Origin: a bacterium
GTDB taxonomy: Bacteria > UBA10199 > JAIBAG01
NCBI GenBank assembly: GCA_019695305.1
Contig: JAIBAG010000001.1
Span: forward strand, 144,774 to 208,773
DNA: 64,000 bases
Direction: 5' to 3'
The notes below the pieces were generated by a model that saw only the letters and a program-made list of their open reading frames with translations, did not search any database and was not told the origin of the DNA. Shown piece by piece: positions 1-64,000 of the stretch. Numbering within the stretch: position 1 is the stretch's first letter; every line of letters starts with the position of its first letter. Both the position numbers and the translations under genes were made by a program.

Positions 1-614
1 TTAAAACAATTATAATTTAATCCGTTTCCATCGTTTCCGTTGGCTGTTAAATCGGCGCTGTAGGTGGTTAAGGCTAAGTTGGCCATACATTGTAATTTTT
101 CTTCGGTATAACTGGCAAAATCAATTCCATCTTGCCACGAATATGTGCCCCCACCCGGGTTACAGGCTTGGTTAAAAATATTTTTACAACTTTCAAGCGA
201 ATGACAACCAGCTCCTCCGCCATCCACGCAAGTTGTATCTACGTACGAGTTGCCAAGTACGGCCATGTTAACGCAGTAGTCCGAATGGCCATCATCACCA
301 TCGGGGTCGGTATTTTCTGTTGAATTGGAAGGGGGAAGCGAATTGGCCAAGCCGTAATCGGCAATACAAGTCATTTGCGTGGCATTCATGCCGCCAAAAT
401 TTATTCCATCGCTCCACGAATACAAACCATTGCCCGGATCGCAATCGGTATTAAAATATTTTTCGCATTCATAAGCCGAATAACAACCGTGTGTGAGTCC
501 TTGTGTGGCCAATGCTGTTTGTGAAAAGGCAGTGAGAGAGAATGAGAAAGCTAAAAGGGCAAAAAGATTCAGCCATTTATTCCGTGATACCCCCCTTTTT
601 TGCCCATATCCCAT
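1..614 (-). CDS. Secreted Cys-rich repeat protein, C-terminus cut off by window edge
   Basis: The frame is open from an ATG at 614 down to base 1 without a stop, so only the N-terminal ~204 residues are visible. A basic start followed by a hydrophobic stretch and an Ala-rich end (residues ~12-37, ending SQTALA) looks like a Sec signal peptide. The mature part holds two related ~95-residue units, each with spaced cysteines and a YSW-x-DGI motif: the first begins CYSAYECEKYF, the second CHSLESCKNIF. The repeats suggest a disulfide-stabilised extracellular protein. The family is not recognised. The start is uncertain: the sigma-54 promoter at 629-642 would put transcription start only a few bases before this ATG, and a G-rich Shine-Dalgarno-like run lies inside the frame. 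The coding case rests on the open frame, the signal peptide and the internal repeat. Confidence 0.72.
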   Translation of the reverse strand, partial: MGYGQKRGVSRNKWLNLFALLAFSFSLTAFSQTALATQGLTHGCYSAYECEKYFNTDCDPGNGLYSWSDGINFGGMNATQMTCIADYGLANSLPPSNSTENTDPDGDDGHSDYCVNMAVLGNSYVDTTCVDGGGAGCHSLESCKNIFNQACNPGGGTYSWQDGIDFASYTEEKLQCMANLALTTYSADLTANGNDGNGLNYNCF

Positions 615-628
615 ATCTATTATAGAGA

Positions 629-642
629 GCAAAGGCCGTGCC
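629..642 (-). promoter_or_regulatory. Sigma-54 (-24/-12) promoter for the Cys-rich repeat protein
   Basis: Read on the minus strand the site is GGCACGGCCTTTGC, matching the RpoN consensus TGGCAC-N5-TTGC with GG and GC exactly 10 bases apart; only the base before GG differs. Predicted start of transcription is near 617. The site and the following CTATAATAGAT tract resemble the promoter of the giant gene at 14574-14587, so both are probably under one enhancer-dependent control. Confidence 0.72.
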
Positions 643-886
643 TTTTTGGCTAAGATGCTGAAAATAGTGAATTTTTGTATTGTTATATAAGGACTTGTAA
701 TTATTGGCTAAATTTTTATCCGATGTTATTTTGAAGTTGACCAAATGGGCAATTTATCATTATTTTTCATATAGTTAGTCAATATTTTGACAATAATATT
801 ACGTGTTTATCAAACTGGTAGAGTTTTTGATTCCGTTAGGACGCAACATTTGAAGGTAATATACCGATAATATTCATGGGCATTTT

Positions 887-1705
887 ATGACGATTGATTC
901 TTTAACATCGCAAGCGCCGCAGCAAGCGGCATTGCCGCTTGTAACAACGGGCGCAGTTTTAACGTCTCCTCTAAAACAAAATGGCGACGGCTATGCGTTG
1001 GCTTCTTTTTCCTCATTGCCGCGCAGCACACCGCCTTTATTGCCGCCTCTATTTTTTGTACCTCAAGCAACTCCTACAACCTCAAGCGGGGTAAGTGATA
1101 CCGATACAGGAACAACAGCTCCCACCTGTAACACTGCTGTAAGTTTAACCAGTAGCTGGAATGAAGAGACTTTTGGTTATAATGCTACCATTAGAGGACA
1201 AATGGTGATTGGGGATATAGAAAAAGTAATTGTGGCTCTTGCTCAAGCCGATAGCGCCGGTTTTAAAAAGATTTATCCAGGTATTGCACAAGTAACCCCC
1301 AATGGAAATGGTGTGTATACATATTTTATTCATGATACGAGCGATGTTTCTACTTACATTGGGCACTGTGTTAAATTTACTGTTACACGTAAACCTGATG
1401 GTGGCGTAACGATTACGCGTGAAAATTGCGGCCCACAACCCGATAAACCCGCTTGTGCTGGTTTTATGGATTACTACACCAATTTTACAAGTAACCGTGT
1501 AACCTGGGATTTTACACGTATTGGCGATAGTTCTGTTTTTGATGTTACCTGTAAGGTTAATTCACAATCTTATTTTAAAGATCAAACAGCTGCGTGGGGT
1601 GTAAGTCAAAGAGGACAAAAAATGAAAATTCCGTTTGATACCAATCTTAAAGCCTCTTTTGCCCGTGCCCGTACTCTGTTTGCGGGTGGTATTGCTTCTT
1701 CCTAA
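887..1705 (+). CDS. Orphan protein with Pro/Thr-rich leader and SDTDTG motif
   Basis: The 272-residue product is not recognised. It has no Sec signal peptide: residues 1-80 are Ala/Pro/Ser/Thr-rich with a hydrophobic patch (PLLPPLFFVP, ~50-59) followed by SDTDTG (~70-75). The rest (80-272) is a compact-looking domain with five cysteines, CNTAV, GHCVKF, ENCGPQ, PACAGF and VTCKV. The leader layout (RS, P/L-rich hydrophobic patch, then SDTDTG) recurs in the protein at 29372-31156, hinting at a shared targeting element. The ribosome-binding site before the ATG is weak. The gene is convergent with the hydrolase gene and their ends overlap by 4 bases. No promoter is clear: TTGACA occurs near 785 without a good -10. 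Confidence 0.6.
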   Translation: MTIDSLTSQAPQQAALPLVTTGAVLTSPLKQNGDGYALASFSSLPRSTPPLLPPLFFVPQATPTTSSGVSDTDTGTTAPTCNTAVSLTSSWNEETFGYNATIRGQMVIGDIEKVIVALAQADSAGFKKIYPGIAQVTPNGNGVYTYFIHDTSDVSTYIGHCVKFTVTRKPDGGVTITRENCGPQPDKPACAGFMDYYTNFTSNRVTWDFTRIGDSSVFDVTCKVNSQSYFKDQTAAWGVSQRGQKMKIPFDTNLKASFARARTLFAGGIASS

Positions 1706-2625
1706 TGATATTCGCTAAACCAGGCATCCATTTCCTGCGCATATTTTAACAGTGTTTCTTCTGCCACAGGGATGTGTTCACAATTTCCCAAGAGAACAAA
1801 TTTCTTTTTGCATTTTAAGCGATCATAATTTTTTTTGGAGAGCGATGCAGGCAAAAGTTTGTCTTCTCTGCCATGCAAAACAAGTGTGGGAATTTTATTG
1901 AATTGTTCAAAAGTAATAAGCGGTTTTGTGCTCACAAGACTATAACCCGCACTAAGCGTGTAATTATGAATAACAAGCGGGTTGGTTTTAAACAAATCTT
2001 TTACAACGGTATCATCGCACAAATAATCTACTTGTAAAAAATGTTGTAACGGTAAATTGGCTTTTGGAAAAAGTTTTGCTGCCAATTTTAGAACCGGTTT
2101 TAACGGAATCATTAAACTTGTTTGTCTGTTTATTTTAAGAGTTTCGTTACTTCCAAAATCCATTAAACACAGGCTGGCTATGGCTTTAACGTTGGCGCCT
2201 GCTGCTGCTGCATAATAACTTAAGCCCCCGCCCATAGAAATGCCAGCCAGGTAAACATTGTTGCCAAAGCGTTTATTCGCATAATTAACGGTATCAAATA
2301 AATTTTGTACAAACTCGCTGATGGTGCCACTGCCATAGGGTTTTGTGGTCATGCCAAAGCCCACTAAATCGGGGCATATTACATTGTAACTAGCTTTAAA
2401 GAGCCCTTTTATCATGTGCCCCATCATGCGGCCACAACTAGACAAACCATGGCAATATACCACGGTGGGAGAAGGTTTGGTTTGTTCATAAATATCTAAA
2501 TGAATTTGTGTATCGCCGGAGGGGATATATTTTTCCTCAATCGTGTTTTTAAAAAATAATAATTCATCGGGATCGGAAAAAAACTCCTCCCAATGGGAGT
2601 GATCCTTGTAAAAAGGTAGTGACAT
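1702..2625 (-). CDS. Alpha/beta-hydrolase fold protein
   Basis: The 307-residue product has the alpha/beta-hydrolase layout: an oxyanion HG motif (VVYCHGLSS, ~residue 60), the nucleophile elbow GISMGG (~residue 128), an acid in HGREDKLLP (~residue 252) and the catalytic His in NCEHIP (~residue 283). No signal peptide is seen, so it is probably cytoplasmic. The substrate cannot be told; esterases, lipases and C-C hydrolases share this pattern. It starts 17 bases after the stop of the giant surface-protein gene on the same strand and may be its read-through partner. Its 3' end overlaps the convergent orphan gene by 4 bases. Confidence 0.85.
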   Translation of the reverse strand: MSLPFYKDHSHWEEFFSDPDELLFFKNTIEEKYIPSGDTQIHLDIYEQTKPSPTVVYCHGLSSCGRMMGHMIKGLFKASYNVICPDLVGFGMTTKPYGSGTISEFVQNLFDTVNYANKRFGNNVYLAGISMGGGLSYYAAAAGANVKAIASLCLMDFGSNETLKINRQTSLMIPLKPVLKLAAKLFPKANLPLQHFLQVDYLCDDTVVKDLFKTNPLVIHNYTLSAGYSLVSTKPLITFEQFNKIPTLVLHGREDKLLPASLSKKNYDRLKCKKKFVLLGNCEHIPVAEETLLKYAQEMDAWFSEYH

Positions 2626-2642
2626 GAGCTTACGCTAATGAA

Positions 2643-5600
2643 TTACTTGAAAAGACGCAACCGTTTCGTGCCAAGGAAGACCACAGGGATTATAAAAATA
2701 AGCCATAAGGCAGGATGAGCAGCTTGATTGTTATTTAAACTACAACCACCACTAGCCGACAATTCATTGCCAGTATCACCGCCGCCTTGCTCACCCGAAC
2801 CAGTAGCGCTGCGGTTTAAGGCATAAATCACAGTGGAGGTGCCCTCGCTGGTTTCTTCACTCATCATTAAATCAAGTACCCCATCTCCATTAGTGTCGGT
2901 TAAGGCAAGTGTTTGGGCACCCAGTAAACCATTGGCTTGTGAACTTTCGATGGTAATGCTGGCGCCCGATGATGTATCCGATAAATCGATAGTTTGATGT
3001 GATGTACTGCCAAATCCAAACACCACATAAACCGCACCACCACTATTGCTGCCGCCCATGGGTGCGGATATCACGATATCTTCATAATTATCGCCCGATA
3101 CATCACCCATCACAGTTTGATAACCAAACAATCCACCGCTGCAATAAAGTCCGTTAATAGTAACATCAGCATTTTCCACGCTCTTACCTTCTATACTTTC
3201 GGTTCCAAAGAATACATAAGCACTGCAGCTGTTCATGCTGGATACTACTAAATCATTAATGCCATCACCGTTAAAATCGCCTACGTCCGATGAATAAAAT
3301 TGTTCTTCACTGTTAAATGTTGCATCAGCTTCATTTAAGCTCACATCCGATTCCCATTCATCTTGTCCTTCAACAGCTTTTACTTCGCCTTCTTCAGGCA
3401 TAGCAATATCAAGCTCGATGGCGCGTGTTACACTTAAACCTAAACTCTCTTCTACAACGCTGGTGTCTTCACTTGTATATTTACCACCAACAAATAATTC
3501 TGATTCGCTATCACCGTTAAAATCTTCAGCTTGCATAAATATATTTGTGCCCAAAGGTACGTTATCGGCTTCATTCACCAGTGAGAGGAACTGAGTTAAA
3601 TTGTTGGAATAAACAGCAATAATTCTTAATCCGGGGGCATGAATCGCTATTTTGTCGTCAAATACTACAAGCTCATAACCAAACTTGTCGCCTTCGGCTT
3701 GTCCTTCACGCGTTTTAACATAGCTGGGTAAATCCCACGCGTGGATATCGCCAGAAGCACTTGCAAAGGGGATGCGATAGACAATGCCTGTATTATTGTT
3801 AGCTGTAGAATCACCAATAAACACCACATTGTTTGTGGTATCTATTTTGTATTGTAGGGGAGCATCCGAACTACCATAAAAGCGGAACGAATCAAAATCG
3901 ATCACGCTCACACTGCCGTGACCTTCTACGGTTTCTGCATCGTTTATAATTAAACTACCACTGGCCGTAGCCCCCGTTGCTTTAACGCCATCATAACGAC
4001 CAAGAGTGCTATCCGTTGTTATAATATTAGCTTTTGTTACGATAATATTAACTGTACTGGATGCGGATTGAGAGTTTTTAGTAACGCTTAGAGTTAAATT
4101 AACAGAGCCATTATTGTCGCTAAATAACACCTCAACACTACTAGATGTTGCATTGCCAACAATCGCGCCATCACCTGTGATTGTCCACGAGTAACTCGTA
4201 TTTGTTGTATCGGCAGCTGTGTAGGTTCTTGTACTTCCGCTACCCACGGTTAAATGACCAATAATAGATGCATCCGGACTATCATCGGCAACATCATTAT
4301 CACTAATTGTTACAGTGATCGTTTCTATTGATGCATCATCATACTGGCTATCATCACTTGATGCCGTATGTGTGATGTTACTTGTATGATCTCCTTCAAT
4401 AGCATCATCATTAACAGCACTTACTGTGATAGTTTGTGGTGTATTCCAGTTAGCACTTGTAAAGGTTAATGTTGTGGGACTTACGGTTAAATTGCTATCC
4501 ACAGCAGGAGTAATAGTTACATCGTGCAACGGACGTGAATTAAGGACAACTGTATAAGTATCCGTTGTTCCGTCTTCGCTCACGTTTGTACCAGCATCAC
4601 TTTCACTAATTGTAATACCATGCGTATCGTTATTAGTAATTTCAACTAATATCGAGTTAGCTGATATTCCATTGTAGTTGGTGTCACTGCTCGCTACAGT
4701 GTGTGTAATAGTTGTGTTAGGATCTAATTCTTCAACACTATCATCCACAGCACTTACGGTTACGGTTTGCGGCGTGTTCCAGTTACCCGTTGTAAATGTT
4801 AAGCTTGATACACTGGCGTTGGCTTCGGATGTAGACACCACAGTTACCACAACATCGGATGTAGGTTCACTGGTGAGTACTACTGTGTACGTATCGGTAG
4901 TTCCCGATTCCGAAATAACGGTTGTACCGCCACTGGCTGTTACACTCACACCTGCACTGTCATTATCGGTAATATTAGTAACAACCGATCCTACGCTAAT
5001 ATTGTTATAGTTAACATCGCTACTGGAGGCTGTTTGCGTAATTGTTGTGTTCAAGCTGCCTTCGGCAACACTGTCATTATAAGCTGTAACCGTTACCGTT
5101 TGCGGTGTATTCCAGTTGCCGGCACCAAAGGTCAGCGTTTCGGTCGATAATGTAATTTGAGCGGAGTGAGTGAGTGTAATAGTTACTGTGTTTGTAGGTT
5201 GACTTGTAAGTACAACAGAATAACTATCGGTAGCGCCACCTTCTGTTACGGTGGTTGTACCACCACTTTGCGTGACACTCACACCAGCGCTGTCATTATC
5301 TGTTATACTGGTTACAACATCATTAATAGTAATTGCATTGTAGTTTGTATCGCTCGAGCTTGAAGTATGTGTCAGCGTTGTATTATGGCTGCCTTCAGCC
5401 ACGTTATCGTTTGTAGCGGTTATTGTTACCGTTTGCGGTGTATTCCAATTACCCGTTGTAAATGTAAGAACCGTGGGTGTTGTTGTTGCCTGGCTTGTAT
5501 TATTTACTGTTACCGTTACAGTAGAAGTAGGCTGACTGGTTAGAACTACCGTATACGTATCGGTAGCGCCGCCTTCGGTAACTGCACTTGAACCACCACT

Positions 5601-8600
5601 TTCGGTAATGCTGATGCCGGCACTATCATTATCGGTAATGGCTGCCACAACACTTGAAACAATAATACCATTATAATTTGTGTCACTCGAACTAGCCGCA
5701 TGCGTAATGGTAGCATTATGATTTCCTTCGGCTACGTCATCATTTACCGCAGTTACGGTTACTGTACGCGGTGTATTCCAGTTGGCATTGGTAAACGTAA
5801 GGCTTGATGCACTGACATTGGCTTGTGCTGTACCCGTAACAGTCACGGTTACATCATCTGTAGGTTCACTGGTTAAAACTATTGTATAGGTATCGGTTGT
5901 ACTGCCTTCGGTAATCCCCGTTGTGCCACCACTTTGGGTTACAGTAATACCGGCACTGTCATTATCAACAATCGCAACGCTCACACTGGCAGCACTAATA
6001 CCATCATAACCACCATCATTACTGGTTACTGTATGAGTTAATGTGACGTTACTATTACCCTCAGCTAAACTGTCATCAACGGCTGTTAATGTAATGGTTT
6101 GCGGTGTGTTCCAGTTGCCACTGGTAAAGATTACCGAGGCACTGCTACGGCTTACCTGAGCACTTGAAGAAAGACTGATGGTCACATCATCAGTGGGCTG
6201 GCTAGCAAGAACAATAGTATAAGTATCCGTCGAACCACCTTCGGTAACACTGGTTGAACCGCTTGTCTCAGTAATGGTAACGCCCGGCGTATCGTTATCG
6301 GTGATATTGGCTGTGATGGCTGTGCCTGTTAACGTATCATAGTTATTATCAGCACTACTGATGGCATATGTAATTGTATCAGTATGTGCTCCTTCATTGA
6401 GGGCATCATCCACAGCGGTAACTGTTACGGTTTGTGGAACATTCCAGTTGCCACTGGTAAATGTCAATGTGGCATCATCCACCGCCAGATCACTTCCCGG
6501 TGTGAGTGTAATATCCACATCATTTGAAGGAGCGCTGTCGAGAGTAATTGTAAAGGTATCACTACCTGTACCTTCGGTAACATTGGTGCTGCCACCGCTT
6601 TGAGTGATATTTAACGCATAACTATCATCATCGGTAATGGTTACACTCACTTGTTGCACACCACTTTCGGTTCCATTGGTAACACTATCCACATCCACAT
6701 CAATGGTTTCGGCAGCGTCCACAATACCATCATCGGTTGCTGTTAGTGTGGCTGTGCCTGTTGTTCCACCGGCATTAATTGTAATGGATGAACTGGATGC
6801 CGTGTAATCGGAGTTTTCGGTAGCTGTGCCACTGTAGGCTAAATCAACAGTTACATTAAGACCTGATACTGCCGACAATGTTGCAGTTACTGTTGATATG
6901 CCACCCGCTTCGGCAATAGTAGCCGGTGTACGCGAGAGAGTTACCGTAGGCGGGTTATCATCATCCGTAATAGTAGCCACACCCTGATTATCACTAATAG
7001 AGGCATTAGTGGCACTGCTTATGGTTACATTAATTGTTTCATCATTTTCATCGATAGAATCCGATAAAATGGGCACTGTAATATTTTTTGTGGTTTGACC
7101 GGCGGTAAAGGTAAGAGTGCCCGAAGCTGTGCTGTAATCGCTACCCGATGTAGCCGTACCATTACTGGTTGTATAGGTTACCGTTACAGTTTTACCGCTG
7201 GCAGCGCTTAAGGTTACGGTAAAGCTGGCACTGCCACTTTCGCCAACACTCACATCATCAATGCTTAACGAGGGAGCCGCATCATCATCGGTTATCGTCA
7301 CTGTTGCCGTGCTATCGGCAATGGAAGCCACTGTTGCATTGCTTAAGGTGACTACTAAATTTTCGTCAGGTTCATCGGTTGTGTCACTTGTAATGCTAAT
7401 ATCAAAAGTTTTAGAGGTTTCACCGGCGGCAAAAGTGAGTGTTCCGCTCGCTGCCGTATAATCGCTACCCGCTGTTGCTGTACCGTTACTGGTGGCATAA
7501 TCTACCGTTACTTGCTGTCCTGCAGCTGAAGCTAAAGTTACGGTAACGGTTACTGTGCCATCACTTTCGCCGGCACTGACATCCGCTACACTTAAGCCCG
7601 GAGCAGTATCATCATTATTAATAGTACCAACACCTTGGCTATCACTTATAGTGGCGTTACTGGCGTTACTTAAGTTTACATTAAACGTTTCATTGGCTTC
7701 GTTGACACCATCATCGCTAAAAGAAACATCAATTGTTTTTGTAGTTTCACCGGCTGCAAAAGTAAGTGTTCCAGACGCTGCCGTGTAATCGCTCACAGCA
7801 GTAGCGGTATTATTGGCTGTGGCATAATCCACTGTTACACTACGACCGCTAGCTGTACTTAAGGTAACAGTAAACGTAGCTGTTCCGCCTACGTCATTTT
7901 CGGTCACGCTCACATCATTGATACTTAAGGATGGGCTCGCATCATCATCGGTGATGGTAACAGTTCCCGTTGCATCACTAATGGTAGCGCCTGAAGGACT
8001 GCTGAGCGTTACCGTAATGGTTTCGTTAGCTTCATCGATACTGTCGTCGGCAATGGTAATATCAAATGTTTTGGACGTTTCACTGGCCTCAAATGTAAGT
8101 GTTCCAGAAGCCGCTGTATAATCGCTTCCAGCTGTAGCTGTTCCGTTGGAGGTAGCATAGTTAACTGTTACTTGTTGTGAACTGGCATTTGACAAGCTTA
8201 CCGTTACCGTTGCTGTGCCGTCTTCTTCTCCAACTGTAGTATCGGCTACCGAGAGAGTTGCTGCATCATCATTGGTAATCGTTCCAGTACCGGTAGCATC
8301 GCTAATGGTGGCATTGGTGGCGTTACTTAAGGTTACCGTATACGTTTCATTTCCTTCATCTACAGAATCATTGGAAATCGTTACATCAAAAGTTTTGGTA
8401 GTTTGACCAGCATCAAAGGTGAGTGTTCCACTGGCGGCCGTGTAATCGCTACCTGCTGTAGCTGTACCATTGGATGTAGCATAATCAACAGTAACGCTTT
8501 GTTCGCTGGCGGCACCTAATGTTACTGTAAATGTTGCTTTACCAGCCATTACGTTTTCGGCCACGCTTACATCATTAACACTTAAACTAGGTGAACCATC

Positions 8601-11600
8601 GTCATCAGTAATTGTAATGGTACCAGTAGCATCACTAATTGTTGTGTTGGTGGCGTTACTTAAAGTTACGGTAATGGTTTCGTTGGCTTCATCTGTTGAA
8701 TCATCATTAACTGTTACGTTAAATGTTTTGCTGGTTTCTCCTGCATCAAAGGTGAGTGTTCCCGAGGCGGATACATAATCGCTGGCAGAGCTTGCTGTAC
8801 CGTTGCTTGTTGCATAGTCAACTGTTACCTGGCGGTCGCTCGTTGTGGCCAGTGTTACCGTCACAACCGCATGATCATCGCCTTCACCTACAGTTTCATC
8901 GGCCAGAGAAATTGTAGCACTATCGTTATCGGTAATAGTGGCAACACCGGTATCATCGCTGATAGTTACACTTCCGTTACTTAAGCCTAAATTAAACGTT
9001 TCATTCACTTCATCCACGGTATCGCCGGCTACAGAAAAATTCACTGTTTTAGAAGTTTCACCTGCGTTAAAAGTAAGAGTACCACTGCCTGATGTGTAAT
9101 CACTTCCTGCTGTGGCCGTACCATTGCTGGTAGCATAATCAACCGTCACACTATCGCTGCTTGCTGTACTTAACGTAATGGTAAATGTTGCTGTTGTTGT
9201 GCCTGAATTTCCTTCATTAATGCTAATATCATCTACGCTAAACGTGGGAGCACTTTCATCATCATCATTGGTAACACTTACGTCCGCTACGGCCAAATTA
9301 TCAAAAATTCCGTCGACAGAATTTGTTACACTTGTGGTAATTGTAAAAGATTGATTTCCATCCGATACAAGATCATCCACGCCGGTTATTGTTACTGTTT
9401 GAGGTGTATTCCAGTTTCCATTTGTAAAGGTAAGGCTTGCAGGGCTTACTGTACCTTCACCGGTATCCGTGCTTGTTAAATCGAAAGATACATCCGATGA
9501 AGGTTGCGCTGTCAGTACTGCAGTAAATGTAGCCGTTGTACCATCTTCAACGGTGTGTCCGCTGATAGCCGATATACTGACACCGGCTGTATCATTATCA
9601 TTATTTGTAGCCGTTACATCGGCTGCATTCACACCATCAAAATTAGAATCATTACTGGTGGCGGCTGCCGTAATAATGTTGAAGTTAACATTGCCATCAA
9701 TAATATTATCATTCACACCAGTTACAGTTACGGTTTGTGGCGTATTCCAATTGGCCGATGTAAAGGTTAAGCTTGCAGCACTTACCGTACCTTCACCGGT
9801 ATCATCGCTAGAAATTCCGATAGTGACATCATCACTGGGTTGTGCCGTTAACACGACAGTAAAGCTATCAGTTCCGCCTGCTTCGGTTACAACCGTTGTA
9901 CCACCACTTTGTGTTACCGTAATACCGGCGCTATCGTTATCGTCGTTTGTAACAGCTACGTTAGCAGGATTTAAATTATTATAATTGGTATCGTTACTCG
10001 TAGCCGCCGCTGTCACCACATTGAAAGCCACATCGCCATCAATAATACTATCGTTAACACCCGTTACCGTAATAGTTTGATTGGAATTCCAGTTTACAGA
10101 CGTAAACGTAAGGCTTGCAGCACTTACCGTACCTTCACCGGTATCATCGCTAGAAATTCCGATAGTGACATCATCCGTAGGTTGAGTGGCAAGTTTAACG
10201 GTAAACGTTGCAGTACCGCCGGCTTCGGTAGTGTGCCCGCTAATGGCACCAATTGTAAAAGCAGCGGTATCGTTATCGGTGTTAGTAACAGCCACATTGG
10301 CTGCATTCATGGTATTGTAATTACCATCATTGGATGTAGCGGCAGCTGTTACGATATTATAATTGATATCACCATCATCCACATCGTCATTAACACCGGT
10401 CACTGTAATAGTTTGCGGTGTATCCCAGTTAGCGGATGTGAAGGTGAGACTTGCTGCACTCACTGTACCTTCACTGGTATCATCCGAGCTAATACCAATA
10501 GTTACATCATCACTAGGAGCACCATCCAATACAACCGTAAATGTGGCTGTACCCCCGGCTTCGGTTGTGTTGCCGCTGATTGCACTTACAGTAATGCCGG
10601 CGGCGGGGGAATCATCATCGGTAATAGTGTATTCATGTTGAGTGGTGGCACCCAAAGTTGCATTGGACGGATTGCTGATATCAACGATGACAGTTTCGTC
10701 GCTTTCATCGTTTCCATCGTCTTCAACGGAAAGCGTGATATTTTTAGAAGTTTCACCCGCATTAAAAGTAAGCGTACCGCTAGCCAAAGTAAAATCGGTA
10801 CCTCCACCTGTAGCAGTACCTCCAGTTACGGCATAATCAACGGTTACGCTTAAACCCGAAGCCGTACTTAAGCTTACCGCCAGTGTTGGCGCTGCTGTGT
10901 CTTCACCACCGCTCGATGTTCCTGCATCAAAACTTACCGTAGGAGGGTTATCATTATCATTAATAGTGTACGTATGGCTTGTTGTTACTCCTAAGCTTGA
11001 GTTAGTAGGATTACTAATGGCTACTACAACTGTTTCATTATTTTCATCCAATGTATCATTGGCTACATCCAGCGTAATATTTTTGGAAGTTTCACCCGCA
11101 TTAAAAGTAAGCGTACCGCTAGCCAAAGTAAAATCGGTTCCGCCGCTCGTGGCTGTTCCGCCAGTCACAGCATAATCAACAGTTACACTCTGACCTGAAG
11201 CTGTGCTCAAATCTACTGCGATTGTAGGTGCTGCTGTGGCTTCGCTCCCATTTGATGTTGAAGCATTAAAAGCAACAGTGGGGGCTGCATCATCATCGGT
11301 AATATCAACTTGTACTTGCTGTGTACCGCTTTCTGTACCGTTGGTGACGCTTGAAATATCAACCACAATTGTTTCGGCGGCTTCGTCCAAAGTATCGTTT
11401 ACGCCCGTTAAGGTGATGGTACAACTTACAGATTGTGCCGGGATGGTACACGATGCAGCACCTGTATAATCGGATGTAATCGTGCCAGTTCCCGAGTATG
11501 CAACGTTAACAGTAACACTTAAACCGGTACCTCCCGATAGAGTTGCGGTAACGGTAGAAGTTCCTCCGTTTTCGGCAATTGTGGCGTTGTTACGCGAAAG

Positions 11601-14528
11601 AGTTACGGAAGGATTAAAATCCCAATTAGGAACGTGGCCTGAATTAGTAGAGTTTGTTGGTACAATGCTAGTGCTACTGGGCGTAGCATCACTATCTTTT
11701 ACGTCTACATAACTTACATTTTTTGTGCCGTTGGCATCGAGTAACCAAGCATTTCCCGTGGAAGTGCTGCGTAATGTTATCAGGTTTCCGGCAGAACCTG
11801 TAAGTGTGAGAGTGCCATCAATTGTTTGTGTGGTGCCGTTTGTAAAGGTAATGGCTTTTCCAGCGGTTGTACTGGTAAAATTGTTGAAAGTAGAAGAACC
11901 GGAAATGACGCTGGTAGTGCCTGCGGTATCAAATATGACGGTGTTATTTTCGTGGGTAAAGGTACCGCTTTTGCTCCAGTTACCTCCCACTGTAATATCG
12001 TTTCCATTAGTTTCCAAACTTCCCTGTGTAAGTGAAAAATTATTATTTACGTCTAAAACAGCATCCAAACCCCATGCGCCACCATTGCCGTTAATGGTTA
12101 GATTGTAGTAATTATCGCCAAATTTAAGTTCGGTATAAGTGCTGGTGCCAACGTATTCTACTGTTCCCGAATTTGTATCATTAGTGGCACTTACAGTTTC
12201 TCCACCCTGCAGGCGAATAGTTCCGTCATTGCTAACGGTACCGGTTACGGTAAGATTGCTACCGTTTAAGCTTAAAATACCACTCGTGACGCTTAGATTT
12301 GTATTCACCAGAATAGTTGCACCTAAGTTAAAAATATCGGTGCTTCCATCAATGCTGTCGATGCCTAAATTATAATAAGTAGTAGCAAAACTGTTGATAC
12401 TATAAGTGTCGGCCGCGCCATCTCCATCGCCTCTAAAAGTAACAGTTGATCCAGAATTGAGTGTTTTGGTATTGAGCGTTACAGCAGCGCCATTAAAGCC
12501 GAAATTACCACCGTTGTTTACTGTAAGAAGATCCCCTTTTACTGCATTCATTACATATACAGTTCCATTGACAGTGATATCACCTGCGTTTGTAGCATTA
12601 GTAGTTAAATAAACTGTGCAATTTGCTGGAATGGTCAGGTTTGTACTAGCAGCTCCACCTTTATAATCTATTGTAGGGCTTGTGTTATCACTGGCATTGA
12701 GATTGCCCGAACAATTATTAATAGTTTGTTGTGCTGTTGATGGCCCGTTAAAGGTAAGGGTTGTTGAGCTTAAATTGCTAATTGTTCCTGTATTAGAATA
12801 ATCATCGGTAACAATAATGCTTGTGTTGGCTGCTTGGGTTAACGTCCCCGTATTTGTAAGCGTGCCACCAATGTTCATGGTATTATTAGTGGCACGAATG
12901 AGTGTTCCATTAATGGTTACATAATTTGAACTCCATGCTCCGTTTTGGTTCATGGTGCCATTAATTACCACAGCCCCCGAAGTACTGATGGCGCTTTGGT
13001 AAACTTCGCAACCGGCAGGAAGTGTAAATACTGTAGAGGCGGCAGCGCCGCTGATGTTTACTACGGGACCGGTGTTGCCTGCTGAATTTAGATAGCCTGA
13101 AGGACAACTAGTACTAGGATTTAGAATAGTTTGTTGTGCTGTTGATGGCCCATTAAAGGTAAGGGTTGTTGTGCTTAAATTGCTGATAGTTCCTGTATTA
13201 GAATAATCATCTGTAACCGTAATAGTTGTGCTGGCCGCTTGGGTTAGCGTGCCCGTATTTGAAAGAGTGCCTGTAATGGCCAAGGTATTATTAGTGGCAC
13301 GAATGAGTGTTCCATTAATGGTTAAATCATTGGAGCTCCAGGCCCCGTTTTGGTTCATGATACCGTTAATAATAATCCCCCCCGAAGTACTGATAGCATT
13401 TTGGTAAACTTCGCAACCGGCAGGAAGTGTAAATACTGTAGAGGCGGCAGCGCCGCTGATGTTTACTACGGGACCGGTGTTGCCTGCTGAATTTAGATAG
13501 CCGGACGGGCAACTAGTACTGGGATTTAGAATAGTTTGTTGTGCTGTTGATGGCCCGTTAAAGGTAAGGGTTGTTGAGTCTAAATTGCTGATAGTGCCCG
13601 CATTGGAATAATCATCTTTAACAGTAATGGTAGTGTTGGCTGCTTGAGTTAACGTTCCTGTATTTGAAAAGGTGCCATTAATGGCCATCGTGTTATTCGC
13701 AGAGCGGGTTAGTGTTCCATTAATAGTTACATCATTGGAACTCCAGGCCCCGCTTTGATCCATTATGCCATTAATAATAATACTTCCCGAAGTACTGATG
13801 GCATTCTGGTAAAGTGTACAGCCATTACCCAGCGTAGTAGTTTGCGAATTTGCTCCACCACTAATATTAATTGTAGGATTGATGTTAGTTGAAGAGTTGA
13901 GACTTCCCGAACAAGTTATTGTTTGAGATGTAGTTGCTCCACCATTTAATGTGATGATGGCCCCTGTTAAAACAGGTGATCCACTAATCGTAATACTTTT
14001 TGTTGTTGTAATTGTTTTTCCGGTTGTAATGGTACCACCCGAGATAGTTAGCCCCGTGCCGCCTGTAAACGATGTTGTGGCGGCTGGTGTAAAAGTTCCG
14101 CCACTGATAGCAGATGTACCGCCAATCGAAACAGTTCCTGAAGTATGTCCTGAAAAAACACCATCAGCTTGTTGCCAGCCTGATGTGCCTACTGTGATGG
14201 AGGTAGAAATCGGTTGTGTGATTGTACCTGTGTAGCCTGAGCGAATATCAATACCCTTCACGTTTACTGACGCATTTAAGTTAGGGTTGTTTGTATTGGC
14301 TGAAGTGAATGTTGCTATGTCATCACTACCGGGTGCTACACCGCCATCGCAAGTGCTCCCTGCGCCTCCGCTTGAACTTGACCAGCTGGCAGCATTTCCC
14401 CAGTTGCCACTACTGGCACCCACCCAATAACAGGTGGCGGCTGCAGCAAAGCTTGTTGATGAAAAAATGGTGAGTGAAAAACCAAGAACTAAAAATACAA
14501 AAAGAGCTTTAATTAGCCCCCTACCCAT
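2643..14528 (-). CDS. Giant Calx-beta/FG-GAP surface protein with C-terminal sorting tail
   Basis: The 3,961-residue exported protein has: a Sec signal peptide (1-~30); a W/G/S-rich N-terminal region; Thr/Ser-rich beta repeats (~190-600) including near-identical 135-residue units; roughly 22 Calx-beta-type modules (~970-3415), each ~95-115 residues, with the pattern SGTLTF-x-AGETSK and ending in a DDD or DND acidic linker likely to bind calcium; a PKD-like segment (~3420-3500); FG-GAP-like blood-coagulation-integrin repeats (DFNGDG, DVSGDN, DTNGDG; ~3660-3900); and a tail of GGCSL, a hydrophobic helix (ALWLIFIIPVVFLG) and a basic end (KRLRLFK). That tail resembles Cys-containing sorting signals such as MYXO-CTERM or JDVT-CTERM, so the protein is probably surface-anchored after processing. 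An adhesin role is inferred. A GGGGA run lies just before the ATG. Many antisense open frames inside it are compositional shadows. Confidence 0.92.
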   Translation of the reverse strand: MGRGLIKALFVFLVLGFSLTIFSSTSFAAAATCYWVGASSGNWGNAASWSSSSGGAGSTCDGGVAPGSDDIATFTSANTNNPNLNASVNVKGIDIRSGYTGTITQPISTSITVGTSGWQQADGVFSGHTSGTVSIGGTSAISGGTFTPAATTSFTGGTGLTISGGTITTGKTITTTKSITISGSPVLTGAIITLNGGATTSQTITCSGSLNSSTNINPTINISGGANSQTTTLGNGCTLYQNAISTSGSIIINGIMDQSGAWSSNDVTINGTLTRSANNTMAINGTFSNTGTLTQAANTTITVKDDYSNAGTISNLDSTTLTFNGPSTAQQTILNPSTSCPSGYLNSAGNTGPVVNISGAAASTVFTLPAGCEVYQNAISTSGGIIINGIMNQNGAWSSNDLTINGTLIRATNNTLAITGTLSNTGTLTQAASTTITVTDDYSNTGTISNLSTTTLTFNGPSTAQQTILNPSTSCPSGYLNSAGNTGPVVNISGAAASTVFTLPAGCEVYQSAISTSGAVVINGTMNQNGAWSSNYVTINGTLIRATNNTMNIGGTLTNTGTLTQAANTSIIVTDDYSNTGTISNLSSTTLTFNGPSTAQQTINNCSGNLNASDNTSPTIDYKGGAASTNLTIPANCTVYLTTNATNAGDITVNGTVYVMNAVKGDLLTVNNGGNFGFNGAAVTLNTKTLNSGSTVTFRGDGDGAADTYSINSFATTYYNLGIDSIDGSTDIFNLGATILVNTNLSVTSGILSLNGSNLTVTGTVSNDGTIRLQGGETVSATNDTNSGTVEYVGTSTYTELKFGDNYYNLTINGNGGAWGLDAVLDVNNNFSLTQGSLETNGNDITVGGNWSKSGTFTHENNTVIFDTAGTTSVISGSSTFNNFTSTTAGKAITFTNGTTQTIDGTLTLTGSAGNLITLRSTSTGNAWLLDANGTKNVSYVDVKDSDATPSSTSIVPTNSTNSGHVPNWDFNPSVTLSRNNATIAENGGTSTVTATLSGGTGLSVTVNVAYSGTGTITSDYTGAASCTIPAQSVSCTITLTGVNDTLDEAAETIVVDISSVTNGTESGTQQVQVDITDDDAAPTVAFNASTSNGSEATAAPTIAVDLSTASGQSVTVDYAVTGGTATSGGTDFTLASGTLTFNAGETSKNITLDVANDTLDENNETVVVAISNPTNSSLGVTTSHTYTINDNDNPPTVSFDAGTSSGGEDTAAPTLAVSLSTASGLSVTVDYAVTGGTATGGGTDFTLASGTLTFNAGETSKNITLSVEDDGNDESDETVIVDISNPSNATLGATTQHEYTITDDDSPAAGITVSAISGNTTEAGGTATFTVVLDGAPSDDVTIGISSDDTSEGTVSAASLTFTSANWDTPQTITVTGVNDDVDDGDINYNIVTAAATSNDGNYNTMNAANVAVTNTDNDTAAFTIGAISGHTTEAGGTATFTVKLATQPTDDVTIGISSDDTGEGTVSAASLTFTSVNWNSNQTITVTGVNDSIIDGDVAFNVVTAAATSNDTNYNNLNPANVAVTNDDNDSAGITVTQSGGTTVVTEAGGTDSFTVVLTAQPSDDVTIGISSDDTGEGTVSAASLTFTSANWNTPQTVTVTGVNDNIIDGNVNFNIITAAATSNDSNFDGVNAADVTATNNDNDTAGVSISAISGHTVEDGTTATFTAVLTAQPSSDVSFDLTSTDTGEGTVSPASLTFTNGNWNTPQTVTITGVDDLVSDGNQSFTITTSVTNSVDGIFDNLAVADVSVTNDDDESAPTFSVDDISINEGNSGTTTATFTITLSTASSDSVTVDYATSNGTATAGSDYTSGSGTLTFNAGETSKTVNFSVAGDTVDEVNETFNLGLSNGSVTISDDTGVATITDNDSATISLADETVGEGDDHAVVTVTLATTSDRQVTVDYATSNGTASSASDYVSASGTLTFDAGETSKTFNVTVNDDSTDEANETITVTLSNATNTTISDATGTITITDDDGSPSLSVNDVSVAENVMAGKATFTVTLGAASEQSVTVDYATSNGTATAGSDYTAASGTLTFDAGQTTKTFDVTISNDSVDEGNETYTVTLSNATNATISDATGTGTITNDDAATLSVADTTVGEEDGTATVTVSLSNASSQQVTVNYATSNGTATAGSDYTAASGTLTFEASETSKTFDITIADDSIDEANETITVTLSSPSGATISDATGTVTITDDDASPSLSINDVSVTENDVGGTATFTVTLSTASGRSVTVDYATANNTATAVSDYTAASGTLTFAAGETTKTIDVSFSDDGVNEANETFNVNLSNASNATISDSQGVGTINNDDTAPGLSVADVSAGESDGTVTVTVTLASAAGQQVTVDYATSNGTATAGSDYTAASGTLTFAAGETSKTFDISITSDTTDEPDENLVVTLSNATVASIADSTATVTITDDDAAPSLSIDDVSVGESGSASFTVTLSAASGKTVTVTYTTSNGTATSGSDYSTASGTLTFTAGQTTKNITVPILSDSIDENDETINVTISSATNASISDNQGVATITDDDNPPTVTLSRTPATIAEAGGISTVTATLSAVSGLNVTVDLAYSGTATENSDYTASSSSITINAGGTTGTATLTATDDGIVDAAETIDVDVDSVTNGTESGVQQVSVTITDDDSYALNITQSGGSTNVTEGTGSDTFTITLDSAPSNDVDITLTPGSDLAVDDATLTFTSGNWNVPQTVTVTAVDDALNEGAHTDTITYAISSADNNYDTLTGTAITANITDNDTPGVTITETSGSTSVTEGGSTDTYTIVLASQPTDDVTISLSSSAQVSRSSASVIFTSGNWNTPQTITLTAVDDSLAEGNSNVTLTHTVTSNDGGYDGISAASVSVAIVDNDSAGITVTQSGGTTGITEGSTTDTYTIVLTSEPTDDVTVTVTGTAQANVSASSLTFTNANWNTPRTVTVTAVNDDVAEGNHNATITHAASSSDTNYNGIIVSSVVAAITDNDSAGISITESGGSSAVTEGGATDTYTVVLTSQPTSTVTVTVNNTSQATTTPTVLTFTTGNWNTPQTVTITATNDNVAEGSHNTTLTHTSSSSDTNYNAITINDVVTSITDNDSAGVSVTQSGGTTTVTEGGATDSYSVVLTSQPTNTVTITLTHSAQITLSTETLTFGAGNWNTPQTVTVTAYNDSVAEGSLNTTITQTASSSDVNYNNISVGSVVTNITDNDSAGVSVTASGGTTVISESGTTDTYTVVLTSEPTSDVVVTVVSTSEANASVSSLTFTTGNWNTPQTVTVSAVDDSVEELDPNTTITHTVASSDTNYNGISANSILVEITNNDTHGITISESDAGTNVSEDGTTDTYTVVLNSRPLHDVTITPAVDSNLTVSPTTLTFTSANWNTPQTITVSAVNDDAIEGDHTSNITHTASSDDSQYDDASIETITVTISDNDVADDSPDASIIGHLTVGSGSTRTYTAADTTNTSYSWTITGDGAIVGNATSSSVEVLFSDNNGSVNLTLSVTKNSQSASSTVNIIVTKANIITTDSTLGRYDGVKATGATASGSLIINDAETVEGHGSVSVIDFDSFRFYGSSDAPLQYKIDTTNNVVFIGDSTANNNTGIVYRIPFASASGDIHAWDLPSYVKTREGQAEGDKFGYELVVFDDKIAIHAPGLRIIAVYSNNLTQFLSLVNEADNVPLGTNIFMQAEDFNGDSESELFVGGKYTSEDTSVVEESLGLSVTRAIELDIAMPEEGEVKAVEGQDEWESDVSLNEADATFNSEEQFYSSDVGDFNGDGINDLVVSSMNSCSAYVFFGTESIEGKSVENADVTINGLYCSGGLFGYQTVMGDVSGDNYEDIVISAPMGGSNSGGAVYVVFGFGSTSHQTIDLSDTSSGASITIESSQANGLLGAQTLALTDTNGDGVLDLMMSEETSEGTSTVIYALNRSATGSGEQGGGDTGNELSASGGCSLNNNQAAHPALWLIFIIPVVFLGTKRLRLFK
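12741..13955 (-). repeat. Tandem 405-bp repeats inside the giant gene
   Basis: Starting points at 12741, 13146 and 13551 are exactly 405 bases apart, encoding 135-residue units. The first two junction regions are nearly identical in DNA, with mostly scattered single-base changes, while the third unit is more diverged toward its far end. Recent duplication or homogenisation by recombination is implied. Such repeats are prone to copy-number change and to assembly collapse. Confidence 0.85.
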
Positions 14529-14573
14529 TCCCCTATTTTTTTAGCTCTCTTCCCATTATCTATTATAAGGGAA

Positions 14574-14587
14574 GCAAGGTTTGTGCC
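14574..14587 (-). promoter_or_regulatory. Sigma-54 (-24/-12) promoter for the giant gene
   Basis: On the minus strand the site reads GGCACAAACCTTGC, with GG-N10-GC spacing, the two invariant dinucleotides and the CAC and TTGC flanks of the RpoN consensus. Predicted transcription start is near 14562, leaving a leader of about 34 bases before the ATG at 14528. The remaining gap up to 14977 is AT-rich and holds no gene I can support; enhancer sites for an activator would be expected there but none is recognised. Confidence 0.75.
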
Positions 14588-14977
14588 TAAGTGATTGAAA
14601 TGAGGCCTTTTTAGCTTTATTTAGACCACGCTAAACTGTTGATTTTTATAAAAAAAATAATGAACCTAAATTTTAGATTGGAAAGGTTTTATCCAATGTA
14701 TATTTTGGGGTTAAATTATACCCTTTAGCGGCAATATTTGCCTGTCATTATGAGAGCTCGTCATTAATTGGCGTGTTTTTTCATGTGAAAAATGGGTTTC
14801 GCTTAAAATTGAAGCTCAAAATAGTATTAATTATCAAATATTTATTGCCCAGCATTGTATTGATCATAAATACACAAATAAATACAAGTGGTTATAGCGT
14901 GTAAAATCAGTGTTAGGGTTTCCCTGAGGTAGGTTTAGTCAAAAAGTCGGCGTATAAGGGAAATATGAAAGAGTATT
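14588..14977. other. AT-rich intergenic stretch upstream of the sigma-54 promoter
   Basis: No open frame of coding character is seen on either strand. The stretch lies between the giant gene's promoter and the 3' end of parB. It probably carries activator-binding DNA for the sigma-54 promoter and the parB 3' flank, but no clear terminator hairpin or palindrome was found. Confidence 0.4.
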
Positions 14978-15856
14978 TTACAGCGCCCCAACCAATTTAT
15001 TGAAAAAGGCCTCTAGCTCATCCTGGGTATGGAAATTAATAATGAGTTTCCCTTTTTTGCCATTGGTGGATTTAATCAGCACTTTGGTGCGGAGCATTTT
15101 TTTAAGCTCCTCTTCCAAATTTTTGAAAGGGTTACTTATTTTTTTTGGACCGGCTACTTTGTCTAGGTCATCAACAGTTGTTTCATTTTGTGACTCTTTT
15201 ACTTCACGTGTCAAATTTTCTATATCTCTTACCGATAAATCATTTTTCAAAATTTGTTCGGCGGCTCTAAGTTGCAAATCTCTACTTTCTAAACTGAGTA
15301 GTGCCCGCGCATGACCCATCGATAATTTGTTAGAAATTAGATGGCCGCGAATTTCTTCGGGCAATTTTAAAAGCCGCAAAGTGTTGGCAATGCTGGATCT
15401 GTCCTTCCCCATTTTTTTAGCGAGCTCATCTTGGGTATATTGATATTTTGACATCAATTCTTGATACGCCAAAGCTTCTTCAATGGGATTTAAATCTTGT
15501 CTTTGTAAATTTTCAATGAGGGCAACCTCCATTACCTCGTTACCTTCAATATCTTTTACAATAACGGGAATGGTTTCAAATTTTAGTTGCTTGGCCGCGC
15601 GATAACGTCTTTCGCCAGCAATAATTTCATATTTTCCGCCCCCTAATTTGCGTACTAAAATGGGCTGAAGAATTCCTTTTTCTTCAATGGAAGAAGCGAG
15701 TTCATCAATAGCCCCTCTATCAAATAATTTACGAGGCTGATTTTCGTTGGCCACAATATCATTGAGGGGACATTCAAAAATTTTGTTGCCATCTTTATCG
15801 GACCGACCAAGGGGAATTAAAGAACTTAAACCTTTACCAAGTGCACGTTTTTCCAT
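14978..15856 (-). CDS. parB: Chromosome-partitioning protein ParB
   Basis: The 292-residue product binds parS sites and spreads as a CTP-dependent clamp to drive origin segregation with ParA. Seen: the N-terminal ALGKGLSSLIP peptide that contacts ParA; the CTP-binding/ParB-N domain with GERRYRAAK (~residue 81); the box ALIENLQRQDLNPIEEALA (~112); a helix-turn-helix region (YTQDELAKKMGKDRSSIAN, ~138); and a C-terminal dimerisation domain. Length is normal. It follows parA with a 55-base gap, in the usual rsmG-parA-parB order found near bacterial origins. Two parS-like sites lie close by. Confidence 0.97.
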   Translation of the reverse strand: MEKRALGKGLSSLIPLGRSDKDGNKIFECPLNDIVANENQPRKLFDRGAIDELASSIEEKGILQPILVRKLGGGKYEIIAGERRYRAAKQLKFETIPVIVKDIEGNEVMEVALIENLQRQDLNPIEEALAYQELMSKYQYTQDELAKKMGKDRSSIANTLRLLKLPEEIRGHLISNKLSMGHARALLSLESRDLQLRAAEQILKNDLSVRDIENLTREVKESQNETTVDDLDKVAGPKKISNPFKNLEEELKKMLRTKVLIKSTNGKKGKLIINFHTQDELEAFFNKLVGAL

Positions 15857-15911
15857 ATTTTCGTTATACTGACTAAGTGTGAAAAATAAGTTTTGTGGTT
15901 AATACAAAAAA

Positions 15912-16712
15912 TTAAGAATTTTGAACTAGTGTCAAACCACCCTTACGAATCTGACCCGAACGTTCCACGATTTCGGATGCCAAATTTTGATAAGATTCAG
16001 CCCCAATTGATTTGGGATCGTAAAGTTGAATAGGCACCCCGTGAGATGGAGATTCGGACAATTTTACATTGCGGGGAATGAGCGTACTAAAAACTTTTTC
16101 TTTAAAATAATTTTGAACTTCACCCACCACTTGATGCGACAAGTTGTTACGCTTGTCAAACATGGTTAAAAATATACCGCCTAAATTTAAATCGGGGTTC
16201 AAATTTTCTTTTATCATGTCGATGGTATGAACCAATTCCGAAATTCCCTCCAAGGCATAATATTCACATTGAACCGGAATCATCACCGTGTCGGCGGCTG
16301 TCAAAGCATTCACTGTTAGTAAGCCCAACGATGGCGGGCAATCAATAATAATAAAATCGTATTCGGGCACCACATCTTTAAGAGCATTTTTTAATTTATT
16401 TTCCCGGGCAAAGGCATTCACTAATTCCACCTCGGCACCAATCAAATCGCGGTTCGAAGGAGCAATATCAAAATTTTCAATTTCAGTTTTTCGTATAACA
16501 TCCTTCATGGACACCTGGCCAATCAAGGCATGGTAAATACTTTTTTCAATTTTATATTTGTTAACCCCTAAACCGCTACCGGCGTTGCCCTGAGGGTCCA
16601 TATCTATAAGAAGTGTTTTTTTACCAAGCTTGGCCAAAGACACCGAAACGTTTACCGATGATGTAGTTTTGCCAACCCCACCCTTTTGATTACAAAGAAC
16701 GATAATTTTCAT
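15912..16712 (-). CDS. parA: Chromosome-partitioning ATPase ParA (Soj)
   Basis: The 266-residue product is a Walker-type ATPase that moves ParB-parS complexes over the nucleoid. Seen: the deviant Walker A motif KGGVGKTTSS (~residue 10), an A' box (LLIDMDPQGNAGSGLG, ~35), and the Walker B region (YDFIIIDCPPSLG, ~118). Length and order are typical. An AGGAGATC Shine-Dalgarno-like sequence lies just upstream of the ATG. Confidence 0.97.
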   Translation of the reverse strand: MKIIVLCNQKGGVGKTTSSVNVSVSLAKLGKKTLLIDMDPQGNAGSGLGVNKYKIEKSIYHALIGQVSMKDVIRKTEIENFDIAPSNRDLIGAEVELVNAFARENKLKNALKDVVPEYDFIIIDCPPSLGLLTVNALTAADTVMIPVQCEYYALEGISELVHTIDMIKENLNPDLNLGGIFLTMFDKRNNLSHQVVGEVQNYFKEKVFSTLIPRNVKLSESPSHGVPIQLYDPKSIGAESYQNLASEIVERSGQIRKGGLTLVQNS

Positions 16713-16865
16713 AATGATCTCCTAGATAAAGCCCAATTTTGGTAGAAAAAAAAGACTATAAATGAGCTGTATTCCCACTTTATTAATCAATCAAGAATTT
16801 TCTTATTATATATAGAGATGTGCCCAAGAGAGAGGTTGAGCATTATTAAAATAAACAATTATAAA

Positions 16866-17573
16866 TCAATTAGTTATAATGGTTTCACGTGAAACTTTTG
16901 CCGTATAAGAAATTATTTTATGTTCTATATTTTCTGGAAGAATTTTATAAAAATAGTCACTATTCTTCTCTAAGCCTTGATATTCCTGCAAATCCGGTTC
17001 ATCATTATTTTTATGAGTACCAGCCATATATAGAATATGTGCGTTATTCTGTACATAATTAAGTGCATGGTCAATATAGTCCTTTATGCGCCATGTTGCG
17101 CGTGAAACAAGAAGGTCAAAACCTTCCTTCATGAGAGGATTTGGGCTGTCCACGCGCTGGTGTGCTGGATAAATATTGTTTAATTTCAATATATTAGATG
17201 CATAACGGACAAAATTAATCTTTTTATGGTTGGCGTCAACTAGGTAAAATTTCTTCTCAGGGTGTAAAATGGCAAGGATAATCCCTACAAAACCAGCCCC
17301 GCAGCCCATATCCATACATTTTTTAAATTTTTGTATGTACATTTTAATGTACAAATTTAAAAAGAGTGTATCGAGAACATCTTTTTGAATAAGAGACGTA
17401 TAATTATTGTGCGCTGTCAGATTAATTTTACTATTCCACTCAAGGCAAATCTCTAAAAATAACAATATATTACCCTTTTGGGCGTCCAAAAGCTCAAAAG
17501 AATGGATCATTAAAGCTTGTTCCAGCTGAATGGAGGGAGAAAAGGTCATTTGCTCCTTATATAGTGAATTCAT
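16866..17573 (-). CDS. rsmG: 16S rRNA (guanine-N7) methyltransferase RsmG
   Basis: The 235-residue product methylates G527 of 16S rRNA with S-adenosylmethionine. The RsmG pattern is visible: WNSKINLTA (~residue 47), the SAM-binding loop MDMGCGAGFVGIILA (~89), FYLVDANHKKINFVR (~113), and a conserved VSRA segment (~155). The N-terminus is slightly longer than in typical homologues, so the true start could be the internal ATG at residue 9 or 22. A parS-like palindrome overlaps the last codons (16881-16896). It sits upstream of parA, the usual order. Confidence 0.92.
   Translation of the reverse strand: MNSLYKEQMTFSPSIQLEQALMIHSFELLDAQKGNILLFLEICLEWNSKINLTAHNNYTSLIQKDVLDTLFLNLYIKMYIQKFKKCMDMGCGAGFVGIILAILHPEKKFYLVDANHKKINFVRYASNILKLNNIYPAHQRVDSPNPLMKEGFDLLVSRATWRIKDYIDHALNYVQNNAHILYMAGTHKNNDEPDLQEYQGLEKNSDYFYKILPENIEHKIISYTAKVSRETIITN
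16881..16896. promoter_or_regulatory. parS-like centromere site inside the 3' end of rsmG
   Basis: GGTTTCACGTGAAACT matches the ParB-binding consensus TGTTTCACGTGAAACA at 14 of 16 positions, differing only in the outermost bases; the inner 14 bases form a perfect palindrome. It lies within rsmG codons and 170 bases upstream of parA. The presence of parA and parB next to it supports the call. Confidence 0.8.
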
Positions 17574-17684
17574 ATCAAATCAAAGTTTTTTGTATGTGCC
17601 ATTGTATTCTGGGCGAATACGATAAGATCTATGATTGCGCAACCTTAGCGGGTGCTTAGGCGATAACTGAGGTGAGGAGATTTT

Positions 17685-18131
17685 ATGAAAACAATTCTTA
17701 TCTTAATATTAGTTATTCTTGGTGGTGTAGCCTGTGGCAACGAAGAGTCCCATTCCTTTAGTGAAGTTCCTGTTCTTGATAACAGCGAACTTGCCATTAG
17801 CTCTATAGAAGAGAGATTTTGTGTGATGAGTGGTTGTTCCACATCTGAGGTTGAGGATATCAGTCTACGATTTGGTTCAAGCGTGCATTACATAATAAGG
17901 GGTAATGTCTTAGATGATGCCAATACCGTACAATGGAAGTTAGAAGTAGAATGTATGAAAAGTGATGGCGAGGTACCAGTTAGCAACGGGGAGTTTGAAA
18001 TATATCTGACCTACAAAATAGATGATTGCCTCTATGAAAATGAAGACATGAAAGGACAAATGACCATTTGGACGCAGGATAGTGACCCTTTAACCATTCC
18101 TGTAGAGGCCCAGTGGCTCGCGGTAGATTAG
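17685..18131 (+). CDS. Small lipoprotein of unknown function
   Basis: The 148-residue product begins with a short signal peptide and lipobox (residues 1-17, VILGGVAC), so it should be lipid-anchored after cleavage before Cys-17. The mature part has four further cysteines (RFCVMSGC, EVECMK, DDCLY), suggesting disulfides, and a beta-rich composition. The family is not recognised. A GAGGTGAGGAG Shine-Dalgarno sequence supports the start. It is on the opposite strand, inserted between rsmG and mnmG, genes that are adjacent in many bacteria. Confidence 0.75.
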   Translation: MKTILILILVILGGVACGNEESHSFSEVPVLDNSELAISSIEERFCVMSGCSTSEVEDISLRFGSSVHYIIRGNVLDDANTVQWKLEVECMKSDGEVPVSNGEFEIYLTYKIDDCLYENEDMKGQMTIWTQDSDPLTIPVEAQWLAVD

Positions 18132-18168
18132 TCGCATAATAATTATTTGTGGACACAAAAATTGATAC

Positions 18169-18184
18169 AATTTCACGTGGAACA
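18169..18184. promoter_or_regulatory. Second parS-like centromere site
   Basis: AATTTCACGTGGAACA matches the parS consensus at 14 of 16 positions (G at position 12 is allowed by the TTCCACGTGGAA variants); mismatches are in the first two bases. It is intergenic, 38 bases after the lipoprotein gene, and 1.3 kb from the site in rsmG, as expected for a clustered origin-proximal centromere. Confidence 0.75.
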
Positions 18185-18419
18185 GCTGTTTGTAATCATT
18201 AGGCTCTAAATCATGCCCATTTTACAGTTTTAAGGCCCTTAAGCAGGCATTTTCAGCTAAAAAAATTGAAAAAAACTGAATCAAAAAAATAAAAATGAAT
18301 CATTTTTTTAAAAGCGATCACAACATTATATGAACTTACTTATTTTCATGACTCACAAATCATGTAGTACAGAATTCTGTACATAATTCTGTCAGGTCCA
18401 AATGAGCTCAAAAAAAGAA
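18185..18419. other. AT-rich intergenic stretch with GTACAG palindrome
   Basis: No gene is seen. Bases 18250-18330 are a run of A and T tracts. At 18367-18382 lies the perfect palindrome GTACAGAATTCTGTAC, followed by ACATAATTCTGTCAGGTCC. Nearly the same sequence recurs at 37162-37225 upstream of a YefM-domain gene. Position beside parS and mnmG makes this a possible part of the replication origin, but I found no convincing DnaA-box cluster. Confidence 0.4.
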
Positions 18420-20315
18420 TTAGGAAATGGTGGCTGACCCAAATTTTCGGATCTGAATAGAAAGGATAGATAAGGCGGCGGGAGTCATTCCGGGGATACG
18501 AGAGGCATGGCCCAAATTAGCAGGCTGAATTTTTGCCAGCTTTTCTTTAATTTCAATTGAAAGTCCCGAAATAGAGTTAAAAGGAAAGTTTTGAGGGATA
18601 TGCATTTTTTCCAGCTTTTCACGTTTGCCAATCTCAGTTACATCACGTTTTAAATATCCTTCGTACACAATATCGTAATGTAAGGTCTGAATATTCTCGG
18701 CATCGTCCCAATGCTCTGTATCTAACGCCGGCACTTTCGTTTTAAGCGCATGCAAGAGCTCAAGGCTAAACCCAGGTCGCTTAAACAAATCACTCACGCT
18801 GGTGGCGTTTTTAAGCGGCGATACGCCTTGCGTCTCTAACAACCGATTAATTTCCTCAGTAACCGGTACGCGGGTTTTATCGCAAAAGTTTTTCGCGTTT
18901 TCCAAATCATGTTTGCGGGCCTCAAAAACTGCATAATCCGCATCGCTCAAAAGACCCAATTCGTGAGCTATAGTGCTTAAACGAAAATCCGCATTATCCT
19001 CTCGCAAATGCAAACGATACTCGGCGCGCGAGGTAAACATGCGGTATGGTTCGCCGCCCACACCTTTGGTTACCAAATCATCCACCATCACACCCATATA
19101 AGCTTGCGACCGCGCTGCAACAAAGGGGGCTGCGCCACGTATATACTGTACAGCATTGATCCCGGCGATTAAGCCCTGGGCTGCAGCCTCCTCGTATCCC
19201 GTTGTTCCATTGATTTGACCGGCCAAGTACAAACCCTTTAAATGCTTAACACGCAAACTATGATCCAGTTGCGTGGGAGGCGCATAATCATATTCCACCG
19301 CGTAACCGGGACGGATAATTTCTACTTTTTCCAAACCACCAATGGAGCGCAAAAACGCGAGTTGCACGTCTACCGGTAAAGAAGTTGAAAGCCCGTTAGG
19401 ATACACTTCGTTTGTATTCAAAGCCACCGGCTCTAAAAAGATTTGATGACGATCTTTGTTGGCAAAGCGTGTGATTTTATCTTCGATCGACGGACAATAG
19501 CGGGGCCCTCGCCCCTTGATCACACCCTGAAACATAGGGGATTGATGCAAATTTTCTCTAATAATATCATGCGTTTGTGTGGTGGTATAGGTGATATGGC
19601 AGGCGATCTGATCTAATTTATTTTCTACTTTTCTAAACGAAAAACGCGGGCGTGGGGTGTCGCCGTATTGAGCCTCTAAATTAGAATAATCAATTGTTTT
19701 GGCATCAATGCGCGGGACCGTGCCGGTTTTTAAGCGACCTAACTCAAGTCCCAATTCTGCAAGAGAAGCTGAAATACCTGTAGACGTAAAATCGGGAATT
19801 CTTCCCCCGGGAATTTGCTTAAAACCAATATGACAAAGACCATTTAAAAATGTTCCCGTAGTAACAACCACAGCTTTTGCGTCGTAAATTTGTCCAATTT
19901 CTGTTTCAACGCCGGTAATGGTTTCGCCTTCTGACAAAATTTTAGAGACGATACCTTGCTTGATCGATAAATTTTCAACCGTTTCCAGATACACACGCAT
20001 CTCACGCGAATATTGAAACATATCGCTCTGGCAACGCGTGCCTTGTACGGCGCCACCTTTACGAGTATTAAGTTTTCTGTATTGAATGCCAGTCTTATCG
20101 GCCATCATGCCCATCACGCCACCCATGGCATCAATCTCGCGCACCAAATGACCCTTGCCCAAACCACCAATAGCAGGGTTACAACTCATATGCGCAATGC
20201 GGTCTACATTACCCGTTAAGAGTAATGTTTTAAAACCCATACGGGCTGCCGCATGAGCCGCTTCGCATCCCGCATGACCCGCTCCAACAACTATGATGTC
20301 GTAACATTCGCGCAT
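18420..20315 (-). CDS. mnmG: tRNA uridine-5-carboxymethylaminomethyl modification enzyme MnmG
   Basis: The 631-residue FAD enzyme works with MnmE to make cmnm5U34 in tRNAs. Seen: the Rossmann FAD motif [12 protein letters not shown] (~residue 10); [19 protein letters not shown] (~45), containing the conserved cysteine; a [11 protein letters not shown] segment (~168); a second flavin-binding region ([21 protein letters not shown], ~365) with the C-terminal [16 protein letters not shown] block; and the helical tRNA/MnmE-binding C-terminus ending near ISGLS and [10 protein letters not shown]. Length is normal. Its partner gene mnmE lies 19 kb away on the same strand. Confidence 0.97.
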
Positions 20316-20356
20316 AAGGAGATGACTTAATCTAGGCGGGTTAGCAAAGTCAATAG

Positions 20357-20453
20357 AGAGTAACCCACCCCTATCCCCTCCCTTAATCTAAGGGAGGGGG
20401 ACGTTCTGCACCCTCCCCCTTAGATTAAAGGGGAGTTGGAGGGGGTTACTCTT
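20357..20453. repeat. Inverted-repeat element, AGAGTAACCC family, copy 1
   Basis: The element is bounded by AGAGTAACCC and the inverted GGTTACTCTT, with C-rich then G-rich arms and inner hairpins (CCCTCCCTTAATCTAAGGG type). A second copy with the same ends lies at 54863-54982. It contains GGGGGACGTTC, echoing the ends of the other palindromic family at 23-29 kb. No coding content is seen. Confidence 0.7.
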
Positions 20454-20565
20454 CACAAAACACTTGTCATTTCAAAGGAGAGTTGGTACCAAGCCCTTAG
20501 TTCTTTCTATAGAAATCATGGTTTCATTAAAATTATTAAGCAATCACAGCAATGAGGAGAAAAAT

Positions 20566-20964
20566 ATGTTTGGAGATAAAGCCGAAGACCTGCGTTCTGA
20601 CACGATCACCCCTAAAGTAAGCACCATTCTTGATAAAGAATCGGCCTTTGAAGGTAAAATGACTTTTGAAGGTTGTGTGGTAATCAATGGCAAATTTAAA
20701 GGTGAGATTTTTTCGGAAGGCACTCTCATTATTGGCGAAGGTGGTTACGTAGAAGGCACCATCGAAATTGGTCGCATTCAAATTCAGGGCGAAGTGCGTG
20801 GCAATATTAACGCCAAAGATAAAATTGAAATTAATGCCCCTGCTGTTGTGCAAGGCGATATTGCTGCTCCTTCTCTTATCATTAAAGAAGGTGCACTTTT
20901 CGAAGGTAACTGCTCCATGGGACGTAACAAGGGCAAAGTTGTAGATTTAAACACCAAGTTATAG
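20566..20964 (+). CDS. Bactofilin (polymer-forming cytoskeletal protein)
   Basis: The 132-residue product belongs to the bactofilin family, which forms nucleotide-free filaments that scaffold cell-wall enzymes. Most of the protein is a beta-helix: hydrophobic-Gly repeats such as FEGKMTFEGCVVINGKFKGE, GTLIIGEGGYVEGTIEIG and GEVRGNINAKDKIEINAPAV follow one another at ~17-residue spacing. A short disordered head and tail flank it, as usual. The ATG at 20566 is chosen over upstream in-frame ATGs because GAGGAG lies just before it and the extra residues are not bactofilin-like. Confidence 0.93.
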   Translation: MFGDKAEDLRSDTITPKVSTILDKESAFEGKMTFEGCVVINGKFKGEIFSEGTLIIGEGGYVEGTIEIGRIQIQGEVRGNINAKDKIEINAPAVVQGDIAAPSLIIKEGALFEGNCSMGRNKGKVVDLNTKL

Positions 20965-20985
20965 TCAGTCAGCATTGTTATTTTA

Positions 20986-21018
20986 AATAAGGGCGGCCTT
21001 ATAGCCGCCCTTATTTTT
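20986..21018. terminator. Bidirectional Rho-independent terminator
   Basis: A stem AATAAGGGCGGC / GCCGCCCTTATT with a six-base loop is followed by a T run on the plus strand (and has A's on the other side). It sits between the convergent bactofilin and tlyA genes and overlaps the tlyA stop codon, so it can serve both. Confidence 0.88.
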
Positions 21019-21751
21019 TTGCCCACGTGGCGTATACTAAAAATTCCTTATTCCCTTCTTGTCCGGTGATTGGCGATGGGATAATTCCCAAAATATCAAA
21101 ATGATTATCAGTTAAAAGATTACGAATATTTTTTGTAACTTCTTCATGTAGTTTTTCATCTTTTACAATACCGCCCTTGCCCACTTGACCAGGCCCTACT
21201 TCAAATTGGGGTTTAATAAGAGCGATAAAATGCGGCGGTGCAAATTCGATCACTTTAGGAAGTAATTTGTCGATAGAGATAAATGAGCAATCCATTACAA
21301 TGAGATCCAGTTTTTCGCTGATTTCTTGAATATCAAAATTTCTAAAATTAGTACGGTCAAACACAACCACACGTGCATCGCTCTTTAATTTCCAATCCAG
21401 TTGACCGTAACCAACATCTAACGCATAAACTTTTCCTGCTCCTTCTTGCAGTAAACAATCGGTAAAGCCGCCGGTGGAGGCACCCACATCTAAACAAACA
21501 AAATCCTTTACGCTTAGCTTAAAAGAATCCAGCGCCCCTTTTAACTTAAGACCTCCACGCCCCACATAGGGATGATCGGCTTCTTTTACGCTAATAGGGG
21601 CATCTGGCAGAAAAGTTTCGGATGATTTTTTAATCTTCTCTGTTCCACAAAAAACAACACCGGCCATCACCAAACTTTGTGCGCGCGTGCGCGTGGGGGC
21701 GAGATTTTTTTCTACTAAAAGTTGATCGATGCGGATTTTTTTCATATTCAT
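21011..21751 (-). CDS. tlyA: TlyA-family rRNA 2'-O-methyltransferase / hemolysin-like protein
   Basis: The 246-residue product joins an N-terminal S4 RNA-binding domain (IRIDQLLVEKNLAPTRTRA, residues 5-23) to an FtsJ-like methyltransferase domain. The latter shows YVGRGGLKLKGAL (~61), the SAM motif CLDVGASTGGFTDCLLQ (~84), and VMDCSFISIDKLLPKV (~151). TlyA proteins methylate 16S/23S rRNA. The gene diverges from crcB with only 32 bases between starts. Its first 35 codons are duplicated at 24242-24346 next to a second crcB. Confidence 0.93.
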   Translation of the reverse strand: MNMKKIRIDQLLVEKNLAPTRTRAQSLVMAGVVFCGTEKIKKSSETFLPDAPISVKEADHPYVGRGGLKLKGALDSFKLSVKDFVCLDVGASTGGFTDCLLQEGAGKVYALDVGYGQLDWKLKSDARVVVFDRTNFRNFDIQEISEKLDLIVMDCSFISIDKLLPKVIEFAPPHFIALIKPQFEVGPGQVGKGGIVKDEKLHEEVTKNIRNLLTDNHFDILGIIPSPITGQEGNKEFLVYATWAKK

Positions 21752-21783
21752 TACTTGGTAAGGGATATATACTCATAAAACTT

Positions 21784-22158
21784 ATGATGAGAAACATTTT
21801 ATTAGTGGGTATGGGCGGGTTTTTGGGAGCCGTGGCGCGTTACAGCACGGGGCTTATTATCCCTCGTTTTTTACCGGATAATTTTCCTTACTCTACTTTA
21901 ATCGTCAATGTTCTTGGTTCCTTTTTAATCGGCATGCTCATGGTCTCTTTTGGAAAAGGTTCTTTATCCGAAGGAGGCCGTTTGTTTTTGGGCGTGGGGA
22001 TTATGGGCGGGCTCACCACGTTTTCGAGTTTTAGTTACGAAACCATCGATTTGTTTCACAAACAACAAATGATGCCTGCATTTTTTAATATAGTTTTTAA
22101 TATTATAGTTTGTTTAGGGGCTACCGCTGCTGCGTATTCGTTGTTTAAGAATTCATGA
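21784..22158 (+). CDS. crcB: Fluoride exporter CrcB/Fluc, copy 1
   Basis: The 124-residue membrane protein has four hydrophobic segments and the Fluc signatures GMGGFLGAVARY (~9), TLIVNVLGSFLIG (~40) and GIMGGLTTFSSFSYET (~74), which line the dual fluoride pores. Length is typical. A second in-frame ATG follows immediately. The short divergent spacer to tlyA leaves no room for a fluoride riboswitch, and none is seen. A diverged second copy lies 2.6 kb downstream. Confidence 0.93.
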   Translation: MMRNILLVGMGGFLGAVARYSTGLIIPRFLPDNFPYSTLIVNVLGSFLIGMLMVSFGKGSLSEGGRLFLGVGIMGGLTTFSSFSYETIDLFHKQQMMPAFFNIVFNIIVCLGATAAAYSLFKNS

Positions 22159-22165
22159 GGCAAAT

Positions 22166-22948
22166 ATGCTGCCAATAATAAGTGTTTTGTTTCTTTTTGT
22201 TTTATGTCTTAAAATGCCTCTTTTTTTGTATGTAATGACGCCTGTGGTTTTGGGAATTCCTCATGTTATTTCGGATATTCGCTATTTGGTTATTCGTCAT
22301 TCTCTTTTAAGCAACAAAAAGTACGCCGCGTTAGTTTTTCTTTTTTCCGTTTTGCCCGTTCTTATTTTTACTTTTTTGTTTCATCCAGGCCGGCTTTTAT
22401 TAGGACTAGTTTTTTTTCATAACGTGGTGGCGGTTATAATCTGGCTGGTCCATTCCCGTAAAACGCCGGCTGTGTATAAAAATATTTTCCTTGTTTTATG
22501 GCTTTTTCTATCCATCATTTGTGTTGTAGCCCCCTTAGAAAAAATTATTCCGCTTCAAACCGTTATACACAATATGGGTTTGTTTCAGGCGGCTCACAGT
22601 CTTGTGCCGTTTGTAAGCCCTGCACTATCAATAAAGCTTTTAGTATTATTTGTTTTTTGGCAAATGGTTCATTACCTTATATGGCTTATTCTTATTCCCT
22701 TATATCATCATAAAAAATGGCCTGTTGCTTTAAAATCGCTCACCCATGATTTTGGAAAACCTCTTATGATAATTTCGGCTATTACTTTTATAGCCCTTGG
22801 TGTGTATGCTTTTTACGATGTGTGGAGCGCCAGGCTCTTGTATTTAAAACTAGCCGGGTTTCATGTGTATCTTGAGTTTATTTATCTTTTACTCATAGCC
22901 ATTAAACCCGAAAGGAATTTTATCAACAATGTTTCATCCGTGGCTTAA
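22166..22948 (+). CDS. Polytopic membrane protein, His-rich (Brp/Blh-like layout)
   Basis: The 260-residue product has about eight hydrophobic segments. Histidines lie at segment ends in motifs GIPHVISDIRYLVIRH (~28), FHNVVAVIIWLVH (~82), MVHYLIW (~165) and GFHVYLEF (~230). A conserved His-Pro-Asp pattern like GxPH-x3-D is known from the Brp/Blh carotene-cleaving family, but overall identity is too weak to assign that activity. It starts 7 bases after the crcB stop and overlaps the next small membrane-protein gene by 20 bases, so the three genes are probably co-transcribed. Confidence 0.6.
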   Translation: MLPIISVLFLFVLCLKMPLFLYVMTPVVLGIPHVISDIRYLVIRHSLLSNKKYAALVFLFSVLPVLIFTFLFHPGRLLLGLVFFHNVVAVIIWLVHSRKTPAVYKNIFLVLWLFLSIICVVAPLEKIIPLQTVIHNMGLFQAAHSLVPFVSPALSIKLLVLFVFWQMVHYLIWLILIPLYHHKKWPVALKSLTHDFGKPLMIISAITFIALGVYAFYDVWSARLLYLKLAGFHVYLEFIYLLLIAIKPERNFINNVSSVA

Positions 22949-23231
22949 TGCATTTATTCGTACACAGCTTGTGGAAATGCCAATCTATTGTTTTGCTTTA
23001 AAAGGGCGTCCCGCTGTTGCCTTTGGTGCCAGTGCCCTGACGCATCCCATAGTATGGTTTGTGATACCGCATTTTATGCCACTATACCGCTATGCCGAAT
23101 TTTTAATTATTGCCGAAACATTTGCCATTGTTGCCGAAGCGTTTTATTTAAAATTTTTTGGATTGAAAAAATTTTGGTTATGGAGTGTGTTGGCTAATAG
23201 TATCAGCTGCGCTATTGGCTTTTTAACTTAA
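22929..23231 (+). CDS. Small membrane protein, three to four helices
   Basis: The 100-residue product contains hydrophobic segments around residues 20-45, 55-72 and 78-98. It keeps the N-terminal peptide PWLNAFIRTQLVEMPIY before the first helix. The function is not recognised. The start overlaps the previous reading frame by 20 bases, which suggests translational coupling and a joint role in one membrane complex. Confidence 0.6.
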   Translation: MFHPWLNAFIRTQLVEMPIYCFALKGRPAVAFGASALTHPIVWFVIPHFMPLYRYAEFLIIAETFAIVAEAFYLKFFGLKKFWLWSVLANSISCAIGFLT

Positions 23232-23248
23232 GATAAAGCGGAGTATTT

Positions 23249-23572
23249 ATGAAAAAAATGTTCATATTTTATTTTGTAGTAAGTCTTGTTTCAATACTAC
23301 CTCTCATAGATGTAGCCCCAGTTCCTTCCAAATGTTCGTTAAGTATGGCTATAGCCGATGAAGCGCCCGAAAAAGATCCGTGTTATAAAGGTAAAAAAAA
23401 TACACCGTGCAGTATTTATGAAGTAAAAGATGGTGTCTGTGATGATGTGTGTGTATGGGAAACAGATAAGGTAACGGGTAAAGAAATAAATAAGGAATGC
23501 TGGCTTTCGTGTGTGAATAAAGAAAAATCTCCCACTACCAGCCCTTCTCCTGCGCAGCCTTTAAACAAATAA
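23249..23572 (+). CDS. Small secreted Cys-rich protein
   Basis: The 107-residue product has a Sec signal (KKMFIFYFVVSLVSILPL, residues 2-19). The mature part has eight cysteines between ~residues 29 and 90 and ends in a Ser/Thr/Pro-rich tail (SPTTSPSPAQPLNK). A disulfide-knotted extracellular protein is likely; the family is unknown. GCGGAG lies 7 bases before the ATG. It is in the same direction as the crcB-membrane-protein cluster, 17 bases downstream, and stops just before a palindromic repeat. Confidence 0.65.
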   Translation: MKKMFIFYFVVSLVSILPLIDVAPVPSKCSLSMAIADEAPEKDPCYKGKKNTPCSIYEVKDGVCDDVCVWETDKVTGKEINKECWLSCVNKEKSPTTSPSPAQPLNK

Positions 23573-23582
23573 TATTGAACCA

Positions 23583-23651
23583 GGGAAGTTGTTTAATTAT
23601 CGGACTTTTTATTTGATCAAAAACTTAGTCCGCTTAGTCAACAACGTCCCT
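23583..23651. repeat. GGGACGTTGTT palindromic repeat, copy 1 (diverged)
   Basis: An imperfect palindrome with GGGAAGTTGTT at one end and AACAACGTCCC at the other, containing CTTAGTCCGCTTAGTCA. It is the most diverged of four related copies (others at 24159-24233, 26598-26672 and 29282-29357). It lies 10 bases after the stop of the upstream gene, where it could end transcription. Confidence 0.75.
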
Positions 23652-23738
23652 CATCTGATAAATTTTGATTTGTTGCAAGTTTCTATTGATGACAGAATAC
23701 AAATTTGGCATGGTTGTAATTTAAGAAATGGGAACGAT

Positions 23739-24140
23739 ATGAAAAAAATATTTTTATCATTAATGATTGTGATGGCCATTATCTCTTTTGCTAAAGCCGA
23801 TGATGTGGCCGATACTAATGCCTTGTTGGAGCAAGAAAACTGCCAGTTTAACGGTAATGATCTAAATAGTACTATTAGTTGTAAATCGGGAACATTGGAA
23901 GACGTGGCCAAAAAAATTGTATTGCCTTTTGATGCTAAAACCAAACTATTAACAACCCCAGGATCGGGCTACAAGTTTAGAATCCTAGTTGTAAATCCTG
24001 ATGGCGCCTTGGGTCAACAGCGTGCAAGTAAAATTTTTAAAGAAATCAGACCCGTTTTGAACCCTCTCAATTATTCATGTATTTCACTTCCGGAGGTTGG
24101 AAATAATTTAAAACTGAGCATTTTTAAGCCGGTGATGTAG
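23739..24140 (+). CDS. Small secreted protein of unknown function
   Basis: Starting at the ATG at 23739, the product is 133 residues with a clear Sec signal (MKKIFLSLMIVMAIISFAKA) cut before DDVAD. The upstream in-frame extension to 23589 is rejected because it lies within a repeat and would bury the signal peptide. The mature part has three cysteines (ENCQF, ISCKSG, YSCIS) and reads like one small mixed alpha/beta domain (TLEDVAKKIVLPF, FRILVVNPDG). The family is not recognised. It is flanked on both sides by palindromic repeats. Confidence 0.62.
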   Translation: MKKIFLSLMIVMAIISFAKADDVADTNALLEQENCQFNGNDLNSTISCKSGTLEDVAKKIVLPFDAKTKLLTTPGSGYKFRILVVNPDGALGQQRASKIFKEIRPVLNPLNYSCISLPEVGNNLKLSIFKPVM

Positions 24141-24158
24141 TTATAATTTATTGAATGA

Positions 24159-24233
24159 GGGACGTTGTTGATTTTCCGGAATAAGTCCAACTCAAAAATA
24201 AAAAAGTTAGTCCGGTTAGTCAAGAACGTCCCT
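24159..24233. repeat. GGGACGTTGTT palindromic repeat, copy 2
   Basis: Begins GGGACGTTGTTGATTTTCC and ends GTCAAGAACGTCCC. It matches copy 3 at 26598-26672 almost base for base, including flanks TTGAATGA before and TGCTC after. The truncated tlyA copy begins 8 bases beyond its right edge, which points to this element as the breakpoint. Confidence 0.85.
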
Positions 24234-24241
24234 TGCTCTAA

Positions 24242-24346
24242 ACAAAAAACAACACCGGCCATCACTAAACTTTGCGCACGGGTACGTGTGGGGGCAAGGT
24301 TCTTTTCTACTAAAAGTTGATCGATACGGATTTTTTTCATATTCAT
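24242..24346 (-). pseudogene. Truncated tlyA duplicate (first 35 codons)
   Basis: Reading back from an ATG at 24346, 35 codons encode exactly the first 35 residues of the intact tlyA at 21751. Ten codons differ in DNA and all ten changes are synonymous. Beyond codon 35 the homology stops beside palindromic repeat copy 2. The open frame runs on into the repeat but that part is not TlyA-like. The fragment keeps the divergent spacer to crcB, so tlyA' and the second crcB were duplicated or acquired together. Confidence 0.88.
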
Positions 24347-24378
24347 TACTTAGTAAGGGATATATACTCACAAACCTT

Positions 24379-24753
24379 ATGATGAGAAACATTTTATTAG
24401 TGGGTATGGGTGGTTTTATTGGGGCTGTTAGCCGTTACTCGGCGGGTATAGTGATTCCTAAATTTTTACCCTCCACTTTTCCTTACCCAACACTCATTGT
24501 AAACATTGTTGGCTCATTTCTAATCGGCTTTTTAATGGCCCTATTTTTAAAGGGACAACTTTCCGAAAGCGCCCGTCTTTTTTTAGTAGTAGGGATTATG
24601 GGTGGGCTTACCACCTTTTCCAGCTTTAGTTTTGAAACCGTTGATTTGCTTTACAAACAACAAATTGGCCAAGCGTTTACTAATATAGCCCTCAATCTCT
24701 TACTTTGTTTATCGGTTACAACTCTGGCGTATTCACTCTTTAAAAATTCATGA
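24379..24753 (+). CDS. crcB: Fluoride exporter CrcB/Fluc, copy 2
   Basis: The 124-residue product has all Fluc motifs: GMGGFIGAVSRY (~9), TLIVNIVGSFLIG (~40) and GIMGGLTTFSSFSFET (~74). The first ten codons and the upstream spacer are almost identical to copy 1, but the rest differs at many codons, including non-synonymous ones. It could form homodimers or pair with copy 1. It overlaps the following permease start (ATGA), so the two are translationally coupled. Confidence 0.92.
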   Translation: MMRNILLVGMGGFIGAVSRYSAGIVIPKFLPSTFPYPTLIVNIVGSFLIGFLMALFLKGQLSESARLFLVVGIMGGLTTFSSFSFETVDLLYKQQIGQAFTNIALNLLLCLSVTTLAYSLFKNS

Positions 24754-26024
24754 CTCAAGTTAAACATACACTCTCGCGTCATTTAGGAGCGCTGGCTCTT
24801 ATTTTTTATGGTGTAGGCGATGTTTTGGGTGCCGGAATTTATGCCCTTGTTGGAAAAATTGTGGGGGTTGCCGGCAATGTTGCCTCTCTTTCATTTGTGG
24901 TTGGAGCTGTTATCGCTATTTTAACAGGGCTTAGCTATGCCAAGCTTGCGTCTCTGTATCCGGTTAGTGGCGGGGCTTCGGTTTATATCAGGCGCGCTTT
25001 TAAAGGAAAACTTTTTGCTACACTCGTGGGAGTGCTGGTGATGGCCACAGGGCTTGCTTCTGTATCTACCGTGGTGAATGCGTTTGCAGGATATGGTGAA
25101 AAGCTTTTTTCACTCGATCCGCTCATCATTAAAATTATTATTTTATCCAGTATATCCTTTCTTTGTTTTTGGGGAATTCGTGAATCGTCTGGTGTAAATA
25201 TTATTCTCACCATCATGGAAGTGCTGGGTTTGGTTTTAGTGATAGCTGCCGGTTTTAAGTTGGTGTCGTTTGAGAGTGCCAATGCGTGGGTTATGCGTTT
25301 CACAGAAAATATAGATTTTAATCCCATTCTATTGGGAACAACGCTCGCCTTTTATGCTTTTATTGGATTTGAAGATTTAAGTAATTTGGCCGAAGAAGCC
25401 AAAAATCCCTCTCGCGATGTTCCACGGGCAATTTTAGTTTCCATTCTAGTTGCTACTGTCATTTATATTACCGTTACTATTTTGTTGCAGATGGTTGTGG
25501 ACGAAAATACCATTGCGTCATCTACCACTCCCCTTCTTCTCATTTTTGAAAAAAGTGGATGGACCTTTGTGATTAGTTATTTTTCTATTTTGGCCATGAT
25601 GGCCATTAGCAATACGGGGCTTATTAATCTTATTATGGTGTCGCGTTTACTGTATGGCATGAGTGAAGAAGGTTTAGCCCCCAAAATATTTTCAAAAATT
25701 CATCACAAGCGTAAAACCCCTTGGGTGGGTGTTGTTATCGCTACTCTTGCGGTAGCACTTTTAGTATTTACCGGGAGTTTAAAAATTTTAGCGCAAACAA
25801 CCAGCTTGCTTATTCTCATTGTTTTTTCACTTGTTCATTTAAGCCTTTTTAAAATCAACCTTCAGTCTGCTAAGCATATAGCGTGGCTCACTATTCCTGT
25901 TTTAGGTTTAGTGGGTACAGTAGGGCTTATGTTTTATTTTGATAGTGATGTATTTTTGAGGGCCGCAGGCGTTATATTCTTTGGCTTAATTTTCAGGTTA
26001 TTAAATTTAAAACAAAATCTTTAA
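24750..26024 (+). CDS. APC-family amino acid permease
   Basis: The 424-residue membrane protein has about twelve hydrophobic segments. The APC hallmarks are at the N-terminus: GVGDVLGAGIYALVGKIVG (~residue 21), with the GxGIY-type substrate-binding loop, and a second conserved region around AFYAFIGFEDLSNLAEEAKN (~200). The substrate (amino acid or polyamine) cannot be told. The 4-base overlap with crcB copy 2 suggests co-transcription. Its 3' end overlaps the convergent zinc-ribbon gene by 4 bases. Confidence 0.9.
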   Translation: MTQVKHTLSRHLGALALIFYGVGDVLGAGIYALVGKIVGVAGNVASLSFVVGAVIAILTGLSYAKLASLYPVSGGASVYIRRAFKGKLFATLVGVLVMATGLASVSTVVNAFAGYGEKLFSLDPLIIKIIILSSISFLCFWGIRESSGVNIILTIMEVLGLVLVIAAGFKLVSFESANAWVMRFTENIDFNPILLGTTLAFYAFIGFEDLSNLAEEAKNPSRDVPRAILVSILVATVIYITVTILLQMVVDENTIASSTTPLLLIFEKSGWTFVISYFSILAMMAISNTGLINLIMVSRLLYGMSEEGLAPKIFSKIHHKRKTPWVGVVIATLAVALLVFTGSLKILAQTTSLLILIVFSLVHLSLFKINLQSAKHIAWLTIPVLGLVGTVGLMFYFDSDVFLRAAGVIFFGLIFRLLNLKQNL

Positions 26025-26446
26025 GGTGAGTGACGCTTTTTTAGAGTGTATATACGCTTGGCAGCAATTACAGAATTTTTCAAAAAATGTGTTCTTGTTA
26101 TTCCAAATTTAGTTTTATCTGTTTTTGTTATTCTTAGTTCATCTTTTATTTTCTGAATGTGATGCGTAATGTATTCAAGGTTATATTTCTTTAATACATC
26201 ATCCGTTACAACTAGGTTTACCACATGTTCACGATCACATTCCGTGCAAGTAGAAGCTTCCTTATTATAATAAAGTCTCCAGCACTGAGGACAGATAAAA
26301 ATAGGATGTCCAGGGAAGTAAATGCTGAGTCTTGTTTTACAATAATCAATAACAGCAAATCCAATTAGAATAATAGAAGAAATAAGAATAACACCTACTA
26401 CGAAAAATAGAATTTTTATAGATAGAGGTTGTAGTGCTGTCCACAT
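26021..26446 (-). CDS. Membrane-anchored zinc-ribbon protein
   Basis: The 141-residue product has one N-terminal membrane helix (ILFFVVGVILISSIILIGF, ~residues 12-30) and then a zinc-ribbon-like CPQC (~residues 53-56) and CTEC (~68-71) pair. The remaining C-terminal part is basic and helical. The family is not recognised. It is convergent with the permease gene and ends its block before palindromic repeat copy 3. Confidence 0.6.
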   Translation of the reverse strand: MWTALQPLSIKILFFVVGVILISSIILIGFAVIDYCKTRLSIYFPGHPIFICPQCWRLYYNKEASTCTECDREHVVNLVVTDDVLKKYNLEYITHHIQKIKDELRITKTDKTKFGITRTHFLKNSVIAAKRIYTLKKRHSP

Positions 26447-26597
26447 GTCTTGCTCATACCTGAAGTATCAATAGTAATGAAAGATTGATCTCCATTCAAC
26501 TCATGAAAATAGCATCATTTTAATGAGAAATGCCAACTTATAATATTTGTATAATCAGAAAACAAGTCTCTGCATCTTACAAAGCTGTATTGAATGA

Positions 26598-26672
26598 GGG
26601 ACGTTGTTGATTTTCCGGAATAAGTCTAACTCAAAAATAAAAAAGTTAGTCCGGTTAGTCAAGAACGTCCCC
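26598..26672. repeat. GGGACGTTGTT palindromic repeat, copy 3
   Basis: Nearly identical to copy 2 (one T for C inside the AAGTC[C/T]AACTC segment and one base at the right end). It lies 12 bases downstream of the stop of the HEXXH protein gene (minus strand), where its hairpin could form the 3' end of that transcript. Confidence 0.85.
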
Positions 26673-26684
26673 TGCTCCTATGAA

Positions 26685-29261
26685 TTATTCATACAGATAC
26701 TGCCCTTCGTATAAAGGACATTCGACGTTGAATTCCGCAGCAATCTCCTCCGGCGATTTCAGATGGACCCAGTTGGCGCTTAAAACTTGTTCCATTTGTG
26801 CGTCATCCAACAAACCAGAATCACTCAAAACATCTTCAATTCCTGCTGTGTTAGGCTGGCTGGTTTGCGCGAACATATGGACAATCCCGCTCATGTTGCC
26901 ACTCAAATCGACGTCTTCAAAACCGCAGAAGCTTTGCTTCACAAGAGGGACGGTCTCATCAATCCGAACCAGTGGGTAATAACCGGTGTATACGGACGAC
27001 AGATAAGAAGAAAACGAATAGATAGTAGGATCCAGAACTAGATTTTCTGAAGTCGAATCAAAGTCCAAACTAACATTGGTCTGGAAAAGAGCCGCATTGT
27101 CTTTGTGAATGTAACGTACAAATCTCTCGGGGTATTGAGGATCGGCGTTATAACCCACGGGGATGGCCCTTTGGGTTAAACCGTTAACAAAAACATGGTC
27201 CATCACGGCCACGTGACCGCCGCCTTCTGGGCCCAGGGTGGCTGGCTGTCCGGCAATCTGAACAACGTTCTGGCGTTCCCGCAAACCGATGGCGGAAGCA
27301 CCAGACATGTCCACCACGTAGAGTTTGCCTTCATCGCGGAAGATATCGTGGATGAGGGTGAAAGCGGCCTCTAGCCTGGGTCCACGTTTGTAGCCCTTCT
27401 GGTTTTCCAGGCCGGCAAAAAGTTCTAACCGGCACAGGCCCGTCTGACCCTCCAATTTTGGAGTTGGCAATGCAAGGGGCCCGAGGGAAGTCAGATAATT
27501 GCAACTATAAATGCGGGAGGAGTCGGAAATAAAAACCTCATGGGTATTTTCATCGAGGTCGAAGGCGGTAAAGTCTTTGTCCTGGGACAGAGTTGTCAAC
27601 ACTTCCCAGGAGCTGCCGCTCCTATCCAGCCAGAGGCGCTGGATTTGTGAAAAACCGTCTTCAGATCTTCCCAGCAGGTAAATGGCGTTCCGACTTAAGT
27701 GGATATCGATGGGGCGGGCCGGTCTCTCCAAGAACGGGTTGTTCAGATTATCCGGTAACGGAAGTTGCGTAATACCCTGCTGGCTTAAGTCTTGGAACGT
27801 GGGGGGCGTTGCAAACGGGGTATTCGTATCAACGCAGAAAATTCCCACATACCAATCATCAACATCATCGCTGGCCAAAAAACACAAACGATTCCCTGCC
27901 AAACTGATCCTTGCAGAGTGTTGGAACAGATTGGAGCCGTCTAAAAACAGCTCTCGAGTTTCCAATCCGGGTGTCAGTGTATAGCGAAACAAGCGGTTGT
28001 CTGGAGCATATAGCGTGAGATCAGTCACAAAACCGTAGGCATAGTTTTGATCCGCTACCAGATTTGAATACACCAGGTCAACGGGAAGCTCAGCTTGGAG
28101 CGGATCTGCCAATGGATTAGGAAAAGCATTTACGGATTCCATATGAGGCGGTGAAGACTGGGCCGGTATTTCGTGGTACCAGGTTTTGATTTCCTTTTCT
28201 TCGCTGGTATCAACTAAATCGCACAGAGTCCGTAAGACGGAGGTGGCGCGATGGTCGCTTTCAAAATGGAGGGGCAAGCTGTCGAAGTTAAAAATATCGG
28301 TTTCAAACGGTGGAATAGAAGGAGAGGTTTGGTAGGCTTCATTGGTCCTCTGGCAGCCAGCAGTCCCTTGCTCAATGAGGATTGCCAGGAATTCGGCAAA
28401 ACCTTCGGTGTAGGCCGTATCGAGACTTTCGTAAGTGTTAAGTTGCCAACCATGAATTGGTGTACCGGTGATAGGGTCGGTTTCCGGATGATGATAGGGT
28501 ACGTCCGCCATTGCCTGATGGAGTGGGGAAAATGAGGCATTATAAACATTGTAAGAAATATGGTCCTGGTTTTGTACCCAGTGGCCGAATTCGTGGTAGA
28601 GCGGTATATGGTTAGAGACGTAGAAAAGGCCTTGAAGAGCAAACACGGGATCGGTGATGTAAATCACGTTTTGGGAATCATTGAACCAGGCCGGCATGGG
28701 AGCATTGTAGAATAGCGGTCCGCGTCCTTCCAAACCCCTATGGTAGCGCAGCTTGATCGGTTGGTTGTAGGGCCAGGGTTCGATGTTTTGAATATAGAGT
28801 TCCTTCATTTTGAGAAGGCCAAACCAAAGGCCTAAAGCTTTGCTTTCATCATCCTCTTCGTCCTGGAGGTCGCCTTCAAAATGCAGTTCGCCAAAGTCCA
28901 GGCTGTTTCCATTTACCAATTGTGTCCCCGGAAAAACAATATCCCAGGCTGCGCTCCGTTTGAGGATTTTGAATTCGTCGGTTTTTAAGACGGCACGCAC
29001 CCGGAAAGGAACTTTTTGAGTCGCGGGTTGAATCACGCCCGTGAAGCAACCACCGTCGTCGGTAAAAAAGCTTTGCGATAAAGCGATCCAAACACTTGGA
29101 GAAGATTCGTAATCAATTTTCACCCGGACACGTTTTAAAGGCCCGGTGGTATTTTCCATATCATCCGCCGTCAGGCAGCCGCTCACTGTTATATCAGCCA
29201 TAGCCAAACCGGCAATAGCGTTAAAAAGCATGAATGAAAAAAAGAAAAAAAAGCGTTTCAT
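26685..29261 (-). CDS. Secreted HEXXH protein, putative metallopeptidase
   Basis: The 858-residue product has a Phe-rich Sec signal (residues 1-~22). Residues ~23-130 look like a beta-sandwich carboxypeptidase-type domain. A zinc motif HEFGH is at residues 223-227, with glutamates in TEGFAEF (286-290) about 60 residues later, the spacing of gluzincin-type peptidases. After ~450, loosely repeated beta segments with DD and GRS motifs (FLASDD, LLGRSED) suggest a propeller. Catalysis is inferred, not shown. Coding DNA is visibly richer in G and C than neighbours, and palindromic repeats lie just outside both ends, suggesting the gene arrived as a unit. Confidence 0.78.
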   Translation of the reverse strand: MKRFFFFFSFMLFNAIAGLAMADITVSGCLTADDMENTTGPLKRVRVKIDYESSPSVWIALSQSFFTDDGGCFTGVIQPATQKVPFRVRAVLKTDEFKILKRSAAWDIVFPGTQLVNGNSLDFGELHFEGDLQDEEDDESKALGLWFGLLKMKELYIQNIEPWPYNQPIKLRYHRGLEGRGPLFYNAPMPAWFNDSQNVIYITDPVFALQGLFYVSNHIPLYHEFGHWVQNQDHISYNVYNASFSPLHQAMADVPYHHPETDPITGTPIHGWQLNTYESLDTAYTEGFAEFLAILIEQGTAGCQRTNEAYQTSPSIPPFETDIFNFDSLPLHFESDHRATSVLRTLCDLVDTSEEKEIKTWYHEIPAQSSPPHMESVNAFPNPLADPLQAELPVDLVYSNLVADQNYAYGFVTDLTLYAPDNRLFRYTLTPGLETRELFLDGSNLFQHSARISLAGNRLCFLASDDVDDWYVGIFCVDTNTPFATPPTFQDLSQQGITQLPLPDNLNNPFLERPARPIDIHLSRNAIYLLGRSEDGFSQIQRLWLDRSGSSWEVLTTLSQDKDFTAFDLDENTHEVFISDSSRIYSCNYLTSLGPLALPTPKLEGQTGLCRLELFAGLENQKGYKRGPRLEAAFTLIHDIFRDEGKLYVVDMSGASAIGLRERQNVVQIAGQPATLGPEGGGHVAVMDHVFVNGLTQRAIPVGYNADPQYPERFVRYIHKDNAALFQTNVSLDFDSTSENLVLDPTIYSFSSYLSSVYTGYYPLVRIDETVPLVKQSFCGFEDVDLSGNMSGIVHMFAQTSQPNTAGIEDVLSDSGLLDDAQMEQVLSANWVHLKSPEEIAAEFNVECPLYEGQYLYE

Positions 29262-29281
29262 AATTTTACCCTTCCGGTCAT

Positions 29282-29357
29282 GGGGACGTTGTTGAATTTC
29301 GGGAATAGCTATTTTATTTTTGAGTTGAACTTATTCCGGAAAATCAACAACGTCCCC
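29282..29357. repeat. GGGACGTTGTT palindromic repeat, copy 4 (inverted)
   Basis: GGGGACGTTGTTGAATTTCGG at the left pairs with a right arm that is the reverse complement of the left half of copies 2 and 3 (ends CAACAACGTCCCC), so this copy is inverted relative to them. It sits 15 bases downstream of the stop of the 29372-31156 gene and 20 bases upstream of the HEXXH gene start. Confidence 0.85.
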
Positions 29358-29371
29358 TGCTCCTATTAAAA

Positions 29372-31156
29372 CTATTTAATCCCAAGCTCCAAACGCGTGT
29401 TATATCCAAGAGAAGGATTGGTGAGAGGAACGACCATGGCAATAGTTGGGTTAGCAGGATCTAGGTCTAAATGACGTCCTCTGATATTGGTGTCGAGAAT
29501 ATGCGCTTTAGATCCCACAGATATATTAGATAAAGCCGTTCCTGCAGGTTGTCCAAAAGCTTCTGCCAAACTTTCAGAACAAAGAGCAATATCTTCCCGG
29601 CCGCTAACCTCATCCGATTCAACTACAACAAGAGCATAGTCTTGGTTGCCATTGGCGACCAAATCTAAAATATTAGCCGTATCATCGGCATAATTAATTT
29701 GACCCATGATAATACCGCCGTTATAAGAACTGGTGGCCATTTCCAAAGTGGTACTGTCTTCTGCTGATGAGAAATAACCAGGAGCCTGGCCGTTAACGCC
29801 ACCAATAGGTCCCGGCATATCCTTATCTCCCACAAAACTTTCAATAGTAGGTACCATATCGGAGAGTGGCGTTTCCGTACAAAAATGAGATGGAAGCATA
29901 TCGCGTGCAACGACTAATATATGCCAGTTGGCCGAGTTACCTCCAAGAACATCCGTTGCACCTAAATTATGCCTATCGTTATAAAGTGCTAAACTTGTAT
30001 TATTAGCTTCGTATCCATTCCCCACATAAATTGAAGAGGCTACCATACGAGAGCCTGTGAAAGGTTGTGCATTAAAAGCACTTCCAACAACGGTTCCTTT
30101 ATTCCTTCCAAAAACCGTATTGCCTCGCACAGTGCCATCCAAGCCTGTTAAAGAATATACCAGTTGGCCACCTACCTCACGCACGTAAGGATTAAAAACT
30201 TCCCTTGGATGAGTTCCCCATTGTGGAGGATAATCAAACTGTGCTCTGTCAAAAACAGGGCCGCTGCCTTCTAAAGGTGATTCATAAATTGTCACGTCAA
30301 CCTGCTGAGTAGAACCGCCCACATCACCGGTGGTGAAAGGAGTAAAGGGGGAAGTATCTCCATTTGTAAACGCTACTATACCTGTGCCCGGTATTTGGGG
30401 GCTTGTGTAAAAAACAAGATTAGATGGATTAATATTAGTGTTAGGGGGCAACGAAAGTTCCATTCCCGAGCCAGCAGGGATATTAACCCAATGTCCTGCT
30501 GTTGCGTTAAAACTTGGTTCATCATCTGTAATGCCATAGCTGATTGCACCTTTTCCAACCTGATACATGGCGCCATTATTATCAACATAACAAGCCACCA
30601 CATTTTGACCATGGGCATAGGGCGTAGTTAAGTCCCAGTTCCCAGCCGGTTTTTGGGCTATAACGGTGACTGTGTCGCCAGAAATGGGTGTGGGGCACAT
30701 ATAACTAAGAACATCATACGCTGCTTCGGCTTCTGGATTGGCTTCAACAGGTGCATCCGTCTCTTCTACATTCTCATTACCGGTATCCGTATCTGATGTT
30801 TCTGGATCTTTATCATTCGGCTCAGTACAAGCAGTCCATAAGAGAAGGCCTAACGGAAGCATTGATCTGCCTGTGTGTTGGGCAAGTGTGTCGTTTATAG
30901 GTTCAGGAGACTCTTTAAAATCGTCTATTAAGCAAACCTCTGTGTTAACAGGCGCATAAACAGCGGCGGGTGCGGCCGTTACTGGTGGCTGGGAAACAGG
31001 GGCTGGTTGGGGAGTTGTGGTTACGTAGGTGGAGGTAGGAGTTGTGGGGCCAGGGCTACTTACAATCCCGGCATCACCGTTATCATAAGAAACTCCTAAT
31101 CCAAGTGGGTCGTAGAGTGCAGAATAATCATTAGAAACATCAGTTACACTTGCCAT
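29372..31156 (-). CDS. Large orphan protein with internal lipobox-like motif
   Basis: The 594-residue product is not recognised. The N-terminus (1-95) is Pro/Thr/Ala-rich and lacks a Sec signal. Residues ~97-110 (GRSMLPLGLLLWTAC) look like a lipobox in the wrong place, followed by an acidic SDTDTG linker (~122-127). The remaining ~440 residues are Asn/Gly/Ser-rich and beta-like, resembling many cell-surface proteins. The ATG at 31156 has a good Shine-Dalgarno (AGGAG, 8 bases ahead), so the long leader appears real. Repeat copy 4 follows the stop codon. Confidence 0.68.
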   Translation of the reverse strand: MASVTDVSNDYSALYDPLGLGVSYDNGDAGIVSSPGPTTPTSTYVTTTPQPAPVSQPPVTAAPAAVYAPVNTEVCLIDDFKESPEPINDTLAQHTGRSMLPLGLLLWTACTEPNDKDPETSDTDTGNENVEETDAPVEANPEAEAAYDVLSYMCPTPISGDTVTVIAQKPAGNWDLTTPYAHGQNVVACYVDNNGAMYQVGKGAISYGITDDEPSFNATAGHWVNIPAGSGMELSLPPNTNINPSNLVFYTSPQIPGTGIVAFTNGDTSPFTPFTTGDVGGSTQQVDVTIYESPLEGSGPVFDRAQFDYPPQWGTHPREVFNPYVREVGGQLVYSLTGLDGTVRGNTVFGRNKGTVVGSAFNAQPFTGSRMVASSIYVGNGYEANNTSLALYNDRHNLGATDVLGGNSANWHILVVARDMLPSHFCTETPLSDMVPTIESFVGDKDMPGPIGGVNGQAPGYFSSAEDSTTLEMATSSYNGGIIMGQINYADDTANILDLVANGNQDYALVVVESDEVSGREDIALCSESLAEAFGQPAGTALSNISVGSKAHILDTNIRGRHLDLDPANPTIAMVVPLTNPSLGYNTRLELGIK

Positions 31157-31170
31157 AAATTTTTCTCCTA

Positions 31171-31317
31171 TTACAAATCCACCCTATCATTGGCAATTAC
31201 CAAACTTTGGCCCGTGCAGCTTCCCTTGTAATAGAGGGTGGCGTTGGCGGTTACGGCATTACTGCGGAAAATTGTAAACTCGGCGGTTTCGTTTTCGTTG
31301 CCAAAATATTTTTCACA
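31171..31317 (-). pseudogene. Remnant of a secreted Cys protein
   Basis: Read backward from 31317, an in-frame stretch encodes CEKYFGNENETAEFTIF, then RSNAVTANATLYYKG, SCTGQSLVIANDRVDL and a stop. The C-EKYF start matches the CEKYF of the Cys-repeat protein at 1-614. No start or signal peptide is found: the frame runs upstream only through the hairpin at 31327-31347. A decayed sigma-54-like promoter further upstream is described in the findings. This reads as the C-terminal relic of a gene of that family. Confidence 0.4.
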
Positions 31318-31545
31318 TCCCCCTAGCCCCTTCTGATAAAGAAGGGGGAAAAGACACTATTCCTAGCTACTACAGTCTATGATCGACAGAATCCAAAATA
31401 TGTGTCGTTATTTTTTGGCTAAAATGAAAATAGTGATAACAGACTGGTAGCAGGTTTTTGGGTTTTAGCTAAAAAAATCTTACCCATTTCCGTCACTTTA
31501 CCACTCTCATTCCCGATAACTAAAAGAAGACTATAAGGAACTATT
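31318..31545. other. Intergenic stretch with hairpin and decayed promoter-like motif
   Basis: A hairpin CCCCTTCT-GATAA-AGAAGGGG lies at 31327-31347. From 31392 the minus strand carries a degraded -24/-12-like site, and at 31412-31436 a TTTTTGGCTAA-A-ATG...GAAAATAGTGA block nearly matches the block at 643-670 upstream of the Cys-repeat gene. No gene of its own is seen here apart from the start region of the 31546 gene. Confidence 0.45.
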
Positions 31546-32517
31546 ATGAAAAAAATTAAAATATTGATTGTTCTCATGTTTATGAGTGGAGCTTTAAATA
31601 ATTGTAATTGCGGTGGCGGTGATTTTAGCCTCACAGATACCGATGCCTCGCGTGTAAACATTGCCGGCCTTACCACACATAATATCGTACTCGATACCAT
31701 TACCCAAAATGAAGAAATGTATAGTTCAAATGTAGATTTTTACTTGTTTAAGGCCGATACCAGCGAGTTTATTGGCTGTATGGGGACACGCAGTTTTCCC
31801 GCTTTAGATAATATTCCTTTAGATACCATGCTAACGCACGTGAACGGCGTCTTTGTATCGGATGGAGAAACGGTTTCGCTTACTGGAACCGATGAAATTG
31901 AAATAAGAGAAGTTATATTTTCTAACAATCTTGACCCCGACCGTTGTCCTAATGTTGGCGCTGAAGCGACCAATGAAAACAATACTGCGGTAACACTAAC
32001 CTTAAATGAAATGTATAGTGGTGATCCTATAAATGTTGGCCATTTTACCTTACGCTTTAGAACCGAAGAGGCAGCTGACTACGAACCTGTGGTACCGCAT
32101 GAGGAAGACGGGTCATTTTTAAAATTAGCTTGGGCCGAACTAGCAATTTTTAGTTATGATACAGACGAATTTAGTAATGCCGATTCCACTCTTTTAATTG
32201 TTCCGTATAAAAAAACAGATGTTATTGGCTGCGTAGAATTTCCCGCTTTTGAGCTTGGTGGTTATCGTATGGACGAATTAGCTCTTGGGGTCACGGATGA
32301 TAGTTTTGATGCTTTTAATATGGATATATTGGACGATGATACCGATTATCAAATTTTATTTGTGGATCGCGATACGGGAGGTTGCGGAAATTTGGAGACT
32401 CTTACGTACAAAGTCTTTGATAGAACGGGTCCGCTTTCTAAAGCCGATTTAACAGCCGACAGTATTTTGTTTACTCAAAAACACCGTTTGGAAGTACAGT
32501 TTTATTTAGCCAATTAA
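31546..32517 (+). CDS. Putative lipoprotein with two related domains
   Basis: The 323-residue product starts with a signal peptide (KKIKILIVLMFMSGALNNC, Cys at residue 20); the lipobox LNNC is not canonical, so lipidation is uncertain. Two similar domains follow, the first around VDFYLFKADTSEFIGCM (~65-81) and the second around STLLIVPYKKTDVIGCV (~209-225), each with a shared FIGC/VIGC motif and a later DPDRCPN / DTGGCGN cysteine. The function is not recognised. TATAAGGAACT before the ATG gives a plausible ribosome site. Confidence 0.65.
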   Translation: MKKIKILIVLMFMSGALNNCNCGGGDFSLTDTDASRVNIAGLTTHNIVLDTITQNEEMYSSNVDFYLFKADTSEFIGCMGTRSFPALDNIPLDTMLTHVNGVFVSDGETVSLTGTDEIEIREVIFSNNLDPDRCPNVGAEATNENNTAVTLTLNEMYSGDPINVGHFTLRFRTEEAADYEPVVPHEEDGSFLKLAWAELAIFSYDTDEFSNADSTLLIVPYKKTDVIGCVEFPAFELGGYRMDELALGVTDDSFDAFNMDILDDDTDYQILFVDRDTGGCGNLETLTYKVFDRTGPLSKADLTADSILFTQKHRLEVQFYLAN

Positions 32518-32520
32518 ATT

Positions 32521-33351
32521 ATGAGCAACTCAATTATACCCATGGGAGTACGGCTTTTAGAAGCCTGCTTAACTGAAGAGGATGGTATTACAGCCAACGA
32601 AAGTTGCCCTACAAAAATACCTGAAAGCAAGCCTCTTGAAATTAAGCCAGAGAAAATAGATGCACTCATAAATCTAAATGTATTCAATAATGTTTGTGGT
32701 AATTTGGATAGCGACTGTGTGGCTGTTTTAGAACGACTTCAAGACACCTATACAGAACTGGTTACTAGCCTGTTACCTCAAGGTGTTAGTTATAATGATT
32801 GGGTAAATGGAAAAGTTCCGTTTAAACTCCTTATTTTTTCTAATCCTGAAATAAATAAGGGTGATAGCAAGTCCTTAACGGTAAATCTATTTTTTGGAGA
32901 TCAACAATTAGAAATATTAGATGATGGAACTATTTTAAATCCTAAGGGTGGAGAAAGCTTAAATATTAACGTAGCTCAAAATAATTTTTTATACGGTTCT
33001 GATAATATGGTTTTAGAACAAAGTAGTTTGGTTGTTAATACAAGAAGTACCGAACCTTTGTTGCCAACTAATAATGGTGAATGTGCTCAAAAAAGCACTG
33101 TGAGTGATACAATCGTTATAGGAGTAGGTAATCCAAACCATGATGGAAGAGATGATTTAAGATTAGCATTAGACGTTATTGACAAAGATTGGGCGCCAGG
33201 TCAATCATCACCAGGTTCACTATATAAAAAATATGATGATGATGGCGACATTTTTTTTATGCGTGTTGCATTAAGCTTGTTAGTTGATCAATTGCTAGAT
33301 CAATTTGGCTCATTAGAGCAAGGGGTAGTCTATTATTGGAATCCTTCTTAA
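32521..33351 (+). CDS. Orphan protein with N-terminal IPMGVRLLEAC motif
   Basis: The 276-residue product has no Sec signal. It starts MSNSIIPMGVRLLEACLTEE, which aligns by eye with SMLPLGLLLWTACTE inside the 29372-31156 protein. The remainder contains several cysteines and a C-terminal helix-rich end (VALSLLVDQLLDQFG). It starts 3 bases after the stop of the lipoprotein gene, so they are likely co-transcribed. The family is not recognised. Confidence 0.6.
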   Translation: MSNSIIPMGVRLLEACLTEEDGITANESCPTKIPESKPLEIKPEKIDALINLNVFNNVCGNLDSDCVAVLERLQDTYTELVTSLLPQGVSYNDWVNGKVPFKLLIFSNPEINKGDSKSLTVNLFFGDQQLEILDDGTILNPKGGESLNINVAQNNFLYGSDNMVLEQSSLVVNTRSTEPLLPTNNGECAQKSTVSDTIVIGVGNPNHDGRDDLRLALDVIDKDWAPGQSSPGSLYKKYDDDGDIFFMRVALSLLVDQLLDQFGSLEQGVVYYWNPS

Positions 33352-33371
33352 ACAACGCCCCTCCTTTCTTT

Positions 33372-33752
33372 CTATTGTATTGAGGTGCAGTTTGGTGGTT
33401 CTCCTCCACTGCAGTCGCATGAGCAATCCGGTGCTTTTTTATCGTTTACTAATGTTTGTCCATAACCGGCACAAGGACAATAGCAATTAGCGTTATTGTA
33501 TTGGCAATTTTTAACATTTTCACAACTTTTCTTAGTGAGCATTGACTGCTTTTTTCCTGTTTCACAAGAATCGTTAGAGAGAATGCAGCTATACACGTTA
33601 GGTTGTTTAGTTAAAATTAGTGTGCATTGCGTAGAATCCATGCATTCGGCTCTGTCAAGGGTGGTACAAATATCTTTTTTGGGATTTTCGGAGGCCAAGG
33701 TTGTTGTTATGAACACAAATAAAAAAGCGACCAAGCTTAATAATAATTTCAT
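33372..33752 (-). CDS. Secreted Cys-rich protein, third gene of the sigma-factor cluster
   Basis: The 126-residue product has a Sec signal (KLLLSLVAFLFVFITTTLA, residues 2-20) followed by a mature part rich in cysteines (18 or so), with clusters such as CYCPCAGYG and CSCDCSGG. Disulfide knotting outside the cytoplasm is likely. Function unknown. It follows the membrane protein gene of the ECF cluster with a 9-base gap, so expression may depend on that sigma factor. Confidence 0.75.
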   Translation of the reverse strand: MKLLLSLVAFLFVFITTTLASENPKKDICTTLDRAECMDSTQCTLILTKQPNVYSCILSNDSCETGKKQSMLTKKSCENVKNCQYNNANCYCPCAGYGQTLVNDKKAPDCSCDCSGGEPPNCTSIQ

Positions 33753-33761
33753 AAGTAAAAT

Positions 33762-34412
33762 TTACCGACAATTATCATCCCGATCATAGGAGATTTTATT
33801 GTTGTCCAAAATTATTATTTTATGTCCCTGGTAAGTATTGGGGGTTAGGTAGCCTGCATCTTGCTCAAAGGTTTGATTATTATAAACCCAGTTGATACGG
33901 ATTGAACTATCTTGATGCACATCAAACTTTATTGTTTTAATACTTTGTTGCTCAAGCGTACCCGACCAAATATTATTTTTTCCAACAAATACAGATACAT
34001 TATGAAGTGGTAAAGATTGTAAACTTGAAAGGCAAAGAGTGTTTTGAGAAGGTGCAGTTATTTCAGCAATAACGGAACCAATATTGTTGCTGGTGTTTGT
34101 CGCACGGTCATTTTTCGCTGCTGTTAAAGGTATATCAGCGGGGCTTATAATGACGGCTTTTTTCATCGAATGATCGAAAATTTCCTTATATTGCGGTATA
34201 GCATACACCATCACCAATAAACATGCCGCAACACCTACGGCAAATAAAACGGAGTGTTGCTTAATAAAGGAAGCCATAGAACCTGATGACAATCTATTTT
34301 TGGATCGCGCATGCTTTTTAAGGCGGGCTACTATAAGTTCGGGAGGGCTGTCGTCTTCGGGAATTTTAAACGCCTTTTCCAGACGTTCTAATTCTTTTTC
34401 TGTCATGCTCAT
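33762..34412 (-). CDS. Single-pass membrane protein, putative anti-sigma factor
   Basis: Start is taken as the ATG at 34412 because it overlaps the sigma-factor stop (ATGA), the usual coupling for ECF and anti-sigma genes; the longer frame to 34496 only runs through the sigma gene. The 216-residue product has an acidic-to-basic cytoplasmic head (TEKELERLEKAFKIPEDD), a membrane helix (VLFAVGVAACLLVMVYAIP, ~63-81) and an outer domain with one tandem of cysteine-containing loops (NTLCLSSLQS, YDRDDNCR). No zinc HxxxCxxC motif is present, so this is not the classic ZAS type; the role rests on gene order and topology. Confidence 0.65.
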   Translation of the reverse strand: MSMTEKELERLEKAFKIPEDDSPPELIVARLKKHARSKNRLSSGSMASFIKQHSVLFAVGVAACLLVMVYAIPQYKEIFDHSMKKAVIISPADIPLTAAKNDRATNTSNNIGSVIAEITAPSQNTLCLSSLQSLPLHNVSVFVGKNNIWSGTLEQQSIKTIKFDVHQDSSIRINWVYNNQTFEQDAGYLTPNTYQGHKIIILDNNKISYDRDDNCR

Positions 34413-35005
34413 AAACGTACTCCCCTCTTTACCAGAAGGTCTTTGATGGTTTCTAACGCATAGCGCACACGGCTTTTTACTGTATTTACCGAGCAATCCA
34501 TCATTTGTGCAATTTCCTCGTATTGCATTTCCATTCTAATCCTTAAATAAAACGATTCTTTTTGTTCCTCGGGCAAAGTGCCCATCAAGCTATCAACTAC
34601 CTCACTTATTTTTTGCCCGCCTACCCATTCCTCTAATGTTGGCCCATCATCGGGTAAGGTTTCGTTTAACGCGGGCCCTTCATTTTTAGGCTCATCAATA
34701 GGCACGTGATTTGATTTGCGTATTTTTTTACGCAAATGGTCTACATAGGTGTTGCGTGCCAACGTAAACAACCAGGCTTTAAAGGAGATGGCAGATCTAA
34801 AACCATGCGGATTATCAATTATTTTATAAAAAACATCCTGAAATACATCGTCTGCTTCGGCTCTGTTTCTACATTTACAGAGTAAAAATGAATAAATAGG
34901 CTTTTTATAGCGATCGATAATAACTTCAATGGCTCGTGTATCCCCTTGTTTATATTGTTCAAAGATCACTTCATCGGTCATCTGTTTATTCGCAATAGTA
35001 TCCAT
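34409..35005 (-). CDS. ECF-type RNA polymerase sigma factor
   Basis: The 198-residue product has region 2 (AIEVIIDRYKKPIYSFLLCK, ~25-45; ADDVFQDVFYKIIDN and SFKAWLFTLARNTYVDHLRK, ~51-93) and region 4 with a helix-turn-helix (MQYEEIAQMMDCSVNTVKSR, ~160-180). An acidic linker joins them (DEPKNEGPALNETLPDD). Length is normal for ECF factors. The next gene overlaps by 4 bases and encodes a membrane protein, a pattern typical of ECF/anti-sigma pairs. Its target promoters cannot be told here. Confidence 0.93.
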   Translation of the reverse strand: MDTIANKQMTDEVIFEQYKQGDTRAIEVIIDRYKKPIYSFLLCKCRNRAEADDVFQDVFYKIIDNPHGFRSAISFKAWLFTLARNTYVDHLRKKIRKSNHVPIDEPKNEGPALNETLPDDGPTLEEWVGGQKISEVVDSLMGTLPEEQKESFYLRIRMEMQYEEIAQMMDCSVNTVKSRVRYALETIKDLLVKRGVRL

Positions 35006-35063
35006 TAAGGGTATCGTTTGTGCTTTTGATTTGGTTTTACAGAATCTTAAAAAAAAATAAGGT

Positions 35064-35522
35064 TTATATTTCTACAATAATATCCACTTCTACGCATGCA
35101 TTCATTGGCAGTTCAATACAGCCAATGGCTACCCTGGTGTGTTGGCCTTTTGTTTCACCAAAAACTTCCAAAATTAAATCCGACGCTCCGTTTAATACTT
35201 TGGGCTGATCGGTAAAATCTAAGGCCGAGCGCACAAAGCCGTTTACGCGTACGATCTTTTTAATTTTATCCAAATCTCCAATAACTCCCTTAATAGCGCC
35301 CAAGGCATTGAGTAAACAAATTTTGGCCGCAAATTGGGCTTGCTCCAGTTTAATTTCTTTTCCTACTCTACCCTGATGAATGATGCGTCCATCGGTGATG
35401 GGCAATTGCCCCGAGGTAAAAACAAGATTACCGGCTTTTGTAGCGGGAATATAAGAGCCCACTGGCTTAGTAAGGCTGGGGATTGGCAGTTTTAATTTTT
35501 TAAACTTTTCTTCAATTTCCAT
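35064..35522 (-). CDS. RidA-family (YjgF/UK114) protein
   Basis: The 152-residue product shows the RidA signature HTRVAIGCIELPMNACVEVD (~125-144), containing the Arg that binds imine intermediates, and the N-terminal FTSGQLPI region (~35). RidA proteins hydrolyse reactive enamines and imines from PLP enzymes. The arginine and the V-E-V-D end suggest activity. The gene ends a three-gene run with a methyltransferase and the YefM-domain protein, with a 4-base gap. Whether this is the canonical RidA or a paralogue subgroup is unclear. Confidence 0.85.
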   Translation of the reverse strand: MEIEEKFKKLKLPIPSLTKPVGSYIPATKAGNLVFTSGQLPITDGRIIHQGRVGKEIKLEQAQFAAKICLLNALGAIKGVIGDLDKIKKIVRVNGFVRSALDFTDQPKVLNGASDLILEVFGETKGQHTRVAIGCIELPMNACVEVDIIVEI

Positions 35523-35526
35523 TAAG

Positions 35527-36228
35527 TTATCTCCTGTATTTTACAAGCTTGAGCGTGAGTACTAGAGGATGTCCACGATATTCGTCATACAAATTATCGG
35601 CATTGCTCGAAACAAAAAATGGGCGTGTGTTCTTATCCACCACGGTTTCAATCATTTGTTCCACGTAAAAATTGTGCTGGCGTAAAAGCGCCCACAGCGA
35701 TTCAAAGGTATACGGTATGTTTGGATTTTTAAGCGAAAAATGAAGTGCTGGGTGCATAAGCGAAACCACTCCCCTGCCCTCATTTTTTAAAACTCGTGCC
35801 CATTCACTGAGCAAGGTTTCAAGTCTATAAATGGTATTGGCAAGAGGTGCTAGTAAGACATCGGCGGTTTCACTTTTAAAAGGAAGCGCCATGGGATCGG
35901 CCTCAACAGCAGCATAAGAGTGAGGCAATGTTTTGCTTTGAACCAAGTTGAAGGCACCGGTTTTGCTTTTACCGGCGTGGCGCAATTCAAGCAAAGTTTG
36001 CTTCTGCGTTTCACTAATTTTTTGAAACAAATAAGGTGATTCACTTTCGGTAATATAAAAATTTGTTTTATTTTCTAAGGGAGGAAGTAATTCCAAAAAA
36101 CGTCCCGATTCGGCAACGCGCATCAAATCGGCCAAATCGGATCCGCTGAGCGTATGCCAAAAATTTGGAGCGTAAGACGGAGTATTTTCGGGTGAAAAGC
36201 CCAGTATTTTTTTAAGGCGTGCGGCCAT
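35527..36228 (-). CDS. SAM-dependent methyltransferase-like protein
   Basis: The 233-residue product looks like a class I methyltransferase C-terminal half: VEADPMALPFKSETADVLLAPL (~109-130) matches the acidic motif and post-motif region of BioC-like enzymes, followed by EWARVLKNEGRGVVSLMHP (~142). The glycine-rich SAM loop is not obvious near the start, so it may be divergent or inactive. The substrate is unknown. Its stop codon is followed by RidA after 4 bases and its start overlaps the YefM-like stop by one base. Confidence 0.6.
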   Translation of the reverse strand: MAARLKKILGFSPENTPSYAPNFWHTLSGSDLADLMRVAESGRFLELLPPLENKTNFYITESESPYLFQKISETQKQTLLELRHAGKSKTGAFNLVQSKTLPHSYAAVEADPMALPFKSETADVLLAPLANTIYRLETLLSEWARVLKNEGRGVVSLMHPALHFSLKNPNIPYTFESLWALLRQHNFYVEQMIETVVDKNTRPFFVSSNADNLYDEYRGHPLVLTLKLVKYRR

Positions 36229-37136
36229 TATTCGTCATCTCCCGATAATTTTTCGTTTTCCAAGTCGCGAAGCAAATCTTGAATAGAAGGTACTTCGCGG
36301 TGGCGTGGTTTTTCGGGTTCGGGCTTGGGAGCAGCTACCGGGGCTGGTGATACAGGTTCAGGCTCCTCCAGCATAGTGGGCCCTTCGGGTTCTACATCAA
36401 ATATAGGTGCAGTTATTGGAGGTAATACAGGTTCTGCTTTAGGTTCTTCCACGGGCTTCAGTGACGAGGGTTCGTACAGTTTTTGATAGCGTGAAAAATA
36501 ATCGGGCTCGGCTGATGCTTGTGCGGGTGGAAGAGGCTCTTCTTGAACAACAGGCTGATATATTCGGGATTTAGGAGCTGGAGGCGGTGCTTCGGGTTCT
36601 TCTAATACGGTGCGCTCTTCTTCCGGCTCATCCTTTAAAAGATCACGAATACTAGGGGTCTCTTCTACTTCTACTACAGTATCTTCTGTCCAGTACACAT
36701 CGTCCGATTTGTCCGTTGTATCTACAAGAGCTTCTATAGCGGTTGATTCTTCGGGGGCGATCTCGGTTAACTCTTCATCCGACATTTCTAAAAATGTAAG
36801 CTCTTCTTCCCCTCCTACAGCGGTTTCTATAGTGGGAGATAATGGTGATGTGAGGGTAGATTTTAATTCTTTTTCACGTGTTCCAATAAGCCCAGCCAGC
36901 TGGCTTTTAGGCTCGGGAGCTTTAGCGGGTACAGCTTTGGGGGCTGCCGTGGGCTGGAGCTGATTTTTGGTTTTTTTATACGAATCGTAATTAATAATAA
37001 CGCGGATGGGCTTGTTGTTTTTGGTAATAATATAGTTAAATTCAGCATCATTCATGATGGCGGCAATAGACGAGCGCGCCTCGGTAACATTGAGAATTTT
37101 AACTCGACCTAGCTTAGAGTCTTCAAATTCAAACAT
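36228..37136 (-). CDS. YefM/Phd-type domain fused to a long disordered tail
   Basis: The 302-residue product opens with a Phd/YefM-like DNA-binding fold (ILNVTEARSSIAAIMNDAEF, NYIITKNNKPIRVIINYDSY; ~14-53). The rest (~55-302) is low-complexity, acidic and Pro/Ala/Glu-rich. SIRDLLKDEPEEE and SIQDLLRDLENE appear as two copies of a short helix motif, the second at the C-terminus. No toxin gene is adjacent. Upstream lie TGTACA palindromes of the kind YefM is known to bind, which suggests self-regulation. A hub or adaptor role for the tail is inference. Confidence 0.72.
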   Translation of the reverse strand: MFEFEDSKLGRVKILNVTEARSSIAAIMNDAEFNYIITKNNKPIRVIINYDSYKKTKNQLQPTAAPKAVPAKAPEPKSQLAGLIGTREKELKSTLTSPLSPTIETAVGGEEELTFLEMSDEELTEIAPEESTAIEALVDTTDKSDDVYWTEDTVVEVEETPSIRDLLKDEPEEERTVLEEPEAPPPAPKSRIYQPVVQEEPLPPAQASAEPDYFSRYQKLYEPSSLKPVEEPKAEPVLPPITAPIFDVEPEGPTMLEEPEPVSPAPVAAPKPEPEKPRHREVPSIQDLLRDLENEKLSGDDE

Positions 37137-37161
37137 ACATAAATGATGGGGTAAAAATTAT

Positions 37162-37225
37162 GTACATAATTATGTCAGGGTCCCTTTCTTGTCAAACTAA
37201 AAAGCATGTACAGAAAACTGTACAT
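37162..37225. promoter_or_regulatory. TGTACA palindromes upstream of the YefM-tail gene
   Basis: TGTACA occurs at 37161-37166, and twice inside the perfect inverted repeat ATGTACAG-AAAA-CTGTACAT (37206-37225). GTACATAATTATGTCAGGGTCC (37162-37183) recurs in near-identical form at 18379-18399. YefM-YoeB operators in Escherichia coli have TGTACA cores, so these are candidate autoregulatory operators of the 36228-37136 gene. Confidence 0.55.
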
Positions 37226-37344
37226 ATATAAAATATTGAAATAATTCAGATATTGTAGATAAAAATTTTTATACGAAGAAAAATGAAACGAGAAGAGTAT
37301 AGAGTGATTGATTAAAAGCCAAGTATCTTATTTGACGTATAACA

Positions 37345-39081
37345 TTAATGACAGCATGGATCAGGTTTAAAGTCCAAATATTCTTCCTGACTCGAATTGG
37401 CATTTATAATGTCTATATGAAAAGTAATATTTTGCTCCGGATCATACAAAGTAAGTTGATAAAGTGGTTTACCAGTGGTATCAAATTCTTGTGAATTAAG
37501 ATATTGATAGATAAAAAGCGAGTTATTTTCAGTGTTGTTATACGTCATTTCATCAAAAACATCCAAAATATGGGTATATTCACTAATTTCCTGATCTGAT
37601 AGCCCCAATGCCTCTTGCCATTCCATATAATCTTGCTTTAGATCAATATAAATTCGAAACCACTGCCCAGTCATGGCAGCATCACTAATGTTAATGTTAT
37701 ACGACATATTTGCCTCCGTTATAAATGTCGTATCAACGGCTTCTCCGGATCGTGATCTTTGAGCTTGATTGAACTGTTTGATGCTTTCATTTAAAAATTC
37801 CACCAGGTCAGAATCCTGGTTGATGTCACACTCAACCACCGGCCCATCCTGGGTGATTGCAGACGCCGGTTTCTTATCGGCAGCTTTTGCTGGAAAAACG
37901 AGTGGTTTCTCTTCGATTTCCGTCTTATCTGGCTTAGTAATGCCGTCTGTTTCACTATTATCGTTCAAATTTTTATCGGCAACAGAAGGTGCTGTAGATG
38001 ATGGTACAATTTTATTACTAGACGGATGCTGCCTATCTAGCTCCGACTTTTCCATAGGCTCAAGAGAGGCGGGCTTGATAAACTCAATCTCTGGTGGATG
38101 TGCCAGAGGGGGTGGCTTTTGTTTAGTTTGTGATGGCAGTGGAATAAATGTCGTATAATCATCATCCTTAGCTGGTAAAGGAGTAGGGGGCTGCTGAATA
38201 GCAGGGATGAGAGAAGGACTTCCAATGTTTTCCTTTGGCTGCTCAATAAGTTGATATTTACTGATATTTGACCTTTTATTGTCAAAAAAAGGCCTATATA
38301 TATAAAAATAAGTAAGAACTAATGATATAATAAGAGAAAAAACCAAAATTAATGGCAAAAATCGTCGTGAAATTACTGACTTACTCTTATAAATATCAAA
38401 AATATCTCGTGTTTTTTCATTGAGGGCCAAGCTGAGCGGCGCAGGAAGATTGGGAGGGGGATTAGCCTCTAATTGTCTTAAAAAAGGCGCTAGGCGATTA
38501 AGTTTACTATTACAATTTTGGCAATACTGAACATGCTTAGTAACAGTTTCGCGCTCTCCGGCAGATGAAGTACGACACACATAATCCACCAAACTCTGAT
38601 CAAACTTTTTACAACCTGCAGAGAGCGACTCGGTTAAATTAAAATCGGGAAATAAACGAAAAAAAGATTGATACAACAAAGCCTTGAGCTCATCGGTCTT
38701 TTTTAAAAAAACAGCCTCACACTCGGCAAAGGAAAATCCCAACACCACCTTAAAAAACAAAAGCTCCATTTCGGACTGCGATAAATTTTGAAGGCGGGCA
38801 CCGGCATCGGCTTCACGGCTTAATGCCTGAGGCATAGCCGTGCGGGCCCGGCTATGGGCATCTTTAAAAAGTGATTCTTTGAGAGGAAAATATTTACGAC
38901 TCTTTAAAATGCGATTTAAAAGAGAGCTGAATAGAGAAATAAACTGAATTTCTACGGCACGGTTTTCCAGTTGGGTAAGAGTTAAATAATGATAAAGCGT
39001 AGTTTGGTGCTGACGAACAAACTCAATAAAATCAGAATTTTGTCCTTTTTTAATCCCTTGAAAAAGGGCCCCCTCATTCAT
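37345..39081 (-). CDS. Sigma-like/ZAS/membrane/outer-domain fusion regulator
   Basis: The 578-residue product has four parts. Residues ~1-150 are helical and resemble a degenerate ECF sigma factor, with a region-4-like run LSQSEMELLFFKVVLGFSFAE. Residues ~156-195 carry HVQYCQNC (His-183, Cys-187, Cys-190), the H-x3-C-x2-C motif of zinc anti-sigma domains. A membrane helix follows (~241-262). After a Pro/Lys-rich stretch, an outer domain (~400-578) has scattered acidic and Tyr residues and ends CCH. Single-protein sigma-anti-sigma fusions are known but unusual. It lies 17 bases after mnmE's stop on the same strand, possibly in its operon. Confidence 0.68.
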   Translation of the reverse strand: MNEGALFQGIKKGQNSDFIEFVRQHQTTLYHYLTLTQLENRAVEIQFISLFSSLLNRILKSRKYFPLKESLFKDAHSRARTAMPQALSREADAGARLQNLSQSEMELLFFKVVLGFSFAECEAVFLKKTDELKALLYQSFFRLFPDFNLTESLSAGCKKFDQSLVDYVCRTSSAGERETVTKHVQYCQNCNSKLNRLAPFLRQLEANPPPNLPAPLSLALNEKTRDIFDIYKSKSVISRRFLPLILVFSLIISLVLTYFYIYRPFFDNKRSNISKYQLIEQPKENIGSPSLIPAIQQPPTPLPAKDDDYTTFIPLPSQTKQKPPPLAHPPEIEFIKPASLEPMEKSELDRQHPSSNKIVPSSTAPSVADKNLNDNSETDGITKPDKTEIEEKPLVFPAKAADKKPASAITQDGPVVECDINQDSDLVEFLNESIKQFNQAQRSRSGEAVDTTFITEANMSYNINISDAAMTGQWFRIYIDLKQDYMEWQEALGLSDQEISEYTHILDVFDEMTYNNTENNSLFIYQYLNSQEFDTTGKPLYQLTLYDPEQNITFHIDIINANSSQEEYLDFKPDPCCH

Positions 39082-39098
39082 GAACCCATTCTAACTCT

Positions 39099-40439
39099 TT
39101 ATTTTCCAATGCAAAAGCGTGAAAACACCTCATCCAATACAAGTTCGCTATCAATAACACCCGTAATGGCCCCTAAATGTTGAGTTATTGCCATGAGCTC
39201 GGCCGAGATCATTTCTTCGGATAAAGAGGGGAGGTTTAAAATAAGAGAAGATAGATGTGTGTGGGCTACGGTTAAATTTTGAAAGTGGCGTAAATTGGTT
39301 AAGGCAAAACCCTCGGATGTTTGGCCTTGGGGTATAAAACGTTTTTTCATTAAATTTATCAGGTCGTCAATACCGGTTCTGTTTTTTGCTGAAACTTTGA
39401 GATCGCCCAATTTATCATTCCACGCTGAGGGCTGATCTGATTTGTTGAGAATCACAATTCGGTTAGAATTTTTTGTGCGCTCCAAAAGATCGTTGTCACT
39501 GGCGTCCAACTCTCGTGAGGTATCCAGTACAATGAGCAGACCGTTTGCTTTACCCAGTGCTTCTTCCGAACGTCTAATCCCTTCCTGCTCAATATCATCC
39601 GTTGTACTGCGAATACCGGCCGTATCAGAAAATAAAAAACGATAACCATTAATCATCCGCTCGCCTTCCACCACATCGCGCGTGGTGCCAGGTTTATCGT
39701 GAATAATCGCGCGGTCCTGATTGATGAGTGCATTGAGCAAACTGGATTTGCCCACGTTTGGTTTTCCTACCAAGGCTACTTTTACACCCTCTTTGTAAAG
39801 AAGACCGGTCTTAAATGAATCGAGCAGTGTTTTTATTTTTCCATCAACCTCATTAAAAACAGGAAGAGCTTCCTCTTTTTTAAAAAAAGTAACATCTTCC
39901 TCGGAGAAATCAAAACCAGCTTCCAGCGCGGCTAATAGCTGAATTAGTTTTTCGCGCAGTACAGTAATAGTACGGCTTAAAAAACCATCCAATTGGCTAA
40001 GAGCATTTTTACGCGCTTCGTCCGATTGGGCACTAATCAAATCGCAAATGGCCTCGGCCTGCGAAAGATCTATTTTGCCATTTAAAAAGGCTCTTTTGGA
40101 AAATTCACCAGGTTCTGCTTGTTGTGCTCCCTGCAGAATACAGACTTCTACAATTTTTTTTAAAACAGCAGGGCTGCCATGAGCGTGAATTTCTACAACG
40201 TCTTCCCCGGTAAAACTATGGGGCGCTTTCATATAAACGGCCATTACATCGTCCACTGTGTCACTTGTTTCAGGATTGATAATTTTTCCGTGATAAAGCT
40301 TGTGGGTTTCAAAGGAGGCTTTGTGATTAAAAATTTTTTTAAGAATAACGGCCGAAGCGGCACCGGATAAACGAATAATACCAATAGCACCGGCTCCTAC
40401 GGCTGTGGCTTGCGCTACAATGGTTCCTTCTAAAAGCAT
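39099..40439 (-). CDS. mnmE: tRNA-modification GTPase MnmE (TrmE)
   Basis: The 446-residue product works with MnmG on wobble uridines. Seen: an N-terminal formyl-THF-binding domain (TIVAQATAVGAGAIGIIRLSG, 6-26); a helical domain with AFLNGKIDLSQAEAICDLIS (~118); G1 VALVGKPNVGKSSLLNAL (~223), G2/G3 regions GTTRDVV and FSDTAGIR, and NKSD (~335); and the C-terminal C-I-G-K (FCIGK), where the conserved Cys completes the motif. Length is normal. Confidence 0.97.
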   Translation of the reverse strand: MLLEGTIVAQATAVGAGAIGIIRLSGAASAVILKKIFNHKASFETHKLYHGKIINPETSDTVDDVMAVYMKAPHSFTGEDVVEIHAHGSPAVLKKIVEVCILQGAQQAEPGEFSKRAFLNGKIDLSQAEAICDLISAQSDEARKNALSQLDGFLSRTITVLREKLIQLLAALEAGFDFSEEDVTFFKKEEALPVFNEVDGKIKTLLDSFKTGLLYKEGVKVALVGKPNVGKSSLLNALINQDRAIIHDKPGTTRDVVEGERMINGYRFLFSDTAGIRSTTDDIEQEGIRRSEEALGKANGLLIVLDTSRELDASDNDLLERTKNSNRIVILNKSDQPSAWNDKLGDLKVSAKNRTGIDDLINLMKKRFIPQGQTSEGFALTNLRHFQNLTVAHTHLSSLILNLPSLSEEMISAELMAITQHLGAITGVIDSELVLDEVFSRFCIGK

Positions 40440-40477
40440 GAGATGGACTTAATCGATAAGACATTCGAAATCAAGAA

Positions 40478-40753
40478 TCAGTTCTTTTTTAAAAGACGAT
40501 AAGTTTCTTCATAAATAGTGCGGCGGGGCCCTAAGGCAATAATTTCGAGAGTTTTGTTAGCATCGGCCAGTTTATAAATGATCCTATATTTGCCCATTCT
40601 AAAGCTCAAAAGACCTGAAAATTCGTCTTTGAGCGGTTTGCCCAAATGAGGTTCTTTTAAAAGCACGTCCAATCCGTTTCTCATTTTTTGTTTGAGGGCA
40701 GGGTGAAGTTTTTTAATTTGCTGGCGAACAGGATCGGGAACACGGAGTTTCAT
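40478..40753 (-). CDS. RelE/ParE-superfamily toxin
   Basis: The 91-residue product has the small RelE-type alpha/beta layout: a helical head (RQQIKKLHPALKQKMRNGLDVLL), PLKDEFSGLLSFRMGKYRIIYKL, and LEIIALGPRRTIYEE. Lys and Arg residues for mRNA contact are present (YRIIYK, GPRRTIYEE). RelE toxins cut ribosome-bound mRNA; ParE relatives act on gyrase, so the target is unassigned. It starts 2 bases after the antitoxin stop. Confidence 0.82.
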   Translation of the reverse strand: MKLRVPDPVRQQIKKLHPALKQKMRNGLDVLLKEPHLGKPLKDEFSGLLSFRMGKYRIIYKLADANKTLEIIALGPRRTIYEETYRLLKKN

Positions 40754-40755
40754 GA

Positions 40756-41019
40756 TTAATCGTCAAAAAGCTCGTCTAGAGTATAAAGTTTTGATTTTTT
40801 ATTTTTTAGGGATTTAAGTCCTTTTTTAATATCAGCCACCAATTCCTTATCTGATCTGACAGCGATGGTTTCACGTAGGCTATCTAACTCGGCAGGGTTA
40901 ATGATAACAGCCTGTGGCGAGCCGTTTTTGGTGATTACAATTTCTTCATCAAGATTAGATACGGCACGTATCAGCTCAGAAAGTTTCATTTTAGCTTCGG
41001 ACAAAGAGAGAGTTTTCAT
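40756..41019 (-). CDS. YefM/Phd-family antitoxin
   Basis: The 87-residue product has the Phd/YefM N-terminal fold (LSEAKMKLSELIRAV, EEIVITKNGSPQAVIIN; residues ~5-39) and a short basic/acidic C-terminal toxin-binding tail (LKSLKNKKSKLYTLDELFDD). The order antitoxin-toxin and the 2-base gap are standard for type II modules. Confidence 0.85.
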   Translation of the reverse strand: MKTLSLSEAKMKLSELIRAVSNLDEEIVITKNGSPQAVIINPAELDSLRETIAVRSDKELVADIKKGLKSLKNKKSKLYTLDELFDD

Positions 41020-41108
41020 AAGATAGCCTATTATTCTAGTTGACTAATATTATGGTCAAATATAGCAACCGGCAAATGTAAAAACAAGGTAAAGTTTGTA
41101 AATAATTA

Positions 41109-41768
41109 CTATCGTTGGTGTTTTACCCCAAGCTTAGGGCAATATTTTTCCACCGGACACAGGCTGCATTTGGGCGACACCGGCTGGCAGATGTTTTGCC
41201 CAAAGGTGACTAAAATATCGTTATAGGTTTTCCAGAATTTTTTTGGGAGTTTTCCACGCAATACCATTTCCGATTCATCGGCGGTTTTAGTTTTAATATA
41301 GCCCCAGCGGTTACTAATGCGATGCACATGCACATCCACACAAATACCATAATCATCAAAGCCTAGTGTCGCAACCAAGTTTGCCGTTTTACGTCCAACC
41401 CCAGGCAGCTTTACCATGTCGTCAATACTACGGGGTACTTTTCCCTCGTAATTTTGGAGTAAAATTTTACAAATAGCCAAAAGGCTTTTAGCCTTTGTTT
41501 TGTAAAAACCAGCCGGATAAATAAGCTTTTGAATTTCTTTCTCCGATAAGCGTATCATTTTATGAGGAGTAGGGGCCTTTGTTAAAAGATTGAGCGAGGC
41601 CTTTTCTGTAACTGCATCTTTGGTACGCAGTGAAATAACAGTACTGACCAAAACCTCAAACGGTTTATCTATGGCGTTATCGGCAATTACTCCTACGGCG
41701 GGCACCTTAAATTTTTTTATGCTGTGCTTTAAGTTTTTTAGAATTTCGGCAATTTCCCCATTATCCAT
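41109..41768 (-). CDS. nth: Endonuclease III (DNA glycosylase/AP lyase)
   Basis: The 219-residue base-excision-repair enzyme removes oxidised pyrimidines. Seen: helix-hairpin-helix KLPGVGRKTANLVATLGF (~125), containing the catalytic Lys; the catalytic Asp in VDVHVHRISNRWG (~147); and a C-terminal 4Fe-4S loop with cysteines spaced C-x6-C-x2-C-x5-C (CQPVSPKCSLCPVEKYC). Confidence 0.95.
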   Translation of the reverse strand: MDNGEIAEILKNLKHSIKKFKVPAVGVIADNAIDKPFEVLVSTVISLRTKDAVTEKASLNLLTKAPTPHKMIRLSEKEIQKLIYPAGFYKTKAKSLLAICKILLQNYEGKVPRSIDDMVKLPGVGRKTANLVATLGFDDYGICVDVHVHRISNRWGYIKTKTADESEMVLRGKLPKKFWKTYNDILVTFGQNICQPVSPKCSLCPVEKYCPKLGVKHQR

Positions 41769-41908
41769 AAAGCGTTCATGCCCAATTAAAAAAGAGTTGT
41801 CACTTCTTAAAACGAGTATTTTATCAATTTGATAACCAAAAAGCCTGGGGCCCCTAATAAAATATAAGTAAAAACAATTAGTTAAATGGCTAAAGGGCAG
41901 CGGCCCTT

Positions 41909-41922
41909 GGCATACTACTTGC
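41909..41922 (+). promoter_or_regulatory. Sigma-54 (-24/-12) promoter for the lipoprotein gene
   Basis: GGCATACTACTTGC, preceded by TT, has the GG-N10-GC spacing and the TTGC -12 element; the -24 half is TTGGCAT, one base off TGGCAC. Predicted start is near 41934, directly before the AAAGGTGAGG ribosome-binding site of the gene at 41947. Confidence 0.6.
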
Positions 41923-41946
41923 TAATTCTTAAAGGTGAGGTTCCTT

Positions 41947-42576
41947 ATGATGATGAAACATATATCTCTTTCTATTTTTGGCTTGGCTTTATTATTAACA
42001 GCCTGCGGTTCGGGTCAAAGTGGTGATGGTGCCAGTGACGAGAAAAGCTCTGCTCTTACTCAGTCTATCGAAGACTTAGATTTTGAAAATACATTTTCTC
42101 CCTATGTGGGTGTTTCTACCGATAAAAAATATCTGCGCCTTTCGTTTGGATTTTTCCCTGACGGTAGCGTGTATAATACGGCTGCTAGCGGTAAAAAAGT
42201 GTACGTCACATTTAGCGATGATGGACAAACCGAAAACGAAGAGGTGAATGATGAAGAAATATCCTGTGGTTCTTACTGTGTTATGATTCCGTGTGATTTT
42301 GTAGCTCCCGCAGTTGACTTATTGTCTCTTGGCCTTTCGGCTCCTACAGAAGGAAGTTGCCAGCCTGTAAAATACGAATTTAACGGTGCCGATGAAATTT
42401 TTACCGTAAACGGTTATGTGGTGCCCTTAAACGGTAGTTATAATAAATTTGCAAATGATTTTGGTTTTAAAATTACCGAAAGCGGATTTGTGGATGCAAC
42501 CTCAGGTGATCCTATTACCGGCGAAAAATTAGAAGAGATTTATCAAAAAATTATAACCACCGCAGATGTAGATTAA
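41947..42576 (+). CDS. Small lipoprotein, sigma-54-controlled
   Basis: The 209-residue product has a lipoprotein signal (MMMKHISLSIFGLALLLTAC, Cys at ~20), then a disordered head (GSGQSGDGASDEKSS) and a beta-rich domain with four cysteines (EEISCGSYCVMIPC, GSCQPVKY). The family is not recognised. ATG at 41947 is preferred over a GTG at 41935 because GGTGAGG then sits 5-8 bases upstream; a second ATG at 41953 is possible. The promoter at 41909-41922 links it to the sigma-54 set. Confidence 0.75.
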   Translation: MMMKHISLSIFGLALLLTACGSGQSGDGASDEKSSALTQSIEDLDFENTFSPYVGVSTDKKYLRLSFGFFPDGSVYNTAASGKKVYVTFSDDGQTENEEVNDEEISCGSYCVMIPCDFVAPAVDLLSLGLSAPTEGSCQPVKYEFNGADEIFTVNGYVVPLNGSYNKFANDFGFKITESGFVDATSGDPITGEKLEEIYQKIITTADVD

Positions 42577-42585
42577 TCAGATTTG

Positions 42586-43779
42586 TTATTGTAAAGAACC
42601 AACAGCCTCTTTAATGCGTGAAAGTCCCTTTTCGATATTGGCCATTGATGTGGCATACGACAAGCGTACATAACCCGGAGCACCAAAGCCTTCACCAGGA
42701 ACTACGGCTACTTTAAAATCTTCCAAAATATATTCAGCAAAATCATCGGCTGTGGCAATTACTTTGCCTGCAGGTGTTTTCTTGCCTAGCACGCCTTTGA
42801 TATTGGGGAACACATAAAAGGCGCCTTCGGGTTTTAAGCATTTAATACCGGGAATAGCATTAAAAGTATCCACAATAAAATTGCGGCGCTTTTCAAATTC
42901 CACCACCATCTTTTTAATTTCATCTTGCGAGCCGTTATATGCTTCAACACAAGCCTTCTGTGTGATGGAGCAGATGTTGGAAGTAACCTGTCCCTGAATT
43001 TTAGCCATGGCGCTAATTAAAGCTTTAGGGCCAGCAGTAAAGCCCATGCGCCAGCCGGTCATTGAGTAAACTTTGGAAACACCATTCACAATCAGTGTCA
43101 AATCTCTCATGCCATCAAGCGAGGCAATGGAGACTTGTTCAAAATTATCGTAAACAACTTTTTCGTAAATTTCATCCGAGATACAAAGCACATTGTGCTT
43201 TTTTAAAACAGCAGCCAGAGCTTCCAACTCCTTTTTAGAATAAGCAGCTCCGGTAGGGTTAGATGGTGAATTTAAAACAAAGGCTTTGGTTTTGGGTGTA
43301 ATCGCTTTTTCCAGCTCGGCGGCTGTTAACTTAAAACCATTTTCTTCCTTTGCTTGTACAATCACAGGATTCGCATCGTTCAAAATTACCTGATCGGGAT
43401 AGCTTACCCAGAACGGAGCGGGGATAATTACTTCGTCACCCGCTTCAAACAGCGCTTGCGCAATGTTATAAAGCGAGTGTTTTCCGCCATTGCTTACTAA
43501 AATTTCTTCGCGCGTGTATGTCACGTTGTTATCGCGTTTTAATTTGGCGATGATGGCATCTTTTAATTCTACAATGCCGCCTACAGCAGTGTATTTGGTA
43601 AACCCTTTACTGATAGCATCAATAGCCGCATTTTTAATATTTTGCGGGGTATCAAAATCGGGTTCTCCGGCGCCAAAGCCCACAACGTCTACTCCTTGTG
43701 CTTTTAAAACGGCGGCTTTGTTGGTGATAGCAAGAGTAGGGGATTCTTTAATTTTTTGTACGCGATTTGCGAGCTTCAT
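42586..43779 (-). CDS. Aspartate/aromatic aminotransferase (PLP class I)
   Basis: The 397-residue product has class I aminotransferase motifs: NPTGAAYSKKEL (~176), SDEIYEKVVYDNF (~202), and the PLP lysine within NGVSKVYSMTGWRMGF (~232). The PLP enzyme moves an amino group between aspartate-type donors and 2-oxoglutarate. The overall pattern (class I subgroup with ASYP-type loop) matches AspC-like enzymes of bacteria. The first bases overlap the upstream coaD 3' end by 32 bases, suggesting a linked operon with coaD, rsmD. Confidence 0.92.
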   Translation of the reverse strand: MKLANRVQKIKESPTLAITNKAAVLKAQGVDVVGFGAGEPDFDTPQNIKNAAIDAISKGFTKYTAVGGIVELKDAIIAKLKRDNNVTYTREEILVSNGGKHSLYNIAQALFEAGDEVIIPAPFWVSYPDQVILNDANPVIVQAKEENGFKLTAAELEKAITPKTKAFVLNSPSNPTGAAYSKKELEALAAVLKKHNVLCISDEIYEKVVYDNFEQVSIASLDGMRDLTLIVNGVSKVYSMTGWRMGFTAGPKALISAMAKIQGQVTSNICSITQKACVEAYNGSQDEIKKMVVEFEKRRNFIVDTFNAIPGIKCLKPEGAFYVFPNIKGVLGKKTPAGKVIATADDFAEYILEDFKVAVVPGEGFGAPGYVRLSYATSMANIEKGLSRIKEAVGSLQ

Positions 43780-44257
43780 TTAATTTTTCCTTCATACGTT
43801 TTTCAACGTGGGGGTGAATCATCTGTTTGCCAGAGCCTCCAAAAGCCAATACTTCTTTAATAATGGAGGAGCTTACATGGGCAAAGCGTCCTTCGGTCAT
43901 CATGAACATGGTTTCGATATCGGGATGCAGCATGCGGTTTGCAAGCGACATCTGAAGTTCGTATTCATAATCAGCAACCGTTCGTATACCTCTTAAGATG
44001 GTATGAATTTTCTTTTTATGGCAATAATCTACCAACAGACCTTCATACGCATCGACTACCACCCTCTTTTTACCTCTAAAAATCTCTTTCAGCATGTCTA
44101 CCCGTTCACCCGGTTCAAAAAATGCTTTTTTCTTTTTATTAATGGCTACCAGAACCGTGATTTTGTCAAAAATCTCCAAACCACGCTCAATAATATTTAA
44201 ATGCCCAAATGTAGGAGGATCGAAAGAGCCGGGGCAGAGAGCGTGTTTTATAGCCAT
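43748..44257 (-). CDS. coaD: Phosphopantetheine adenylyltransferase CoaD
   Basis: The 169-residue enzyme makes dephospho-CoA from 4'-phosphopantetheine and ATP. CPGSFDPPTFGHLNIIERG (~8) holds the nucleotidyltransferase HxGH-type motif (here TFGHLN), and RGIRTVADYEYELQM (~88) and MMTEGRFAHVSSSIIKEVL (~118) are the conserved substrate-binding and catalytic regions. Length is normal. The neighbouring rsmD gene is the common CoaD partner. Confidence 0.96.
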   Translation of the reverse strand: MAIKHALCPGSFDPPTFGHLNIIERGLEIFDKITVLVAINKKKKAFFEPGERVDMLKEIFRGKKRVVVDAYEGLLVDYCHKKKIHTILRGIRTVADYEYELQMSLANRMLHPDIETMFMMTEGRFAHVSSSIIKEVLAFGGSGKQMIHPHVEKRMKEKLNEARKSRTKN

Positions 44258-44266
44258 TATAGCCTT

Positions 44267-44812
44267 CTATTCTTTTAGTTTTGCAAAACTAATGCGTGTT
44301 TGCCCGTATTTTCGTTCGTCGGTTACTTCTATATCAGGGCAAATAATGTGTTCGCGCGGGGAGTGTTCTATAACGATGAGTGTTTGAGCGTCAACGAGTT
44401 TATTCTCCACTAAACCATCCAGTGCCGGGTTTAAAAGATTTTTATCGTAAGGTGGATCTACAAAAACCACATCAAACCTTGCTTCTCTGGCCTTTATTTT
44501 TTCCAAAATACGGGGGATGGTGCCTTTAATGATGTGGGCTTTGCCTTCAAAACGGCATTTTTTGATATTGCTCTCAATTAATTTGAGGGCTTCCGGTAAA
44601 TCATCAATGAAATAGGCTTTGGCGGCACCACGGCTTAGGGCTTCTAGCCCCACGCTACCGGTACCGGCAAAAAAATCGGCCACAATGCATCCCTCAATAT
44701 CACCCAAAATATTAAAAATAGCGCCTTTTACCTTGTCGGCTGCGGGTCGTATTTTGTTTGATTTTGGCGCTAAAAGGGCATGGCCTCTCGCAAGGCCCGC
44801 AATAATTCTCAT
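44267..44812 (-). CDS. rsmD: 16S rRNA (guanine-N2)-methyltransferase RsmD
   Basis: The 181-residue enzyme methylates G966 of 16S rRNA. Seen: MRIIAGLARGHAL at the start, RPAADKVKGAIFNILG (~22), the SAM loop ADFFAGTGSVGLEALSRG (~44), and the catalytic motif FVDPPYDK (~118). Length is normal. The gene is followed by coaD after 9 bases, a frequent arrangement. Confidence 0.95.
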   Translation of the reverse strand: MRIIAGLARGHALLAPKSNKIRPAADKVKGAIFNILGDIEGCIVADFFAGTGSVGLEALSRGAAKAYFIDDLPEALKLIESNIKKCRFEGKAHIIKGTIPRILEKIKAREARFDVVFVDPPYDKNLLNPALDGLVENKLVDAQTLIVIEHSPREHIICPDIEVTDERKYGQTRISFAKLKE

Positions 44813-44815
44813 AAC

Positions 44816-45151
44816 TTAATGTTGGGCCATTCCCGAGAGTACGCCAAGGGCAATAATTGCTATATAAACAAGCGTTCCTAAACAAGAAAGAGCTGTTCCT
44901 ACAATACCCAAAATCATAGCTATTTTAGCCATGGTAAAATTGGATTCGTGGATGCGCTTTTCCTGAGCGGCTTTCATTTCGGAGCGGCCAATAATAAAGG
45001 CAGGAATGCCTGCAATAAAACCACAGCAAGTAAGCGATAAAATGGCTAAAATAAGAGAAATAACCGTCATAGTGCTGGTAGTAGCAGTTGGTGGAGTTCC
45101 CGGTGGTAAGGCCGTAGGGTTTATCGGCGGTGTTGAAGAAATATCATCCAT
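44816..45151 (-). CDS. DUF4190-type two-helix membrane protein
   Basis: The 111-residue product has a Pro/Thr-rich head (PPINPTALPPGTPPTATTS), a first helix (VISLILAILSLTCCGFIAGI), a GRSEMKAAQEKR loop, and a second helix (AKIAMILGIVGTALSCLGTL). The helix-loop-helix with a short positive loop resembles DUF4190 proteins of unknown function. It stands 3 bases upstream of rsmD on the same strand. Confidence 0.75.
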   Translation of the reverse strand: MDDISSTPPINPTALPPGTPPTATTSTMTVISLILAILSLTCCGFIAGIPAFIIGRSEMKAAQEKRIHESNFTMAKIAMILGIVGTALSCLGTLVYIAIIALGVLSGMAQH

Positions 45152-45262
45152 AAAAATCCTTTCTGATGAAAATAAAGAAAATACAACTTAACAAAATAAC
45201 CTATTGCGGTAAACAAGTTCTTCCGTTGACAGCTTGCTAACCCTGACATAAAAGGAGCTTCT

Positions 45263-46114
45263 ATGAAAAAAATACAACTTTTCACAGCATTAATGGGTCT
45301 TTTTGTTTCTTTTTCGGTTTTTGCCAAGGAGGAATACCTTTATCGTCGTAATGTGAACTGGGTCAAAATTAACGATGCTAGTTCCAAAGATATCCCCTTG
45401 GGTACTTTAAAACATCCCAACAACAGCATTTCGGTTGAGCAAATGGAAGGGATGCTTTTATCTATTAAAATTAATAAGCAGGCGATGTTTAAAAAAGAAG
45501 TCAATTCGGTAGATGTATTTGATGCCTGGGAAGCCCGCCAATATGCTCCGCTTCTTGCAGAGGGTTTATCTAAAGCAGGTCCCGACCAGGTAGTGAATTT
45601 TTCCATGGTTCATAAGCGCCCCATTTTTATTTTGCAAAAAGATTATATCAGTATTGCCAATGTATTTGTGGCTACAGATGGTGTTCATTTTCAGTTTACC
45701 AAGCTCTATGCTAAAATTGAGGGTGATTACCAAGCCGCGCACGATATGGACAAGGCGCTCCGTAAGGCCCACACCATGCGTCTTGCTTTAGATGCCGGTG
45801 CGGGACAGATGCTTTCTTATAATGGTACCAGCGAAATTGTTTTGGACCCTGCTTACGATTTTGTGAGTCAGGCTTATAATCGTTTAGCTAAAGCTCGTGA
45901 AGATGAAGAGCAGTCGCTTCGTGGTAAAAAGGCGGCTAAAAAAGAAGTGTCGGAAGAACAAAAACTAAAGCCAGGTGTATCGTCTACGCCGTCGTATTCC
46001 AACTCTGGTGATCCGGCTGCCCGTCTTAAAAAGCTGGATACTTTAAAAGCACAAAAATTAATTACCGATAAAGAATATCAAGATTTAAGAAAGAAAATTT
46101 TATCGGAACTATAA
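45263..46114 (+). CDS. Secreted SHOCT-domain protein
   Basis: The 283-residue product has a Sec signal (MKKIQLFTALMGLFVSFSVFA) and a charged middle domain, then a Ser/Pro-rich linker (PGVSSTPSYSNSGDP) and a C-terminal SHOCT-like helix pair (ARLKKLDTLKAQKLITDKEY, ~250-283). SHOCT domains appear at the ends of many bacterial proteins and often oligomerise. The function is unknown. AAAAGGAGC precedes the ATG. Confidence 0.75.
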   Translation: MKKIQLFTALMGLFVSFSVFAKEEYLYRRNVNWVKINDASSKDIPLGTLKHPNNSISVEQMEGMLLSIKINKQAMFKKEVNSVDVFDAWEARQYAPLLAEGLSKAGPDQVVNFSMVHKRPIFILQKDYISIANVFVATDGVHFQFTKLYAKIEGDYQAAHDMDKALRKAHTMRLALDAGAGQMLSYNGTSEIVLDPAYDFVSQAYNRLAKAREDEEQSLRGKKAAKKEVSEEQKLKPGVSSTPSYSNSGDPAARLKKLDTLKAQKLITDKEYQDLRKKILSEL

Positions 46115-46142
46115 ATATTTTGTTTAGAATATTTTTAAAAAA

Positions 46143-46164
46143 GGCACCCATCGGTGCCTTTTTT
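46143..46164. terminator. Rho-independent terminator between convergent genes
   Basis: GGCACC-CATC-GGTGCC (46143-46158) is flanked by A's on the left and T's on the right. It can end both the secreted SHOCT protein gene (plus) and the M24 peptidase gene (minus). Confidence 0.9.
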
Positions 46165-47299
46165 ATTGCTTATCAATTTCAAAAAATTTTGGGAATTTGG
46201 TTAGCACTTCCGAGCCACTGGCTGTAACATAGTGGTCATCTTCCAAACGAATGCCGCCATGTCTTTCGTAATAAAGCCCAGGTTCAATTGTTACCACAAA
46301 ACCTTTTTTAAGAATAATGTCGCGGATAGAAACAGAGGGAGGCTCATGAATATCAAGCCCCAGCCCATGGCCTGTGCCATGAATAAAGCCTTCCATCCGG
46401 CCATTTTTATTTTTGCCGGTTTTAAATCCATGCTTTTCAAGCGTATCTTTAGCGGCTTGATGAACTACTATAGCGTTTACACCATCACGTAGCTTTTCTG
46501 CTGCACGTTTATTGGCTTCAAGCACGGCCGAATACATTTTTTTTACCGTATCTGTAGGCCTGCCTTTTACCATGGTACGCGTCATATCAGCCCAATACTG
46601 AGTTTTGGCATGACGCGGAAAAATATCAAAAATAATAGGAGTGTGGGGCAATAGCGGACCATGGCCGTGATGATGTGGTAAGCTTCCTTGAGCACCAGAA
46701 GCTACAATGGTGTGATGAGCTACACAATTACGGCTCATGAGTTTGGTATTGATAAAACTTTGCATGAATTCAGAGGTAATAAGTTCCTTTCCCAAATAGA
46801 TGCGATTTTTTTTGATATTTGCTTTTTGTAAAAGTTCTACAGCTTCCCACAGGGTATTTTCTACCTGTATGGCTGCTTGTCGAATATAATTTTTTTCTAC
46901 TGTACTTTTTATTAAACGATTTTCGTAAAAAGGATCGGGTTTTATACTCAAACTGTATCCCATTTTTTTGAGAGCCTCAAAATAGATGGAGGGAAAATTG
47001 GAAGGAACGACGATCTTTTTAACTTTTTTCTTTTTAAAAATAAAATCAACAACTCGGGCATAAACGGGATAAGGAGAAGATGTTTTGCCTAATTGTTTAC
47101 CAATGTCGGTGAGTGATAAAATATGATGGACGGTAGCTTCCAGTTTGGCCCGATCAATTTCTAAATCGGAAAGAACCAAATATTTTTTTCCGGCTATTTC
47201 AAAATAAATGATAGGGTCGGGAACTAAAAAATGTGTTGAATAATAAAGATTAGAATCGGCCTCGGAGGCAGCAATCATCAGAATAGCAGGTTTAGTCAT
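46163..47299 (-). CDS. M24-family metallopeptidase (Xaa-Pro aminopeptidase-like)
   Basis: The 378-residue product has a creatinase-like N-terminal domain and a pita-bread C-terminal domain. Metal ligands are readable: FDIFPRH...ADMTRTM (~218-233), HGTGHGLGLDIHE (~308-320), EPGLYYERHGGIRLEDDHYV (~340-360). These match Asp, Asp, His, Glu, Glu of Xaa-Pro dipeptidase/aminopeptidase proteins. The substrate is unassigned. Confidence 0.9.
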   Translation of the reverse strand: MTKPAILMIAASEADSNLYYSTHFLVPDPIIYFEIAGKKYLVLSDLEIDRAKLEATVHHILSLTDIGKQLGKTSSPYPVYARVVDFIFKKKKVKKIVVPSNFPSIYFEALKKMGYSLSIKPDPFYENRLIKSTVEKNYIRQAAIQVENTLWEAVELLQKANIKKNRIYLGKELITSEFMQSFINTKLMSRNCVAHHTIVASGAQGSLPHHHGHGPLLPHTPIIFDIFPRHAKTQYWADMTRTMVKGRPTDTVKKMYSAVLEANKRAAEKLRDGVNAIVVHQAAKDTLEKHGFKTGKNKNGRMEGFIHGTGHGLGLDIHEPPSVSIRDIILKKGFVVTIEPGLYYERHGGIRLEDDHYVTASGSEVLTKFPKFFEIDKQ

Positions 47300-47321
47300 G
47301 CTGTTATTCTATCAAAAACGT

Positions 47322-48311
47322 TTATAACTTCCAAGGTTTTGCACCGGCTTCCAAAACTTCATTTAAAGCCTTGATGTTTTGTACGCCGCGGTCGGATAAC
47401 CAGTCTTCCAGTGCTTTAATACCTGATTTAGCATAAATGGGCATGCCGTCCTTCCAAGTGGCACGGCCGCACAATACGCCGTTATAGGCTACACCCGAAT
47501 CAGCCGCTAAAATAAGGCTTTCGCGAAATTCATCGTCCGATACACCAGCCGAGAGGTAAATAAACGGTTTATTGGTAGCTACAGCTGTTTTTTGAAAAAT
47601 ATCTTTGGCTTCTGCCATGTCGTAGGCAACTTCGCCTTTGCAAGCTTTGGCCCCCTTTACAAATTGCATGTTGATGGGAATTTCTACCTTTAAAACATCC
47701 ACGTTGTAACGGGGTTTGGAAAACTCTTCCATACTTTTGCGTACAATTTCGGGTTTCTTTTTGGCAAATTCCAAACTTTTTTCCGATTCGCTACCGGTAG
47801 GGTAACCTACAAATTCTAAAAAGTAGGGGATATCGTGGTGGGCACATTCGGCGCCAATGCGTTCTACCCAGGCGTGTTTAATTTCGTTTATCTTGGCGTC
47901 TTCAAAAGGAGAATAATAGAGTAAAATTTTAATTGCGTTAGCACCCTGAGCTATACTTTTAGATACTGTCCAGGTGGGAACTAGCACGGGAACGCGGCCG
48001 GGAGTGCTTTGATCATATCCTGTAGACTCATACGCTAATAAAAGACCAGCATTGGAGGAGCGGGCTCGGGCGGCTTCTAAGCCAAATTCGGGATCGAGTA
48101 AAATAGCTGAGGCATGGGGGGTTAAAATTTTGGTAACGGCCACTTTAAACTCCGACATCATTTCCGGGGTAATAGCACTAGGATCAACGCCCTTAGCAGC
48201 GGCAATTGATTTTTTAAGAGAACCGCGCTGATCCATAGCGGCTGCAGCAATAATACCCTTTTTGCTGGATAATTTTTTGAGATGAGATAATTTGTTTTCG
48301 GAAACGGCCAT
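47322..48311 (-). CDS. Tagatose 1,6-bisphosphate aldolase-type enzyme (LacD-like)
   Basis: The 329-residue product is read from the ATG at 48311 because AGGAG sits 7 bases upstream; the longer frame to 48422 adds an unrelated, hydrophobic tail that also overlaps the clpS upstream region. LacD-type class I aldolase segments are present: IIAAAAMDQRGSLKK (~20), ILLDPEFGLEAARA (~70), KILLYYSPFEDAKINE, and DVLKVEIPINM, with the Schiff-base-type lysine likely here (~205). It may act on tagatose-1,6-bisphosphate or another ketose bisphosphate. Confidence 0.82.
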   Translation of the reverse strand: MAVSENKLSHLKKLSSKKGIIAAAAMDQRGSLKKSIAAAKGVDPSAITPEMMSEFKVAVTKILTPHASAILLDPEFGLEAARARSSNAGLLLAYESTGYDQSTPGRVPVLVPTWTVSKSIAQGANAIKILLYYSPFEDAKINEIKHAWVERIGAECAHHDIPYFLEFVGYPTGSESEKSLEFAKKKPEIVRKSMEEFSKPRYNVDVLKVEIPINMQFVKGAKACKGEVAYDMAEAKDIFQKTAVATNKPFIYLSAGVSDDEFRESLILAADSGVAYNGVLCGRATWKDGMPIYAKSGIKALEDWLSDRGVQNIKALNEVLEAGAKPWKL

Positions 48312-48398
48312 AGTCATACTCCTTTTAGGGGCTAAAAATTTAAGCCGATTGATTAATGAATTTTGTGTATAATTGCAATGAGAAAGAAACGCTAAATC

Positions 48399-48719
48399 AT
48401 GCCGAATAAACATGAAAGCCAAACCGAAGGGGAAGCCCAGGTTGCTACAAAAGAGCGTGTTAAAGTCCCCAAAATGTACCAGGTGATTTTGCTCAATGAC
48501 GATTTTACGCCTATGGATTTTGTAGTGTGGATTTTAGAGTCGGTTTTTCACAAAACTAAGGATGAGGCTATTCGTGTTATGCTGGAAGTACATCAAAAAG
48601 GAAAAGGTATTTGCGGGGTGTATACGCACGATATGGCACGTACTAAAATGATGCACGTGAATCATTTGGCTAAAAAAAGCGAACACCCACTACAGTGCAT
48701 TATGGAACCTGCACCCTAG
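48399..48719 (+). CDS. clpS: ClpS, N-degron adaptor for ClpAP
   Basis: The 106-residue adaptor binds destabilising N-terminal residues and hands substrates to ClpA. Seen: a disordered head, then YQVILLNDDFTPMDFVVWIL (~27-46) with the degron pocket, HQKGKGICGVYTHDMARTK (~65) and the C-terminal EHPLQCIMEPAP. In many bacteria it lies beside clpA, but here a reversed oxidoreductase gene and an insertion-like element separate them. Confidence 0.95.
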   Translation: MPNKHESQTEGEAQVATKERVKVPKMYQVILLNDDFTPMDFVVWILESVFHKTKDEAIRVMLEVHQKGKGICGVYTHDMARTKMMHVNHLAKKSEHPLQCIMEPAP

Positions 48720-49603
48720 ACAATGGCGTTATTTAATTTTTTAATACTTTCTGTTAATTCGGCCACTAAACGTTTCATTAACCCATCAATTGTAGGGATA
48801 TCGTTAATTAAACCTACACCCTGGCCAGCACTCCATACATCTTTCCAACGCTTTAAGCCTTCGCCCTGGTTAGCATCAAAATGATCCAAGCTTTCTTTTA
48901 AAAAATTACAATCATGCCCCGTAACTTTGGGAGTTAAAATAATGTCTTCTGGTCCGGCGGATAAAATCATTTTTTTGTAAGAATCGGTAGCTGGCGCTTC
49001 TTGAGTAGCAATAAAGCGTGTGCCCATGTAGGCGGCGTCGGCACCAAGGGCTAAGGCTGCATGTACTTGCGAGCCATCCGAAATACCACCACTGGCTAGT
49101 ACCGGTAGTCCTGTTTCTTTTTTTAACCATGGTACTAAAACATTGGCCGCAATTTTTCCGGCATGTCCGCCAGCGCCAAACGAAACAGTGACCAAGCCAT
49201 CGGCACCCAGTTCTTTGCATTTAAGAGCGTGTTTTAAATTAATAACATCGCAAAACACCAAACCACCATAACCATGTACTTTTTTAATAACATCAGCAGG
49301 ATTTCCTAAACTGGTAATAACGAGTGGTACTTTATATTTTTCACACAAAGCCAAATCTTCTTCTAAGCGCATATTACCCATAATAATAAGATTAATGGCA
49401 AAGGGTGCTTTGGTTGTATCGCGTATTTCTCTAAGGCCAGCTTCAAACTCTTCGGCCGTGCGAGCATTAAGAGAGGGCATAGCGGCAAGGCCGCCGGCTT
49501 CACCCACAGCAATGAGCATTTTTGGGTTAGAGATGAGAAACATGGGAGCGCATACAATAGGGTACTTCATGCCTAATTTTTCGGTGAAGGGGGTTTTGAT
49601 CAT
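48716..49603 (-). CDS. Nitronate monooxygenase / FabK-like FMN protein
   Basis: The 295-residue product has a TIM-barrel FMN pattern: YPIVCAPMFLISNPKMLIAV (~14), a GADGLVTVSFGAGGHAG segment (~131) and LASGGISDGSQVHAALALGA (~169), then YMGTRFIATQEAP. Nitronate monooxygenases (2-nitropropane dioxygenase-type) and enoyl-ACP reductase FabK share this family; which reaction applies is not decided. The start codon is 13 bases from a MITE-like element that probably carries or disrupts its promoter. Confidence 0.85.
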   Translation of the reverse strand: MIKTPFTEKLGMKYPIVCAPMFLISNPKMLIAVGEAGGLAAMPSLNARTAEEFEAGLREIRDTTKAPFAINLIIMGNMRLEEDLALCEKYKVPLVITSLGNPADVIKKVHGYGGLVFCDVINLKHALKCKELGADGLVTVSFGAGGHAGKIAANVLVPWLKKETGLPVLASGGISDGSQVHAALALGADAAYMGTRFIATQEAPATDSYKKMILSAGPEDIILTPKVTGHDCNFLKESLDHFDANQGEGLKRWKDVWSAGQGVGLINDIPTIDGLMKRLVAELTESIKKLNNAIV

Positions 49604-49615
49604 AGGATTGTGACT

Positions 49616-49798
49616 GGAGGGTGGTATTTTTTTGATATCATTTTCATAAAACCCTTCGTTGTTTTGAGATTTGCGTCATAGTCGCTCCTCCCCACTTTGT
49701 GGGGCCCCTGGAGCTATTGCTTGTGAAAAACTTTGTTTTACACCGTGTTACGGGTGAGGGTTTTAAACAAAAATGATATCAAAAAAATACCACCCTCC
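49616..49798. mobile_element. MITE-like element with 29-bp terminal inverted repeats
   Basis: GGAGGGTGGTATTTTTTTG-starting 29 bases at 49616-49644 are a perfect inverted copy of the 29 bases at 49770-49798. The inner 125 bases carry no open frame and include the hairpin CCCCACTTTGTGGGG. No target-site duplication is obvious. Its ends fit a nonautonomous transposable element. It lies between two divergent genes, 13 bases from the FMN-protein start and 124 bases before clpA. Confidence 0.82.
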
Positions 49799-49869
49799 AA
49801 TTTTATGTGTTAATTTTTTATAAAATTTAGGGGTGTTGACAAAATTCTTTTCTTTACCATTCTGTAGCG

Positions 49870-49878
49870 TGCTATACT
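49870..49878 (+). promoter_or_regulatory. Candidate extended -10 promoter for clpA
   Basis: TGCTATACT gives a TGn extended -10 with a TATACT hexamer about 45 bases before the ATG; a -35 is weak (TTCTTT). A TTGACA at 49836-49841 is too far from it to pair. AAGGGGA before the ATG is the ribosome site. Confidence 0.4.
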
Positions 49879-49921
49879 TATTTTGAAAAGAAATTATTAG
49901 ATGAAATTTTAAGGGGAAAAC

Positions 49922-52210
49922 ATGATTACTGAAGAACTGGAAAAGACCTTAAACCGGGCTTATCAGGATGCTAAACTTCGAAGTCACGAATATATTACTC
50001 TTGAACACCTTTTATTATCACTCACCTACGATAAGACCGCCGCTCAAATTTTATATCACTGTGGGGCTAGTCTTTCAGAACTCCAGGCCGATGTTGATAT
50101 TTTTTTAAAAGAGCAAATGCCCAAAATTACCGATCCTAACCGTGTGGTAGATCCACAATATACAATTGGTGTTCAGTTTGTGTTGCAAACAGCAGCGGCT
50201 CAGATTCAGTCGTCGGGTAAAGGTACTATGGATGGTGGCGATGTGTTGGTGGCTCTTTTTCGCGAAAAAGAATCGCATGCTGTTTACTTTTTGGAAAAAC
50301 GCCATATTCATCGTTTTGATGTAGTTCGTTATATTGCGCATCAAATTTCTAAAAAAGAAACATTTCCACCCAAAGCCTTAACCGAATTGCATGGGGATGA
50401 AGAGAGTATGCATAAAGGGAAAGATCCCCTTACCAAATACTGTGTTAATTTAAATGAACACGCCAAAAAAGGAAAAATTGATCCTTTAATTGGCCGCGAC
50501 GACGAGTTGGAGCGCACGGTACATATTTTAGCGCGTCGAAAAAAGAACAATCCCATTTTTGTAGGAGATGCTGGTGTAGGCAAAACAGCTATTACCGAAG
50601 GATTAGCGCTTAAAATTGTAAAAGGTGATGTGCCTCCCATTTTAAAGGAATCAACCATTTATAAATTAGACATGGCGCGGCTTTTAGCCGGTACTAAATT
50701 TAGAGGCGAGTTTGAAGAACGTCTTAAAGAAGTGGTGGAACAAATTCAGGATGATCCTAAAAAAATACTTTTTATAGACGAAATTCATACCATTATTGGT
50801 GCTGGTGCTGTGAGTGGTGGGTCGATGGATGCATCAAATTTATTAAAGCCAGCTTTGGCCAGCGGTGATATTAAATGTATTGGTACTACTACATACAAAG
50901 AGTATCGCCAAATTTTTGAGAAGGATCATGCTCTTTCTCGCCGTTTTCAAAAGGTAGAGGTAAAAGAACCCTCCCACGAAGATACAATAAAAATTTTATT
51001 TGGACTTAAGAAAAAATACGAAGATTTTCACGGCGTGCAGTATTCTCCATCTGTTATTCGCAGCATTGTAGAATTATCAACACAGTATATTCATGATCAT
51101 CATCTGCCCGATAAGGCTATAGATGTGATGGATGAAGCCGGAGCTGAGGTAAAATTACGTAGCAAAAAGGAAAAAAATCCACGTGTGCATGTGGCCGATG
51201 CCGAGCGTGTGGTATCGCGTATGGCCCGTGTGCCGGCTAAAACGGTAAAGGTGGACGATAAAAAGAAATTAAAAGATCTTTCACGCGATCTTAAATTGCT
51301 CATTTATGGTCAAGACGAGGCCGTTGATAAAGTAGTGTCATCCATTCAATTATCGCGCTCTGGTCTTGCGGAACCCGATAAACCTATTGGATGCTTTTTA
51401 TTTGCGGGTCCTACTGGTGTTGGTAAAACCGAAACGGCCAAGCAATTAGCCAAAAGTTTGGGTGTTGAGTTTGTACGCTTTGACATGAGTGAGTACATGG
51501 AAAAACATACCGTGTCGCGGCTTATTGGATCGCCTCCGGGTTATGTAGGTTACGAAGAAGGTGGGCAACTCACCGAAGCCATTACGCGCAATCCTCATTG
51601 TGTTTTGTTGCTTGATGAAATTGAAAAAGCCCATCCCGATCTTTTTAATATCTTGCTTCAGGTGATGGATCACGCAACCTTAACAGACAATAATGGTCGT
51701 AAAGCTAATTTTAGGCAGGTAATTTTGATTATGAGTTCTAACGTAGGCGCCCGTGACTCGATGATTGCCACCATTGGTTTTGAAAAGGACATGTTTGAAG
51801 ATAAAAGTGATAAGGCGATAGAAAAAGCTTTTAGTCCCGAATTCCGTAATCGCTTAACCGGTGTTGTCAAATTTCATTCACTGGATCCTCGGGTGATTGA
51901 ACAGATTGTAGAAAAAATGATGGCTGAACTGGAGAATCGTCTTAAATCTAAAAATGTGACCGTGCAGCTTGATGCCGGCGCGCGCCAGTATTTGGCCGAA
52001 AAAGGTTTTGATAAAAAATTTGGAGCGCGTCCTATTAAGCGATTGATTGAAAACGAAGTGGCCAAAGTGCTTTCGGATGAGATTCTTTTTGGCAAATTAG
52101 AGCATGGAGGGCTTGTGACCATTAAAGAAAAAAATGGTAAATTAAGCTTTCATTTTGAGTCAAATTCCCCCGTTGAAAAAAAGAAGAAAAAAGAATTACA
52201 AACAGTGTAA
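49922..52210 (+). CDS. clpA: ATP-dependent Clp protease ATPase subunit ClpA
   Basis: The 762-residue unfoldase feeds ClpP and accepts ClpS. Seen: N-domain repeats (1-~145); D1 with Walker A GDAGVGKTA (~residue 215) and Walker B LFIDEIHTIIGAGA (~280); D2 with GPTGVGKTE (~496), LLLDEIEKAHPD (~563), and sensor RNRLTGVVKFH; and the ClpP-docking IGF loop (TIGFEKDMFE, ~616). No M domain of ClpB or ClpC length is present. Order on the plus strand is clpS, reversed FMN protein, element, clpA. Confidence 0.95.
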   Translation: MITEELEKTLNRAYQDAKLRSHEYITLEHLLLSLTYDKTAAQILYHCGASLSELQADVDIFLKEQMPKITDPNRVVDPQYTIGVQFVLQTAAAQIQSSGKGTMDGGDVLVALFREKESHAVYFLEKRHIHRFDVVRYIAHQISKKETFPPKALTELHGDEESMHKGKDPLTKYCVNLNEHAKKGKIDPLIGRDDELERTVHILARRKKNNPIFVGDAGVGKTAITEGLALKIVKGDVPPILKESTIYKLDMARLLAGTKFRGEFEERLKEVVEQIQDDPKKILFIDEIHTIIGAGAVSGGSMDASNLLKPALASGDIKCIGTTTYKEYRQIFEKDHALSRRFQKVEVKEPSHEDTIKILFGLKKKYEDFHGVQYSPSVIRSIVELSTQYIHDHHLPDKAIDVMDEAGAEVKLRSKKEKNPRVHVADAERVVSRMARVPAKTVKVDDKKKLKDLSRDLKLLIYGQDEAVDKVVSSIQLSRSGLAEPDKPIGCFLFAGPTGVGKTETAKQLAKSLGVEFVRFDMSEYMEKHTVSRLIGSPPGYVGYEEGGQLTEAITRNPHCVLLLDEIEKAHPDLFNILLQVMDHATLTDNNGRKANFRQVILIMSSNVGARDSMIATIGFEKDMFEDKSDKAIEKAFSPEFRNRLTGVVKFHSLDPRVIEQIVEKMMAELENRLKSKNVTVQLDAGARQYLAEKGFDKKFGARPIKRLIENEVAKVLSDEILFGKLEHGGLVTIKEKNGKLSFHFESNSPVEKKKKKELQTV

Positions 52211-52458
52211 TGAAGGGTTTTTACTATTGGATAGGTTTTTAGCCAATTTTATAACGCATTGTGTCGTATAATTGTATAATCATTTCAATAACTTAATAAC
52301 ACCATAATTTTTATAGCTTTTTTTGCTAAACACCCCGCAACTTTTATGTCAGTTATCCGATAACTTCTGGAACTGGGCATGAAGGAAGGGTTTCGCTCTT
52401 CTTTCATCAAAACATAATTTAAAAAAAATAGAATTTCAGGTTCGCGAAAGGAATTATT

Positions 52459-53658
52459 ATGAGCGGCGATACAGGTATTAAAATTGATACGGATCTTCAT
52501 TATTATGAGGAACCTCCATTTGATATTTCACAGGAAACACGGGATTTGGTGTATAAATTTGCCGATTTTGATGGCTTGACGGATGACGAAGTAAAGGCCT
52601 GTGGTTATACTGATGATACGGGTGGAGTAAATGCGCAAGGCAAAGTTATCCAGACAGTGCTCAACGGATCCGATTTGGGTTATGTAGGTGATGATGAAAT
52701 TGCTTTGTTGAACAGGGTTGGGCTTGGAAATCTGGCTTCCGAAATGGCCCGAACTCATGGTGGTTTTGCGCAAAATCGTCGCGTTTCATTTTTACTCAAT
52801 GAAATAACACGTGGAGCGTCATTTCGTAAAGATGGTGAATGGGTTGGAACCATAACGCAGTTGGGAGGATTATGGAATTCAAATTTAACAGCCTCTAACT
52901 ATGAGGCTAAAAAACAACGAGCTATTGCCCTCATTAAAGGTGGCGATGAAACTACTTTTTCCAGTTTTACCTCTCAGGTTTTAGTAGATCATAATAGCAA
53001 TGGTTATGTTGATGTAAGCACTTACTATGAAATGGATTTAAGGACTTTATTGGATATTTATGGAAACATGCCTGCCAGTCATCAAAACTCACAAAGTAAC
53101 GAGGTGTACGAGCAGCTTCTTTTAGACTGTGTTGATATTCGCAACTGGTCTAGTGCCGGCAGAACGTATTATGGTTTAAGCACCAATTTATCGGATCGAG
53201 CTGAAAGTATTATTAACGCCAGAAAAACCCCGGGTCATATATTAATAGATTGGGCTGTGACAGTATTAGACAAGTTACAGGCTGCAGATGCGAAAACCAA
53301 AAGTTTGGCATTTACCATTGTTAATAATCATGTGACTAATCCGGATGACTATATAGTGATATCTTTGCCTGTTGCAACGGCTCTAAAACAAATTGCTTTA
53401 AATACAAATTTGTCTGCTGAAGATAGAGCCCACGCTTATCAGCTTTTAACGGTAAGTATTAATAAAGGGTATCATGCCGATTTTGATGACCTGGTTCGTC
53501 AAGCGGTGGGTTGTTATAACGTAGCTGAAATTGTGGCAGGAAAAGAACCTTGTGCATCAGCTTATCAGTTTTTAAAAGCTTTACGGGCAAAAAGCGCAAA
53601 TTCAAATGACAACTGGCTTTCCGAGGCTATTGATTGGAATTTAGTAGTAAAAAATTAA
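52459..53658 (+). CDS. Orphan protein with EF-hand-like loop
   Basis: The 399-residue product is not recognised. No Sec signal is seen. DHNSNGYVDVSTYYE (~176-190) matches an EF-hand or dockerin-like calcium loop except at position 12. The rest is helix-rich with a few cysteines (KACGYTDD, LLDCVD, VGCYNV, EPCASA). CGAAAGGAATTATT supplies a ribosome site. The leader (52211-52458) has the palindrome AGTTATC-C-GATAACT at 52349-52363, which might be an operator. Confidence 0.6.
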   Translation: MSGDTGIKIDTDLHYYEEPPFDISQETRDLVYKFADFDGLTDDEVKACGYTDDTGGVNAQGKVIQTVLNGSDLGYVGDDEIALLNRVGLGNLASEMARTHGGFAQNRRVSFLLNEITRGASFRKDGEWVGTITQLGGLWNSNLTASNYEAKKQRAIALIKGGDETTFSSFTSQVLVDHNSNGYVDVSTYYEMDLRTLLDIYGNMPASHQNSQSNEVYEQLLLDCVDIRNWSSAGRTYYGLSTNLSDRAESIINARKTPGHILIDWAVTVLDKLQAADAKTKSLAFTIVNNHVTNPDDYIVISLPVATALKQIALNTNLSAEDRAHAYQLLTVSINKGYHADFDDLVRQAVGCYNVAEIVAGKEPCASAYQFLKALRAKSANSNDNWLSEAIDWNLVVKN

Positions 53659-53665
53659 CCTGATT

Positions 53666-54853
53666 CTACTGTCCCATTAAGCCCTGATACATGAGTTTAG
53701 CCACTTGATATTTGTAGTGGCCACCTACGTCATCGTTTACAAAAAGCGCAAAACGGGCTTCTCTATTTCCTAAATCTACAAAACCGGCAAAAGTACTCAC
53801 ACCGCTTAAGGTGCCTGTTTTGGCATGAAAAACGTGATCTTTAAGAGGGAAAAGATCGTGATAGGGTTTTAAATAGCTTACCAGTTTTACCATTTCACGC
53901 GGCGTAAATTGATTAAAGCGCGATAAACCCGAACCTTCTTCAGCTACAAAATCGGATAATCCTACTTCGGTTTTCAAAAAATTATTAAGCACACGCTTGG
54001 CTTTTTCCATAGTGGCTACGCCGCCCTCCACCTGTGATCCACATACCAAAAAAATTTGGTTAGCCATAAAATTGGTAGAATATTCAAGCAGGCTTTTTAA
54101 AATATCTTCAAGTGATTTAGGCGAACGGTAAGAGTAAACAGGATTCGTATTATCAGGCGCTTGTCCAAGCTTGATTGTCCCTGTAGGAGCCACACCTTCC
54201 TTGGTTAGAAAAGCAGTGAGCAATTCACCGGCGTATTTAGCGCTACGAATAGGATCTTTACCCAAATTAATGCGATCTGATTTTCCGGCTTTTAAATTTT
54301 TACCAGCGGCAATAGCAATAGGGGTGATTGGTGTTTGTGGTTCCGCCGATTCGATAACGCCCGTTTTAGATTTTTTTATGTTTACGGTATTAAAATTTAC
54401 CAGCAGGGCCCCGTTGATGGCGTCGTAGGGATTAGTGGTAGAAGAAGATCCGTGGATAACAATATTGGGCTCAAAAAAACTGGTGTCTAAAATAATATCG
54501 TGAACTTTCCCAACACGTTCTTTGAGATCTGACGCAATTTGCGCCAAATCTTCGGAAGTAAGAGATGGGTCGCCAGCCCCTTTTACAATGAGATCGTGAT
54601 TGCTATTTAGATAGAACGGGGTACTAAAATGATGATCGGGACCCAAAACTTTAAGTGCTAAAGCTGCTGTGGCCAGTTTCATGGTAGACGCTACAATAAA
54701 TTTTTCCCCGCTTCGGTGTTCGTACAAGACCTTGCCATTTTCATCGAGTACATAGGCTCCACCGTTTTTTAAGGCTGTTGTTAGTTCATCTTTCCAGCCA
54801 GCGTAAGAGGTAAGAGGAAGTAAAAATAAAATTAAAATGAGAATTTTTTTCAT
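53666..54853 (-). CDS. dacB: D-alanyl-D-alanine carboxypeptidase/endopeptidase (PBP4 type)
   Basis: The 395-residue exported enzyme trims peptidoglycan in the periplasm. Seen: a Sec signal (KKILILILFLLPLTSYA); SxxK at STMKLATAALAL (~residue 57); SxN at YSTNFMANQIF (~270); and KTG at HAKTGTLSGVSTFAGF (~345). This set and size fit peptidase family S13 (DacB/PBP4). Confidence 0.94.
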   Translation of the reverse strand: MKKILILILFLLPLTSYAGWKDELTTALKNGGAYVLDENGKVLYEHRSGEKFIVASTMKLATAALALKVLGPDHHFSTPFYLNSNHDLIVKGAGDPSLTSEDLAQIASDLKERVGKVHDIILDTSFFEPNIVIHGSSSTTNPYDAINGALLVNFNTVNIKKSKTGVIESAEPQTPITPIAIAAGKNLKAGKSDRINLGKDPIRSAKYAGELLTAFLTKEGVAPTGTIKLGQAPDNTNPVYSYRSPKSLEDILKSLLEYSTNFMANQIFLVCGSQVEGGVATMEKAKRVLNNFLKTEVGLSDFVAEEGSGLSRFNQFTPREMVKLVSYLKPYHDLFPLKDHVFHAKTGTLSGVSTFAGFVDLGNREARFALFVNDDVGGHYKYQVAKLMYQGLMGQ

Positions 54854-54862
54854 AAAAAAAAG

Positions 54863-54982
54863 AGTAACCCCCTCCCGTCCTCCCCCTTAATTTAAGTGGG
54901 AGGGGCTAAGAAAGTCCTCCTCCCTCCTCGAAGTGGCCCCTGTGGGGTAAATTAAGGGAGGGGAAAGGGGTGGGTTACTCTT
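54863..54982. repeat. Inverted-repeat element, AGAGTAACCC family, copy 2
   Basis: Ends AGAGTAACCCC and GGGGTGGGTTACTCTT match the copy at 20357-20453. Inner arms are C-rich then G-rich, with a CCTCCTCGAAGTGG insert. It lies between dacB and folA and could fold as a strong bidirectional hairpin. No gene is seen within it. Confidence 0.7.
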
Positions 54983-54989
54983 GTATGAC

Positions 54990-55484
54990 TCAACCCGCAC
55001 GTTTGCGTTCGTAAAGAAGATATGAATACCAAAAATTGTTTTCGGGGGAAAATACTTTTTCGCTTTTAGAAACAAGTGAAAATTCTTCCCAGTTTATTTC
55101 AGGGAAAAAAACATCGCCATCAATATCTTTTTCAATAAGGGTTAAATAGATTTTTTCAACATCTTCAATATATTCGGCATAAATTTGAGCGCCGCCAATA
55201 ATAAAAATTTCGTCGTTTAAATCGGTTTGTTTAAGTGCTTTTTCGGGGCTATCTACCACAATGGCGCCAGGCACCTGATAGCCTGGCTCACGCGTGATAA
55301 TAATATTGGTTCTACCAGGCAAAACACGTCCAATAGATTCATGATTTTTACGGCCCATAATAATGGGATGCCCCATGGTGAGCGCTTTAAAGTGTTTTAA
55401 ATCTTCCGACAAATGCCAAGGAATTTGGTTATTTTTACCAATGACATTATTGGCGCTCATGGCTACTATTAATGATAGTGTCAT
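54990..55484 (-). CDS. folA: Dihydrofolate reductase
   Basis: The 164-residue enzyme reduces dihydrofolate with NADPH. Seen: [20 protein letters not shown] (~6), the Met20-loop region; [14 protein letters not shown] (~27) with the catalytic-site acid in the loop; [20 protein letters not shown] (~39); [12 protein letters not shown] (~93). Overlap of 4 bases with thyA places it in the common thyA-folA operon. Confidence 0.95.
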
Positions 55485-56299
55485 ACAGAAATGTCCGCCT
55501 TAATGCCAGGGTGTGGGTCGTAACCCATAAGTTCAAAATCACCGTATGAAAATTCAAAAATATTTTTAATATTGGGGTTAATTTTCATTTGAGGAAGAGG
55601 TTTGGGGTCGCGCGTTAACTGCAAGCGCGCCTGATCGAGATGATTAAGATACAGATGAACATCGCCAAACGTATGCACAAAATGCCCCGGTTTTAAACCG
55701 CAGGCTTGTGCCACCATCATGGTAAAGAGGGCGTAGCTGGCAATATTAAAGGGTACGCCTAAAAATAAATCGGCACTGCGTTGATAAAGCTGACACGATA
55801 AGCGTTGATCGGCATGCACGTAAAAATGAAAGATGGTGTGGCAGGGTGGAAGCGCCATATTGGGGATATCGGCCACGTTCCAGGCGCTAACTATATGACG
55901 TCGTCCAAAAGGATCTTTTTTAATCCCGTTAATTAAATTGGCAATTTGATCAATTCCTTTGCCATCCTGATTTTCACCTTTTCTCCAGGGATGGCCCCAG
56001 TGACGCCATTGGTAGCCATATACTGGACCCAAATCGCCGTCTGGATCTGCCCATTCATCCCAAATGGTGACATTGTTCTCTTTTAAATATTTTGTGTTGG
56101 TGTCACCTTGAATAAACCACAAAAGTTCGTGAATAATGGATTTAAGATGGACCTTTTTGGTAGTAACAAGCGGGAAGCCCTGAGCTAAATTGTAGCGGCA
56201 TTGGGCTCCAAAAAGGCCTATGGTACCGGTACCGGTACGATCTTCGCGTTTTTCGCCTTCTTCTAAAACTTTTTTAACTAAATCGAGATATTGTTTCAT
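55481..56299 (-). CDS. thyA: Thymidylate synthase (ThyA)
   Basis: The 272-residue enzyme converts dUMP to dTMP. The ATG at 56299 ([10 protein letters not shown]) is chosen over a TTG at 56317 because ThyA proteins start there. Seen: [15 protein letters not shown] (~17), the catalytic Cys in [11 protein letters not shown] (~150), [19 protein letters not shown] (~172), and the substrate-binding HLYLNHLDQ segment. Divergent from the NAD(P)-binding gene at 56337 with a 37-base gap. Confidence 0.96.
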
Positions 56300-56336
56300 G
56301 GTTGATCCGTGTAGCAACCTACGTTACAAAAGATTG

Positions 56337-57023
56337 ATGGATAAAAACAACCAAAAAATATTTGTTTTTGGAGCTACGGGCTATGTAGGTCAGGCCTTAG
56401 TTGATTTGGGTCAAACTCAACAGATTAAAACCTTGGCGCATTTAAGACCCGATAGCCGGCAAACCGATAAATGGAAACAAAAATGGGCTTCAGTTATAGT
56501 AGATAGAACCTCCTGGAATGTTCAAGAACTAACAAAAACCTTTGAAAAGGAAAAACCCACTCATGTGTTTTGTACCGTTGGTACCACGCGCGAACGCGCT
56601 CGCCAAGGGGATGGTGATTATTTTAAGGTAGATTATGGTTATACTCAAATGCTGGTGAATGCATTAAACGCGGCGGGAGTAAAAGCCAAATTCATTTATC
56701 TGTCGTCATTAGGGGCCAGTCTTAAAAGTTTAAATCCTTATTTAAAAGCACGGGGCTTGGCTGAACAAGCGGTTAGCCAGTCGGGTCTGCCTTTTATCAT
56801 TGCCCGTCCGGGTCTTATTACAGGCCCCAATCGTGACGAGAAGCGCCTTGCCGAGCAAATAGCAGGTAAAGTGATGGATGGTATTTTAATGGCAGTGCAA
56901 AAATTAGGTTTTGAAAAAACAGCTAAGCGCTACCGGTCTACCAATAATACAAAACTTGCAGCATCTCTTATGCACTTGGGGTTGGGAAGTAAAACGGGAC
57001 TTTTTATGGCGGAAGATCTTTAA
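56337..57023 (+). CDS. NAD(P)-binding epimerase/NmrA-like protein
   Basis: The 228-residue product is read from the ATG at 56337; an in-frame extension to 56220 would run through thyA's start on the other strand and is not protein-like. A Rossmann motif FVFGATGYVGQALVDLG (~9), VFCTVGTT (~75), YLSSLGASL (~122) and an ARPGLITGPNRDE segment fit atypical short-chain/NmrA-like reductases or epimerases. The substrate is unassigned. Confidence 0.82.
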   Translation: MDKNNQKIFVFGATGYVGQALVDLGQTQQIKTLAHLRPDSRQTDKWKQKWASVIVDRTSWNVQELTKTFEKEKPTHVFCTVGTTRERARQGDGDYFKVDYGYTQMLVNALNAAGVKAKFIYLSSLGASLKSLNPYLKARGLAEQAVSQSGLPFIIARPGLITGPNRDEKRLAEQIAGKVMDGILMAVQKLGFEKTAKRYRSTNNTKLAASLMHLGLGSKTGLFMAEDL

Positions 57024-58030
57024 CGCCTTTTTAAGAAGGTATCATCTACTCCTGTTAACTTAACACACATATCCCATAATTTTTTTCGATCGTGTTCGTT
57101 TTCCTTGGTAGATGGCAAATAATGAGTTTTGCGGATTTTACGGTCAAACCAAAATTTGCCGGTTTCTTCCATTATGTGTGGGCAGGTGGCTAGCCAAATA
57201 GCGGTGTCGGCGCCTTCCTGGGCTGTTCTTAAATCATAGCGGAGGATTTTCCAAAATAAAGGCAGGCCTGTGCGAACAAGTGGTGTATCGGCCCAGCCGG
57301 GGTGCATGCAATTAGCTGTTACACCCGTGCCAGCCATACGTTCGGCCAAAAGCTCGGTTAAAATTAAAAGAGCTCTTTTGCTTAAGGCATACGCTTTTAA
57401 TCCGTCAAATTTTTTATTTTTTAAATGCAAAGCATCCATGACAAGCTTTTGAGCATACAGTCCACCCGATGATACATTAATTACGCGCGAGGCTGTAGTA
57501 GCCATCAATTTGGGCAGTAAAAGTTCCGTCAGCAAAAAAGGACCTAACACGTTTGTGGCAAAGGTAAGCTCTATATTGTCGGACGTGTAAGTAAGAGTGT
57601 TGGCAAAAGTACCGGCATTATTAATAAGAACATCCACGTGATTTTCCGAAAATTTGGCCACAAAATTTTTAATAGAGGAGATGGACGACATATCAACCAT
57701 TTCCAAAAAAACCTTTTTGGAAGAGGACATTTGCCTAATGCCCTTTAAGGCCCGCTCTCCCTTGTCACGCGAGCGACACAGCATGTAAACAGTAGCTCCT
57801 TTTTTGGCCAGTGCTAAAGCGGTTTCGTAACCCAAGCCCGAATTGGCACCCGTAATTAAACAAACTTTTCCCGTCATATCCACGTTTATATCGGTTTTAT
57901 CAAACGTTAGGCTGTGAATATGAAAGCCGGCACGGTCGAATGAAAGAAAAATGGTGGGGTCCACTACAGTAGAAACTAAACGTCCCAAGCCTGTTTTAAG
58001 AAGTGTGCTCACGGATGAGCCGTAAAACAT
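57020..58030 (-). CDS. Short-chain dehydrogenase/reductase (retinol dehydrogenase-like)
   Basis: The 336-residue product has an N-terminal extension, then the SDR pattern: CLITGANSGLGYETALALAK (~52-71), VDVLINNAGTF (~130), VINVSSGGLYA (~178), and the catalytic Tyr-x3-Lys in KAYALSKRALLIL (~206). It lacks an obvious lipid-anchoring motif. Reduction of aldehydes or ketones with NADPH is inferred. The 3' end overlaps the convergent epimerase gene by 4 bases. Confidence 0.85.
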   Translation of the reverse strand: MFYGSSVSTLLKTGLGRLVSTVVDPTIFLSFDRAGFHIHSLTFDKTDINVDMTGKVCLITGANSGLGYETALALAKKGATVYMLCRSRDKGERALKGIRQMSSSKKVFLEMVDMSSISSIKNFVAKFSENHVDVLINNAGTFANTLTYTSDNIELTFATNVLGPFLLTELLLPKLMATTASRVINVSSGGLYAQKLVMDALHLKNKKFDGLKAYALSKRALLILTELLAERMAGTGVTANCMHPGWADTPLVRTGLPLFWKILRYDLRTAQEGADTAIWLATCPHIMEETGKFWFDRKIRKTHYLPSTKENEHDRKKLWDMCVKLTGVDDTFLKRR

Positions 58031-58077
58031 AGGAAAGAAAATTTGACAAGAGGGTTTTGGTTAGCCAGTAAGGAAGT

Positions 58078-60324
58078 ATGAAACGATTGAAGCGTATAGT
58101 GATGATTTTAAGCATAGGGTTATTAGCCATACTTTTGGTACATACGCTTACGCTTTATCATACAATTACCAAAAAATTTGAACATCATCGCTGGAACTTG
58201 CCCAGCCGTGTTTTTTCGGATTCGTATTCGCTTTACAACGGCCGCTATGTGAAAAGCACCGATATTGATGAAAAATTGGACTTTTTAGAGTACAACGAGG
58301 TGTCCCAAACGCCCAAATCCCCGGGTGAATTTTATAAACAAGGTAATAACTACGAAGTTTACCTTCATAATTTTAATTATCCTCACCAAAAATTTGAAGG
58401 ATATCCCATTTCATTTGCAATTACAGACGGTAACTTGTCGGGTCTTAAAAGAATAGATACGGAAGAAGAGTTAACGCTGGCACGTTTAGAGCCAGAAGTA
58501 ATTGCGTCAATTTTTGATGAAAATTTGGAAGATAGAACCTTTGTACCTTTTGCCAACATTCCGCAGGCTTTAAAAGATGCCATTGTATCGGTTGAAGATG
58601 AACGTTTTTACAAGCATTACGGTATTGATTTTAGAGGCATTACGCGGGCCATGTTTAAAAATATTATTCATTTTAAACTAAAGGAAGGCGGCTCTACTCT
58701 TACTCAGCAGTTAGTTAAAAATTTCTTTTTAACGCCCAAGCGTACTTTAAGCCGCAAGTTTAACGAGATGATCATGGCTTTTTTACTAGAAGCCCGATAC
58801 TCCAAAGACGAAATTTTTGAAGCGTATTTAAACGAAATTTATTTGGGTCAGCGTGGGCCAGCCAGTGTGGCGGGAGTAGAAGAAGCTGCTAATTTGTATT
58901 TTTCCAAAAATGTATCGCAGCTGAATATAGCCGAATCGGCATTATTGGCCGGTATTATCCGTTCGCCAGGTTATTATTCTCCGTTTGATCATCCCGATAG
59001 AGCGTTAAGGCGACGTAATCTTATTTTGGGAAAAATGCTTGAAAATAGTTTTATTAGTAAAGATGAGCACGATGCTGCTGTAAAGGAAAGCTTACCTCTT
59101 ACTAAACGGAACAAGCGCGTTAATTTTGCCCCGCATTTTGTAGATTTAGTTTTGTATCAACTCAAAGAAAATTTTCCACGTGTGCAGTTAGAAGCTGAAG
59201 GTCTTTATATTTTCACAACACTCGATATGAATGAACAAAGAAAGGCTTATCGCTTGGTGGAAAAGTCACTGGCTTCTCTCGAAAAAAATTCAACCGTTCT
59301 TAAAAAAAATAAGGATGCCGGAGTGATGTTGCAAGGTGCTCTTATTATGCTTCAAAATGCCACCGGTTATATTAGGGCTTATGTGGGAGGGCGAGATTAT
59401 ATAAAAAATCAGTTTGATCATCTTTTGCTTTCTAAGCGTCAGCCAGGCTCTCTTATGAAGCCATTTGTATACATGATGGCGCTTGATCCCGAACAAACAA
59501 ACCCGCCTAAAACACTGGCCACTCTCATAGACGACTCACCGCTAGAGGTTGATAACGATGGTGAGCCATGGAAACCACAAAATTATGATAAAACATTTCA
59601 TGGGATGATTCCTTTAAGAGAAGCGCTTGAAAAAAGTTTTAACGTGGCAGCAGTAAGGCTTTCGTTAGAAGTAGGGCTTGATAAAATTGTAAAAGAGCTC
59701 GAAAAATTTCACTTTGTATCCGAATTTAAACCTTATCCATCTTTAGTGTTAGGGTCATTTGAAGTATCTCCTATGGAAATGATTCGTGCATACACGGTTT
59801 TTCCAAACCAGGGTGTTTTATCGGAACCGCAAGCTATTCGTCAGGTGGTGACACCGGATGGTGAGGTTTTGGAACGCAAAGACCTAAATATGGAAAAAGT
59901 AATTTCGCCCGATACGGCGTTTTTAGTGAATCAGCTTTTAACCGGAGTTTTTGATCGTGGTACTGCAAAGGGCGCGCGCAATTTGGGTTTTACGGCACTA
60001 GCAGCTGGAAAAACAGGAACCACAAGCGGTTATCGCGATGCCTGGTTTGTGGGTTATACTCCCGATGTGATAGCTCTTACATGGGTGGGTTATGATGATG
60101 GGCGTGCTACGGGTTTAACAGGAGGCTCGGGGGCTTTGCCATTATGGTCTAATTTTATGAAGGAAGTGGTGGCCGATAATGGAAGCTTGCCCTTTAGACC
60201 CACACCCCATATTATCCTGGTTCCGATCGATCCTAAAACAGGTTTGATCCATCGTAAAAAATGTGGAGAAGCTTTAGATGAATATTTTATTAAAGGAACA
60301 GAGCCTACAGAAGATTGTAAATAA
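58078..60324 (+). CDS. Bifunctional penicillin-binding protein 1B-like synthase
   Basis: The 748-residue protein builds peptidoglycan. An N-terminal membrane helix (MILSIGLLAILLVHTLTL) precedes a UB2H-like domain (~40-140). The GT51 domain has VSVEDERFYKHYGIDFRGI (~170) and EGGSTLTQQLVKNFFL (~202). The transpeptidase domain has SLMKPFVYMMA (~454), SFN (~519) and GKTGTTSGYRDAWFVGYTP (~643). UB2H points to the PBP1B class. No C-terminal tail beyond the penicillin-binding fold. Confidence 0.94.
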   Translation: MKRLKRIVMILSIGLLAILLVHTLTLYHTITKKFEHHRWNLPSRVFSDSYSLYNGRYVKSTDIDEKLDFLEYNEVSQTPKSPGEFYKQGNNYEVYLHNFNYPHQKFEGYPISFAITDGNLSGLKRIDTEEELTLARLEPEVIASIFDENLEDRTFVPFANIPQALKDAIVSVEDERFYKHYGIDFRGITRAMFKNIIHFKLKEGGSTLTQQLVKNFFLTPKRTLSRKFNEMIMAFLLEARYSKDEIFEAYLNEIYLGQRGPASVAGVEEAANLYFSKNVSQLNIAESALLAGIIRSPGYYSPFDHPDRALRRRNLILGKMLENSFISKDEHDAAVKESLPLTKRNKRVNFAPHFVDLVLYQLKENFPRVQLEAEGLYIFTTLDMNEQRKAYRLVEKSLASLEKNSTVLKKNKDAGVMLQGALIMLQNATGYIRAYVGGRDYIKNQFDHLLLSKRQPGSLMKPFVYMMALDPEQTNPPKTLATLIDDSPLEVDNDGEPWKPQNYDKTFHGMIPLREALEKSFNVAAVRLSLEVGLDKIVKELEKFHFVSEFKPYPSLVLGSFEVSPMEMIRAYTVFPNQGVLSEPQAIRQVVTPDGEVLERKDLNMEKVISPDTAFLVNQLLTGVFDRGTAKGARNLGFTALAAGKTGTTSGYRDAWFVGYTPDVIALTWVGYDDGRATGLTGGSGALPLWSNFMKEVVADNGSLPFRPTPHIILVPIDPKTGLIHRKKCGEALDEYFIKGTEPTEDCK

Positions 60325-60724
60325 TTTTGTTATACTGGTGATAGTGTGTTTTTGTTTCATCATGGGTTGTGGCAAAACAAAAGATGCGCCACGTACCAAT
60401 GAGCGCTCTCCTATAACCGAAACCAATCCTGAAATTTACACCAAGCCCCCTAATGAAGCGGCAGCCACTTTAATGAATCAGGCTATTCCGCTTATTGATG
60501 ATGAACGTCTTGATGATGCCGAGTGGATGTTGGAAGAAGCAATTAAAATTGATCCGCATAACGCCGAAATTTTTTACTGGTTAGCCTATCTTAAGTACAA
60601 AGCGGGAGACAATGCACGGGCGGCCAACTTGTTAGATAAAGCAGATGCCTTGGCAGCCGATGAAGAGATGAGACTTAAAATTAATTCTCTTCGGGAGCTT
60701 TTGGAGGCATCTCAGGGGAATTAG
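60278..60724 (+). CDS. TPR-repeat lipoprotein
   Basis: The 148-residue product has a hydrophobic N-terminus (FVILVIVCFCFIMGC) with a lipobox Cys at residue 31, then at least two TPR-like helix pairs (LDDAEWMLEEAIKIDPHNAE and FYWLAYLKYKAGDNARAANL). Its start lies 47 bases inside the PBP gene's end, so they are coupled; a role near PBP1B is inferred from that overlap. An alternative start may lie at a downstream codon. Confidence 0.72.
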   Translation: MNILLKEQSLQKIVNNFVILVIVCFCFIMGCGKTKDAPRTNERSPITETNPEIYTKPPNEAAATLMNQAIPLIDDERLDDAEWMLEEAIKIDPHNAEIFYWLAYLKYKAGDNARAANLLDKADALAADEEMRLKINSLRELLEASQGN

Positions 60725-60872
60725 TATCGGCAATATTTTTCTTAAATCCGTAGGGGCAATGAAGGCAGCCGTTTTGGCAGCAATAACCCCGGCGCTTCAA
60801 GTAGCTGGGGGTTAGAACCATGAGCCCCTCGCTGTTATAATAATAATCGATGTCTTTATTAAGTTGGGTCAC
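60681..60872 (-). CDS. DUF5522-type small Cys protein
   Basis: The 63-residue product has YCCQNGCLHCPYGF, the CC-x2-GC-x2-CPYG pattern seen in DUF5522 proteins (possible metal-binding), flanked by YYYNSEGLMVLTPSYLKRRG. It overlaps the TPR gene by 44 bases on the opposite strand. The cysteine-pattern match makes it real despite its size. Confidence 0.72.
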   Translation of the reverse strand: MTQLNKDIDYYYNSEGLMVLTPSYLKRRGYCCQNGCLHCPYGFKKNIADTNSPEMPPKAPEEN

Positions 60873-60889
60873 AGCCCTTTTTTAAGCAT

Positions 60890-61207
60890 ATGTCGCGACA
60901 AGAAACAATCACAACTCTGCTCATCCAAAATTTTAACCCCGTTTTTTTAGAAGTATTAAACGAAAGCCATAAACATAGCGGCCCTAAAAGTGAAACCCAT
61001 TATAAAGTTGTAGTAGTGTCATCTGCTTTTGAAAAAGAAAGTCTTATTAATCGCCATCGTCTGATTAACGGCGCATTAAAAAGAGTTTTTGATGAGGGCA
61101 TGCATGCTTTGTCTATTATCGCGTATTCGCCCGCTGAATGGAAAGCAAAAGGTGGTGTTGTACCGGCATCGCCGCCGTGTATGGGTGGATCTAAAAACGA
61201 AAATTAA
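60890..61207 (+). CDS. bolA: BolA-family protein
   Basis: The 105-residue product fits BolA, which pairs with monothiol glutaredoxins to handle Fe-S clusters. Seen: LIQNFNPVFLEVLNESHKHS (~11), containing the BolA-type helix and loop; THYKVVVVSSAFEKESLINR (~36), with the conserved His in HYKV and SAFE; HRLINGALKRVFDEGMHALS (~56). The C-terminal SPPCMGGSKNEN keeps a Cys that could ligate a cluster. Confidence 0.92.
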   Translation: MSRQETITTLLIQNFNPVFLEVLNESHKHSGPKSETHYKVVVVSSAFEKESLINRHRLINGALKRVFDEGMHALSIIAYSPAEWKAKGGVVPASPPCMGGSKNEN

Positions 61208-61311
61208 AATATAGTTTAAAAATTTTTCTCATTTTTCTTTTCAAAAAGCTGCAAAAGCGTTAGATCTAAAAAAAGGCCGCATTTGCTACGGCATTGACAA
61301 AGGAGATTAAA

Positions 61312-61794
61312 ATGAAAAAAATTATTTCAGCTTTATTGTTTGTGGTGCTGGTAGGTACATCAACGTTAGGTTTTTGTGACGATTATAAAAAATTAGGCGT
61401 GGGGTTAAATATAGGTGAGCCTATGGGTGCTTCGGTTCGCATCAACTTTTTCAAATTTTTATCACTCGATACTATTGCCGGTTATGGTTTTGCTGAAGAA
61501 AGTTTTATTGTTGAGCCCTCAGCTGTGTTTCATTTTAGAGATATTCTCGATTTTAAAACTAATAACGGTACTGTAACCCCGTATATAGGAGCGGGAGCCA
61601 AATTTGGTGTTGATTTAGGTGGGGCTAATGATGGCGATGGTATTTTTGCGCTCCGCTTTCCTGTAGGTGCCAGTTGGACTATTGATGATGGAGATATCGA
61701 TATTTACGCCGAAGCGGCGCCAGGCATTGAGTTTTCGCCGGATGACGAGTTTGATATAACGGGCGGCTTGGGCATCCGCTACTACTTTTTCTAG
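61312..61794 (+). CDS. Small outer-membrane beta-barrel protein
   Basis: The 160-residue product (ATG at 61312, AAAGGAGA upstream; the ATG at 61294 is rejected) has a Sec signal (KKIISALLFVVLVGTSTLGFC). The mature part alternates hydrophobic and polar residues in short strands and ends YYFF, the C-terminal aromatic pattern for outer-membrane barrels. A porin or OmpX-like eight-stranded barrel is inferred. Confidence 0.78.
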   Translation: MKKIISALLFVVLVGTSTLGFCDDYKKLGVGLNIGEPMGASVRINFFKFLSLDTIAGYGFAEESFIVEPSAVFHFRDILDFKTNNGTVTPYIGAGAKFGVDLGGANDGDGIFALRFPVGASWTIDDGDIDIYAEAAPGIEFSPDDEFDITGGLGIRYYFF

Positions 61795-61890
61795 GTCTTA
61801 TTGCTTAAAAAAAATTAATAAACGCTTAATGACAAGGTTTTAAGCTTTTGTTACACTTTTAGCCCTTATCATTAATAAAGGAGCTCTTTT

Positions 61891-62955
61891 ATGAAAAAAA
61901 TTGTTGCGTTGTTACTCACCTTCTCTGCTTTTGTTGCTTGTAAACCCGAAGCCCATACCGCAAGTCCGGCAGCCGATAATAAATCCGCGGCTTCTTCCCC
62001 GGCTCCTGCCCCCAGCGGTGGGGATGTTTTGGCCCGTGTAAACGGCGTGGATATTACCGATGCCGAAGTATCGGCCGCACTATCCAAGCAGCTTTCCAAA
62101 GTTCAATCTCAAATTTTTGATATTAAAAGAAACGGCTTGCAAGACATGATTGAAGATAAGCTCCTTGAAGCCGAAGCTAAAAAACGTGGCGTTACTTTGG
62201 AAGAATTGTTGAAAACCGAAGTAAAAGATAAAATAACCGAGCCTACTGAAACCGATTTAAAAAACTTTTACGAGTTTGCCAAAGCCCGGTTTAACAATGC
62301 TCCTTTTGAGCAGGTAAAACCTCAATTGATGGCCCAGGTAAGTGCCACCAAAGAACGTACCGTATATAATGATTTTATTAAAAAATTAAAGGAAGGTTCT
62401 AAAGTTGAAATTTTAATGCAACGTCCTCGCATTGAAGTATCGGCTGATGATGATCCGTCTAAAGGCGATGTAGATGCTCCTATTCAGATTATCGAATTTT
62501 CTGAATTTCAATGCCCTTTCTGCAAAAAAGCTCGTCCTACAGTAGAACAGATTTTAGAAACATATAAAGGAAAAGTGCACTATGTGTTCCGTGATTTTCC
62601 TCTTTCGTTTCACAAAAATGCTCCCAAAGCTTCGGAAGCGGCCAATTGTGCTGGCGATCAAAAGAAATACTGGGAATACAATCATAATCTTTGGGAAAAT
62701 CAGAAAGGCCTAGAAATTGAAAATCTCAAGCAATATGCAGCCGATTTAAAACTGGATACCAAAAAATTTAACGAATGTTTAGATTCTGGTAAATTTAAAG
62801 CTGAAATTGATAAAGATATTAAAGAAGGCTCGGAGTCTGGCGTTTCTGGAACCCCGGCTTATTTCATCAATGGTATTTTTGTATCGGGTGCTCAACCCTT
62901 TGACCGTTTTAAAGAAATTATTGATGAAGAATTGGATCGTTTAGGTAAAAAATAA
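61891..62955 (+). CDS. DsbA-like thiol protein with SurA-type N-terminal domain
   Basis: The 354-residue lipoprotein has a lipobox (FSAFVAC, Cys-17) and Ala/Ser/Pro linker. Residues ~45-165 resemble the SurA/parvulin N-domain (VLARVNGVDITDAEVSAAL, MIEDKLLEAEAKKRGVT), which binds unfolded proteins. Residues ~185-354 form a DsbA-like thioredoxin fold with catalytic CPFC (FSEFQCPFCKKARPT) and cis-Pro SGTPAYFING. A periplasmic folding enzyme joining chaperone and disulfide exchange is inferred. Confidence 0.85.
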   Translation: MKKIVALLLTFSAFVACKPEAHTASPAADNKSAASSPAPAPSGGDVLARVNGVDITDAEVSAALSKQLSKVQSQIFDIKRNGLQDMIEDKLLEAEAKKRGVTLEELLKTEVKDKITEPTETDLKNFYEFAKARFNNAPFEQVKPQLMAQVSATKERTVYNDFIKKLKEGSKVEILMQRPRIEVSADDDPSKGDVDAPIQIIEFSEFQCPFCKKARPTVEQILETYKGKVHYVFRDFPLSFHKNAPKASEAANCAGDQKKYWEYNHNLWENQKGLEIENLKQYAADLKLDTKKFNECLDSGKFKAEIDKDIKEGSESGVSGTPAYFINGIFVSGAQPFDRFKEIIDEELDRLGKK

Positions 62956-62982
62956 ACGTATCGTATAGTGATTGTGTAAAAA

Positions 62983-63012
62983 GGGGCATCAGAACGATGC
63001 CCCTTTTTTTTT
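62983..63012. terminator. Rho-independent terminator
   Basis: GGGGCATC-AGAAC-GATGCCCC (62983-63003) followed by nine T's ends the DsbA-like gene. A's before the stem allow some action on the convergent CsbD-like gene. Confidence 0.92.
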
Positions 63013-63027
63013 GCTTTAATTTAGTTA

Positions 63028-63252
63028 TTAACCCGCAAGGCCTTCCAAATGATTTAAATAAGCCTGAATTTTAGAGCGAGCTTTAGCTTCTTCGAGCGGG
63101 AAATTGTTATAAAGATCTTTTAAATGCTTTAAAAAACGGTCGAAGTCCCCATTGACGTTTTCGATGGTGGCATCCGAGAAACGAGGCCATTCCTGTTTGA
63201 TGTAAATTTTTAAATCGGACCAGTGTTCTTGCATGCGGTTGGGGGTAGTCAT
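63028..63252 (-). CDS. CsbD-like small helical protein
   Basis: The 74-residue product is all-helical with the W-x2-LK pattern (EHWSDLKIYIKQEWPRFS) and a second helix pair (FDRFLKHLKDLYNNFPLEEA), like CsbD-type stress proteins. Weak family match; a general-stress role is possible. Confidence 0.6.
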   Translation of the reverse strand: MTTPNRMQEHWSDLKIYIKQEWPRFSDATIENVNGDFDRFLKHLKDLYNNFPLEEAKARSKIQAYLNHLEGLAG

Positions 63253-63349
63253 AGGGCCCTATTTAATGTTTTTTGGGTATATCCTGCAAGAAAAAACTCC
63301 AATATCCCCACTTGAAAAAAGCCCCCGATGAGGCTAGACAGTACAGACT

Positions 63350-64000
63350 ATGAACCCACTTAAAAAACGCAGTTCTCTTATGACCGAAGGCGATTCACGG
63401 GCTCCCAACCGGGCCATGCTGCGCGCTGTTGGTTTTACCGATGAAGATTTTAACAAGCCCGTGGTTGGCGTGGCTAGCCTTGGCAGCGAAGTAACACCCT
63501 GTAACATGCATATTAACGGGCTTGCCGAAAAAGTAAAAGAAGGCATCCGTGCCGGCGGTGGCATGCCGCAAGTGTATCATTCCATTACCATGAGTGACGG
63601 AATTGGTATGGGACACGAAGGGATGAAATTTTCACTCGTGTCGCGCGAGGTTATTGCCGATAGCATTGAAACAGTTAATCAAGGCATGCGTCATGATGCT
63701 TTAGTCGCCATTGGTGGCTGCGATAAAAATATGCCGGGATGTCTCATGGCCATGTGCCGTGTGGATGTGCCCAGTATTTTTGTTTACGGTGGTACTATTA
63801 TGCCCGGTAACTGTGATGGACACGATATTGATATCGTCAGTATTTTTGAAGCTGTGGGTGCTTTTAACAGTGGAAAAATTTCTCACGATAAATTGGTAGA
63901 AATTGAAAAAAAGGCTATTCCCGGAGCCGGTTCGTGCGGTGGTATGTATACAGCCAATACCATGGCATCGGCCATCGAGGCCTTGGGTATGAGTTTGCCC
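63350..64000 (+). CDS. ilvD: Dihydroxy-acid dehydratase IlvD, 3' end beyond window
   Basis: The first 217 residues are visible. IlvD makes 2-oxo acids in Val/Leu/Ile synthesis and holds an Fe-S cluster. Seen: [19 protein letters not shown] (~17), [20 protein letters not shown] (~50, cluster Cys), [17 protein letters not shown] (~122, cluster Cys) and [20 protein letters not shown] (~193, cluster Cys). The ATG at 63350 fits the start of IlvD proteins, but no strong ribosome site is seen. The frame is open to the window end. Confidence 0.95.

Follow-up and report, generated by a model that had tools for sequence, protein, structure and literature searches.

Predicted sigma-54 promoters of a giant surface-protein family and a candidate FlbD/FlrC-type activator in a deltaproteobacterium-like bacterium

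Two paralogous genes for giant surface proteins, here genes A and B, each carry a -24/-12 element that we take with fair confidence to be a genuine sigma-54 promoter, where gene B and a third paralogue, gene C, are most likely switched by an enhancer-binding activator (EBP) of the FlbD/FlrC type. Genes A and B lie in the window, by which we mean the whole 64 kb stretch of DNA that was analyzed, and the features on which the argument draws are as follows.

3..614, minus strand: N-terminal part of gene A, with the ATG at 614 being codon 7 of a mechanically called TTG ORF that continues to the left of the window
615..624, minus strand: TATAATAGAT at gene A, 4 nt after TTGC
629..642, minus strand: predicted sigma-54 -24/-12 element of gene A, GGCACGGCCTTTGC, predicted transcription start 617
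778..791, minus strand: candidate activator dyad of gene A, GTCAAAATATTGAC, at about -149 from the -24 GG
1702..2625, minus strand: alpha/beta-hydrolase gene, 17 nt behind gene B
2643..14528, minus strand: gene B, 3,961 aa, with a signal peptide, Calx-beta repeats and an FG-GAP C-terminal region
14558..14567, minus strand: TATAATAGAT at gene B, 6 nt after TTGC
14574..14587, minus strand: predicted sigma-54 -24/-12 element of gene B, GGCACAAACCTTGC, predicted transcription start 14562
14721..14742, minus strand: candidate upstream activating sequence of gene B, comprising the dyad GGCAAATATTGCC (14730-14742) and an extension, CGCTAAAGGG, common to gene C
14727-14739, plus strand: exact copy of the 13-mer AGCGGCAATATTT within the gene B element

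The initial annotation had reported two GG-N10-GC sites upstream of large secreted-protein genes, and both were recovered. Each site matches TGGCAC-N5-TTGCW at 10 of 11 positions, the sole miss being an A for the T before GG, and the two agree with each other at all nine consensus positions (9/9). Counting from the C of the -12 element yields the predicted starts, which place the ATG of gene A at about +4, so that its transcript would be almost leaderless, and the ATG of gene B at about +35. Between the promoter and the listed ATG of gene B lies a short ORF (window 14533-14556, minus strand; ATG GGA AGA GAG CTA AAA AAA TAG, MGRELKK) that aligns with the start of gene A. A one-base shift in its run of seven A residues would fuse it to gene B and lengthen the n-region of the signal peptide; slippage, a real indel and an assembly error are all possible at this run.

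The machinery that such promoters need is present. The reading in the initial annotation depended on the genome having a sigma-54 gene, and an intact, full-length rpoN was found (487 aa, RpoN box ARRTVAKYRE). Its nearest named matches are ~47-54% identical, and the lineage is deltaproteobacterium-like. Eleven strong EBP genes accompany it, seven with GAFTGA and others with GSFTGA, GAYTGS or GAFTDA. Three EBP genes in tandem, two with receiver domains, were seen behind a sensor-like protein on contig C9 (L072:2667-8058, minus strand).

We estimate from base composition that exact GGCAC-N5-TTGC should occur ~0.25 times in the 64 kb window, where it occurs three times; the third copy, at 35952 (plus strand), is antisense within an ORF. 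Across the 2.78 Mb genome, for which the stretches around motif matches were read, the exact motif occurs 39 times against 11 for a reversed control pattern (3.5 times). With the leading T (TGGCAC-N5-TTGC), the count is 19 versus 3 for the control here and, for example, 51 versus 1 in genome G001. Enrichment over the reversed control extends class-wide, to 39 related genomes. A scan for the motif upstream of signal-peptide genes, as suggested in the initial annotation, likewise revealed an excess. One crude export-signal rule, applied both to the sites and to a null set of positions distributed across the window, places 15 of the 39 sites just upstream of ORFs with an export-type N-terminus, where ~1 is expected (null rate 2.9%, P about 1e-13), a count that is generous because several cases (e.g. 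L010, L013, L029, L056) lie in other frames or look spurious. For TTGCT sites only, the figure is 9/20 (P about 2e-9). Besides A and B, the clearest cases are lipoprotein or signal-peptide proteins at L003, L022, L024, L028, L051, L053 and L058. Two other genomes of the class show the same exported-protein theme (e.g. L215, L216, L225), with an AmtB-like ORF at L211. Four contig-end copies of a repeated stretch, GGAGGCACYAARATTGCCGG..., stand ahead of a small protein, MNWKEKFKDVLSPLLTLYTITYIGLM... (L055, L056, L057, L059), and are probably a multi-copy element.

That both sites are chance matches to a short consensus is therefore the least credible reading, and we give it almost no weight. If two mismatches are tolerated, the window shows no excess of the motif (54 found versus 57 expected), and many of the 39 exact genome matches fall inside coding frames; the evidence for the motif comes from the exact matches and the genome-wide scan, and not on the two-mismatch window count. 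Chance is opposed by the excess over the reversed control, by the placement of sites before exported-protein genes and by the recurrence of the site at the starts of three paralogues. Given rpoN, the GAFTGA-bearing EBPs, the enriched motif and its preference for exported-protein genes, the A and B sites are very probably real RpoN promoters, and very probably belong to a wider sigma-54 set serving lipoproteins and other exported proteins.

The initial annotation also described matching sequence just downstream of the two sites. TATAATAGAT is indeed common to both, but it is out of register with the -24/-12 elements, its position differing by 2 nt between the two genes. Gene C carries a variant, with TATCAT, 5 nt after TTGC. 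We considered TATAATAGAT as a second conserved promoter element but, since its distance from TTGC varies (4 nt at A, 6 nt at B, 5 nt for the C variant), ruled out a fixed element. In a genome-wide search, TATAATAGAT-N0-3-TGGGA was confined to the A and B promoter regions. Since TATAAT is a perfect -10 hexamer, TATAATAGAT could instead be the -10 of a sigma-70 promoter, leaving the GGCAC-N5-TTGC match incidental. At gene B a TAGGCA hexamer does lie 16 nt upstream (10/12), yet such a match is at shuffle level (1 found, shuffle mean 2.4), and no sigma-70-like promoter was found with the TATAAT of gene A. The TATCAT at gene C and the enrichment and non-random placement of the predicted sigma-54 sites also speak against this reading, which we judge highly improbable.

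The genes themselves proved to be large and secreted, as first described, but gene A is not a small Cys-repeat protein. Its full ORF extends beyond the window and encodes 4,344 aa, with Cys-rich modules near the N-terminus only and with Calx-beta, PKD-like and FG-GAP matches. Gene B holds ten Calx-beta stretches above threshold, plus FG-GAP, and ends in GGCSL, a hydrophobic stretch and a basic end. The initial view of A and B as unrelated kinds of protein is not supported: their C-terminal 440 aa are 50% identical, and the sequences indicate that the two are paralogues. They lie on one strand with the alpha/beta-hydrolase gene and one small ORF between them, and the spacing of the hydrolase gene suggests that it is probably co-transcribed with gene B. 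The genes parB and parA lie immediately upstream of gene B, also on the minus strand (window 14978-16712), which raises the possibility that the two giant genes are close to the chromosome origin.

The C-terminus of gene A led to the third paralogue, gene C (~1,850 aa, contig C10, L089:3898-9489, minus strand). Its site, TGGCTCCACTTTTGCT, reads GGCTC-N5-TTGC with an imperfect -24, and had been returned as the only genomic match to the composite promoter pattern at <=3 mismatches before gene C was identified. The ATG of gene C lies at about +5. A lipoprotein on contig C11 (L022, C11:63116, minus strand) has possible TTG/GTG starts at about +1 to +4 of its predicted sigma-54 start and, together with A and C, suggests near-leaderless sigma-54 transcripts in this organism. 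The stop codon of gene C is overlapped by a lipoprotein gene (L089:2051-3901). Convergent with that neighbor is a gene for an exported protein with a GGCSL tail and cysteine-rich acidic repeats (L089:24-2045, plus strand; TIGR02232).

All three giant proteins have a signal-peptide-like start, and their tails carry GGCSL or GGGCAL followed by a hydrophobic stretch and then basic residues. In an NCBIfam comparison of gene B only, the tail scored 14.2 bits against JDVT-CTERM, below the 27-bit curated cut-off, and gave no MYXO-CTERM match. A protease of the myxosortase family is also present in the genome (L181 protein, with 117.9 bits for Mrt_core and a cut-off of 100 bits). A further sigma-54-preceded exported protein of 1,400 aa (L062:4177-8379, plus strand) ends in SSAGGCSLNANN, with the GGCSL motif and no hydrophobic tail, and the ORF after it starts like a protein kinase. 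A pattern-based scan of the genome contig collection returned no homologues of the giant C-terminal domain; weak distant matches were found only in two genomes of the class, G028 and G010, where no sigma-54 site of at least 9/11 precedes the distant giant proteins. No orthologues of A, B or C were found in the other genomes searched.

Because the genes are paralogues, the likeness of the A and B promoters is partly a matter of descent, and both promoters probably derive from one ancestral promoter-plus-signal-peptide unit that each gene retained; gene C has a like layout. Were the match a mere residue of gene duplication, it would say nothing about regulation. In favor of this, the likeness of A and B does reach into the signal-peptide DNA. 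Against it, the -24/-12 elements have kept every consensus position while the C-termini have fallen to 50% identity, the remaining upstream DNA of the two genes is largely unalike, the same element recurs before unrelated exported-protein genes, and the dyad farther upstream is seen again at an EBP operon. We thus consider an uninformative residue very unlikely, and retain the reading of these sites as genuine promoters.

Inspection of the DNA farther upstream links gene B, gene C and an EBP. The sequence AAATATTGCCGCTwwAGGG is common to B (-152) and C (-127), which are the only places in the genome within two mismatches of it, both being exact. When the upstream regions of other sigma-54 sites were scanned, the core of this element was also found at -105 of a sigma-54 site on contig C3, in the opposite orientation. 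Its 13-mer, AGCGGCAATATTT, is found exactly three times in 2.78 Mb, each time ~105-152 nt upstream of a strong sigma-54 site (gene B, gene C and the C3 EBP operon). Copies with one mismatch number 15 versus 10 for a control pattern, and none lies within ~330 nt of a sigma-54-like site scoring >8/11. In two other genera, counterparts precede the orthologous EBP operon (GGCAATATTTTCC in G028 at -127 and GGAAATATTTTCC in G010 at -95), which amounts to phylogenetic footprinting of a probable EBP site. A motif built from the EBP operons only gave P = 0.005 for B, 0.035 for C and 0.12 for A, and was not significant at 13 other sigma-54 sites tested in this genome (all P above 0.1). By position and conservation, the B/C dyad is most likely a site of the C3 EBP or of its relative on contig C37.

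In the C3 operon, the EBP gene is accompanied by genes for a lytic transglycosylase and a TPR-like protein, and the operon adjoins ORFs whose translations read as fliD and fliS. FlbD and FlrC are flagellar sigma-54 activators. The C3 EBP resembles them in that its best NCBIfam match is FlbD, at 363 bits and thus below the 750-bit equivalog cut-off, that FlrC is among its PDB matches and that flagellar-reading ORFs lie beside it; it differs in that its candidate targets would include surface proteins. The protein has a degenerate receiver-like N-terminus and carries GAYTGS in place of GAFTGA. A search of 44 other genomes for this EBP gave matches at E up to 1e-90 in G028 and G010 only, which are also the genomes with the distant giant C-terminal domain matches. 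Both genomes preserve the operon order, with flagellar-type ORFs adjacent, and in each a sigma-54 site lies before the transglycosylase gene or overlaps its start. The C37 EBP shares 44% identity with that on C3, and the recognition helices of the two are nearly identical. A literature search did not return the ftr consensus of Caulobacter FlbD.

The dyad of gene A resembles that of gene B less closely. It matches the EBP-operon motif at 10/13 positions and differs from the B dyad symmetrically in both arms (GTCAA/TTGAC versus GGCAA/TTGCC). The two dyads lie at nearly equal distances from their promoters and have AAATATTG in common. Against the published Pseudomonas putida FleQ consensus, GTCAaAAAAtTGAC, the A dyad agrees at 13/14 positions and is the only match with <3 mismatches in 64 kb, a likeness that is a lead only because it was noticed after the dyad was seen. 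The promoters could accordingly be functional sigma-54 promoters with B and C under an FlbD-like EBP and A under a different EBP of the FleQ/FlrA type acting through GTCAAAATATTGAC. The symmetrical difference and the FleQ match speak for such an arrangement, and eleven EBPs are available for it; however, no EBP of this genome was identified as a FleQ orthologue, the comparison followed sight of the dyad, and the near-equal distance and shared AAATATTG tie the A dyad to that of B. We regard two activators as unlikely, though likelier than the other alternatives. The joint control of A and B proposed initially is supported in part: B and C share the exact element with the EBP operon, whereas A has a weaker, different dyad.

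In the circuit that we favor, RpoN polymerase would stay closed at -24/-12 until an activator bound ~100-155 nt upstream remodels the complex. For B and C this activator would most likely be the C3 FlbD/FlrC-type EBP, or its C37 relative, because B, C and the EBP's own operon share GGCAATATTT. For gene A, the same EBP or one related to it would probably act through the diverged dyad. The giant surface proteins may consequently be made in step with flagellar gene expression. More broadly, a flagellar FlbD/FlrC-type activator might directly switch on the giant surface-protein family via the operator GGCAATATTT(T/G)CC, bringing coat or adhesion and flagellar assembly under one sigma-54 checkpoint in this uncultured lineage, a proposal that we advance as a serious but tentative one.

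Earlier work casts sigma-54 as a regulator of the bacterial exterior (Francke et al. 2011, PMC3162934; Desulfovibrio vulgaris regulome, PMC4641369). The sites found here likewise stand preferentially before genes for lipoproteins and exported proteins, before a PilB-like ATPase gene and before a flagellum-linked EBP operon, whereas the targets, unlike those described, include a giant Calx-beta/PKD/FG-GAP family with a Cys-containing C-terminal tail. No description of the sigmulon of this lineage was found in the literature. MYXO-CTERM proteins, which are associated with myxosortase, combine a signal peptide with a C-terminal Cys motif, a hydrophobic helix and a basic end (PMC11980579). The giant proteins share the signal peptide and Cys tail in a genome that encodes a myxosortase-family protease, but with a GGCSL-type tail and a sub-threshold JDVT-CTERM match in B they are putative substrates at most. 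In Pseudomonas, FleQ controls the giant adhesin LapA (PMC6120874). Similarly, a flagellum-associated EBP is here tied to a very large repeat adhesin-like protein, and the A dyad resembles a FleQ box. In contrast to FleQ and LapA, the giant-gene promoters are of the sigma-54 type, the EBP resembles FlbD/FlrC, and the tail of the giant proteins points to C-terminal anchoring. Since both sigma-54 exterior control and FleQ-LapA are established, the circuit would be a new instance with specific wiring and not a new kind of system.

With promoter, operator, candidate activator and target family all named, what began as a two-site pattern becomes a testable circuit. It would widen the scope of sigma-54 exterior control to include giant surface proteins with C-terminal tails, from a little-known deltaproteobacterium-like class, and it points to a coupling of surface-protein production with the flagellar program, parallel to FleQ and LapA in Pseudomonas.
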